Source of the DNA: Pseudomonadota bacterium
Lineage (GTDB): Bacteria; Desulfobacterota; Desulfobulbia; Desulfobulbales; Desulfocapsaceae
Assembly (NCBI GenBank): GCA_018821785.1
Contig: JAHJLI010000274.1
Coordinates: forward strand, 1-41,178
Direction of reading: 5' to 3'
DNA: 41,178 bases
Position numbers and translations under genes: made by a program. Below are positions 1 to 41,178 of this stretch, one piece after another. The notes below the pieces were generated by a model. It worked only from the letters and a program-made list of their open reading frames with translations. It made no database searches and was not told the origin of the DNA. Numbering within the stretch: the stretch's first letter is position 1; every line of letters begins with the position of its first letter.

Positions 1-204
1 AATGTAATCTTACCGTCAGTCATCCCAGTCACCGGGACAAAAGTGACCACTAAAAAGAAACTGCCAACTCGACGCAATATTTAAAATAAATCAAATAGTT
101 ATATTGCAAAATTGCGAGCTTTTCTTTGGGGAACATCCGATTTATTCGGGCTTGGCGGCTTAGGCCTTCCTGCAACCGATACTTTTTAATTATGGAGTAG
201 ATCA
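1..204. other. upstream region of the ABC exporter operon
   Basis: No gene is supported in these 204 bases. The stretch is AT-rich around 75-115, where a promoter for the downstream operon would be expected, but no convincing -35/-10 pair stands out. A GGAG at about 193-196 is the ribosome-binding site of the ABC ATPase. A short inverted repeat GTCAC/GTGAC (28-32 and 43-47) is too small to interpret. Confidence 0.4.
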
Positions 205-1155
205 ATGATCAAAGTAGATACTGTTACGCGCAGATACGGTGATTTTGCAGCGGTAGACAATGTTTCGTTTACGATTTCTCCGGGGGAGATTGTCGGGCTC
301 CTTGGGCATAACGGGGCAGGAAAAACGACGATCATGAAGATGATCACCGGCTATCTTGAGCCGACCAGCGGCACGATCACCGTGGGTGGCCGGGAGATCG
401 GCGCCGATCGCCGCCTCATCCAGCAAGAGATTGGCTACCTACCGGAAAATTGTCCGGTATATCCGGAAATGACGGTGTTCGATTATCTCGATTATGCCGC
501 GGCTCTGCATGGCCTCGGCGAGGCGGAGCGGGCGCCGCTCATTGCCAGGGCCATTGCCCGCACCGAACTGCAGGATAAGGCAATCACACCCATTGCCACC
601 TTGTCGCGGGGCTATCGCCAGCGCACCGGGGTGGCGCAGGCCATCCTCCACAATCCGGCCATTCTCATCCTCGATGAACCGACCAACGGCCTCGATCCGA
701 CCCAGATTCAGCATATGCGGGGTCTTATAACCAAACTTGCCGAAAATTCGACGATTATTATCTCCACCCATATTCTCCAGGAGGTCCAGGCCATCTGCGA
801 TCGGGTGATCATCTTAAAAGACGGCAAGAAGGCCCTCGATTCCCGTCTTGACGCCCTGCGCACCGAAGGACGGTTGTTGCTTTCCGTGAATGCCGAACCG
901 GGTGAGGCTATTGCCGACCTTGGGGCGATTGGCGGGGTTGCCCGGGCTGTCCCGTCTGTTTCGGCGGCGCAACCGGGCCCGGGCAAGACCTATGCCCTGA
1001 CTTTGGCAAGTATCGAAAACCGCCACGAGGTGGCCGCAGCCATTGCCCGAGCGGTGCACGACAAAGGCTGGGAGCTCTACTCCATGGGATTTGAGGCCAG
1101 GAATCTGGAAACCGTCTTCGCCGAGATCAGCGCAATAGGGAGGAGTGAATCATGA
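205..1155 (+). CDS. ABC transporter ATP-binding protein (GldA/CcmA-like)
   Basis: This is the cytoplasmic ATPase subunit of an ABC-2 type exporter. The Walker A motif GHNGAGKTT lies near residues 34-42, a signature-like LSRGYRQR motif near 134-141, and Walker B ILILDEPTNGLDP near 152-164, followed by the H-loop STH near residue 190. The C-terminal 90 residues form the extra regulatory region common in drug and gliding-type ABC ATPases. The ATG at 205 follows a GGAG about ten bases upstream. The stop overlaps the start of the permease gene by four bases (ATGA), so the two are translationally coupled. The downstream GldG-like fusion and DUF4340 protein point to the GldA-type family. The substrate is unknown. 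Confidence 0.93.
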   Translation: MIKVDTVTRRYGDFAAVDNVSFTISPGEIVGLLGHNGAGKTTIMKMITGYLEPTSGTITVGGREIGADRRLIQQEIGYLPENCPVYPEMTVFDYLDYAAALHGLGEAERAPLIARAIARTELQDKAITPIATLSRGYRQRTGVAQAILHNPAILILDEPTNGLDPTQIQHMRGLITKLAENSTIIISTHILQEVQAICDRVIILKDGKKALDSRLDALRTEGRLLLSVNAEPGEAIADLGAIGGVARAVPSVSAAQPGPGKTYALTLASIENRHEVAAAIARAVHDKGWELYSMGFEARNLETVFAEISAIGRSES

Positions 1156-4067
1156 GGACCATTTTTCGAATCGCCAAGAAGGAGTTTGATGCATTTTTCA
1201 GCTCGCCCATCGGCATCATCTTTATCGGCGTCTTTCTCGCAGCAACGCTGTTCATCTTTTTCTGGGTGGAGACCTTTTTTGCCGGCAACATCACCGAGGT
1301 ACGGCCTCTCTTTAAATGGATGCCAATTCTTCTTATTTTTCTTACCGCCGCGGTGACCATGCGCTTGTGGGCCGAGGAGCGACGGGCGGGAACCCTTGAA
1401 TTCCTTCTCACTTCCCCGGTTCCGCCGTGGTCCCTGGTGTTCGGCAAGTTCCTGGCCTGCCTTTGCCTGGTTGCCGTATCGCTGCTACTGACCCTGCCGC
1501 TTCCTCTCACCGTAAGTCTCATGGGGCCGCTTGACTGGGGCCCGGTCTTTGGCGGTTATTTGGCCACCCTGTTTCTGGCGTCGGCCTATCTGGCCATCGG
1601 CCTCTATGTCAGTGGCAAATCGGAAAATCAGATCGTCAGTTTGATCACAACAGTCCTGGTTTGCTCGCTTTTTTACCTGATCGGCTCCGACACCCTGAGC
1701 GGGTTTTTCGGCAATCGTGGTTCCGAGCTGCTCAAACTCATCGGTTCGGGATCCCGTTTTAATTCCATTACCCGCGGGGTTATCGATCTGCGAGATCTCT
1801 ATTATTATCTCAGTATCATGGGCATCTTTCTCAGCCTCAATATCTACGGGCTGGAAAAGATCCGCTGGGCGGATAACCCGGCAAATAGCCACCACCGTCG
1901 CTGGCAGCTGGCCTCGGGCCTTATCATTGCCAATTTTTTTGTCGCCAATTTCTGGCTGGCAGGAATTGGCGTGCTTCGTGCCGATATGACCGCCGGCAAC
2001 AGCTACTCGATCTCCGAGGCGACCAGAAGCTATCTGAGCCAGCTCAAGGAACCCCTGCTTATCCGCGGCTATTTCTCTGCCCAGACCCATCCGCTTCTGG
2101 CCCCTCTGGTACCGCGAATCCGCGACTTGATGCAAGAATATGCGGTGGCAGGCGGCGGCAAGGTACGCGTTGAGTTTATTGACCCGCTGGAGCATCCGGA
2201 GCTTGAGCAGGAGGCGGGGCAGAAATACGGAATTCGCCCGGTACCTTTCCAGACCGCCAGCAAGTATCAGGCGGCGGTCACCAATTCCTATTTCGATCTG
2301 CTCATCCAGTATGGCGATCAATTTCAGGTTCTGGGTTTTCGTGATCTGATCGAGATCAAAGCGGCCAGTGAAGAGAATATCGATGTCGATCTGCGCAACC
2401 CCGAATACGATATCACCCGAGCGATCAAGAAGGTGCTTTACAGTTACCAGGGCGGGGGTGATCTCTTTGCCGGGATCGGTAAAAAGATCGAGTTTACCGG
2501 TTATATGTCACCGGATGGTAAACTGCCGACGGAACTTGTTGCCCTGAAAAAAGAGCTGCAGGCCATGCTCGCCGACATGGAAAAAGAAGGCGGCACGCTT
2601 TTTACCAGCCGCTTTGTCGACCCCGATGCCGAGGGTGGCAGCGTTGCCCAGAAGATCAGCAGGGAATACGGTTTTCGGCCGATGGCCACAAGCCTCTTTG
2701 ACCAGCGTTCTTTCTGGTACTACATGACCCTGGTCAGTGGTGACCGGGTGGTGGAAGTGCCGTTTCCTGAGGATCTCACCAAAGAGAGTCTCAAGCGGGC
2801 GATGGAGGCCGGTCTGAAAAGATTCTCGGCCGGGTTCGGCAAAACCGTTGCCTTGAATTCCCCGAAGACTATGCCGCCGATGCCGCAATACGGCATGCCG
2901 GGGCAGGGGATGCCACTTGAAATCCTTAAAGAGGCGCTTGGCAAGGAACACAGGGTCACCCCCACCGACCTGAGCAATGGTCACACTCCGGACGATGCGG
3001 ACCTGCTCATAGTCGTGGCGCCCGAAGCGACCAGTGAAAAACAGCTTTTCGCCATGGACCAGTTCCTCATGCGCGGCGGCACGGTAGTCATCGCCACCGC
3101 TCCTTTTGCCATCGGGCTTGACCGGGAACTGGCGGTTGAGAAGAAACCCTCGGGGCTAGAGGATTGGCTGGGTTTTATGGGTGTGAAGATCGATGAAGAG
3201 ATGGTGCTTGATCCGCAAAACAGCGCCTTTCCGGTACCGGTGAAGCGCCAGGTTGCCGGTTTTACCGTCCAGGAGATGAGTCTTGTCAACTACCCCTATT
3301 TCGTAGATATTCGCCCGGACTCGATGAACCGGGAGAGTGGACTTACCTCCGGGCTCAATCAGTTGACCATGAACTGGGCCTCACCGATATCCATTGATGC
3401 CGAAAAGAATAAGGATCGCAAGGTGATCCGCCTCCTCGAGAGTTCGGAGAAAAGCTGGACCTCGGCTGAGACCAAGATCCAGCCGAATTTCAAGGTCCAT
3501 GGCGAACTCGGGTTTGCCGTTGGTGAAAACCAGGGGAAAAAACTGCTGGGCGTGGCCCTTGAAGGGCGGTTCGCTTCCTACTTCAGCGGCAAGCCTTCCC
3601 CTCTTTTGAGCTCCCCGGAAGACAAGGAAAAAGAAGAAAAAGCCCCTGAACCGGGAAAACCTGCAGAGGATAAAAAGGGCCCGGTCATCGCCCGGCAGCT
3701 AGATAAATCGCCGGAAAGCGCCAGGATCATTCTCTTTTCTTCAAACACCTTTCTCAGTGACACGGTTCTTGGCATCAGCTCAAGCGTCATGCGCACCTCC
3801 TATCTTGCGCCGGTGCAGCTCATCGCCAATACCATCGATTGGTCTCTTGAGGATCGTGGGCTTTTGGCAATTCGCGGTCGAAGTCATTTTTCCCGGCCAC
3901 TGGTGCCGATGACCAGGGATATACAGCTTCTCTTTGAATACCTGAACTACGGTATGGCCTTTATAGGGTTGGTACTGGTCTGGTTTGTCAGAAAGAGGTT
4001 GGCGAAACGTACCGAAAGACGCCATGCGGCATTGCTGCAGGAGAGTATGGGGAGGATTTCTCAATGA
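1152..4067 (+). CDS. ABC-2 permease fused to GldG-like auxiliary protein
   Basis: A 971-residue fusion. Residues 1 to about 240 form a six-helix ABC-2 permease with hydrophobic blocks such as IGIIFIGVFLAATLFIFFWV and LLIFLTAAVTMRL, resembling GldF. After another membrane segment near residue 260 comes a large extracytoplasmic region resembling GldG (ABC_transp_aux type), with a Rossmann-like stretch around LLIVVAPEATSEKQLFAMDQF. A charged Glu/Lys/Pro linker lies near residues 815-845. The chain ends with one more helix (GMAFIGLVLVWFV) and a basic tail. In gliding Bacteroidetes these are two proteins, whereas fused forms are common in proteobacterial relatives. It overlaps both neighbours by four bases. 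The transported substrate cannot be read from sequence. Confidence 0.9.
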   Translation: MRTIFRIAKKEFDAFFSSPIGIIFIGVFLAATLFIFFWVETFFAGNITEVRPLFKWMPILLIFLTAAVTMRLWAEERRAGTLEFLLTSPVPPWSLVFGKFLACLCLVAVSLLLTLPLPLTVSLMGPLDWGPVFGGYLATLFLASAYLAIGLYVSGKSENQIVSLITTVLVCSLFYLIGSDTLSGFFGNRGSELLKLIGSGSRFNSITRGVIDLRDLYYYLSIMGIFLSLNIYGLEKIRWADNPANSHHRRWQLASGLIIANFFVANFWLAGIGVLRADMTAGNSYSISEATRSYLSQLKEPLLIRGYFSAQTHPLLAPLVPRIRDLMQEYAVAGGGKVRVEFIDPLEHPELEQEAGQKYGIRPVPFQTASKYQAAVTNSYFDLLIQYGDQFQVLGFRDLIEIKAASEENIDVDLRNPEYDITRAIKKVLYSYQGGGDLFAGIGKKIEFTGYMSPDGKLPTELVALKKELQAMLADMEKEGGTLFTSRFVDPDAEGGSVAQKISREYGFRPMATSLFDQRSFWYYMTLVSGDRVVEVPFPEDLTKESLKRAMEAGLKRFSAGFGKTVALNSPKTMPPMPQYGMPGQGMPLEILKEALGKEHRVTPTDLSNGHTPDDADLLIVVAPEATSEKQLFAMDQFLMRGGTVVIATAPFAIGLDRELAVEKKPSGLEDWLGFMGVKIDEEMVLDPQNSAFPVPVKRQVAGFTVQEMSLVNYPYFVDIRPDSMNRESGLTSGLNQLTMNWASPISIDAEKNKDRKVIRLLESSEKSWTSAETKIQPNFKVHGELGFAVGENQGKKLLGVALEGRFASYFSGKPSPLLSSPEDKEKEEKAPEPGKPAEDKKGPVIARQLDKSPESARIILFSSNTFLSDTVLGISSSVMRTSYLAPVQLIANTIDWSLEDRGLLAIRGRSHFSRPLVPMTRDIQLLFEYLNYGMAFIGLVLVWFVRKRLAKRTERRHAALLQESMGRISQ

Positions 4068-5041
4068 AAAAGACAATTGCTATAGCAGCGGCCCTTCTGG
4101 TGCTGCAGATAGGTTTGGCGGTGGCCCTTTATTTCGGTCAGGCGGAGAGTGACCTGCAGACACCAAACAGCCCGCTGCTCGGGATGACGTCCGATGCGGT
4201 GACCACAGTGGAAATCACCGGCCCGGAAAAAGAACGGATTGTGCTGCAAAAATCCGGGAATAACTGGATTCTTCCGGATTCTTTTGCTGCTCCGGCGAAT
4301 TCTTCGCAGGTATCAGCACTTCTGGCAAAACTTGCCGGTTTGAAGCAGGGGCTCGCCGTTGCTACGACTGCCGGTGCTGCCAAACGCTTCAAGGTCGCCG
4401 ACGATTCTTTTCAGCGCCATGTGGTACTGAGAGCCGGAGAGAGCGTAGTCGGAGATCTGTATGTCGGCACTTCGCCCGGGTTTAGGCAGATCCATGCCAG
4501 GAAGGCTGGGACAGAGAACGTGGTGGTGGTGGAACTCAGCACCTTCGAGCTTGAGACCGGGGCCGATCAGTGGCTTGATAAAGACATGTTCAGGGTGAAA
4601 GAAGAGGATATTGAAAAGATCTCGTTTGCCGACTTTACCCTGCAAAAAAATGACAAGGACTGGCAGTTGCTGGATCTCCCGGAGGGGCAGACAACCGATG
4701 CCAAGGCAGCAGGCGAACTGGTCGCCAAGGTGACCGGCCTGACGGTGCAGACGGTCCTTCAGCCGCAGGGGGTGGAACCACTCTTCTCCAGCACATTGGC
4801 CTTGCACTTTTCCATAACCCGCAAGGATGGCGGTACCGCGGAATTTCGCCTGGCCAAGGCGGAGGGCGACTACTATGTGCTGAAGCAATCGGAGCGCGAC
4901 CTGTATTGCAAGGTGCACAGCCTGCAGGTGGAGGGTCTTGTTAAAGCCGGCCGCGATGCCCTCATTGCTAAACTTCAGCCGGCTGAGCCGGAAAAGGCTG
5001 CGGAAGAAGGGGCCGAGAAGGCGGCAGAAAAGAACAAATAA
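4064..5041 (+). CDS. DUF4340 domain-containing protein
   Basis: A 325-residue protein with an N-terminal membrane anchor (residues about 4-24, AIAAALLVLQIGLAVALYFG) and an extracytoplasmic DUF4340 region. The pattern of paired TVEITGPEKERIVLQKSGNNW and EKISFADFTLQKNDKDW blocks (about residues 48-68 and 180-200) is the internal duplication typical of this family. The C-terminus is low-complexity Ala/Glu/Lys. DUF4340 genes regularly follow GldFG-type ABC transporters, and this one starts inside the permease stop codon (ATGA overlap), so it is probably an accessory subunit of the same complex. No enzymatic motif is seen. Confidence 0.85.
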   Translation: MKKTIAIAAALLVLQIGLAVALYFGQAESDLQTPNSPLLGMTSDAVTTVEITGPEKERIVLQKSGNNWILPDSFAAPANSSQVSALLAKLAGLKQGLAVATTAGAAKRFKVADDSFQRHVVLRAGESVVGDLYVGTSPGFRQIHARKAGTENVVVVELSTFELETGADQWLDKDMFRVKEEDIEKISFADFTLQKNDKDWQLLDLPEGQTTDAKAAGELVAKVTGLTVQTVLQPQGVEPLFSSTLALHFSITRKDGGTAEFRLAKAEGDYYVLKQSERDLYCKVHSLQVEGLVKAGRDALIAKLQPAEPEKAAEEGAEKAAEKNK

Positions 5042-5046
5042 AAGGC

Positions 5047-5082
5047 GGCAAAGGGGTGGAGCTGTTGTTCCACTCCTTTGCC
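5047..5082 (+). terminator. long hairpin after the ABC operon, possible terminator
   Basis: A 14-bp stem with one G-T wobble: arm 5047-5060 begins GGCAAAGG, loop 5061-5068, arm 5069-5082 ends CCTTTGCC. It starts five bases after the stop of the DUF4340 gene. No T-run follows, so it may be a transcript-stabilising or factor-assisted element and not a classic intrinsic terminator. Confidence 0.5.
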
Positions 5083-5206
5083 AGGCAGGCAGATCTATCT
5101 CACCAAAGATGAGGCCCGTTTGCTCAGTTCGGCGAGTATTCCCCGCGGAAATACAAGGGGCATGCCCATTACTTTCAAACAGATTAAAAATTTTCCAATT
5201 TTTACG
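5083..5206. other. intergenic stretch, no supported gene
   Basis: Short open frames run through this stretch in two phases, one reading QIYLTKDEARLLSS and one ending YKGHAHYFQTD. Neither has a credible start, and together they look like decayed coding sequence. Nothing can be named. Confidence 0.3.
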
Positions 5207-5313
5207 GTAAGCCGTCGTTCAAAATTAAATCATACAATTCAATATCCTCCACGGCAAAAGAGGTCGCAAAGAAATTGATAAAAAGTATGAGTTATTTCTT
5301 AACGGCTCCTAAA
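5207..5313 (+). repeat. 107-bp intergenic repeat, copy 1
   Basis: It matches 37203-37309 in the same orientation, by eye at 99 of 107 positions with no gaps. It begins GTAAGCCGTCGTTC and ends ACGGCTCCTAAA. GCCGT near the left end and ACGGC near the right end are inverted arms. An internal ACGGC is also present, and its partner is degenerate (GTCGC) in this copy. It lies between two convergent genes, directly after the MscS stop when read from the minus strand. Confidence 0.9.
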
Positions 5314-6534
5314 TCATTCACCAACATTGCCCTGATCTTTTTTCGCTTCAGGTCTGCTCAGGAGTAAGGCTTCGGGCAGGCCTTTTATATAAAGGTCCTG
5401 TTTGGCGTAGGGGATTTCGATTTTTTCGGCAGCGAATTTCTTGTATATGGCATCATTGAGGCTATCCGTGGCGCGACCGCGCAGCTCAGGGTCTGCTATC
5501 CAACAGAGCAGCTCAAAATCAAGACCCGAGGCGCCGAAGAGTCTGAAACGGACTTTTGGCTGCGGGAAATGGCTGACGTATTGATTTCCCGATGCAATCT
5601 CGGTGAGAATTTTTCTAACCAGATCAATGTCAGTGCCGTAGGCTACGTTCACCTTGATGCGGATGCGCATCTGCGGTGAAGGGCCTCCCGATTGATTGAC
5701 GATGGTGGTATTGCCGATGATGGAGTTGGGTACGGTAATCTCGATATCGTCACGGGTGAGGATGCGGGTGCTGCGCAGACCGATGTTGATAACCTTGCCT
5801 CGCTGTCCGCCATCGAGGACTACGTAATCGCCGACTTTGTAGGGGGCATCGGCCAGAATAAAAACACCTGAAAAGAGGTTTGAGAGGGTATCCTTGGCTG
5901 CAAAACCGACAGCAATGCCTGCAATACCGGCGGAAGCCAACCAAGCCGTCATATCAATTTGCCAGATGACAAAAAGAGCATAGATGCCGATGCCGAAGAT
6001 GAAAACCTTGGCGGCATTATCGAAAAGGGTCAACGTCCTATGCTGAATGAAGCTGTATTTGTCGGCCATCCCGGCAAGCCGTTTGAGAAGAAGCGTTGCC
6101 AGGCAGGTAAAAAAATAGATCCAGATGATAACGCCAACGGATTTAATACTTCGACCTGCCAGCATCGCGAGTTTTTCAGAGAGCGGCATGAGGCTCAGTC
6201 CCGCAGAGATGCCGGTGGCCAGAAGTGAATAATAGACCGGAGGGCGGAGAAGAATGATGATCTGGTCATCAAGATCAAATTTGGTGGAGGATGTGATCTT
6301 TCGCAGGAGCTTGAAGACACTCCAGGTAAGAAGCGATGTAACCATGGAGGCGATAAGGATGACCGTTAAGCCTTGCGCCCAGTGATTCTTTGAAACAATG
6401 GAATATACCGGAGCAAGTAAGGATATCACTCCCTTTTCCACGGCAGACCCCTTCTCAGCTTCTGCGCCTATGGCCTCGGCACAAAGGAGAAAAAAATAGA
6501 GGATAACGAATCCATTTTTATAGAATTTCTTCAT
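5314..6534 (-). CDS. MscS-family mechanosensitive ion channel
   Basis: A 406-residue inner-membrane channel. It has an N-terminal signal or membrane segment (about residues 8-24), then helices near 55-75, 98-120 and 130-150. The pore-lining helix and beta domain follow, with the characteristic AGIAGIAVGFAAKDTLSNLF stretch (about residues 200-222) and LADAPYKVGDYVVLDGGQRG. The C-terminal region is the mixed alpha/beta vestibule ending in the typical IEIPYAKQDLYIKG-like motif. Members open under membrane tension and release solutes on hypo-osmotic shock. The minus-strand ATG is preceded by AGAGG at short spacing. It stands alone and converges on the ABC operon. The sucrose synthesis genes at the far end of the window would fit an osmoadaptation theme, but no link is shown. 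Confidence 0.92.
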   Translation of the reverse strand: MKKFYKNGFVILYFFLLCAEAIGAEAEKGSAVEKGVISLLAPVYSIVSKNHWAQGLTVILIASMVTSLLTWSVFKLLRKITSSTKFDLDDQIIILLRPPVYYSLLATGISAGLSLMPLSEKLAMLAGRSIKSVGVIIWIYFFTCLATLLLKRLAGMADKYSFIQHRTLTLFDNAAKVFIFGIGIYALFVIWQIDMTAWLASAGIAGIAVGFAAKDTLSNLFSGVFILADAPYKVGDYVVLDGGQRGKVINIGLRSTRILTRDDIEITVPNSIIGNTTIVNQSGGPSPQMRIRIKVNVAYGTDIDLVRKILTEIASGNQYVSHFPQPKVRFRLFGASGLDFELLCWIADPELRGRATDSLNDAIYKKFAAEKIEIPYAKQDLYIKGLPEALLLSRPEAKKDQGNVGE

Positions 6535-7007
6535 GGTGACCTCTGACCCTCCCCTATTTGCCTCAACCCTCTTCTCCCAGTGATTCCGAAATATTTCATT
6601 TCACCGCATCAGAATCATATTTCCCACAGCACAGCAAGAAAAGATGGATAGTACAAAGATTCAATAATACCTGACATGCAGTTTTCTTCAATGCCCAATA
6701 GCCTCATCGGTATAGACAATGGAAAAGATGAGCTGTTCTGACGCAGTGTTTGCGAAAGATCCGTGCTGTACTTACAACATCACAAGTTGTACGGCAACTC
6801 TTTCGCCACAATAAGGTGTACTTTTTTATTGTGTGAGAGTTCAGGTTCCGGGAGCACCGGCACAGACTGAGGACAGGTGATCCAGGCACGTCGAGAGATC
6901 AGCAAAGAGAAGGGAGGGTGGAGGGCTCCATCCCTGCTGCCGGACAAGAAAAACCTTACATTTTTCCTTGAAACTTGCTATAGCTTGGCACGCTGTTGCA
7001 ACTGCAC
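6535..7007. other. intergenic region between the channel gene and the queuosine operon
   Basis: No gene is supported here. It must hold the divergent promoters of the channel gene and the que operon. An 8-bp perfect inverted repeat CACAATAA/TTATTGTG (6807-6814 and 6826-6833) and ACAAC/GTTGT arms near 6774-6790 are visible, without a known function. Confidence 0.4.
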
Positions 7008-7044
7008 ACCGGTCGCGGACCTACCCGGTTAACAAAAACAAGGA
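7008..7044 (+). promoter_or_regulatory. preQ1-I (class I) riboswitch upstream of queC
   Basis: The P1 stem is ACCGG (7008-7012) with CCGGT (7025-7029). The loop is TCGCGGACCTAC (7013-7024), and the A-rich tail TAACAAAAACAAGGA follows (7029-7043, then A). From memory, the layout and the GGTCGC and TTAACAAAA-CAAGG segments closely match the Thermoanaerobacter tengcongensis preQ1 aptamer. The AAGGA at the tail end doubles as the Shine-Dalgarno sequence for queC, 13 bases before the ATG at 7058. Ligand binding would therefore occlude ribosome binding, which is translational control. The ligand is preQ1 (or a related precursor), made by the downstream enzymes, so this is feedback repression. Confidence 0.9.
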
Positions 7045-7057
7045 CGAATACAAAAAG

Positions 7058-7768
7058 ATGAAAACCATTGTTGTCTGTTCCGGCGGACTCGACTCCGTCA
7101 CCCTCGCCCATAAAGTAGCGGCCGAAAATCAGCTGCTTGGGCTCGTTTCCTTTCTTTACGGCCAGCGCCACACAAAAGAGATCGACTTTGCGGCACAATG
7201 TGCTGACCGGTTCGGCGTGCAGCATTTCAAGATTGATATCTCCCATCTTGGTACCCTGCTCAGTGGCTCGGCGCTCACCGATGCGGTTGAAGTCCCCGAA
7301 GGCCATTATGCCGAAGAGACGATGAAGCTCACCGTGGTGCCTAACCGCAACGCCATTATGCTGGCCATCGCCTACGGTATTGCCGCAGCGCGGGGGGTGG
7401 AGGCCGTTGCCACGGCGGTGCACGGCGGTGACCACTTCATCTATCCTGACTGTCGTCCTGGATTTATTGCCGCCTTTCAAGCCATGCAGGATCTTGCTCT
7501 GGAGGGTTTGGCGCAGATCAAGCTTTACACGCCGTTTGTTTCCTCCAGCAAGGCTGATATCGTCACCGTCGGCAATTGTCTGGCGGTACCCTTCGAGAGA
7601 ACCTGGTCGTGCTATAAAGGTGGCGAAACCCATTGCGGCCGTTGCGGTACCTGCGTCGAACGGATCGAGGCCTTTGCCCTTGCCGGGGTTGTTGATCCAA
7701 CCGAATATATGGATAATATTTACTGGCGAGAGGCGGTGGCACGGGCAAAAACAGGTGGGGTGGCATAA
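7058..7768 (+). CDS. queC: 7-cyano-7-deazaguanine synthase QueC
   Basis: An ATP-dependent enzyme that converts 7-carboxy-7-deazaguanine to preQ0 in queuosine biosynthesis. The PP-loop SGGLDSVT is at residues about 8-15. The C-terminal zinc site is the Cys-rich CYKGGETHCGRCGTCVER. The frame is open from 6968, but the preQ1 aptamer at 7008-7044 occupies that stretch. The ATG at 7058 starts directly at the conserved MKTIVVCSGG and gives 236 residues, normal for QueC. The stop abuts the queD ATG. It is first in a complete queC-D-E-F operon, so the whole path from 6-carboxytetrahydropterin to preQ1 is encoded except GTP cyclohydrolase I. Confidence 0.97.
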   Translation: MKTIVVCSGGLDSVTLAHKVAAENQLLGLVSFLYGQRHTKEIDFAAQCADRFGVQHFKIDISHLGTLLSGSALTDAVEVPEGHYAEETMKLTVVPNRNAIMLAIAYGIAAARGVEAVATAVHGGDHFIYPDCRPGFIAAFQAMQDLALEGLAQIKLYTPFVSSSKADIVTVGNCLAVPFERTWSCYKGGETHCGRCGTCVERIEAFALAGVVDPTEYMDNIYWREAVARAKTGGVA

Positions 7769-8125
7769 ATGTATACCATAACAAAAGAATTCACTTTTTC
7801 CGCTTCGCATCAGCTCTTTGGAATGCCAGAGGGGCATCCCTGCGCCCGGCTGCACGGCCACAATTACACGGTTCTGGTGGAGTTGCAGGCAATGGAACTC
7901 AATCCCGTTGGCTTTGTCCGCGATTACCGGGAATTGTCAGAGTTCAAAGCCTATCTTGAAAATGAAGTTGACCACCGCCATCTGAACGACCTTTTCGGAG
8001 ATGCCTTTGTGACCGCCGAGCGCCTGGCGCTACGCTTTTTCACCTGGTGCAAGGCTCGCTGGCCGGAAGTTTCGGCGGTGCGGGTCAGTGAGACGCCGAA
8101 AACCTGGGCGGAATACAGGCCATGA
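7769..8125 (+). CDS. queD: 6-carboxy-5,6,7,8-tetrahydropterin synthase QueD
   Basis: It converts 7,8-dihydroneopterin triphosphate to 6-carboxytetrahydropterin, the first committed step after GTP cyclohydrolase I. The zinc histidines are in SASHQL (near residue 14) and LHGHNY (near 29-34). The catalytic Cys precedes the latter in HPCARLHGH, and the DHRHLN and [10 protein letters not shown] motifs are also present. At 118 residues it has normal QueD length. The ATG immediately follows the queC TAA, and its end overlaps queE by four bases, so translation is coupled. Confidence 0.96.
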
Positions 8126-8835
8126 GTCATTCCGCCTCCATCAAGATCTGTGAAATTTTCGGCCCCACCATCCAGGGCGAAGGTTCACTGATTGGCCAGC
8201 CGACGGTATTTGTACGTACCGGTGGTTGCGATTATCACTGTCGCTGGTGCGATACCCCGTATGCGGTGGATAGCCGTTTTCGTGACACCTGGACGGATAT
8301 GTCGGCCGAAAAGATTCTGGAGCAGGTCGAGCGCCTCAGCGGTGGCCAGCCGATGATGATTTCCCTTTCCGGTGGTAACCCGGCTCTCCAGCCCTTAGAG
8401 GGCTTGATTCCCCTCGGCAGGGACGCGGGATATCGTTTTGCCATGGAAACCCAGGGGAGTATCGTAAAACCTTGGTTTTCATGCCTTGAGGTCTTGACGC
8501 TCAGCCCAAAACCACCGTCAAGCGGTATGAAAACCGACTGGAAGAAACTGCAGGAATGTGTTGATGCTGCAGGGGCGGCGGCAGTGTCCCTGAAACTGGT
8601 GGTTCTGGATGAAGCCGACTACCAGTTTGCCCGCCAGGCAGCGGCACGGTTTCCGCAATTGCCGATATTTCTTCAGCCCTGCAACATGAGCGCGGATGTA
8701 AATGTTGACGGCAGCCAGGCAAGTCTTGAACAATTGAGGTGGCTGGTGGCAAGGGTTCTAGCCGACGGCTGGTATGCAGCACGGGTGCTGCCGCAACTCC
8801 ATGTACTTCTCTGGAGCAATAAGCGCGGGCGATAA
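8122..8835 (+). CDS. queE: 7-carboxy-7-deazaguanine synthase QueE (radical SAM)
   Basis: A radical S-adenosylmethionine enzyme that contracts the pterin ring of 6-carboxytetrahydropterin to 7-carboxy-7-deazaguanine. The N-terminal [20 protein letters not shown] is typical of QueE. The cluster-binding CxxxCxxC is CDYHCRWC near residues 33-40, followed by DTPYAVD. The glycine-rich [10 protein letters not shown] near residue 75 is the SAM-binding GGEP-like motif, here GGNP. The protein has 237 residues. The start overlaps the queD stop (ATGA). Confidence 0.96.
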
Positions 8836-8857
8836 AGAAAATGGAAGGAGAAAAAAT

Positions 8858-9325
8858 ATGACGCAGGAAACAATCTACAGCAACCTTACTCAGCTTGGCG
8901 GAAAAGCGACCTTGCCGGATAATCCTGAAGAGGCGGTTCTGGAAAAGGTGCCAAACCCGCAGCAGGGGATTGCCTATCTGGTCCGTTTTACCGCCCCGGA
9001 ATTTACCGCACTTTGCCCAATCACCGGGCAACCCGACTTCGCCCATCTGGTCATCGATTATCTGCCGAGTGACTGGCTGGTGGAGAGTAAATCTCTGAAA
9101 CTTTTTCTCGGTTCTTTCCGCAATCATGGGTCGTTTCATGAAGACTGTACAATCAAAGTTGCTCGCCGCCTGGTCGACTGCATCGCGCCGCAATGGCTGA
9201 GAATTGGCGGTTACTGGTATCCGCGCGGCGGCATGCCCATCGATGTGTTCTACCAGACCGGCGAACCTCCCAGAGGCCTGTGGGTGCCTGAGCAAGGCGT
9301 ATCGCCATACCGTGGCCGCGGCTAG
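8858..9325 (+). CDS. queF: NADPH-dependent preQ0 reductase QueF (YkvM type)
   Basis: It reduces preQ0 nitrile to the preQ1 aminomethyl group using NADPH. Hallmarks of the single-domain YkvM subfamily are [16 protein letters not shown] with the catalytic Cys near residue 52, the QueF motif [17 protein letters not shown], and HEDCT. The ATG at 8858 has a well-spaced AAGGAG. The open frame continues upstream into the end of queE, but that extension has no family similarity. The protein has 155 residues. Since preQ1 is its product, it is the natural target of feedback by the riboswitch at the operon head. Confidence 0.96.
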
Positions 9326-9340
9326 CACGAGGAGAATGAA

Positions 9341-9703
9341 ATGGCTACCATGAAACCGATGAAAACCACCGTCTACTCCACCGACCATGGGCGGATCTGT
9401 CCCGAATGCGACAAACCGGTTGCCTCCTGCATCTGCCGGCAAAAGAAGGTCGTCGTCCCGGCAAAGAGCGGCGTCAGAGTAGGTAGAGAAACCAAAGGTC
9501 GGAAGGGCAAGGGGGTGACCGTAATCAGTGGACTACCCCTTGACGCCGCTGCCTTAGAGGCTCTGGCCAAGGAACTGAAAAAACGCTGCGGCTCCGGGGG
9601 CACGGTTAAAGAAGGGGTTATCGAGATCCAAGGCGACCATCGCGATGTGCTCCTTGAAGATCTCGTCAAACGCGGCTGGCCAGCCAAAAAGAGTGGAGGG
9701 TGA
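9341..9703 (+). CDS. SUI1/eIF1-like translation factor (YciH family)
   Basis: A 120-residue protein with the SUI1 fold in its C-terminal two-thirds: KGVTVISGLPLD, then KKRCGSGGTVKEGVIEIQGDH with the conserved CGSGGTVK near residues 85-92. The N-terminus carries a zinc-knuckle-like CPEC...CIC (residues about 19-32) found in many bacterial members. The family is related to eukaryotic eIF1; the E. coli homologue is YciH, and its bacterial role is poorly defined. It has a GGAG Shine-Dalgarno. It lies 15 bases after queF and is probably co-transcribed with the que operon. Confidence 0.92.
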   Translation: MATMKPMKTTVYSTDHGRICPECDKPVASCICRQKKVVVPAKSGVRVGRETKGRKGKGVTVISGLPLDAAALEALAKELKKRCGSGGTVKEGVIEIQGDHRDVLLEDLVKRGWPAKKSGG

Positions 9704-9707
9704 AGCT

Positions 9708-9905
9708 ATGAACGGAAAAGTTCGTGCCGACATCAAACTTGGTTCGGAAGTGGCTATCGTTCTGAAACAGGATCAACGCACCGGAGTCCTCACCCATGGC
9801 CGGGTGCAGGCCATTCTCACTAAGTCAGCCGCCCATCCGCACGGCATCAAGGTACGGCTGGAAAGCGGTGCGGTCGGAAGGATCAAGGAGATCCTGGCGC
9901 AGTAA
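9708..9905 (+). CDS. YwbE family protein (DUF2196)
   Basis: A 65-residue basic protein. It matches the YwbE/DUF2196 pattern from recall, with VAIVLKQDQRTGVLTHGRV, then an IL-T--A-HPHGIKVRL segment and a GRIKEIL end. Family function is unknown. It may bind nucleic acid, given its size and charge, but that is a guess. The ATG at 9708 follows GGAGGGTGA and lies four bases after the SUI1 stop, so it is the last gene of this operon. An upstream in-frame extension to 9645 lies wholly inside the SUI1 gene and is rejected. Confidence 0.88.
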   Translation: MNGKVRADIKLGSEVAIVLKQDQRTGVLTHGRVQAILTKSAAHPHGIKVRLESGAVGRIKEILAQ

Positions 9906-10025
9906 GCTGCTAGGGTAAAGAAATTCCCATGCCTCTTCTATCTCCCTTGTTCTGCAGAGCTACGTCGTGGCGCTTCAGGAAAGGGTGGTTTTGGCGGACA
10001 CTCCCCAGGAAGGTGAAGAGGAAGT

Positions 10026-11573
10026 TCATGGTTCATGCCAGAGATCTATAGATAATGTACTGCAGTCATCGTTAGTGGAAAAGTTACCCCATTCCATACG
10101 ATACCTGTGAGGATCATCAAGAGCATCACCGGCGGCACTCCAGGCATTATAAAGATCTTCGGCAATCTGATCAGGTGTCCCACCGAGCCATGTATTATAG
10201 AAAAATGTTTCGGCTTCGGACACATTCAGTCCCGCGGGGACAGGCATGTGAGCGCAGAGCATGAATTGCATATGATTATCCCAGGCAACTAAAATATCGT
10301 TGAAAACCTGCAAGTGATCTGCGGCATGCTGGCGTTCATGATCTCGTGTTTCCGTTTTAAATCGAGAGTTGGATGGAAGGCCGTTTACCGTAAACTGTGT
10401 ATAGCCGGGAGTCATGAGACAGGGTCCAAGTGCAGAACGATTTCGTTCATTTTCATCACAATTTACAAGGCAGTCGGGTATTAAAAGGCGGCCTGTTATA
10501 CGTGCTCTCGGTGCGCGGATTGTCCACGGGGCATCGGTCGGCAGCCACATGTTGAAACTACCAATATTGGTTGGAAGCCGACGGATCCAAATCTCCATGC
10601 CGCCTTCTTCCAGGACACGCCTACCGAATTCGGGCGGTTCGATCGCCATTACCGCGGCAATCGTATCCAGGATAGGGACGCCATTTAATGTTGGGGGTGT
10701 CCATGCGAATGGCTGGTAATTGACAAACGCTTCTGCCGGATTCCTCTCGTGTATAATACCACTCACAAATGAAGCAGTTCTTTGGATGCTTATTCGAGTG
10801 GAAGTACTGGTGCCACCTTGCTGCACCACATGAGTCAACTCGTGAGCCAGAAGTTTTTTGCCCGATGGTGTGCCGGGTCTGTATTTCCCTGCCCTAAAAT
10901 AAATGTCTCTTCCAGCGGTAAATGCCTCGGCGTTTATCGCTCTGCTCATCCGGGCAGCATAATCATCTGTATGTACCCGTACCCTTCTGAAATCAGTTCC
11001 GAACCTTCTTTCCATGAAACTTCGGTCGGCTTCAGGCAATGGCTGACCAGCACCATCGCTCTGGAGCAATTGGTTCTGTAACTCATTGCTGACCTGAAGG
11101 GTTCGGCTTGAAAAGCCCTTTGCCATAAAAGGCTGTTCTTCCTCTTCAACAACCTTTTGTTGAATCAATGGTGTGATCTGAGCAACAAGCGGCTTGGTTT
11201 GTATCAGTTCATTTTGTATCTTTGCGTCCCCGCACGAGGGACCAATACCTGCCCCTCAAGTAGGTGCGCGTTGAATCTCAGGTTCCGGCCCATGCATAAC
11301 CCGTTCGGCGACACGATTGGCCTCCTGCTCATAGATGTCATCAGGCCGGCCCATTGTAATTTTGCTATGGGTTGCCTTGCTTTGCATCATTCTCAGCACT
11401 GCCTGGTTGCCGATGGTTCGTTGGAGGAAGAGGATGCGGTCAACAGGTGAATTCATGGGTTGCGAGGGCCCAGGTTTTCGTACGCGAGGAACGTCTCTTG
11501 ATTGGGTTGTCTCGGGAATTTTTGTCGTCAGCATCATACGTTCTCTTATGGACCAGTTTTCATCGGATGACAC
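10026..11573 (-). CDS. eCIS-core (DUF4157) protein with one in-frame TGA: candidate selenoprotein or nonsense allele
   Basis: Read from a GTG at 11573 (an ATG at 11537 is an alternative start), the frame runs 515 codons to 10026 with a single TGA at 11258-11256 (codon 106). Before the TGA is the usual DUF4157-protein front, LQRTIGNQAVLRMMQS and GRPDDIYEQEANRVAERVM. After it come the TKPLVAQITPLIQ linker and the DUF4157 domain (about residues 178-252) with FGTDFRRVRVHTD and KKLLAHELTHVVQQ (HExxH at 244-248). The unrelated C-terminal domain has a second HExxH, HERQHAADH, at 412-420. No frameshift or other stop occurs. A SECIS-like hairpin begins 14 bases after the TGA. Relatives, from recall, carry Cys-rich segments at this point. 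DUF4157 proteins are often cargo of, or linked to, extracellular contractile injection systems, but no such structural genes are nearby. Confidence 0.75.
11226..11242 (-). promoter_or_regulatory. bacterial SECIS-like hairpin downstream of the in-frame TGA
   Basis: On the minus-strand mRNA, 13 bases separate the TGA (11258-11256) from a 6-bp stem: GTCCCT (11242-11237) pairs with GGGGAC (11231-11226), five Watson-Crick pairs plus a U-G. The loop is CGTGC (11236-11232). The loop starts 19 bases after the UGA and has G at its second position followed by U. From recall of the published bacterial SECIS model (loop 16-37 bases from the UGA, G in the first two loop bases, stem of at least four pairs) it fits. 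A short GC-rich hairpin can occur by chance. Confidence 0.45.
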
Positions 11574-11860
11574 GGATATTGGGTTATTTTATATGGATGA
11601 GATCAATTGATCAATATGGGGCTCATGATGTCCTACCGGGAGTGTACATTTTTTTTAAAAATAAATCTAGGAGCTGTCAGGAAAAGATTCTCATTTATCC
11701 TTTCGCCCATTTTTAATAAGCGACCAACAGGAAAAAGTGAGTTGACAGTTTGATTAGCCTGTACATTGACGATATACTGAAAATAAGTATGGAGATACTG
11801 AAATTATAAGTATTTCACTTTTAGCAATTTAAATCCGTGATTACCGGAAAGGAGGCCGAG
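11574..11860. other. divergent promoter region before the sensory island
   Basis: No gene is supported here. It contains a 12-bp palindrome GATCAATTGATC (11601-11612) and an imperfect direct repeat GATATACTGAAAATAAGTAT (11771-11790) / GAGATACTGAAATTATAAGTAT with a two-base insertion (11792-11813). A TTGACA at about 11743 could be a -35 element, but no good -10 follows at normal spacing. The AAAGGAGG ribosome-binding site for the next gene lies near 11848. Confidence 0.35.
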
Positions 11861-13777
11861 GTGAGAGAGAAATCACAGATTTTCTACATTCTGCTGGCGG
11901 TGTTCCTCAGTTTATCGATCCCTGTTCCTGGCCACGCAGCAGCCCCCTTCAAGGTGCTGGTGGTGATGAGTTACGACGAGGCCTATGCCTGGCAGAAAGA
12001 GATTGCCGAAGGTATCGAATCCGTGCTTGATGGCAATTCGATCTTTGAATATTTCTACATGGACACCAAAAATCATCTGGAAGAAGGTCCGCAAAAGGCG
12101 CAAGAGGCCTTCGAGCTCTATCAAAGGTTCAAACCCGATGGGGTCATTGCCGCCGATGACAATGCCCAATCGATGTTCGTGGTTCCCTATCTGAAGGATA
12201 AGGTCGACACGCCGGTCATGTTCTGCGGGGTCAATGCCGACCCCAATCAATATGGCTATCCCGCCAAAAATGTCTCGGGTATCGCTGAAAGGCTGCACAT
12301 TCGTGAATCCCTCGCCTTTGCGCAGCAACTTGTGCCGTCCATCAAGAAGGTCGGGTATATGCAAAAAGACAGCCCCTCCGGACGGGCAGTCATGCGGCAG
12401 TTCGAAGGTGAATCAGCAAACTATCCGGTGCAGTCGGTTGCCTTCAAGCTCCCGAAAACGCTCGCCGAAGCCAAGGCGATGACGGAAGAGCTTAAAAAAG
12501 ACTGTGACGCCCTTTTTTATGAAACGATGGAGGGCATTCCCGATGAAAACGGTAACCCCCTGAATGACCGGACAGTAATCCCCATCCTGTCGAAGATTTT
12601 TGACAAACCGGTGATCTCTAACAATCTCTACCACGTCGAATATGGAACCTTGGCCGCAGTCATAAAAACCGGCCAGGAACAGGGCGAGGTGGCGGCAAGA
12701 AAACTGCTTGAGGCCATGGAAGGCAAGCCTGTAGCGGAAATTCCCATAACCACCAACCACAAAGGGCGGCAGGTTTTGAATGTTACGGTGATGGAGGCCT
12801 TGGGCATCAAGCCGAAACCCTTTCTTCTGAAAGGCGTCCACCTGGTGAAAACCAACACAAAAATGAAAGTCCTGGTGGTTATGAGTTATGAAAAGGACTT
12901 TCTCTGGGACGATGAGGTCAAGGCGGGGATCGAATCGGTCCTCGCCGATAGCGGCGACCTGCGATATTTTTACATGGACACCAAGACCAATCTGCAAGGC
13001 GGCTTGGAGAAGGCCAGGCAAGCCTATGAGCTGTACCGTGCGTTTCAGCCGGAGGGCGTTATCGCCGCCGACGACAACGCCCAGTCGATGTTCGTGGTAC
13101 CGTACTTGAAGGAGAAGGTCGAAACCCCGGTGATGTTTTGCGGCGTCAATGCCGACCCGGGAAAATACGGATATCCAGCGGCGAATGTGTCCGGCATTCT
13201 GGAACGCGGGCATATCAAAGAGTCCATTGCCTTTCTGCAGGAATTGAGCCCTGCTGTACAAAGCATCGGCTATATGGCCAAAGAAAGTCCTACGGGAAGG
13301 GCGGTTCTTGAACAGGCAAAGCTTGAAGAAAATGTTTCTTCGGTAAAATCGGTTGCCTATCTGTTGCCGAAAACACTGGAGGAAGCGGTGGCCATGGCCG
13401 AGGCAATGCAGAAGCAGGCCGATGCCATGTTTCTTGCGACAATGCAGGGGATACCGGGGGAAGACGGGCGAAGCCGCACAGAAAAGGAGGTGATTCCCTT
13501 GGTGGCCAAAGTCTTCGGTAAACCTATCATCACCGACAACGCCTACGATCTGAAATACGGGATGCTGCTCACCCTGGCGGTATCCGGCCAGGAGCAGGGC
13601 AGAAAGGCGGCAAAAATGCTGCTGAAAGCCATGAAAGGTGCGCCTGTTTCCGAGATCCCCCTCATCCGCAACAACCAGGGAAGGCGCATGATCAACGTCA
13701 CCGCTATGAAAGAATTGGGGATCACTCCAAATCCGAGATCTTTGATCGGGGTTGAGCTTATCAGAACGGAGGATTGA
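11861..13777 (+). CDS. tandem-duplicated ABC substrate-binding-like protein (PF04392 type)
   Basis: This protein has two copies of a periplasmic binding domain in one chain. The GTG at 11861 follows AAAGGAGG and starts a clean signal peptide (hydrophobic ILLAVFLSLSIPVPGHAA). Domain 1 (about residues 30-325) begins FKVLVVMSYDEAYAW and domain 2 (about 335-638) begins MKVLVVMSYEKDFLW. Both contain GVIAADDNAQSMFVVPYLK and TPVMFCGVNADP, so the duplication is fairly recent. No ABC permease or ATPase is adjacent. The gene overlaps the following hybrid histidine kinase (TGATG), so it probably acts as a sensory ligand-binding protein and not as a transporter subunit. The ligand is unknown. An in-frame GTG at 11837 lacks a ribosome-binding site. 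Confidence 0.85.
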   Translation: MREKSQIFYILLAVFLSLSIPVPGHAAAPFKVLVVMSYDEAYAWQKEIAEGIESVLDGNSIFEYFYMDTKNHLEEGPQKAQEAFELYQRFKPDGVIAADDNAQSMFVVPYLKDKVDTPVMFCGVNADPNQYGYPAKNVSGIAERLHIRESLAFAQQLVPSIKKVGYMQKDSPSGRAVMRQFEGESANYPVQSVAFKLPKTLAEAKAMTEELKKDCDALFYETMEGIPDENGNPLNDRTVIPILSKIFDKPVISNNLYHVEYGTLAAVIKTGQEQGEVAARKLLEAMEGKPVAEIPITTNHKGRQVLNVTVMEALGIKPKPFLLKGVHLVKTNTKMKVLVVMSYEKDFLWDDEVKAGIESVLADSGDLRYFYMDTKTNLQGGLEKARQAYELYRAFQPEGVIAADDNAQSMFVVPYLKEKVETPVMFCGVNADPGKYGYPAANVSGILERGHIKESIAFLQELSPAVQSIGYMAKESPTGRAVLEQAKLEENVSSVKSVAYLLPKTLEEAVAMAEAMQKQADAMFLATMQGIPGEDGRSRTEKEVIPLVAKVFGKPIITDNAYDLKYGMLLTLAVSGQEQGRKAAKMLLKAMKGAPVSEIPLIRNNQGRRMINVTAMKELGITPNPRSLIGVELIRTED

Positions 13778-16557
13778 TGAAAGGGCTGTTGTCCTATCTG
13801 CCGGTCAGTATGACCGCGAAACTCCTGGGTCTCTGGCTCCTTATTTCTTTAGGGTATGGTATCATTATTGGCATCATGATCTCGGCCTTCGGCAATATCG
13901 AGGGATTGACCAACACCATAATAACAAGAGACGTGGGCCGCGTTATCAGTAACGCCCAACTGGGCAGAGACCTGTCGCGAATTCTGACGGAAACCAATCT
14001 TCTCGTGGGCACCTTTTATGGCCATGATGAGGTGCTGAAGGAGGAAGGCAGGTTTCTGGCCGAAGCAACCGAGACTATCCTTACTAGGGAAATGGCGGGG
14101 GGGCAGCGTGCCATTCTCGAGAAATTCCGGGGGGCGTTGACCAGTTTATTGCAGCAATGCGTTATCATCAATCAATACTTCAGCCAGGTAATGGCAAGCG
14201 ATAAAAATCTCCATGCCCTGCTGACCCGGCTTGAAGAAATCACTTCAGAGAAGATCGTGGCCCAGGTTCTGGCCAAAGAAGATTCCCAGGTCTACGAACA
14301 GGTCGGCGTTCTGATTCCTTCTTACCGGGAAACCTTGCTGCAAACCACCCTCTATTTCCATGGCGTGGAACCTGCCCAGCAGGATAATCAGGAGACTATC
14401 CTGGTAATCGAGTTATTGAATATTCTGCATCTGCGATTGAGGACACTCCTGGCCTCGGACGTCGAAATTGCCGGTTTCGGCCGGCAGTTGCTTGCAGGAG
14501 TCGACGAATACCGGCGAACCATTGCCGGCTTCAATGCTGCTCTGCCTGAGCTTGGAGAAAGGCTTATCGTGCTCGGGCAGGCTAAGGAACAGGCGTTGCT
14601 CGCCATGAAGCAAACTGACGAACAGAGCCTGAGTGCTGCGCAGCAGATGAAGGAGGAGATAACCACTACCAGTAAATCTTCGATGACCTTCGTCCTCACC
14701 GTCTCTGTTGCCGTTGCCCTGTTGCTCGGCCTTTTCACCGCCCTGTTTCTGCTCTTCAACATCCGTAGGCCGATGGAGTCGATCCGCCGCGGCATTGTCT
14801 TCGTCAGTGAGGGGAAACTGGACACGAGAATTCACATGGGCAGGAGGGATGAGTGGCATATCATCGAACAGGCCCTCAATAAGATGATCGATGAACTCAA
14901 TTATTCCTACACAACACTGAGAAGCAAAAACCAGGAGTTGGCAGCAACCCACCATGAAATGGCAATGAACCTGCAAGCCTTGGAATCGGAAGTAAATCAG
15001 CGCCGGTGGGCGGAAGAGGCCCTTCTGGCAAGCGAAGAACAATACCGGCGGTTCTTTGAAGATGACCTGTGTGGCGCCTTTATTGCCAGGCCCGAGGGAC
15101 AGCTGATGGCATGCAATCCGTCGTTTGTCCGTATGTTCGGTTTTTCGTCGACAGACGAGGCGCTCAAGCGAACACTCCGCGATATCTTTCCGGATAGGGA
15201 AACGATGGAAGAGTTTCTTGCCAAACTGAGAAGTCTAAAGAGGCTGGAGTCTTACGAATCTCAGTACATTCGTGGTGATGGTACGCCAATATTCGTCACC
15301 GGGAATGTTACAGGCACATTTAATAGCCAGGGCGAGCTGGTAGAGTTGAAAGGGTATCTGATCGATGAAACCGAGCGTCGGCAGGCTGAAAAAGAAAAGG
15401 TGAAACTCCAGCAACAGCTGCAGCACGCCCAGAAAATGGAGGCTATCGGTACTCTCGCCGGTGGAGTAGCGCACGATTTTAATAATTTACTGCAGGGAAT
15501 CCAAGGGGATACCGAGTTGCTGCTGCTGGCCAGACACAAGGGCGAGCACGGAGTGCGGGAGCTTCAGGAAATCCTTCGAGCGGCACAGCGAGGCGGCGAT
15601 CTGACCCGGCAACTTCTGACCTTCAGCCGTAAAGTTGAGAGTAACCTGGTCCCCGTCGATATTAATCAGGTGGCCAGCGATATGCGTGGCCTCCTGGAGA
15701 GAACGATCCCGAAAATGGTGAAGGTGGAATTGAATCTTCAAGGAAATCTCGGTTTTGTCCTTGCCGACACTTCCCAGCTCGAACAGGTGTTGATGAACCT
15801 TGCCGTTAACGCCAGAGACGCCATGGTGCAGGGTGGTATTCTGACTATCGGTACGGAGAACATCGTTTTTGATAAGAAGTATCATCTCGCCCTCCCCGAG
15901 ATTACCCCCGGCCCCTATGTACTGCTTACAGTTTCCGATACCGGGCATGGCATGGACCGGGAAACGCGCGACCGTATTTTTGATCCGTTTTTTACCACGA
16001 AGGCCATGGGGAAAGGCACAGGGCTCGGGTTAGCCATTGTTTATGGAATCGTGAAAAGTCATAAGGGACATGTCATCTGCTACAGTGAACCGGGTAAGGG
16101 CACTACCTTCAAGGTCTATCTGCCGACCATTGAACACGTTCAAACCGCGACGAGACAGGAGGATGAGGAAGAGATGCCGAGGGGCAACGAAACGATCCTG
16201 CTGGTAGACGATGAAGGATTTATCCTGGAGATCGGCAATTTGGTATTGACCGAGTTCGGCTATACCGTTCTCACCGCTATGGATGGCGAAAGTGCCCTGG
16301 AGCTTTACACCCAGGAGAAGGAACGGATCGATCTTGTTATCCTCGATATTATCATGCCGGGAATGGGCGGCGAAAAGTGTCTGCAGCATCTGCTGACAAT
16401 CGACCCGCAGGTCAAGGTGATCATCGCCAGCGGATATTCTGCCAATGGTTCGACGGCAGATGGAGCCAAAAAAGGAACCAGGGGGTATATCAGCAAACCC
16501 TATGAAGTCGGGCAGATGTTGAGAATTGTGCGGAGGGTGATCGACGGCGGTTCTTAA
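13777..16557 (+). CDS. hybrid sensor histidine kinase with C-terminal receiver
   Basis: A 926-residue membrane sensor kinase. TM1 is near residues 15-38, followed by a roughly 260-residue helical periplasmic region. TM2 is near 301-330 ([20 protein letters not shown]). Then come a HAMP domain, a coiled coil (to about 418), a PAS domain (about 420-545), HisKA with [11 protein letters not shown] (phospho-accepting His566), and an HATPase with DTGHGMD and [18 protein letters not shown]. The receiver has Asp857 in [13 protein letters not shown]. The ATG at 13777 overlaps the stop of the duplicated binding protein and has GGAGG just upstream, which implies the two work as a pair: the binding protein presents ligand to the kinase's periplasmic domain. 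No output regulator is adjacent. Confidence 0.93.
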
Positions 16558-16887
16558 TCGACTAACGAATCGGTTTGCTGACAATGGCGCTGCTCTTGCT
16601 CATCGGGGGCAATCTCCAGGCGGCAGAGACCAGGACAGTCATCGCTACAGGCGGTTCGGCGGGGTGCACTACTACGGTATCCAGATTTCCTGGATCTTAA
16701 GTAGTTTCTCTTGGGAATGCGTTTGTGGCGGGTTTCTGCGAAGAAAATGGGTTCCAGCAGAAAGAAATTGCCAAAGTTTCCTCGAAAAGGTAGCTTTGAA
16801 ATATCGGACTGGATGGCTCTTTGTTGAAAAAGGGCTTTTTTAGGAAACCCGAAGGAAACGACGATTTGTCGATCACATGGAGCCATT
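16558..16887. other. gene remnant between the kinase and the second binding protein
   Basis: A 330-base gap. From the ATG at 16584 a plus-strand frame reads MALLLLIGGNLQAAETRTV, a plausible signal peptide, then IATGGSAG before it degenerates and stops at 16700. One base out of phase, the reading continues VHYYGIQISWILSS. This looks like a frameshifted start of a periplasmic binding protein (the GG-S/T-G stretch recalls TAXI-type TRAP receptors), truncated after about 50 codons. The rest shows no gene. GGAG near 16878 is the ribosome-binding site for the next gene. Confidence 0.4.
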
Positions 16888-17916
16888 ATGATGGGAAAGA
16901 CAAGGAAATTACCATGCAACTTTCGCGGTGCTGCCTTCGGCCTGGCAGTTTTGTTTGCCGTGGCATTCACCGCCCTTTCTGGTTTTGCCGCTGATGCAGA
17001 TGTAAGCGGCAAGGTCTGGCAGATCGGCGTTGCCAAGATTGTCTCCCATGCGGCACTCGATGCGGCCGAGAAAGGCTTTGAAGCCGGGCTTGCCAGTGCC
17101 GGGTTTAAGGAGGGTGTGAACATTGTCTATGATCGTCACAATGCCCAAGGCGAGTTGGAACGTGCCACAGCTATCGCCGAGAAACTTGCTGCTGGCAACT
17201 ATGACCTGATTCACAGCATTGCGACACCCACCACCCAGGCGGTAATCAAGGTGGCGACCAACATTCCTGTGGTTTTTTCAGCGGTAACAGACCCGGCCGC
17301 CGCTGGGATCGTGCCACATAACAGCGCCCCGGGGAACAAGACCGGCACCAACATTACCGGGGTCAGCGACAAGTGGCCGGTGCACCTGCAGATGCGGACT
17401 TATGCCAAATTCGTGCCGAAGGCAAAAATCTGGGGTACCATTTATAACCCGGCCGAGGATAATTCCGTATCCCATGTCAGTGAAATGCGTCAGGCGGCGA
17501 TTGCCCTTGGGCTGCAACTGATCGAGGTCCACGCTACCAATGCCGACGAAGTGGTTGCCGCAGCCCGCTCCCTGGTGGGTAGAGTGCAGGCTATCGCCAT
17601 TACCGCAGACAACACCTCGGTTGCGAATTTTGAGCTCATCGCCACAATCTGCAATGAGGCAAAAATAGCCCTCTTTGCCGGCGATGTCGACAGCGTGCCC
17701 AAGGGAGCGGTCGCTGCCTATGGCACTGACTATTACCTGATTGGCTACTCGGCAGGCAAAAAAGCGGCACTGATTCTCAAGGGGATAGCTCCCGGCGACA
17801 TTCCCTGGGGACTGATGGAGAAGTTCAGTCTGGTAATCAATCGCCGGGCGGCCAAGCTACAGGACGTGACGCTCGAGCCTGACCTGTTAAGGAAGGCGGA
17901 CAAGATTCTTGACTGA
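16888..17916 (+). CDS. ABC substrate-binding-like protein (PF04392 family)
   Basis: A 342-residue periplasmic protein with a signal peptide (basic MMGKTRKLPCNFRG, hydrophobic FGLAVLFAVAFTALSGFA, cleavage near residue 35). The body matches the ABC_sub_bind family: WQIGVAKIVSHAALDAAEKGF, LIHSIATPTTQAVIKVATNIPVVFSAVTDP, and TGVSDKWPVHLQM. Such proteins resemble BMP/TrpX-like binding proteins. No permease or ATPase follows. Instead the next gene, about ten bases downstream, is a membrane diguanylate cyclase, so a sensory partnership is likely. It is a diverged relative of the duplicated protein at 11861. The start at 16888 is chosen because GGAG sits five bases upstream. Confidence 0.85.
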   Translation: MMGKTRKLPCNFRGAAFGLAVLFAVAFTALSGFAADADVSGKVWQIGVAKIVSHAALDAAEKGFEAGLASAGFKEGVNIVYDRHNAQGELERATAIAEKLAAGNYDLIHSIATPTTQAVIKVATNIPVVFSAVTDPAAAGIVPHNSAPGNKTGTNITGVSDKWPVHLQMRTYAKFVPKAKIWGTIYNPAEDNSVSHVSEMRQAAIALGLQLIEVHATNADEVVAAARSLVGRVQAIAITADNTSVANFELIATICNEAKIALFAGDVDSVPKGAVAAYGTDYYLIGYSAGKKAALILKGIAPGDIPWGLMEKFSLVINRRAAKLQDVTLEPDLLRKADKILD

Positions 17917-17926
17917 GGGTGGAGCC

Positions 17927-19183
17927 ATGCGACTGCCGATAAGCTTGCTTGCCACGGCTGCCATTCTGGTTATGACCATGGCGGCCGGATCCTACGTGGA
18001 TCTGCGCAATGATGAAATGCATGCCCGACAGCTGGCAATCAGCACTGGTCTGGAAAAGATTGTGCGGCTCAACCAGGAACTGAGCGGCATGCTTTTGGTA
18101 TCGGTGCTCGAGCAGAACACGCTGCGCAGCGCCAGTTTCCAAACCGTTCACGACAAACTGGAGCTGACAGTAAGGACTGTTGAACAGTTGACTCGGCATC
18201 TTGCCCTGTCGGAGGATATATCTGCTCTCAGTACCGAACGTCGGGAACTGCGTCGGGTAGAACTCGAGGCGCTCGAAAGGATGGAGGCTGATCAGTGGCC
18301 GCAGGCGCGGCAACTGCTCTTCGATGATGCCTACGTTCTTGCCCGTAAGATCTATGAAATTAACAGCGAAACGGCGATTGGGGCGTTGAATGGCGAGCTT
18401 GCGGCAAAAGCAACCGCGTTTAAACGGACACGCATCGTTTCTCTCGCTGTACGGGCGGCGGCGCTCGTGTTGCTACTGTGGACGGGACTGATGTTTTCGC
18501 GTCGGCTGCGCCGGGAACTGGCAGAACAGGCGAGGCTGCGCGATGAAATCGTGGCCGCCAATCTCCGCCTTGAGGACAAGGTGCGAGCACGGACCACCGA
18601 ACTCGAGGATGCCAATCGCAGACTTGCCGACCTGAGCGTCACCGACGGACTCACCGGCCTGGCAAACCGCCGCAGGTTCGACGAGGTTTTTGCAGCCGAG
18701 TGGCAACGAGCGATGCGACGAGGTCTCCATCTGGCGATTTTAATGATCGATGTGGACGAGTTTAAGGCCTACAATGATCATTTTGGACACCAGGAGGGTG
18801 ACGAATGTCTGCGGCGGATTGGCGCAATACTGCGTACAAATGTCCAACGTTCGGGCGAACTGGCTGCCCGCTACGGTGGTGAGGAATTCGTTGTCATCCT
18901 GCCCGGTTTTGGCCGTGATGAAGCGCTGGCCATGGCCGAAACCATCCGCCGCTCTGTGCAGGCCCAGGGCGTAAAGCATACCATTACTTCGGCAGAGGGC
19001 GTGGTCACTGTGAGCGTTGGCATCACCGCCCGCATACCGCAGCCCGGGGAGCGGTTGGAAGGTCTGCTGAGAGATGCTGACGCGGCGATGTACGAAGCCA
19101 AACGGCGCGGCCGAAACAACGTCGTTGCGGCAGACGCTTTGGAACTGCCAAGCCTGGGCGAGGTTGGCCTGGAGGGAAGGTGA
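17927..19183 (+). CDS. membrane diguanylate cyclase (GGDEF)
   Basis: A 418-residue protein that would make cyclic di-GMP from two GTP. An N-terminal TM helix (about residues 5-22) and a second one (about 172-192, VRAAALVLLLWTGLMF) flank a helical periplasmic domain. A coiled coil (about 200-235) leads into the GGDEF domain, with SVTDGLTGLANRRRFDE and the active-site GGEEF at residues 317-321. The inhibitory I-site position five residues before the motif reads RSGE instead of RxxD, so product inhibition may be weak. The ATG at 17927 has GGGTGGAG upstream. The TTG at 17909 lies inside the preceding gene. It follows a periplasmic binding protein and is probably its output partner. Confidence 0.92.
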   Translation: MRLPISLLATAAILVMTMAAGSYVDLRNDEMHARQLAISTGLEKIVRLNQELSGMLLVSVLEQNTLRSASFQTVHDKLELTVRTVEQLTRHLALSEDISALSTERRELRRVELEALERMEADQWPQARQLLFDDAYVLARKIYEINSETAIGALNGELAAKATAFKRTRIVSLAVRAAALVLLLWTGLMFSRRLRRELAEQARLRDEIVAANLRLEDKVRARTTELEDANRRLADLSVTDGLTGLANRRRFDEVFAAEWQRAMRRGLHLAILMIDVDEFKAYNDHFGHQEGDECLRRIGAILRTNVQRSGELAARYGGEEFVVILPGFGRDEALAMAETIRRSVQAQGVKHTITSAEGVVTVSVGITARIPQPGERLEGLLRDADAAMYEAKRRGRNNVVAADALELPSLGEVGLEGR

Positions 19184-19494
19184 GACCGGGCATGAAGGTG
19201 TTCTCAGCCGAGAATCAGTCGCTGTGGGTCCACCACTTCCCTGAGAAGCTTCAGTTCGCGCTCGGTAGGTGGCTCGAATTGTCGGGCACGGCTGACGTCG
19301 ACTACGAATTCCATCTGTTCAAGGATCATTGGTGGTGTCTTGCCGGGGGAATAGGAAATTGTCGGAGACAAAAAGGTGGAAAAGAGCTAAAATTGTATGT
19401 CAAAGAGGTTCAATTCGGCCTCCTCGGCTCGGTGTTTTACAAGTGGTTAAACCTTTGGTGCTTTTTTCCGAACAATACAAATGGAGATCCCGTC
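19184..19494. other. intergenic region with a possible gene fragment on the minus strand
   Basis: A 311-base gap. The plus frame that is open through it (from 19180) has no family look and no ribosome-binding site. On the minus strand a 41-codon frame (19329-19204) reads FEPPTERELKLLREVVDPQR near its end. That composition looks like genuine coding sequence, so it may be the 3' scrap of a lost gene. I cannot identify it. Confidence 0.3.
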
Positions 19495-20337
19495 GTGCAA
19501 AACTCTTGGTGTTCTTTCCGAAGTGCTCTTATTCTCATAATATCAGGCAGTCTTCTTCTTTCACCCGTTGTTCCGGCGTATGCACGAGGAAAATCGGATG
19601 ACAGGGAAATTACCATACCCGCTCCCCCCGGGATCCACTCGAGCATGAGGGTGACGATGCCGCCTTTGCCACCGGGGATTCCTGTGCCGGTTCCCAGATC
19701 CCCGGATTTTGTAGAAAAACATCGTGAACCTGACAGACCATCGCCCGGCAGGGACTATGGTTCGAATAGACATGATAATCGCGACTATCGACATGATAAC
19801 TCTCGTTGGCGAAATGATCGTGGCAGGGACTGGCATCCTAGGTCCCATGGCAGTGTGCACAGAAGTCTTCCCGCTGAGGCCTTTGCCTTAAGTGTTGCCG
19901 GTGCCGCGTTTTTTTTCCATATGGGCACCTATTATCGACACACGCCCACAGGATATGTGGTAGTTCAGGCCCCATTCGGAGCAAGGGTGCGAGCACTGCC
20001 GGAAAGATGTTCACCCCTTTATATCGATGGACGTCGCTATTATGATTGCGATGATGTGTACTATGAGCCGCAAGGTGATGAGTATGTCGTTATCGAAAGA
20101 CCGTCAGCTCAGCAGGCAGGGGTTGAAATCGGGGACGAGGTACGGATCAAGGCCGATTTTCTCAACGTTCGTTCGGGACCGGGCACGCGATACAGGGTTG
20201 TCAGCAACCTGTATCGCGACGATATTGTCGAGATAGGCGGCATGGATGGGGAATGGTATTATGTTCAACTGCCCGACGGCTCGTACGGTTGGATCATGCG
20301 GGGGTATATACGTTTGCATAGAAACAGACATAAGTGA
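19495..20337 (+). CDS. secreted DUF6515-like protein with bacterial SH3 domain
   Basis: A 280-residue envelope protein. The GTG at 19495 follows GGAG at eight bases and starts a signal peptide (SALILIISGSLLLSPVVPAYA). A Pro-, Arg-, Asp- and Asn-rich linker (about 35-125) is followed by a DUF6515-like block with YYRHTPTGYVVVQAPFGARV and YIDGRRYYDCDDVYY (about 140-200). A C-terminal SH3b domain has FLNVRSGPGTRYRVVSNLY and GSYGWIMRGYI (about 217-275). SH3b domains often bind cell-wall peptides, so a periplasmic wall-associated role is likely. A longer frame beginning at 19180 is rejected because it would bury the signal peptide about 105 residues in. It is probably a single-gene unit. Confidence 0.8.
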   Translation: MQNSWCSFRSALILIISGSLLLSPVVPAYARGKSDDREITIPAPPGIHSSMRVTMPPLPPGIPVPVPRSPDFVEKHREPDRPSPGRDYGSNRHDNRDYRHDNSRWRNDRGRDWHPRSHGSVHRSLPAEAFALSVAGAAFFFHMGTYYRHTPTGYVVVQAPFGARVRALPERCSPLYIDGRRYYDCDDVYYEPQGDEYVVIERPSAQQAGVEIGDEVRIKADFLNVRSGPGTRYRVVSNLYRDDIVEIGGMDGEWYYVQLPDGSYGWIMRGYIRLHRNRHK

Positions 20338-20444
20338 AAGGATAGTGTGCCGGTTTCTGGCCGGTGGAGAGGCTTCGACCACTTCATGCTCCTCCGGCTG
20401 TTCTCTTTTGCGGATTGCCCCCGTTCTTTTTGCTTTTATATTTC

Positions 20445-21188
20445 ATGCATTGTCCAAAGTGTAATTTCGAACAGAATGTACAAAACGCCGAATGTGAAAA
20501 ATGCGGTGTTTATTTTGCAAAATACTACTCTTCACTGGAAGTTAAATCGAAAGCCTCTGAAACAAAGATGGCTCATTCCTCTCCAGAAGATACCGACCCT
20601 CAATTTTCATTTGGCGAGTTATTTTTTTACACAAAACCAGAAAGCAATATATTTTCCTTTGTTGGAAGACTTTTTATCTTTGTCGGTACTATCTTGCTGG
20701 GTATTAAATTCATTGCCTCTCCAATAGAAAGTAACAGTGCGGGTAATTCTTTTCTGCATCTCGTTAACCTCCCATTTCATGAGACCGGACATATTGTTTT
20801 TCGTCCTTTTGGATCTTTTATAACCTCTCTCGGGGGAACCATCAGTCAGTTGATGATGCCAATGATTTGTTTCTCTGTTTTGCTTCTGAAAACCAGAGAT
20901 ACGTTTGGTTCTTCAGTGACTTTATGGTGGTTTGGAGAGAATTTTTTCGACATAGCACCCTATGTTAATGACGCCAGGTCGCTGACTATGCCTTTAGTTG
21001 GTGGAAACTTTGGTCATTCATCACCCTACGGATTTCATGACTGGGAATATCTCCTCACCGAATCGGGATTATTGCAATATGATCATTTTTTGGCCCATTC
21101 ATTTATGGCAATAGGAACGGTAATTCTCATTATTTCCTTTGTGTGGGGAGGAATACTCTTATTTAAACAGTACAAAAACCTTTTCTAA
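20445..21188 (+). CDS. zinc-ribbon membrane protein with HExxH motif (putative M50-like peptidase)
   Basis: A 247-residue protein. The N-terminal zinc ribbon is CPKCNFEQNVQNAECEKCG (residues 3-21), followed by a polar linker and about four hydrophobic segments (near 75-95, 125-145, 150-165 and 220-243). FHETGHIVF (HExxH at 112-116) sits at a membrane edge, and LWWFGENFFDIAPYVNDAR and SPYGFHDWEYLL follow. The HExxH next to a helix suggests an intramembrane metallopeptidase of the M50/site-2 type. I recall conserved relatives in many proteobacteria annotated only as zinc-ribbon proteins. The ATG at 20445 is chosen because the ribbon begins right there; no good ribosome-binding site is visible. 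Peptidase activity is inferred. Confidence 0.65.
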   Translation: MHCPKCNFEQNVQNAECEKCGVYFAKYYSSLEVKSKASETKMAHSSPEDTDPQFSFGELFFYTKPESNIFSFVGRLFIFVGTILLGIKFIASPIESNSAGNSFLHLVNLPFHETGHIVFRPFGSFITSLGGTISQLMMPMICFSVLLLKTRDTFGSSVTLWWFGENFFDIAPYVNDARSLTMPLVGGNFGHSSPYGFHDWEYLLTESGLLQYDHFLAHSFMAIGTVILIISFVWGGILLFKQYKNLF

Positions 21189-21244
21189 GGTACGTATCCC
21201 GTTTATCGGGGTTAGCATTGTTGAAGACTTTGGGAGCCATACCT

Positions 21245-21892
21245 ATGGATATCATTCTCGATAAAATTGAGGTGAGGGTGCTGGGCAGTTTGATGGAAAA
21301 AGAGTTGGCCACTCCTGAGTACTATCCCCTTTCTTTGAACGCCCTCACCAACGCCTGCAATCAGAAAACCAATAGATTGCCAGTCCTTTCTTTGGGCGAG
21401 GATTCAGTGGTTGGTGCATTACAGTCATTGAAAAAAAAGCGCCTTGTCGGTCAAAGTGACACAAGTCGTGTCGCAAAATACTGGCATGACTTTATCAAGC
21501 AAAACAACTTGATCAGGAAAGAAGCAGCGCTCCTTTGCCTTTTATTGCTTCGTGGTCATCAAACAGCCGGGGAATTGCGTAGCCGGACAGAGAGGCTTTG
21601 TTCATTCGAAAATCTTGAGGAAGTTTTTCAATACCTTGACAATCTCTCGGAGATCGGTTTCGTTGTCAAACTCCCTCTGCAACCTGGTCAGAAAGAACAG
21701 CGTTTTGCCCATCTGCTGTCAGGCGAACCTGAAAATATTGAACAGATATTTATACGGCATGAGGCTGATACGTTTGCAGGAGAACATGATAATGACCGCA
21801 TCGCTGAACTTGAAAAATCAGTGGCATATTTAAAGGAAGAAATTGAGATTTTGAAGAATGAGTTTTTCTTTTTTAAGAAAGAATTCGAGTGA
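21245..21892 (+). CDS. YceH family protein (DUF480)
   Basis: A 215-residue cytoplasmic protein, the usual length for the YceH family. It starts MDIILDKIEVRVLGSLMEKE followed by TPEYYPLSLNALTNACNQK, the family hallmark. Two winged-helix-like domains are expected, the second around residues 95-160 (LLLLRGHQTAGELRSRTERL). The C-terminus is a predicted coiled coil (IAELEKSVAYLKEEIEILK). Function is unknown; the fold suggests nucleic acid binding. A GGGAG lies eight to nine bases before the chosen ATG. The in-frame TTG at 21218 would add residues unlike the family. Confidence 0.93.
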   Translation: MDIILDKIEVRVLGSLMEKELATPEYYPLSLNALTNACNQKTNRLPVLSLGEDSVVGALQSLKKKRLVGQSDTSRVAKYWHDFIKQNNLIRKEAALLCLLLLRGHQTAGELRSRTERLCSFENLEEVFQYLDNLSEIGFVVKLPLQPGQKEQRFAHLLSGEPENIEQIFIRHEADTFAGEHDNDRIAELEKSVAYLKEEIEILKNEFFFFKKEFE

Positions 21893-21927
21893 TCAATGTG
21901 GAAATAAACAAGCTGGAGGAGTGATTA

Positions 21928-22020
21928 ATGTCTCTGCGATGGATCGTTTGCGGAGGTGTAAAACTCTTGGACTCTCAAATACCTGTTGATCGTTTTTTTT
22001 CGTTAAAAGGGCACATTTAA
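21928..22020 (+). CDS. possible small ORF with strong ribosome-binding site
   Basis: A 30-codon frame, MSLRWIVCGGVKLLDSQIP and so on, is preceded by GGAGGAG at good spacing, 35 bases after the YceH gene. No family is recognised. It may be a genuine small protein or the decayed start of a lost gene. The rest of the gap to 22179 shows no gene. A TCCCCTGGTTCCCA string at about 22144-22157 resembles the GGGG-rich dispersed sequence at the kce 3' end. Confidence 0.2.
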   Translation: MSLRWIVCGGVKLLDSQIPVDRFFSLKGHI

Positions 22021-22179
22021 AGGGGATTGATTTTCATGCTTTTTTGTGGCGCGGGTACTCATTAAGTATGATCCTTGCAATTTCTGGCATATAGGTTGTA
22101 AAGCCAAATCTGCTTTGAATGGTCAACTTATAAAACATATCTGTCCCCTGGTTCCCATTTTACAGCCTTCCAGGTAAAG

Positions 22180-23952
22180 CTAGAATAGCGTCAGCAAGGT
22201 CTCGAACTGATCAATCGGCACCGGTTTGCCGAACAAATAGCCTTGAAACTTGGTGCAGCCTTTATTTTTAAGGAGATTTTTCTGAGCTTCCGTTTCTATG
22301 CCCTCAGCGATAACATCCAGATTAAGGCTTTGGGCCATGGCAATTATTGTGGACACTATTGCCTTGTCGCTATTGTCGTCAACCAGGTTGTGGACAAACG
22401 ATCGGTCGATCTTAAGTTGATCAAGAGGAAGCTGTTTGAGGTATTGCAGGGATGAGTAGCCCGTGCCGAAGCCATCCAGGGAAAATTTAACGCCGATTCC
22501 GTTGAGGGCGTTCATCGCCGCAACAATGTCGTTGACGTTATCCAGCAGCATCCCTTCGGTCAGTTCCAGCTTAAGCAGGCTTGCCTCGACGGCATGATGT
22601 TGCAGAACGGCTTTTACCTGCCCTACGAAATCGGCCTGGCGAAATTGGTTGGCACTGATGTTCACCGAGAGTATAAGGTTGCGGGTGAGCGGGTTTTCCT
22701 GCCAGGCCTTGAGTTGGGAACAAGCCGTCTCTAGTACCCATTGTCCGATGGTGCGTATCAACCCAGTTTCTTCAGCCAGCGGGAGAAACTGAGAAGGAAG
22801 CATCAGGCCATGTTCAGGGTGTATCCAGCGGATCAGTCCCTCGGCTCCAATCGGTTGAAACACATCATCGACCTTGATTTGATAGAACAACTGAAATTCG
22901 TTGCGATCTACAGCCCTGCGTAGTTCGGCTTCGAGGGTTGAGCGTATATTTATGGCCGCCTGCATTTGCGGATCGAAAAAGCGAACGGTGTTACGTCCAG
23001 CCTTCTTTGCCTGATACATGGCGATGTCGGTTTGCTTGAGCAGTTCTTCAACCGTTTGCGAGTCTTCATTGAAAAGGGTGGCTCCGATGCTGGAGGAGCT
23101 GTGATATTCGTAACAGTCCAGCATGTAAGGTTGGTTGAGAGTTTCCCGGATTTTTTCGCCGACGGCTTCTGTTTGAGCCGCTGCTTCCAGGGGCGCTTTG
23201 CTCAGGTGTTCCAGCATTACCACGAACTCGTCGCCGCCGATGCGGGCGATGGTATCGCTTTCGCGAACGCAGGACTCCAAACGTTTAGCCACCTGCTGAA
23301 GCATTAAGTCACCCTTGTCGTGACCCAGGGTATCGTTGAGGATTTTGAAGTTATCCAAATCAACAAAGAGCAGTGCCCCGGCCTGGCCGGTTCGCATTCT
23401 CGACATCAAGGCTGTCTGCAGTCGCTCCAGAAGAAGCCGTCGATTCGGCAGTTGAGTGAGTGGGTCTGTGGTCGAAAGCGATTGCAGGGTAATGTTCATA
23501 CTTTCGAGCAGTTCGTTCTGTTCAGCGAGTTGAATATTGATGAGCCTGAGTTCGTTTTCTTGGCATTTTCTGTCGTTGATATTGAAGGTCACACCAATAA
23601 ATCGCTTGCCATGATTAGCGCCGCTGCTCTTCATGATCTTGCCATAATTGGCGTACCAGAGCCATGAACCGTTTTTGGCGAGTAACCTGAATTCGCTTCG
23701 GTATTGTGCCGTTGCTCCCGTCAGATGGTCGTTGATAGCCGCCCTGGTTGCCGGAACATCGTCGGGATGAACGATGGCGAACATGTCGTTAATGTATTTA
23801 AAGGTTTCCTCGTCGCTATAACCAAGCTCAGCAAAAGTTTTGACGGCCTTACGGGTTACTTCGCCGGAAACCAGATCGTTTTCCCAGAGATCTAGTCCGG
23901 CCGCTTCCAAGGCAAGCTCCAGGCGATCTTTGTTGAAATCTTCTTCGCTCAT
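22180..23952 (-). CDS. PAS-GGDEF-EAL cyclic-di-GMP signalling protein
   Basis: A soluble protein of about 590 residues. An N-terminal PAS/PAC domain (about residues 5-130, ending GKRFIGVTFNINDRK) is followed by a short coil. The GGDEF domain (about 160-320) has intact GGDEF preceded by the I-site RESD five residues upstream, so cyclase activity with product inhibition is expected. The EAL domain (about 335-585) keeps EGLIRW, KLELTEG and KIDRSF, but the metal-binding DDFGTGYSS reads DGFGTGYSS. The second Asp is lost, so phosphodiesterase activity is doubtful. The start at 23952 is preferred because GTGAG lies six bases upstream; a TTG at 23976 overlaps the DUF917 stop. It is co-directional with the DUF917 gene and almost certainly in its operon. 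Confidence 0.9.
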   Translation of the reverse strand: MSEEDFNKDRLELALEAAGLDLWENDLVSGEVTRKAVKTFAELGYSDEETFKYINDMFAIVHPDDVPATRAAINDHLTGATAQYRSEFRLLAKNGSWLWYANYGKIMKSSGANHGKRFIGVTFNINDRKCQENELRLINIQLAEQNELLESMNITLQSLSTTDPLTQLPNRRLLLERLQTALMSRMRTGQAGALLFVDLDNFKILNDTLGHDKGDLMLQQVAKRLESCVRESDTIARIGGDEFVVMLEHLSKAPLEAAAQTEAVGEKIRETLNQPYMLDCYEYHSSSSIGATLFNEDSQTVEELLKQTDIAMYQAKKAGRNTVRFFDPQMQAAINIRSTLEAELRRAVDRNEFQLFYQIKVDDVFQPIGAEGLIRWIHPEHGLMLPSQFLPLAEETGLIRTIGQWVLETACSQLKAWQENPLTRNLILSVNISANQFRQADFVGQVKAVLQHHAVEASLLKLELTEGMLLDNVNDIVAAMNALNGIGVKFSLDGFGTGYSSLQYLKQLPLDQLKIDRSFVHNLVDDNSDKAIVSTIIAMAQSLNLDVIAEGIETEAQKNLLKNKGCTKFQGYLFGKPVPIDQFETLLTLF

Positions 23953-23972
23953 CGTCATCTCACGGGTCGGTT

Positions 23973-25160
23973 TCAATCAGGGTAAGGGAGAGCGCCGGCA
24001 TAGCCGATATTCTGCAACAGAGCAGCGAAGGATGCGACAACTCCGGTTGCTCTGCAGAGTTCGGGTGCCGCATCGACTTTGATAACACTGACCGGACGCC
24101 CTGTACTCTTGCCCGTACCCGGATTGAAATACCCCGTCAGGTCATCGATTGCATTGGAGAAACCACGGCCGTTGCTTTCGGAGTAGTAACAAATTGAATC
24201 CGGCGCGATAATATCGGGCACGCTACTCAGGCTTGAATACAAGATTAGACTTTCGTTAAGGATGTAGAGGGTATGTGTTTCAGTACTGTTGGTTTGATCG
24301 GGGGAGTTGTCCAGGCGGATGATGCCGGTGTCGAGAGATCCGCTGGTCGTCGATTGAGTGACGGCGGTGATGAAAAAATTAGTGACTATAGGAGACGCCG
24401 CGCGTCCGGTAAGTTTCATAATTTGAAGAGCGACTGATGCCGTTGAGGGGGGCGTTGCCGAGGTCAGCAGAAATTTCCCAAGGGCCCAGGTTTGGCTTAG
24501 CGTTCCGGCAAGGTAGTTGCCAGTCAAGGCAAAGCCGTTGCTGGGATTGGATGGCCAAAGCGCAATCCCGGAAAAACTTCCGAAGGCAGACACTATGCCT
24601 CCGGCAAGTGATTCAATCAGCGCTGCAGTTTCTGCGTTAAGTGTGGCTGACTGCATTTTCTCTGTCGGTTCAGCATCGTTGGCAAGCGAACAGGGGCCGG
24701 CAGCCAGCGATGCGCTGCCGCTATAGGTGGTTTGCGGTAATTCCGGCACGGCTCTCCCGGCACCGTCACCATCGACAACCCATTGAATGGCGTTGTCGGA
24801 TTTGGTCGCAGCAAGCAGAGGGACGATTGAGTTGATCGCGCCTATTTCTACCGGGATGACGCAACCCAGGGTGGCTCCTGTCGCCAGTTCAATAGTGCCG
24901 ACGGTATTGGCGATGGAGTTTTCGACGTCGGCGAGGGTCATGCTGACGGCGGCATCCGGCGAACCCATCAAGGCTAAAACGCAGCAGTTTGTCTTGCCAT
25001 CGTAATTCCTTACTGGAATGGAGCCTTTCCATCCGGTGGCAGCCAGCTCTTCAAGTACGTTGACGGCATCGCAATAGCTACCGCCCCCGCCACTTGCGAG
25101 GATCGCGGCACCTGCGGCAACGTAATGGAAGTCGGTAATTCCATACTCACGAACAGTCAT
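23973..25160 (-). CDS. DUF917 family protein (hydantoinase/desulfurase-like)
   Basis: A 395-residue cytoplasmic protein of the DUF917 family, whose known members include S-methyl thiohydantoin desulfurase and hydantoinase-associated proteins. Visible family features are AILASGGGGSYCDAVN (about residues 19-34), the GCVIPVEIGAINSI stretch, and VVDGDGAGRAVPELPQTTY (about 128-146), equivalent to the DxDGxGRA-PE motif. AAGGGG precedes the ATG at 25160. The substrate cannot be inferred, and no hydantoinase gene is adjacent. Its end overlaps the alternative start of the PAS-GGDEF-EAL gene, so the two form an operon, an unexpected pairing of a catabolic-type enzyme with c-di-GMP signalling. Confidence 0.85.
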   Translation of the reverse strand: MTVREYGITDFHYVAAGAAILASGGGGSYCDAVNVLEELAATGWKGSIPVRNYDGKTNCCVLALMGSPDAAVSMTLADVENSIANTVGTIELATGATLGCVIPVEIGAINSIVPLLAATKSDNAIQWVVDGDGAGRAVPELPQTTYSGSASLAAGPCSLANDAEPTEKMQSATLNAETAALIESLAGGIVSAFGSFSGIALWPSNPSNGFALTGNYLAGTLSQTWALGKFLLTSATPPSTASVALQIMKLTGRAASPIVTNFFITAVTQSTTSGSLDTGIIRLDNSPDQTNSTETHTLYILNESLILYSSLSSVPDIIAPDSICYYSESNGRGFSNAIDDLTGYFNPGTGKSTGRPVSVIKVDAAPELCRATGVVASFAALLQNIGYAGALPYPD

Positions 25161-25262
25161 AGTTTCCCCTTTTTTGGTGAGTCGCTGGCAATATGTTTTG
25201 CAACCAATAGCTACGGGTCTGGCCGGTTTCCTGTAATATAGTGCTTTCAGATTGGAGTAATT

Positions 25263-25355
25263 ATGTCAAGAAAATATTTGCACTTTTCGATCGTGGCAGC
25301 AGCTTGGCAAGCGTGCTTGATTTGCGGTTGGTTGGGATGGGGAAGCTTGTGTTAA
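25263..25355 (+). CDS. possible small hydrophobic ORF
   Basis: A 30-codon plus-strand frame, MSRKYLHFSIVAAAWQACLI and so on, with TTGGAG five bases before the ATG. The single hydrophobic stretch could span a membrane or be the signal peptide of a decayed gene. There is no homologue I recognise. Confidence 0.22.
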   Translation: MSRKYLHFSIVAAAWQACLICGWLGWGSLC

Positions 25356-25403
25356 GGCTGGTTTCAGGCAAGTGCTGGCCCTGGAGATCGGAAAATTATT
25401 TGA

Positions 25404-25439
25404 AAACCTGGCTGCGAAATAAGCTGGGGAGCCAGGTTT
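25404..25439 (-). terminator. hairpin downstream of the pirin gene, possible terminator
   Basis: The perfect 10-bp arms are AAACCTGGCT (25404-25413) and AGCCAGGTTT (25430-25439), with a 16-base loop. On the minus strand the hairpin lies about 60 bases past the pirin stop and is followed by a moderately U-rich stretch (TTTTCAAATAATTTT), compatible with termination of tdh-kbl-pirin. Confidence 0.5.
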
Positions 25440-25497
25440 GTCTCTGTTTATACTTTTTCAGAAAACCTAAAAAGAATGAAGTCCCTTCAAAACGTGC

Positions 25498-26355
25498 TTA
25501 TCGGGGACTCAGAAAGGTGCCATTCCGATACTCTTCGAAGGCTTGAGCCAGTTCTTCTTTAGTGTTCATGACGATCGGACCTTGCCAGGCTATGGGTTCG
25601 CGCAGAGGTTTCCCGGCCATAAAGAGGAAGCGGAGGCCTTGGCTGCCGGCGGTGACAGCTACTTCATCGCCGTCGGAGAAAATGACCAGGGTGGTGTTGT
25701 CACACTCGGTTTTCGCATCCGGGGCAAATCGCCCGGAACCGCCAATCACATAGGTCATGGCGGTATAGCCAGGGTGGGTCGGGTGGGTGATGCTGACACC
25801 AGCCGGCAGGGTGATATCGAGGTATTCGGGGTCGGTGCTGATGCCTGTGACCGGGCCGACGGTATCGCCGATTCGGCCGCAGATGATTTTGATGATGGCC
25901 CCGGATTCTCTCCGAACCTCGGGGATTTCACTTGGGGTGATGCCTCGGTAGCGGGGAGAGCACATCTTTTCCCTGGCCGGGAGATTAAGCCACAGCTGGA
26001 AGCCGTGCATCGCCCCGTTCTCGTCGCCCTTCGGCATCTCCTGATGGACGATACCGCCGCCTGCAGTCATCCACTGTACGTCGCCGCCGGATATGACACC
26101 ACTATTGCCAAGGCTGTCACCGTGCTCAACCTGGCCTCTGAGCATATAGGTAATGGTCTCGATGCCACGATGCGGATGCCAGGGGAAGCCCTGGAGGTAA
26201 TGGGCCGGGATGTCCGAGCGAAAGTCGTCAAACAGAAGGAAGGGGTCGCTTTTTTCGGGAGAATGAAAGCCGAACCCCCTTCGCAGATGCACACCTGCAC
26301 CTTCCCGCGTTGGGACGCTGGTCGCTGTGCTTGTAATCGATCGAATCGTTGTCAT
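25498..26355 (-). CDS. pirin family protein
   Basis: A 285-residue bicupin. The metal-binding residues of the N-terminal cupin are all present: HPHRGIETI supplies two His (about residues 60-62) and GIVHQEMP supplies the third His and the Glu (about 103-106). The C-terminal half has the HPTHPGYTAMTYVIGG repeat. Bacterial pirins include quercetinase-like dioxygenases and regulators; which applies here is unclear. It lies 40 bases after the kbl-like gene on the same strand and is probably the third gene of a tdh-kbl-pirin unit. No role in threonine breakdown is established. Confidence 0.92.
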   Translation of the reverse strand: MTTIRSITSTATSVPTREGAGVHLRRGFGFHSPEKSDPFLLFDDFRSDIPAHYLQGFPWHPHRGIETITYMLRGQVEHGDSLGNSGVISGGDVQWMTAGGGIVHQEMPKGDENGAMHGFQLWLNLPAREKMCSPRYRGITPSEIPEVRRESGAIIKIICGRIGDTVGPVTGISTDPEYLDITLPAGVSITHPTHPGYTAMTYVIGGSGRFAPDAKTECDNTTLVIFSDGDEVAVTAGSQGLRFLFMAGKPLREPIAWQGPIVMNTKEELAQAFEEYRNGTFLSPR

Positions 26356-26395
26356 GATATTCCTCCACTGATATCTTGGGGTACGGCTGCCCTTG

Positions 26396-27619
26396 TCACT
26401 TTGCCTTGGTCAGAACCTTCAGAACCAAAGCGATGTCGGTCTCTGTATGGTCAGCGTTGACCTGAAAGCGGATGGTTTCATCACCTTTTGGCACCACCGG
26501 GAAGGTGAGGCCGACCACGAGAATACCGGATGTAAAAAGACGTTTGACCATGGCGTGGGTTTTTGCCGTGTTCCGGACCAGGAGCGGCACTACCGGATGG
26601 GGACCGGGGATTGTCTCAAAGCCCAGCGCTTCCAGGCCTTCCCGGAATTGGCTGGTACGCTGCTGCAGGTTGTCGAGGCGTTGCAGGCCTTCGGCGCTGT
26701 CGCAGATCTCAAGAGCGGTGGTTGCCGCGGCACAGTCTGCGACACTCAGCGGATTAGTGTAGATATAGGTGTCGGCCCTCTGGCGAACTGCCTCGACGAC
26801 TGTGCCGCTTCCGGCAATAAAACCACCGTTTACCCCGAAGGCCTTGCCGAAGGTGCCGATTATGATATCCGGGATGCGGCCGCAGAATTCAGGGGTACCC
26901 CGGCCGGTTGCGCCATAAGCGCCAATGCCGTGCGAATCGTCGACGACGGTGATAACGCCGTCTGCAAATTTTTCGCTGTACCGGTCACAAATTTCCATGA
27001 TCTTGTCGATCGGGGCATAGTCCCCACGCATACTGAAGATGCCGTCGAAGATGACCACGACCCGTGTGATCCCTTCGCCGACTGCGTCCAGGCATTTTTG
27101 CAGGTCGTCCATGTCGTTGTGGGCATAGATGCCCTTGTTGCCACTCGGCACCCCGGCAATACGCATTCCCCGGATGATCGAATTGTGGTTGAGCTGGTCG
27201 CCGATCCAGTGCGTCGTTTTGCCGCCGATGGTCAGGGCCAGGCCGCAGTTGGAGGTGTAGGCGGAATTGAAAATTTTCGCTGCTTCCTTGCCGACAAATT
27301 GGGCAATGCGTTGTTCCAGGGCGACATGGTAACTGAAGGTGCCGTCGATGAAGCGCACCGCGCCGGGGCCAACGCCGCAGGCGTGTGTGGCGTTGTCGGC
27401 TTTGGCGATGAGGAGCGGATGGTTGGAGAGTGAAAGATACGAGTTGGAATTCATGCGGAGAAAACGCTGCTTCTCGCCCTCCAGGGAATAGCGCGGGCCC
27501 AGGCCGTTTTCCGGAGGGTGGTAGGCGGTAATGATCCGTTCCGGCGGTTTGGTGCGGCCCTCATCTTGGAGGATCTTCAGTTCTGCCTGCAGTGCGTGGT
27601 CGAGTCGTGTCTGCGTCAT
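26396..27619 (-). CDS. 2-amino-3-ketobutyrate CoA ligase-like aminotransferase (KBL family)
   Basis: A 407-residue PLP enzyme of the alpha-oxoamine synthase group. FNSAYTSNCGLALTIGG, VVDDSHGIGAYGATGRG (the Asp and His contact PLP) and the lysine motif IIIGTFGKAFGVNGGF are visible; the Lys in GKAFG would form the Schiff base. It ends three bases after the tdh stop with AAAGGA upstream. KBL cleaves 2-amino-3-ketobutyrate with CoA to glycine and acetyl-CoA, and its position next to tdh makes that the likely reaction. The sequence departs from the E. coli Kbl pattern (for example an extended N-terminus with PPERIITAYHPPENGLGPRY), so another acyl-CoA specificity cannot be excluded. Confidence 0.8.
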   Translation of the reverse strand: MTQTRLDHALQAELKILQDEGRTKPPERIITAYHPPENGLGPRYSLEGEKQRFLRMNSNSYLSLSNHPLLIAKADNATHACGVGPGAVRFIDGTFSYHVALEQRIAQFVGKEAAKIFNSAYTSNCGLALTIGGKTTHWIGDQLNHNSIIRGMRIAGVPSGNKGIYAHNDMDDLQKCLDAVGEGITRVVVIFDGIFSMRGDYAPIDKIMEICDRYSEKFADGVITVVDDSHGIGAYGATGRGTPEFCGRIPDIIIGTFGKAFGVNGGFIAGSGTVVEAVRQRADTYIYTNPLSVADCAAATTALEICDSAEGLQRLDNLQQRTSQFREGLEALGFETIPGPHPVVPLLVRNTAKTHAMVKRLFTSGILVVGLTFPVVPKGDETIRFQVNADHTETDIALVLKVLTKAK

Positions 27620-27622
27620 ATG

Positions 27623-28666
27623 CTATTCCTTTTCGGCCCAGTTGAGAATGACTTTGCCCGACTGTCCGGAGCGCATGACCGCAAAAGCCTCGGCAAAATC
27701 GGTGTAGTGAAAGCGATGGGTGATAAGTGGAGTGATGTCGAGGCCGGTCTGGATCATCGAGGTCATCTTGTACCAGGTTTCGTACATCTCCCGGCCGTAG
27801 ATGCCCTTGATGGTCAGTCCGTTGAAGATCACCTTGTTCCAGTCGATGGCAGTCGCGCCGGGCATTATGCCGAGCATGGCGATTTTGCCGCCGTGGCACA
27901 AGTTGTCAAGGATTGCCTGCAGGGCGGCAGGGTTGCCGGACATCTCCATAGCCACGTCAAAACCCTCTTTCATGCCCAGTTCTTTCTGCACATCGGCCAG
28001 CTTCTCGCGGCTGACATCGACCAGGCGGGTGGCGCCTACTTTTGCCGCAAGATCCAGACGGTAGGGGTTGACATCGGTGACCACCACATGTCGTGCCCCG
28101 CCATGTTTGGCGATGGCGGCGGCCATGCAGCCGATGGGCCCGGCACCGGTGATAAGGACATCTTCGCCCAGGATATCAAAGGATAATGCGGTATGCACGG
28201 CATTGCCGAGCGGATCGAAGCAGGCCAGGATATCGAGGGGGATGGCCGGGTCACAAACCCAGACATTGCTGACAGGGATGGCTAAGTATTCTGCATAGGC
28301 ACCCTGGCGGTTGACGCCGACGCCGCTGGTGTTCCTGCACAGGTGGCGGCGACCGGCCAGGCAGTTGCGGCAGTGGCCGCAGACCAGATGGCCTTCGCCC
28401 GAGACCAGATCGCCTGGTTTGAAATCGTGGACATTGTCGCCCACGCAATCTATGACCCCGACGAACTCATGGCCGATCGGCATCGGTACCGGGATAGTCT
28501 GCTGCGCCCAAGTGTCCCAGTTGAAGATATGGACATCGGTGCCGCAGATGGCGGTGCGGAGAATTTTTATCACCACCTCGTTTTTGTCGGGTACTGGGAC
28601 AGGTACTTCCTCAAGCCACAACCCCTCTTCCCTTTTTGCCTTGACCAAAGCCTTCATGGTATGCAT
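27623..28666 (-). CDS. tdh: L-threonine 3-dehydrogenase
   Basis: A 347-residue zinc-dependent medium-chain dehydrogenase that oxidises L-threonine to 2-amino-3-ketobutyrate with NAD+. The catalytic zinc ligand is in [12 protein letters not shown] (about residue 41), with GHEFVGVI at about 67-74. The structural zinc loop is [15 protein letters not shown]. The Rossmann motif [15 protein letters not shown] is followed by [16 protein letters not shown]-specific [13 protein letters not shown] is also present. GGGGGAG lies six bases before the ATG at 28666. It heads the minus-strand unit with the kbl-like gene and faces the TetR-kam operon across a 179-bp shared promoter region. Confidence 0.93.
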
Positions 28667-28845
28667 CTGCCGCTCCCCCTGGAATGAAATTGAAAATGAA
28701 TGATTTCTATAAGTGTAGCATATTGTTCGGTGGAATTGTATACAATTTCTCGTTCGAAAAATTGTGCTGTGAAAATGGTTTCCAATATGCTACGATAAAT
28801 CTAACAAGCGTTAGAATTTGATAGTATCAAACCACGAGCATCATC
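28667..28845. promoter_or_regulatory. divergent promoter/operator region between tdh and the TetR gene
   Basis: This AT-rich, palindrome-dense region carries four symmetric elements: (1) an 11-bp inverted repeat GTAGCATATTG (28715-28725) and CAATATGCTAC (28783-28793), 57 bases apart; (2) a perfect 14-bp palindrome AATTGTATACAATT (28734-28747); (3) CTAAC-AAGC-GTTAG (28801-28814), shaped like a TetR-family operator; (4) TTTGATA-G-TATCAAA (28817-28831), just before the TetR start. The TetR product and perhaps a second regulator probably bind here to control threonine and lysine degradation together. Confidence 0.65.
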
Positions 28846-29433
28846 ATGACAACAACGACAAAGGCTCTCATCTTCAAGGAGGCGGCCCGGCTTTTTCGGG
28901 AAAAAGGCTACAACGGTTCAACCCAGCGGCAGCTGGCCGATCGGGTCGGGGTGCAGGGCGCCAGCATCTATCATCATTTTCCTTCCAAACAGGGCATCCT
29001 TTATGCGATCATGGAATATACCATGACCAGTCTTTTGCAGAAGGTGCGTTGCGAAATGCTGGATGCATCATCACCGGAGGCAAAGCTTCGCAAGGCGATC
29101 AAGGTTCATATTGAATACCATACCGTCGATCGAGACGAAACCTATGTCGCCGATGCTGAACTGCGCAGTCTCGAGGCGGAAAATTTTAAAAAAATAGTGG
29201 CAATGCGCGTTGCCTATGAACAGATATTCCGCGACATCCTGAGTGAAGGTGTACAAGAGGGTGTCATGCGCATCGGCGATGTGTCTCTGGCAACCAAGGC
29301 GCTGCTGCAGATGTGCACCGGTATCTCCTATTGGTTTTCCCCCGGTGGTCGTCGGTCGATAGATGAAATTGCTGATCAATATGTGGAGCTTTTTCTCTTT
29401 GGTATCTGCGGAAAATTGAACAACGAGAGGTGA
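28846..29433 (+). CDS. TetR/AcrR family transcriptional regulator
   Basis: A 195-residue repressor-type protein. The N-terminal helix-turn-helix is AARLFREKGYNGSTQRQLADRVGVQGASIYHHFPSKQGILYAIM (about residues 11-54, given here in shortened motif sense: GYNGSTQRQLAD then GASIYHHFPSK). The C-terminal ligand-binding domain resembles the TetR_C group found in regulators of acyl-CoA metabolism. It is the first gene of the lysine fermentation operon and lies beside the palindromes at 28801-28831, so autoregulation and control of kdd-kce, possibly also tdh, is likely. An acyl-CoA intermediate is a possible effector; this is inference. Confidence 0.9.
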   Translation: MTTTTKALIFKEAARLFREKGYNGSTQRQLADRVGVQGASIYHHFPSKQGILYAIMEYTMTSLLQKVRCEMLDASSPEAKLRKAIKVHIEYHTVDRDETYVADAELRSLEAENFKKIVAMRVAYEQIFRDILSEGVQEGVMRIGDVSLATKALLQMCTGISYWFSPGGRRSIDEIADQYVELFLFGICGKLNNER

Positions 29434-29436
29434 GGA

Positions 29437-30492
29437 ATGGCTTTTACTCTAGAGCATAACGGCAACCCCTTCGGCAGCCACCGGGTCATCGAACCGCTGG
29501 GCGTTCTGCCGCAGCCTGCCGAGAAAATCGATAACAATTTTGACCGGATCTGGGACAACGAGCTGCTGCTTGATGTGCAGTATCTCAATATCGATTCGGC
29601 AAGCTTCACCCAGATCCGCGCCGAACAGGGCGATGACGACGGTAAAATCTGCCGGCGGATCCTGGAGATTGTCGCAACCCGCGGTAAGATGCACAATCCG
29701 GTGACCGGGTCGGGCGGCGTGCTCATCGGCACGGTTGCTCAAGTCGGACCTATGTTGCAGGGAGAATCGCCGCTTGTCCCTGGTGACAAGATCGTCAGCC
29801 TGGTGTCTCTGTCGCTGACGCCGCTTCGCATCGATGAAATTCTCCAGCTGAAAAAAGCCACCGATCAGGTGAAAATCCACGGCCAGGCGGTGCTCTTTGC
29901 CAGCTCTCTCTATACCCGACTGCCGGAGGACATTCCCGAGACCCTGGCCCTGGCCGTCCTTGATGTCTGCGGCGCCCCGGCCCAGACTGCTCGGCTGGTA
30001 AAGCCTGGACAAACGGTGGTGATTATCGGCGCCGGGGGCAAATCGGGGGTGCTGTGCGCCTGGCAGGCCCGGCAGCGGGTTGGTGCAAGTGGCCGGATCA
30101 TCGGCATCGAGTATGCGGCGGAAGGGTTGGCAGCCCTGCGCGGTCTTGATCTCTGCGATGAGGTGATTCAGCTCGATGCACGAAACGGCCTCAAATGCTA
30201 TGAGACCATCCATGCCTTGACGAATGGTACTCTTGCCGATGTGGTTATCAACTGCGTTAATATCCCCGACACCGAACTCTCGACCATCATGATGTGTCGG
30301 GACCGAGGGCTGGTCTATTTCTTCAGCATGGCTACCTCTTTTACCAAGGCAGCCCTTGGCGCCGAGGGGATCGGAAAGGATATCGATATGCTCATCGGCA
30401 ACGGCTATGCCCGCGGACATGCCGAACTGGCTCTCGACATCCTGCGCACCTCGGCACCAATCAGAGCGATGTATGAGCAACACTATGTGTGA
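29437..30492 (+). CDS. kdd: L-erythro-3,5-diaminohexanoate dehydrogenase
   Basis: A 350-residue enzyme that oxidatively deaminates 3,5-diaminohexanoate to 5-amino-3-oxohexanoate with NAD(P)+. It has a quinone-oxidoreductase-like N-terminal half and a Rossmann domain with VVIIGAGGKSGVLCAWQARQ (about residues 192-211). The N-terminal GNPFGSHRVIEPLGVLPQPA and NPVTGSGGVLIGTV stretches are typical of Kdd. Identification rests on sequence plus the flanking kam genes. The ATG follows GAGGTGAGGA and lies three bases after the TetR stop. Confidence 0.93.
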   Translation: MAFTLEHNGNPFGSHRVIEPLGVLPQPAEKIDNNFDRIWDNELLLDVQYLNIDSASFTQIRAEQGDDDGKICRRILEIVATRGKMHNPVTGSGGVLIGTVAQVGPMLQGESPLVPGDKIVSLVSLSLTPLRIDEILQLKKATDQVKIHGQAVLFASSLYTRLPEDIPETLALAVLDVCGAPAQTARLVKPGQTVVIIGAGGKSGVLCAWQARQRVGASGRIIGIEYAAEGLAALRGLDLCDEVIQLDARNGLKCYETIHALTNGTLADVVINCVNIPDTELSTIMMCRDRGLVYFFSMATSFTKAALGAEGIGKDIDMLIGNGYARGHAELALDILRTSAPIRAMYEQHYV

Positions 30493-30534
30493 TGCAAGCA
30501 AGGGACTTGAAACATCGATAAGGACAAGGACAAG

Positions 30535-31803
30535 ATGAAAGGCTATCGATCAATAGACTACCGGGAAATGGAGCTCTTTAAGGATGTATCGCAGGAAGAT
30601 TGGAACGACTGGCATTGGCAGCTGCGCAATGCCATCAGGGATATCCCCACCCTGAAGAAAATCATCCCTATTGACATTGTCGAGGAGGTGGCCCTGGAGC
30701 AGTGCCTCAGCAGATTCAAGATGGCCATCACCCCTTACTACGCTTCACTCATGGAAAAGGATTATTCCCGGGGGGTAATCCGCCTGCAGGCGGTGCCGAC
30801 CATGAGTGAGTTGGATGTCGATGCCGACGATCAGCACGATCCCCTGCATGAAGATGTCGACTCGCCGGTGCCGGGGCTGACCCACCGCTATCCCGACCGG
30901 GTGCTCTTTCTGGTAACGCATATCTGTTCCATGTACTGTCGCCACTGCACGCGGCGCCGGGCTGTGGGTGACCATGACACACACCTGTCCAGGGAGCAGA
31001 TTGATCGTGGCATTGGCTATATCCGCGACCACCGCGAGGTCCGCGACGTGCTGCTGTCCGGCGGCGATCCGCTGTCGATGACCGAGACGCATCTGGAATA
31101 TATCCTCAAAAGCCTCCGGGAGATTGACCATGTCGAGATTATCCGCATAGGCACCCGCATGCCGGTGGTGTTGCCGCAGCGTATAACGCCTGACTTGACC
31201 GCGATGCTGAGAAAATACCATCCGCTCTATGTCAATACCCATTTCAACCATCCAAACGAGATAACCGCCGAGGCCAAAGAGGCCTGTGAGAAACTGGCCG
31301 ATGCCGGGATCCAACTTGGCAATCAGACCGTGCTGCTGCGCGATATCAACGACTGCCCGAATATCATGAAAAAACTCATGCACGAGTTGCTGAAGATCCG
31401 GGTGAAGCCGTATTACATCTACCAGTGCGACCTGTCTGCGGGCATCGCCCATTTTCGCACCTCGATCACCAAGGGCATGGAGATAATCGAGAACCTGCGT
31501 GGCCATACCACAGGCATGGCGGTGCCGACCTTTGTCGTTGACGCGCCTGGCGGCGGCGGCAAGATCCCGGTTATGCCAAGCTATCTCCTGTCCCAGTCAG
31601 ACCGGCGCTTTGCTCTCCGCAACTATGAGGGGGTGATCACCACCTACACGCAGCCGGAAAATGTTTTTTCCAACTGCGGCCGGTGCAATATCTGTAAGGA
31701 TGAGGATAAAAACTATAAACCACTGGACGGGGTCGCAAAATTGCTGTCCGGGGAAAAACTCTACCTCGAACCGGAAGGGCTGGTGCGGCGGCAGAGGGAG
31801 TAG
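30535..31803 (+). CDS. kamA: L-lysine 2,3-aminomutase
   Basis: A 422-residue radical SAM/PLP enzyme that converts L-lysine to L-beta-lysine, the entry step of the pathway. The cluster motif CxxxCxxC is CSMYCRHC (about residues 126-133), followed by TRRRAVGD. The SAM-binding LLSGGDPL is near 180. The PLP-lysine segment is DAPGGGGKIPVMPSY (about 334-348). The C-terminal Cys cluster CGRCNICKDE is a structural zinc site. It begins like clostridial KamA (FKDVSQEDWNDWHWQLRNAI). AAGGA precedes the ATG. It ends 16 bases before kamB. Confidence 0.97.
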   Translation: MKGYRSIDYREMELFKDVSQEDWNDWHWQLRNAIRDIPTLKKIIPIDIVEEVALEQCLSRFKMAITPYYASLMEKDYSRGVIRLQAVPTMSELDVDADDQHDPLHEDVDSPVPGLTHRYPDRVLFLVTHICSMYCRHCTRRRAVGDHDTHLSREQIDRGIGYIRDHREVRDVLLSGGDPLSMTETHLEYILKSLREIDHVEIIRIGTRMPVVLPQRITPDLTAMLRKYHPLYVNTHFNHPNEITAEAKEACEKLADAGIQLGNQTVLLRDINDCPNIMKKLMHELLKIRVKPYYIYQCDLSAGIAHFRTSITKGMEIIENLRGHTTGMAVPTFVVDAPGGGGKIPVMPSYLLSQSDRRFALRNYEGVITTYTQPENVFSNCGRCNICKDEDKNYKPLDGVAKLLSGEKLYLEPEGLVRRQRE

Positions 31804-31807
31804 GGGC

Positions 31808-31819
31808 GGGGGGGGGGGG
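31808..31819 (+). repeat. poly-G tract (12 G) abutting the kamB start
   Basis: Twelve consecutive G bases fill the space directly before the kamB ATG, after the kamA stop and GGGGC. The tract is the only Shine-Dalgarno-like sequence for kamB. Mononucleotide tracts of this length are prone to slipped-strand changes. Confidence 0.85.
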
Positions 31820-32800
31820 ATGGAGACCTACTGTTTTATAGGTTCGGATAAAAATGCCGGCAAGACCACAGCCTTCAACTTTATTTATGATGATCTCTGT
31901 CGACAGATTTACCCACCTGTGCTGTGCGTCACCGGCATCGGCATCAATGGAGAGTCGATCGACAACTTTGACGGCAGTGCCAAGCCCCCTATCCGCCTGT
32001 GGTCCGGCAGTTATTTTCTCACCCATATCCGCCATTTGCAGGACCATAGCGGCAAATACCAGACCCTGCAGAATTTTGGCGAGCCGCATTTTCATGGTCA
32101 GTACGTATTTGGGCAGTGCCTTGCCGACTTTGCCACCCTCTTGGAAGGGCCGAACAGTCGGCAGGAACTTTTGCTTGCCAAGGCGGTGATAGTCAAAGTG
32201 ATCGATGACGGCATCCTTCTCCTTGATGGTTCCATTGACCGGCAGTTTCTCGCCGATCCGGCAATCAGCGATATGTTTTATTTTGCCATCCTTTTTTCCG
32301 GGTCAAAAGTACAGCAGCAGCGGGCAGCAGCCATGCTCTACGCCCTGCAGTTGCCGCCGGGGCCGGCAGAAGTTTGCGACCTGGTGCGGAGGCTTAAATC
32401 TTCCACCACCAAGTCTTTGTTGCTTAGTCCGGATGGTCAAGTGCACTACCACAGTACGGAGATGCCGTTTAGCGATCGAGGATTACGCATGGCCTGCGAG
32501 GCCCTTGGCAAAAAACCTGTCTGGCTCTATCTCGGCGGGGCATTGACTCGGTCCCTGGCTGATTTTCTCGGGCCTTTGGCCAATATTGCTCTGCTCCTTG
32601 ATAATTTCACCCATTACCAGTGTCAGTCCGGTGACGGCTGCGCCAGGGCGCCGTTCCGGTCGCCCCTCGCACTTCTTCAGCCGGTGCGATTAAAGGCAAT
32701 TTTTATCAGAGAGGAGGCACCGTTTGATCCGGGGATTCTGCCGGTGGCTGTTCCGGTCATCAATTTGTTTCGGCGTGAGGAGTTAGGATTTAGGAGTTAG
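31820..32800 (+). CDS. kamB: KamB-like protein, lysine 5,6-aminomutase reactivase subunit
   Basis: A 326-residue protein with an N-terminal P-loop-like motif, YCFIGSDKNAGKTTAFNF (residues about 4-21), and no other family I recognise. Assignment to KamB rests on its place between kamA and the aminomutase subunit genes and on the nucleotide-binding N-terminus. In lysine fermenters KamB and KamC are thought to reactivate the B12-dependent lysine 5,6-aminomutase; this is family knowledge recalled, not shown here. The ATG at 31820 directly follows a G12 tract. The C-terminus is read from a repeated AGGAGTTAG sequence, so the native end may have been altered. The kamC gene expected next is absent. 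Confidence 0.72.
   Translation: METYCFIGSDKNAGKTTAFNFIYDDLCRQIYPPVLCVTGIGINGESIDNFDGSAKPPIRLWSGSYFLTHIRHLQDHSGKYQTLQNFGEPHFHGQYVFGQCLADFATLLEGPNSRQELLLAKAVIVKVIDDGILLLDGSIDRQFLADPAISDMFYFAILFSGSKVQQQRAAAMLYALQLPPGPAEVCDLVRRLKSSTTKSLLLSPDGQVHYHSTEMPFSDRGLRMACEALGKKPVWLYLGGALTRSLADFLGPLANIALLLDNFTHYQCQSGDGCARAPFRSPLALLQPVRLKAIFIREEAPFDPGILPVAVPVINLFRREELGFRS
32778..32800 (+). repeat. short direct repeat at the kamB 3' end
   Basis: AGGAGTTAG occurs at 32778-32786 and again at 32792-32800, separated by GATTT. The second copy contains the kamB stop codon. The location coincides with where kamC would normally begin. Confidence 0.7.
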
Positions 32801-32829
32801 AGTTATTCTGCTTCAGAAGGAGTTTGCCA

Positions 32830-34392
32830 ATGGCGCATATTGAGTTGGATGAAAAAAAGATAAACCGTCTTAAGAGCCTGGCGCGGCAGGTGGCCGAGCA
32901 GGTGCAGGAGATGATTGCCGACTACTCGACAGTGTCGGTTGAGCGGGCGGTGCTGCGGCTCTATGGCGTGGATGGCGTCGATGGCGACGGCACGCCTTTG
33001 GTGAACCGTTTGGTTGAGCTCCTGCAAGCGAAAGAAATGTTGTCTGCCGGGATCTCCAGGTATTTTGCCTTGGCCATGCTCACGTCGGGTCGCGATGCCC
33101 AGACAACCGCTCTGCAGCTGGTGAACGGTGACATCGAATTTGCTGAACAAGGCCGTTTTCCGCCGGAGGAAATCTCTGCAAAAGAGCAGGATCTGGCGTT
33201 ATCGGCCGTTGCCGCTCTCGACGCTACCCGACAGCGGAAAGCGGAAAAACAGAAGCGTTATCCGCTTGGCCCGCAGCCGTGGAAATACGTGATCGTCGCC
33301 ACCGGCAATATTTACGAGGACCGGACCCAGGCCCGGGCGGTAGCCCGTTCCGGGGCGGATATCATCGCGGTCATACGCTCAACCGCCCAGTCGCTCCTTG
33401 ATTATATCCCCTATGGGGCGACTACGGAAGGCTTCGGCGGTACCTTCGCCACCCAGGAAAATTTTCGCATCATGCGGGCGGCGCTCGACGAGGAGTGTGC
33501 CGCCACCGGCCGCTACCTCCGCCTCGTCAACTACGCCTCCGGGCTGTGCATGGCGGAGATTGCGGTCTGCGCCGCCCTTGAAGACCTGGATATGCTGCTC
33601 AATGATTCGATGTACGGCATTCTCTTTCGCGACATTAATATCAAGCGAACCTTTGTCGATCAACACTTCTCCAGGCTCATTTGCGGCCGGGCGAAAATTA
33701 TCATCAATACCGGCGAGGATAATTATCTTACTACTTCGGATGCGGTGGAAAACGCCCATACGGTAACCGCTTCGCAGCTGATCAACGAGGCGCTCGGCCG
33801 TTTCTCCCTGCTGACTGACGACCTTCTCGGGCTCGGCCACGCATTTGAAATAGACCCAACCATGAAAAACGGTTTCCTCTATGAATTGGCCCATGCCCAG
33901 CTAACCCGACAGTTGTTTCCCGAGGCGCCGCTGAAGTACATGCCGCCGACCAAGTATAAAAGTACAGATATCTTTTTTTCGCACTGCCAGGATACCATGT
34001 TCAATCTGGCGTCGATTGCCACCAATCAGGGCATTCATCTGGCAGGTATGTTGACCGAGGCGATCCATACCCCGCTGATGCATGACCGCTACCAGTCGAT
34101 CTCGGCTATAAATTATGTTTTTGACACTGCCCGAGACCTCGGCAGTGAAATCGAGTTTAAAAAGGATGGCATCGTAGCAGGCCGGGCACGCCAGGTCATG
34201 GCCGAGACCGAGGCCTTTCTCGAAGAAGTTCGAGTAGAAGGTTTGATGCAGGCCATTGCCGCAGGAAAGTTCGCCGGAATCAAGCGCCGGGAAGAGGGTG
34301 GCAAAGGGCTGGACGGGGTTTTCAAGAAAGCCCCGAACTATTCCAACCCGATCCTTGCCCGGCTTGAGAAGGAGGGTGTGATCAATGGCTAA
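32830..34392 (+). CDS. kamD: lysine 5,6-aminomutase alpha subunit
   Basis: A 520-residue large subunit of the adenosylcobalamin- and PLP-dependent mutase that moves the terminal amino group of beta-lysine to give 3,5-diaminohexanoate. Typical KamD segments are GADIIAVIRSTAQSLLDYIP (about residues 178-197), TTEGFGGTFATQENFRIMR and YMPPTKYKSTDIFFSH. The start is set at the ATG 32830, with AAGGAG seven bases upstream; the TTG at 32824 falls within that spacer. The end overlaps kamE by eight bases, as expected for subunits made in equal amounts. Confidence 0.96.
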   Translation: MAHIELDEKKINRLKSLARQVAEQVQEMIADYSTVSVERAVLRLYGVDGVDGDGTPLVNRLVELLQAKEMLSAGISRYFALAMLTSGRDAQTTALQLVNGDIEFAEQGRFPPEEISAKEQDLALSAVAALDATRQRKAEKQKRYPLGPQPWKYVIVATGNIYEDRTQARAVARSGADIIAVIRSTAQSLLDYIPYGATTEGFGGTFATQENFRIMRAALDEECAATGRYLRLVNYASGLCMAEIAVCAALEDLDMLLNDSMYGILFRDINIKRTFVDQHFSRLICGRAKIIINTGEDNYLTTSDAVENAHTVTASQLINEALGRFSLLTDDLLGLGHAFEIDPTMKNGFLYELAHAQLTRQLFPEAPLKYMPPTKYKSTDIFFSHCQDTMFNLASIATNQGIHLAGMLTEAIHTPLMHDRYQSISAINYVFDTARDLGSEIEFKKDGIVAGRARQVMAETEAFLEEVRVEGLMQAIAAGKFAGIKRREEGGKGLDGVFKKAPNYSNPILARLEKEGVING

Positions 34393-35140
34393 AGAGATGA
34401 TTAAACCGTACGGAGATACTTTAAACGACGGCATGGTGCAGCTGGCCTTTACCCTACCGGTGGCGGGTGGACCAAGAGCCAAAAAGGCTGCCGAGCTGTA
34501 TGTGGCAAAACTCAATTTTACCGATATCGCGGTCTCTTTTTCGAGGGAAATCGCCGATGGATTCACCTATTTCGTCGTCTATGCCAAGGCCCTGCCGGAA
34601 CTCGACTACAGCACGGTGCAGGCCACTGAGGCCCGGGTGACAAAGCTCGATTTTTACCGGATCAATGAACTGATCAAGACCCATATCAATCGCCCTCTGG
34701 TGGTTGTCGGCGCCTCCATCGGCAGCGATGCCCATACCGTCGGTATCGATGCCATCATGAATATGAAGGGCTACAACCAGGACTACGGTCTGGAGCGCTA
34801 TCCGCAAATAGAGGCGATCAATATGGGTGCCCAGGTGGGTTGCGAGGAACTGGTGGCCAGGGCGGTGGAGGTATCAGCCGACGCTCTTCTTGTATCCCAG
34901 ACGGTGACCCAGAAGGACGTGCACCTGGCGAATTTCACTGAACTGATCGAGCTGCTGGAGGCCGAGAAGATCCGCGACCGTTTCCTGCTTGTTGCCGGCG
35001 GGCCCAGGATATCCAACGATCTGGCGGTGGAGCTCGGTTATGACGCAGGTTTTGGACCGGGAACCGTACCGTCCCAGGTCGCCTCCTATATGGTGACGAC
35101 CCTGCTTCGTCGAAAAGGCGTCACCGGCTTTGTTGATTAA
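34385..35140 (+). CDS. kamE: lysine 5,6-aminomutase beta subunit
   Basis: A 251-residue B12-binding small subunit. The cobalamin motif DxHxxG is DAHTVG with the cobalt-ligand His at residue 117. The PLP lysine is Lys128, exactly eleven residues later, as in the Clostridium sticklandii enzyme (His133/Lys144, from recall). The Rossmann-like B12 domain continues through [21 protein letters not shown] and [17 protein letters not shown] lies upstream of the ATG within the end of kamD. Confidence 0.96.
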
Positions 35141-35169
35141 CAACGAAAAATGCGCAAATGGAGAAGGAT

Positions 35170-35574
35170 ATGAATACGTTCGAAGAGGTAATGATCAGGC
35201 TGCGGATGAGCGCCCACGATGCCCACTATGCCGGGGATTTAGTCGACGGGGCACGGATGCTCGGTCTTTTCGGCGATGTGGCGACCGAGTTGTTGATTCG
35301 CTTCGACGGCGATGAGGGGCTTTTCCGTGCCTATGACGCGGTGGAGTTTCTGGCTCCTGTGCGCGCCGGGGATTTTATCGAGGCACGGGGCCGGATCATC
35401 GGAGTGGGTGCGACGTCCCGGCGTATGGAATTTACCGCCTGGAGGGTCATTTCTCCGAACCCGGCGGCCGGAGAAACCGCCGCCGATGTGCTGAATGAGC
35501 CGGTGCTGGTGTGCCGCGCCAGCGGCACCTGCGTTACCCCAAAGGAAAAGCAGAGGATACCCCATGCCAAGTGA
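35170..35574 (+). CDS. kal: 3-aminobutyryl-CoA ammonia lyase
   Basis: A 134-residue hotdog-fold enzyme that releases ammonia from L-3-aminobutyryl-CoA to form crotonyl-CoA, the final nitrogen-removing step. [20 protein letters not shown] and [19 protein letters not shown] match Kal as recalled, and the central [14 protein letters not shown] is typical of hotdog thioesterase-like folds. The ATG at 35170 is preferred because GGAG lies six bases upstream inside the first few codons of the longer frame; the ATG at 35158 has no ribosome-binding site. Its end overlaps kce by eleven bases. Confidence 0.92.
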
Positions 35575-36412
35575 TCCCCTTATCATCACCTGCGCTCTGG
35601 TTGGCGCCGAGCAGACCAGGGAGACATATCCGTTTTTGCCGCTGAGCCCAGAGGAGATTGCCGTTGCCGCTGAAGAAGCGGTGGCCGCAGGGGCAACGGT
35701 CATCCATCTCCATGTTCGCGATGCCGCAGGAAAACCGAGCCAGCAGGTGGAAATATTCGCCGAGGTCAGTGAAAAGATCCGCAGGCGATGCGACTGTATC
35801 CTCCAGTATTCCACCGGTGGAGCGGTGGGCACCCCGCTTGCCGAGCGTTGCGCGCCCCTGCAGCTGCGTCCGGAAATGGCTACCCTGTCGATGGGTACTA
35901 TGAATTTCGGACCGGACATCTATGAGAATTCTGAGTCAACCATCACCGCCATCGCCAGCGCCATCAAGGACAATGGGATTATGGCTGAGCTCGAGGTCTT
36001 CGATGTAGGAATGTTTGAAAATATTGCAAGATTTGCCGCAAGAGGTATTCTGCCTCAAAGGCACCACGTCGATTTCGTCCTGGGCGTGCCTGGCGGCATG
36101 GCGGCAACAATCGGCAACCTCGTGCTTTTGGTCGATCGCTTGGCAGTCGGTCAGAGTTGGACGGCTGCCGCCCTCGGCAGGCAGCAATTACCCCTTACCA
36201 CCCACGCCATCGCCATGGGCGGCCATGTTCGGGTTGGGATCGAGGACAATATTTATTACCGGAAAGGTGAACTTGTGCGCAGAAATGCCCAGCTGGTCGA
36301 CCGGGTGGCCCGTCTGGCGCGCGAGTTGGAGCGGCCCATAGCCACAGTGCAACAGGCGCGGGCAATCCTTGGCCTGAAACAGCATGAAACAGGGGTCAGG
36401 TCCCCAAATTAA
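35564..36412 (+). CDS. kce: 3-keto-5-aminohexanoate cleavage enzyme
   Basis: A 282-residue zinc-dependent TIM-barrel enzyme (BKACE family) that converts 3-keto-5-aminohexanoate plus acetyl-CoA to acetoacetate and 3-aminobutyryl-CoA. The zinc histidines are in VIHLHVRD (about residues 45-52). [10 protein letters not shown] and [11 protein letters not shown] follow, and the C-terminal [20 protein letters not shown] carries the third zinc-site region (Glu of GIED). The last residues, GVRSPN, are read from a GGGG-TCAGGT-CCCC sequence (36392-36405) that also leads into the stop, so the natural C-terminus has probably been replaced. Confidence 0.95.
36392..36405 (+). repeat. GGGG-TCAGGT-CCCC inverted element at the kce 3' end
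   Basis: A small symmetrical sequence inside the last codons of kce. It resembles dispersed GGGGTCAGGT-type sequences that I recall near REP-associated transposases in this group. The TCCCCTGGTTCCCA at about 22144 is loosely related. With this small element alone, the origin is uncertain. Confidence 0.4.
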
Positions 36413-36429
36413 AAAATAGGAGAATAAAA

Positions 36430-36825
36430 ATGGCTACCGAAATTCAAGTGAGCTTTCCTGGAAATTTACGAGTGGAGGCCAAAGTCGGTGAGTTTGTCAT
36501 TGCCACGGATCAGCCGGAAAAGGCCGGTGGGGATGGCTCGGCACCTACCCCATTTGCGCTTTTTGCCTCTTCTATCGCTACATGCGCTGGGTTTTTTGCG
36601 GTCAAATTCTGCCGAACCCGCAACATTGACACCCATGAGATGAAGCTTAATATGGTCTACGACTGGGATAAAGAAAAAAAGCGCTATCCCAAGATGACAC
36701 TGCAGCTGACCTTGCCGAAGGATTTTCCTGTTAAGTATCATGAGGCGATCCTTCGAGCCATGGATCAGTGCGTGGTCAAGGAACATATCCACAACCCGCC
36801 GGAGTTTGCAATCAGTCTGGTTTGA
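36430..36825 (+). CDS. OsmC family protein
   Basis: A 131-residue OsmC/Ohr-like protein, family members of which reduce organic peroxides with paired Cys. TPFALFASSIATCAGFFAVKFC (about residues 38-59; the stretch is shown here by its key Cys at about 50 and 59) and MDQCVVKEHIHNPPEFAI (Cys near 117) provide candidate peroxidatic and resolving residues, though the spacing should be compared with a structure. The YDWDKEKKRYPKM segment matches the central strands. AGGAG lies upstream of the ATG. It is 17 bases after kce, so it may be co-transcribed, but it has no known role in lysine fermentation. Confidence 0.88.
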   Translation: MATEIQVSFPGNLRVEAKVGEFVIATDQPEKAGGDGSAPTPFALFASSIATCAGFFAVKFCRTRNIDTHEMKLNMVYDWDKEKKRYPKMTLQLTLPKDFPVKYHEAILRAMDQCVVKEHIHNPPEFAISLV

Positions 36826-36870
36826 ACTTCGTGTTATATAAACAAGGTACAACCCAAAAAAGGAAAGAAA

Positions 36871-37206
36871 ATGAGAATACTGCTCCTATTAACGGCATTC
36901 GCCCTGTTCCTCGGCGGATGCACCCAGGAAACCCAGAACAAGATTGGCAGAGCTGTGCAGAACTGGACCGGAACCGATGGCATTCTCGAAGTGTATGCCG
37001 GTGATAAACTGGTGAAACGGTTTGTGAAAATAGATAAATTGTCCACCGCTACCGCCACCGGCGGCAAGGTTGAACGGCCTTATCGCTTCGGCTACGGTAT
37101 TCTCGATGTCAACTTAAACGGCGTGGCCGACCCAGGTGAAAAAAAGGTCTATTTTGAGTTCAGCGACTACTCGACATCCTATATTTTCTACGAAAATCCC
37201 CAGTAA
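36871..37206 (+). CDS. small putative lipoprotein
   Basis: A 111-residue protein with a lipoprotein signal peptide: basic MR, hydrophobic ILLLLTAFALFLG and the lipobox LGGC with Cys at residue 17. The mature part has no family I recognise; it holds a compact beta-rich region, GILEVYAGDKLVKRFVKI and YGILDVNLNGVADPGEKK, the latter with a Dx-Nx-Gx-Dx loop like a calcium site. AAGGAAAG precedes the ATG. Its TAA stop is the first codon of the downstream 107-bp repeat. Confidence 0.75.
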   Translation: MRILLLLTAFALFLGGCTQETQNKIGRAVQNWTGTDGILEVYAGDKLVKRFVKIDKLSTATATGGKVERPYRFGYGILDVNLNGVADPGEKKVYFEFSDYSTSYIFYENPQ

Positions 37207-37309
37207 GCCGTCGTTCAAAATTAAATCGTACAATTCAATATCCTCCACGGCATAAGGGGCCGTATAGAAATTGATAAAAAGTCTGAGTTATTTCTTAACG
37301 GCCCCTAAA
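37203..37309 (+). repeat. 107-bp intergenic repeat, copy 2
   Basis: It is a near-identical partner of 5207-5313. This copy has four regularly placed arms: GCCGT (37208-37212), ACGGC (about 37247-37251), GCCGT (about 37259-37263) and ACGGC (37298-37302), so it can fold into two adjacent hairpins or one long one. It sits between convergent genes and supplies the stop codon of the lipoprotein gene. Confidence 0.9.
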
Positions 37310-37320
37310 GACAACAGCTG

Positions 37321-39273
37321 TCAGTCGGCCAGCCAATAGCAGGTCAGTGGTAAAATGACGATTGAATCGTTTTCAGCCTGAATGGAGGATCCCGAACAGA
37401 GGTCTTTCATCCTGTCCTGCAGAAAGAATCCAGAAGCTTTGAGCTCGTTGACCTGAAGCATTTGCGGGTCGATATTAAAATTAGCGACCACCAGCACCCG
37501 GTTGCGACTGTTTTGCGGATCGGCCCTGAAAAAAACGAGCAAATTTGGGTTATCCACGGACACCAAGGTGCGGTTGTCAAAGTCTGCAAACACTACCGTT
37601 TCCTTGCGTAAAGCAATCAGCTTTTTCAACTCGCTAAATATCCGGTGTTCCACCGTGCCGGTCTCATGACGCTTTTCCGCCTTTTGCCAATCAAAACTCG
37701 AGCGATTAATCCATCTATTATCGGCTGCCTTGGAGGGATCTTCAAGATATTCGAGACTGTTGAGGGTGCCGATCGCATCACCATAGTAAAGCAGCGGTAT
37801 GCCGCCGAATGAGAGGATCATGCTGTGCAGCAGCATGATGGTTTTAATCGCCGCATCGATGGCCTCCTGGTTTTGGCTTTCAAGCGCCGTCTCAAGGCCG
37901 ACGAGCGAAGCGAGAGAGCCGGAGATGCGGGCATCACCGGTCTTGGGGTTGTCGCCAAACGGCACGCCCCTGGCCGTCGAACCGGGGAATTTACCGGTGA
38001 AATAGTCAACCAGAAATCGTCGGTGTTTGAATGGGTCATAACCTGACAACCTGGCATCGTTATCGTCGAAACCCAAGCCAATGTCGTCGTGGCAGCGAAC
38101 ATAGTTGAGCCATGTTGCCCGTTCCAGTTTTTCCGGCAGACTCTTGACTCCACGGTTGAGCAGGATAGCATTTTTGGTAGCCACCGCATCCCAGAGCAAT
38201 GACATGAAGGTGGCGTTGTAGGCGATCTCGCATTCCTTGGAGTAGATGGCATCCTCACCGAAGTATTTGGCAATCTCGGCAGGGGCAACTATGGCCTCGG
38301 CAATGAACAGCACGCCCGGCGCGGTCACCTGGCAGCAGTCCTTCATCAACCGCAGCAGGAAATGGGCCTCGCGCTCGTTCTGGCAGGTACTGCCCACCTT
38401 TTTCCAAAGGAAGGCTACTGCATCGAGGCGCAGTATGTCCGCGCCCTTGTTGGCCCAGAACAGGATGATGTCGATCATCTCGATGAGCACCGACGGGTTG
38501 CGATAATTCAAGTCCCACTGGTAGTTGTTGAATACCGTCATCACCCATTTGCCCAGCGCTTCATCCCAGGTGAAGTTGCCGGGCGAGGTTGCCGGAAAAA
38601 TCTCCGGCATGGTCTCCTCATAGATATCCGGCATTTCGCGATTATCGAAGATGTAGTAGTAATCCTGATATTTTTTTTCGCCGCTGCGTGCCTTCTTTAC
38701 CCATTCATGCTCCTCCGAGGTGTGGTTGACAACGACATCAAGGACCAGAAGCATGTCGCGTTTCTGGAGAGTTGATGCGAGGCTTTCAACATCACGGGTT
38801 GTTCCGAAGCGGGGATCGATCTTATTAAAGTCGCGCACTGCATAACCGCCGTCGCTGTTGTCAGGAGGGCAGTCGAGCATGGGCATGATGTGTAGTAAAT
38901 TAATTCCCAGATCCTGCAGATAGGGAAGTTTTCCTCTCAACCCCTTCAAATCTCCGGCAAAGCGGTCGCAATACAGCGCCATGCCGACCCATTTCTGGCT
39001 CAGGAACCAGTTGTAGTTTCTCTCTCTTGCCAGATCCGATTTCCGCAGACAAGGGGTACGCTCGATATAACGAAGCGCCAGTGTCTCGACCAGACATACC
39101 ATCTGTTTTTTGAAGTCGGGGCGGTCACCATAGAGCAATCGGAACAGAGAATAGATGGCATAGAAGTTGGCCCCGAGGCGGGTGTAGAAGTGCCGGAGTC
39201 GATGCTTACCGATTTCGTGTTTCAGCTCATGGAGTATTTCGTTCAGCAGTGCGTGGGAAGCTTGTTCGTACAT
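37321..39273 (-). CDS. ams: amylosucrase
   Basis: A 650-residue GH13 enzyme that transfers glucose from sucrose to alpha-glucan, releasing fructose, and can also hydrolyse sucrose. Motifs in order: LHIMPMLDCPPDNSDGGYAV (about residues 127-146), LVLDVVVNHTSEEHEW, ADILRLDAVAFLWK with the nucleophile Asp, VLFIAEAIVAP with the acid/base Glu, and NYVRCHDDIGLGF with the transition-state His-Asp. All match the Neisseria polysaccharea enzyme pattern as recalled (DILRMDAVAFIWK, NYVRSHDDIGW). The N-terminal helical domain of about 90 residues is present. It starts eight bases after the phosphatase gene, in one operon with sucrose synthesis. Confidence 0.93.
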   Translation of the reverse strand: MYEQASHALLNEILHELKHEIGKHRLRHFYTRLGANFYAIYSLFRLLYGDRPDFKKQMVCLVETLALRYIERTPCLRKSDLARERNYNWFLSQKWVGMALYCDRFAGDLKGLRGKLPYLQDLGINLLHIMPMLDCPPDNSDGGYAVRDFNKIDPRFGTTRDVESLASTLQKRDMLLVLDVVVNHTSEEHEWVKKARSGEKKYQDYYYIFDNREMPDIYEETMPEIFPATSPGNFTWDEALGKWVMTVFNNYQWDLNYRNPSVLIEMIDIILFWANKGADILRLDAVAFLWKKVGSTCQNEREAHFLLRLMKDCCQVTAPGVLFIAEAIVAPAEIAKYFGEDAIYSKECEIAYNATFMSLLWDAVATKNAILLNRGVKSLPEKLERATWLNYVRCHDDIGLGFDDNDARLSGYDPFKHRRFLVDYFTGKFPGSTARGVPFGDNPKTGDARISGSLASLVGLETALESQNQEAIDAAIKTIMLLHSMILSFGGIPLLYYGDAIGTLNSLEYLEDPSKAADNRWINRSSFDWQKAEKRHETGTVEHRIFSELKKLIALRKETVVFADFDNRTLVSVDNPNLLVFFRADPQNSRNRVLVVANFNIDPQMLQVNELKASGFFLQDRMKDLCSGSSIQAENDSIVILPLTCYWLAD

Positions 39274-39281
39274 CAGTAGCC

Positions 39282-40118
39282 TTATGTTAAGTTCATTTTA
39301 TGGAGTATTGTGTTCATTTCCGGCCAATAATGGGCAACTCCCTCAAGGATGCCGGCACAGTAATTGCCGTTCATCCCAAGATAGTCGCCCCTGGCGATAT
39401 AGAGTGTTGCCGGGTTGGCGTTCGCAGCACGGCCTTTAATATCGTCCTCGGCATTGGCCACGAGGACGGAGGGGATGTCGCTCAGCAGCACATCCAGGTC
39501 GTTGCCGCTGTCCCCTGCAAAAACTGTGTTGCTGTTTTGAAAACCGAGATTCTGCATAAGAAAGCGGATGGCGTGCAGCTTATTGGCGCTTGCCGGCAGG
39601 ACGTCGAGCAAACCAAGACCGGCTGTTTCGTCAACACTCCAGATCAGATTCGCCTTAACCCCTGCACGTGTCAGCCTCATGTCCATCTCACCTATCAATA
39701 TTTGGGTGTCCGTTTCGATTGGCACATAGAAGCTCAACTTGTGAAGGTTCTGCTTTTCCTTTTCCTGCAGTCTGAGCACCGGGAAAACGCTTAATAAACG
39801 ATATAATTCCTCACGGGACATACCTCGCCAGTCCGGAGCGATCCGGGCATCCCACTGGTCCCATCGTTGCCATCCGGACGAGCCGATCTGGTAGATCGTC
39901 GTGCCGACATCGGCGATGGCAAAATCAGGTTGCGGCAAACCAAAGTCGGCAATTGCCTGTTCGATGAGGGCACGATGCCTGCCGGTCACATAGGCAAGTG
40001 AAACTTCCTCACGGCTCGCCAGCTGTTCGAATCGTTTTTTCGCCTCTGCTGATTCAGGCTGGGTACCATTTGGGATCAAGGTTCGGTCAAGATCAGTGCA
40101 AAGCAGAAACCTGTTCAT
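39282..40118 (-). CDS. sucrose-6-phosphate phosphatase-like HAD hydrolase
   Basis: A 278-residue HAD-IIB phosphatase that would release sucrose from sucrose-6-phosphate. The intact nucleophile motif is LCTDLDRTLIPNG (Asp9 and Asp11), motif II is in AYVTGRHRALIEQAI (about 43-57), and the C-terminal VFAGDSGNDLDVLLSD gives the metal-binding Asp residues. It overlaps the SPS stop by four bases (ATGA). Its complete motifs contrast with the degenerate HAD region at the end of the SPS next to it, which fits a split of labour between the two proteins. Confidence 0.87.
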   Translation of the reverse strand: MNRFLLCTDLDRTLIPNGTQPESAEAKKRFEQLASREEVSLAYVTGRHRALIEQAIADFGLPQPDFAIADVGTTIYQIGSSGWQRWDQWDARIAPDWRGMSREELYRLLSVFPVLRLQEKEKQNLHKLSFYVPIETDTQILIGEMDMRLTRAGVKANLIWSVDETAGLGLLDVLPASANKLHAIRFLMQNLGFQNSNTVFAGDSGNDLDVLLSDIPSVLVANAEDDIKGRAANANPATLYIARGDYLGMNGNYCAGILEGVAHYWPEMNTILHKMNLT

Positions 40119-41178
40119 GATGCGGCCATTCCCGGTTCATCCGCAAAGAACCTGTAATGTTCCAGGGCTTCCAAGATGCCCGCGGCATGCTCTTTGTTCG
40201 AAAAATAAATATCCTCAATGTTGGCCAGATCTGATAATTCGGTGCGATGGCGGTTTTCCACTACAGTCGCCAGTGTGTTGCCCCGTAACATGTCGGCATC
40301 GCCACCGGTGACGCCGGCAACCAGGGTGTTCTCCAGCGGGAATCCGAGTTTTTCGGCACACCAGCGAAGGGCGAGCCCCTTGGAGGCCCTTGCGGGCAGC
40401 ACATCGAAGAACTGTCCGAAAGAAAAGACTGCATTCACCGCCTGCTCATTGCGCAGCAATAGCTTGCGGATCTCATGCACATCCGCCACCATCGGATCGA
40501 TGTAGTAGCTGATCTTAAAAGCGCTCTGGTTGATCTTCGGCTGCATCTTAAGCCCTGGTATTTCCGCAAGGATAGCCCGAACATCTTGCGGATTCCAGAG
40601 GTGGTTTATGTGCCGCTCCCAATCTTCTGACTTGGTGAGATCCGGCGCATAGTGGATTTCCGTCCCCTGCCCGGAAATCAATACGTCAGGCTGAGGAATG
40701 TTGTAGAGCTTGAGTCTGGCCAGCGCGTCATCAAGACGACAGCCGGTGGCAATACCGAAAATCGTCGACTTATGGTGTTTCTGCATGAGTTTCAGCAACA
40801 ATGACAACGATTCCCGATCACCGATCAAGTTCAAATCAAGACTGGTAAATATCGCCCGGTCACGGAATAATACTCCCGGCCGTCTGCGTGGATTTGTTCT
40901 GGCTATTGGTTCGGTCTTTTCTACCAGCGGCCGGATGACTGCCAGATATTTTTTCACATGGGCCTGCCACGAGTAATGCCTGCGCACGCCTTGCAAACCG
41001 TTTTTTGCAAAACGGTGCCACTCCTCTTTGTTCGTCAGAGTCTTGAGCAGGGCTTCAGCTATGGCCGTCTTGTCGAGAGGATTAATGAGGTAGCCGTTCC
41101 GGCAATTCCTGATAATGTCGCTCGGACCTCCGTCCTCGGTGGCGACGATCGGCAGACCGCAGGCAGCCGCCTCAAGTA
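40115..41178 (-). CDS. sucrose-phosphate synthase, C-terminal part (cut by window edge)
   Basis: A partial gene: the frame is open to the window end, so the start and most of the glycosyltransferase domain lie outside. The visible 354 residues begin with the GT-B donor-site motif LEAAACGLPIVATEDGGPSD (about residues 1-20), typical of SPS, which makes sucrose-6-phosphate from UDP-glucose and fructose-6-phosphate. A C-terminal HAD-like domain follows (about 105-350). Its nucleophile motif reads FTSLDLNLIGD where active phosphatases have DxDxT, so the first Asp is Ser and catalysis is unlikely. The separate phosphatase gene overlaps its stop. The internal TTG at 40996 is not the start. Confidence 0.9.
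   Translation of the reverse strand, partial: LEAAACGLPIVATEDGGPSDIIRNCRNGYLINPLDKTAIAEALLKTLTNKEEWHRFAKNGLQGVRRHYSWQAHVKKYLAVIRPLVEKTEPIARTNPRRRPGVLFRDRAIFTSLDLNLIGDRESLSLLLKLMQKHHKSTIFGIATGCRLDDALARLKLYNIPQPDVLISGQGTEIHYAPDLTKSEDWERHINHLWNPQDVRAILAEIPGLKMQPKINQSAFKISYYIDPMVADVHEIRKLLLRNEQAVNAVFSFGQFFDVLPARASKGLALRWCAEKLGFPLENTLVAGVTGGDADMLRGNTLATVVENRHRTELSDLANIEDIYFSNKEHAAGILEALEHYRFFADEPGMAAS

Follow-up and report, generated by a model that had tools for sequence, protein, structure and literature searches.

The minus-strand frame at positions 10026–11573 of the window (by which we mean the whole stretch of 41,178 nucleotides that was analyzed) is interrupted by a TGA codon, and the question is whether this TGA ends the protein or is read as an amino acid. 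The initial annotation had described one TGA at codon 106 of an otherwise intact 515-codon frame and had proposed a selenocysteine (Sec) residue at this position. Direct reading bore out the frame and its coordinates: 105 codons are followed by the TGA (11258–11256, minus strand) and then by 409 codons and a TGA stop (11255–10026) with no further internal stop. Judging from the sequence comparisons described below, we regard it as very probable that the in-frame TGA is a Sec codon (U106 by the earlier count). Translation more likely starts at ATG 11537 or ATG 11534, GTG 11573 being the outermost possible start.

The front coding part (11259–11537, on the minus strand like all features of the gene) comprises an N-terminal segment with a conserved DIYEQEANRVAERVM helix and extends up to the putative Sec codon; homologues align across it. 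The part after the TGA contains an eCIS_core domain (DUF4157, PF13699; 10809–11042) with the HExxH sequence HELTH (10830–10844), a zinc-metallopeptidase-like motif of the core that is given for DUF4157 in the consulted portion of PMC8213781. Pfam recognizes this domain on the rear piece with 112.9 bits (cut-off 22, E 7.9e-33). No other family was found on the rear piece by Pfam, and the C-terminal region (10029–10808) is possibly a cargo part. The front piece alone gave no Pfam match, and NCBIfam returned 0 families for three pieces. The earlier claim that both sides of the TGA match one protein family thus stands insofar as homologues align over both sides, the Pfam match being confined to the rear piece. 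A TGC codon (11234–11232) encodes, as had been annotated, a Cys eight residues after the TGA, the candidate partner of the Sec residue (U-x7-C).

A TGA at the equivalent site was found in 12 DUF4157 genes from 9 genomes, the window included, with hosts in the window's order, the Desulfobacterales, the Nitrospirota and the Planctomycetota. When 257 genomes of the window's class were searched with the module and stops were read through, 31 had matches, and in two of these, the window's genome and G126, the tether contained a TGA. G126 belongs to the same order as the window and has two TGA copies (RRKPS-U-PFADDSR-CGDEE). The second G126 copy (L050, G126:C1) has a frame change inside the core, 114 codons after the TGA, so that the core is matched only over profile positions 1–56 and the remainder lies in another frame; this copy is either a duplicate undergoing decay or the result of faulty assembly.

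A DNA-pattern scan of genome contigs (84,980 species by description) returned 11 stretches, eight of which were not DUF4157 genes with an in-frame TGA. The other three were: a Desulfobacterales MAG with ART-U-KAAAC (L084), a MAG titled Nitrospira japonica with KPT-U-PFAKGLS-CGDEE (L086) and a Phycisphaerae MAG with KPT-U-PLAKGLP-CGD (L089). Such a scan misses part of the family, since the spacing to the TGA is constant in the DNA pattern. Searches of 295 genomes of the phylum of L086 (38 with a match) and of 392 genomes of the phylum of L089 (31 with a match) together added G818 (two copies), G981, G1180 (two copies) and G1085. No new TGA copy came from 75 further genomes of the class of G1180 (17 matching at 1e-15) or from 395 genomes of the phylum to which the window belongs (also 17 matching). 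Among viral sequences a pattern scan at 36-base spacing gave 11 stretches, none of them a DUF4157 tether, and a protein-based scan of genome contigs confirmed no relative in 36 stretches. Relatives were present in 59 plasmid records, and none covered 80% of the query among the matches listed (40 of 59). A sister copy of the window gene was not found in 14 other genomes of the genus, where only G005 and G007 matched, neither being orthologous.

The tether pattern K-P-[TSGI]-U-P-[FLH]-[AST]-x4-C-[GR] fits 10 of the 12 copies, the exceptions being G636 and the window, whose protein has GAGIGPS where the ten have P-[FLH]-[AST]-x4. The U-x7-C spacing is found in 11 of the 12, the Cys spacing being different in G636. 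The frame stays open after the TGA for 114, 325, 341, 409, 454, 456, 495, 580, 597, 603, 629 and 899 codons, and Pfam finds eCIS_core in all 12 rear pieces, in the second G126 copy as a partial match. A tree of 68 cores, for which few columns were available, requires 7 changes to account for 10 TGA rows (mean of the shuffled sets 9.5, 6 of 500 as low), and the starred branches force at least 2 changes; this tree is too weak to place origins.

The initial annotation had also drawn a stem–loop at 11242–11226, beginning at +14 after the TGA, with 19 bases separating the TGA from the loop and a G at loop position 2, and this description proved correct (GUCCCU-CGUGC-GGGGAC, loop 11236–11232). In the alignment, which is ungapped from the TGA onwards, all 12 copies have a stem–loop at +14 to +30. 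Six pairs (+14/+30 to +19/+25) enclose a 5-base loop; 67 of the 72 cells are standard pairs, and the inner five pairs are standard throughout (60/60). Changes on both sides occur in five of the six pairs and none of 500 shuffles reached the covariation score, a kind of score that is inflated by shared ancestry, G126a and G126b being near-copies. When the partner was slid by 1–3 columns as a control, pairing amounted to 48.6–62.5% and there were no double changes. Eleven copies have the loop NGUGY; in G636 the loop is AGGUC, and the hairpin is in register there despite a different protein sequence and Cys spacing. With G636 left out, 62 of 66 cells are paired in the eleven rows and RNAalifold recovers the same stem unprompted. 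Five pairs were formed at 27 of 5028 other in-frame positions from −100 to +320 codons around the 12 TGA sites; five pairs together with a G at loop position 2 occurred at 6 of these 5028 positions as compared with 12 of 12 TGA sites. The model R1 scores the window site with 36.3 bits, the window row being one of its training rows. Rfam at gathering threshold gave 0 matches in the window; an Rfam match near the TGA was a chance miRNA hit (E 2.6) and was rejected.

In the consulted portion of PMC13188914 the bSECIS model is given as a loop of 3–9 and a stem of 4–16 with a G in the first two loop positions, at 16–37 nt from the UGA, and with a minimum free energy of at most −7.5 kcal/mol. All 12 copies lie within this geometry, with loops of 5 bases (3 in the G126 fold), stems of 5–7 pairs, a G at loop position 1 or 2 and a distance of 19–20 nt. 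The aligned hairpin is short (5–6 pairs); in isolation it has −7.7 kcal/mol in the window and −3.4 to −7.8 kcal/mol over the 12 copies, so that most of them miss the published energy bound. Fold energies of the 42 nt after the TGA range from −6.1 to −15.9 kcal/mol. The hairpin is part of the minimum-energy fold of these 42 bases in 8 of the 12 copies (not in the window, G637, G981 and G1085) and in 7 of the 12 when the TGA is included (54 bases); after removal of the first 10 bases it is part of the fold in 11 of the 12, the window included and G1180a being the exception. For the window RNA with the TGA the minimum-energy fold is a competing hairpin of −17.6 kcal/mol that uses the bases directly after the TGA, and the hairpin described above is missing from the untrimmed fold because these first bases pair with its 5′ arm. 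We infer that a ribosome at the UGA would cover the bases that the competing hairpin uses.

As the initial annotation had suggested, we inspected the homologues for Cys or TGA at codon 106 and found TGA in the 11 further copies from 8 other genomes and Cys in G1054, a genome of the class of G1180. The G1054 protein reads KPI-C-PFSNGSS-CGEEE, with a Cys (TGC) exactly at the Sec site. It has 318 residues (L199:1405-2358) and contains no eCIS_core by Pfam; the likeness is therefore restricted to the front and the tether, and the tether may be able to travel apart from the HExxH domain. Three paralogues carry other codons: TGG (Trp) in G1085, where the partner Cys is retained, AGA together with TAC (Arg...Tyr in place of U and C) in a third copy of G1180, and GGA together with GGT (Gly...Gly) in G636. 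TGC, TGG, AGA and GGA are each one base from TGA. Six or five of the six stem pairs are present in the TGA copies, 4 in the TGC copy, 3 each in the TGG and AGA copies and 6 in the GGA copy. Stem damage is thus seen in three of the four sense-codon copies, and the GGA paralogue of G636 retains the stem in full, which means that stem and TGA are not strictly tied. Homologues with neither Cys nor Sec had been named beforehand as evidence against a Sec residue. Copies with TGA or Cys do exist, yet in an alignment of 39 rows Cys stands in the TGA column in 5 of the 30 non-TGA rows and is absent from 25, so that the U/Cys pair is not essential to the family. Distant relatives have Cys clusters at the tether site, for example QRKCACAEGTPCPEC.

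The sequence behind the TGA was said to show no decay, which agrees with the 409 open codons and with the substitution rates. Between G126a and G126b the 99 codons after the TGA gave dN 0.047 and dS 0.268 (dN/dS about 0.17). For the window and G1180a (152 aligned codons) we obtained dN 0.41, dS 2.0 and dN/dS about 0.20, a rough value since dS is about 2; in the other five pairs dS was saturated and gave no value. With these low ratios the part after the TGA looks translated and under constraint.

The genome of the window (5.47 Mb in 315 contigs, 94% complete) was checked for the Sec machinery, as had been recommended, and contains SelA (E 2.4e-162), SelB (356 bits, cut-off 242) and a tRNA-Sec (69.9 bits) to which ARAGORN assigns the anticodon TCA. 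All nine TGA genomes have a tRNA-Sec (Rfam over cut-off, called as tRNA-SeC by ARAGORN in each) and eight of the nine have SelB over cut-off; in G1085 no SelB was found at E 1e-70, though a tRNA-Sec is present. In the Nitrospirota sample SelB occurs in both TGA genomes versus 3 of 36 DUF4157 genomes without TGA (P 0.014). SelB is also present in 21 of 27 DUF4157 genomes without TGA in the Planctomycetota sample and, in the window's class, in 12 of 13 such genomes plus G111 (14 searched of 29 matching). The contrast is therefore informative in the Nitrospirota and uninformative in the other two groups. Three tRNA genes above the tRNA-Sec cut-off have the Cys anticodon GCA according to ARAGORN (L007, G000:C289:12247-12337; L176, G637:C15:23008-23099; L177, G818:C91:10675-10768). 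The one in G637 adjoins a SelB gene (C15:21101-22957), of which this genome has two. Variants of tRNA-Cys that are linked to SelB are known.

Taken in isolation a lone TGA in an intact frame looks just like a recent nonsense mutation or a sequencing error in an ordinary DUF4157 gene, and the assembly is a draft of 315 contigs. The same TGA recurs in 11 more genes, spread over 8 other genomes, no TAA or TAG stands at the site among the tethers read, and a covarying hairpin and constraint follow the TGA. Because of this recurrence the mutation or error fails as a general account, and we consider it exceedingly improbable. Other stops were few among the matches listed for the phylum of L086 (in G783 a TAG that lies upstream of the site, and a TGA and a TAA in the core of one G779 match). 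Alternatively the TGA and the hairpin could constitute a regulatory stop which yields a short N-terminal product, and the core would then come from translation at an internal start or from readthrough that happens now and then. The frames after the TGA are long and contain internal starts such as TTG 11168, and Sec recoding is generally partial (30–40% in vivo according to the consulted part of PMC4513850). However, the copies with Cys, Trp, Arg or Gly run through the site without a stop, a tRNA-Sec is encoded in all nine genomes, and all but one of the four sense-codon copies have a damaged stem; a regulated termination therefore appears very unlikely to us. An equally slim chance is left for a UGA that is read as another residue, for instance as Trp by a suppressor tRNA. 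The TGG paralogue would fit this idea, being found in G1085, the sole TGA genome without a SelB match. Against it, this very copy has lost half of the stem (3/6 pairs), the remaining codons at the site are TGC, AGA and GGA, UGA is the ordinary terminal stop of two of the 12 genes (window and G1180a), and the tRNA-Sec is again common to all nine genomes.

Recoding of the UGA, a conserved cis element and a partner Cys are thus supported by the sequence comparisons, and we infer that the residue inserted is Sec. The proposal of a Sec in the linker before the eCIS_core domain finds support in the TGA-bearing homologues, the Sec machinery, the covarying hairpin and the constraint after the TGA. SelB and Sec-tRNA(Sec) would read the UGA at 11258–11256 as Sec, directed by the hairpin 14–30 bases downstream, and the product would be a protein of about 500 residues. 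The Sec would lie in a flexible tether between the N-terminal helix and the HExxH eCIS_core of a protein associated with contractile injection, paired with the Cys eight residues on. A structural model of the module predicted from one sequence had a pLDDT of 39.8, which rose to 75.9 with 39 rows; in the 39-row model the core reaches about 95 and the tether about 50–70. This suggests a flexible tether region, and the model says no more than that. Foldseek found no solved structure similar to the modelled module (best E 2.8), and in a sequence comparison of the module the sole shared stretch was with the protease BepA (E 5e-4).

The simplest chemistry for a Sec/Cys pair is a reversible Se–S bridge, and such a bridge could serve as a redox clasp that governs folding, loading or release of the cargo. 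We give this role somewhat less than an even chance. U and Cys have been lost together in two paralogues, so that the pair would act together; the TGG paralogue is the exception, having kept the Cys beside a Trp in place of Sec, unlike what a strict redox pair predicts. If Sec is indeed inserted, it could instead be a metal ligand or act as the nucleophile through which the protein is covalently linked with the injection particle, and we see this as a minor though appreciable possibility. At the place of the Sec some homologues have two to four clustered Cys. By our own reading, CACAEGTPCPEC and similar clusters in some homologues resemble metal knuckles. The TGA copies, however, offer U and a single neighbouring Cys in the tether, which is little for a typical knuckle, and metal was seen in no structure. 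Possibly a contractile injection system makes use of selenium in the form of a Sec/Cys redox switch in the tether, which would be reduced in the producer and closed outside (or reopened in the target) and would hold or free the cargo. In this wider scenario, which we consider less likely than not, the Sec tether would have been passed as a unit from one unrelated cargo gene to another, also between phyla, and would repeatedly have been lost by one-base changes.

DUF4157 (eCIS_core) is a module of many eCIS-associated toxins and the typical mark of eCIS cargo; the consulted parts of PMC8213781 and PMC11297309 describe what it does as unstudied or elusive. With the DUF4157 proteins the window protein shares a core above the Pfam cut-off with HExxH, an N-terminal helix segment, a tether and a variable C-terminal part. 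It differs from those of the two papers by the putative tether Sec, the U-x7-C spacing and the hairpin that follows; selenium goes unmentioned in their consulted parts. With the bSECIS selenoproteins, formate dehydrogenase among them, it shares the UGA, SelB and tRNA-Sec, a small-loop hairpin with a G at loop position 1 or 2, the distance of 19 bases from the UGA and the existence of a Cys homologue, and unlike them it would carry the Sec in a flexible tether. A 2026 review lists 119 prokaryotic selenoprotein families or subfamilies (Table 1 of PMC13188914). In the consulted part of this review the table contains neither an entry for DUF4157, PF13699 or eCIS nor a U-x7-C motif, and the text does not contain the words 'contractile injection'. 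The selenobacteriocin (TIGR04081) is, by its name, likewise a selenoprotein in an antagonistic product; it is a separate family with two Sec and an SGUG motif. A full-text literature search, with preprints and most subscription papers outside its scope, found nothing that links DUF4157, contractile injection systems or the PVC-metallopeptidase to selenocysteine or selenoproteins in the way proposed here, the paper that came up for injection systems together with selenocysteine being about methanotrophic archaea; a family annotated in GenBank and left unpublished could have escaped it. If the assignment is true, this would be a selenoprotein family outside the 119 of the review's Table 1 and, as far as our searches show, the first selenoprotein tied to a contractile injection system, and the Sec/Cys pair would offer a concrete chemical handle on the role of DUF4157. 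As their first stop would be the Sec codon, TGA-bearing DUF4157 genes are likely to appear in annotations as truncated or split genes.

The window's DUF4157 gene does not lie in or beside an eCIS operon: among the 30 other proteins of the window that were scanned there is no injection-system gene, which sets this copy apart from operon-linked DUF4157 genes. Like DUF4157 systems in general, the genome does possess an eCIS operon, on another contig (C76), with sheath, tube, Pvc16_N, an AAA ATPase and two DUF4157 genes without TGA; being away from it, the window copy would be a detached cargo gene. On one side it is flanked by QueD-like (PTPS), radical SAM, QueF-like and SUI1-domain genes (7769–9700, plus strand) and on the other by sensor, substrate-binding and metabolic genes, and the DUF4157 gene stands alone among them. 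In G1085 the eCIS genes end some 10 kb before the TGA gene, and in G637 the TGA gene is one ORF away from tail, baseplate J, gp25, spike and tube genes. The C-terminal parts vary. Among ten rear pieces eight, the window's included, showed no Pfam family beyond the core; the other two have OmpA, in one of them under the cut-off, and one of these two also contains an M35-like peptidase.
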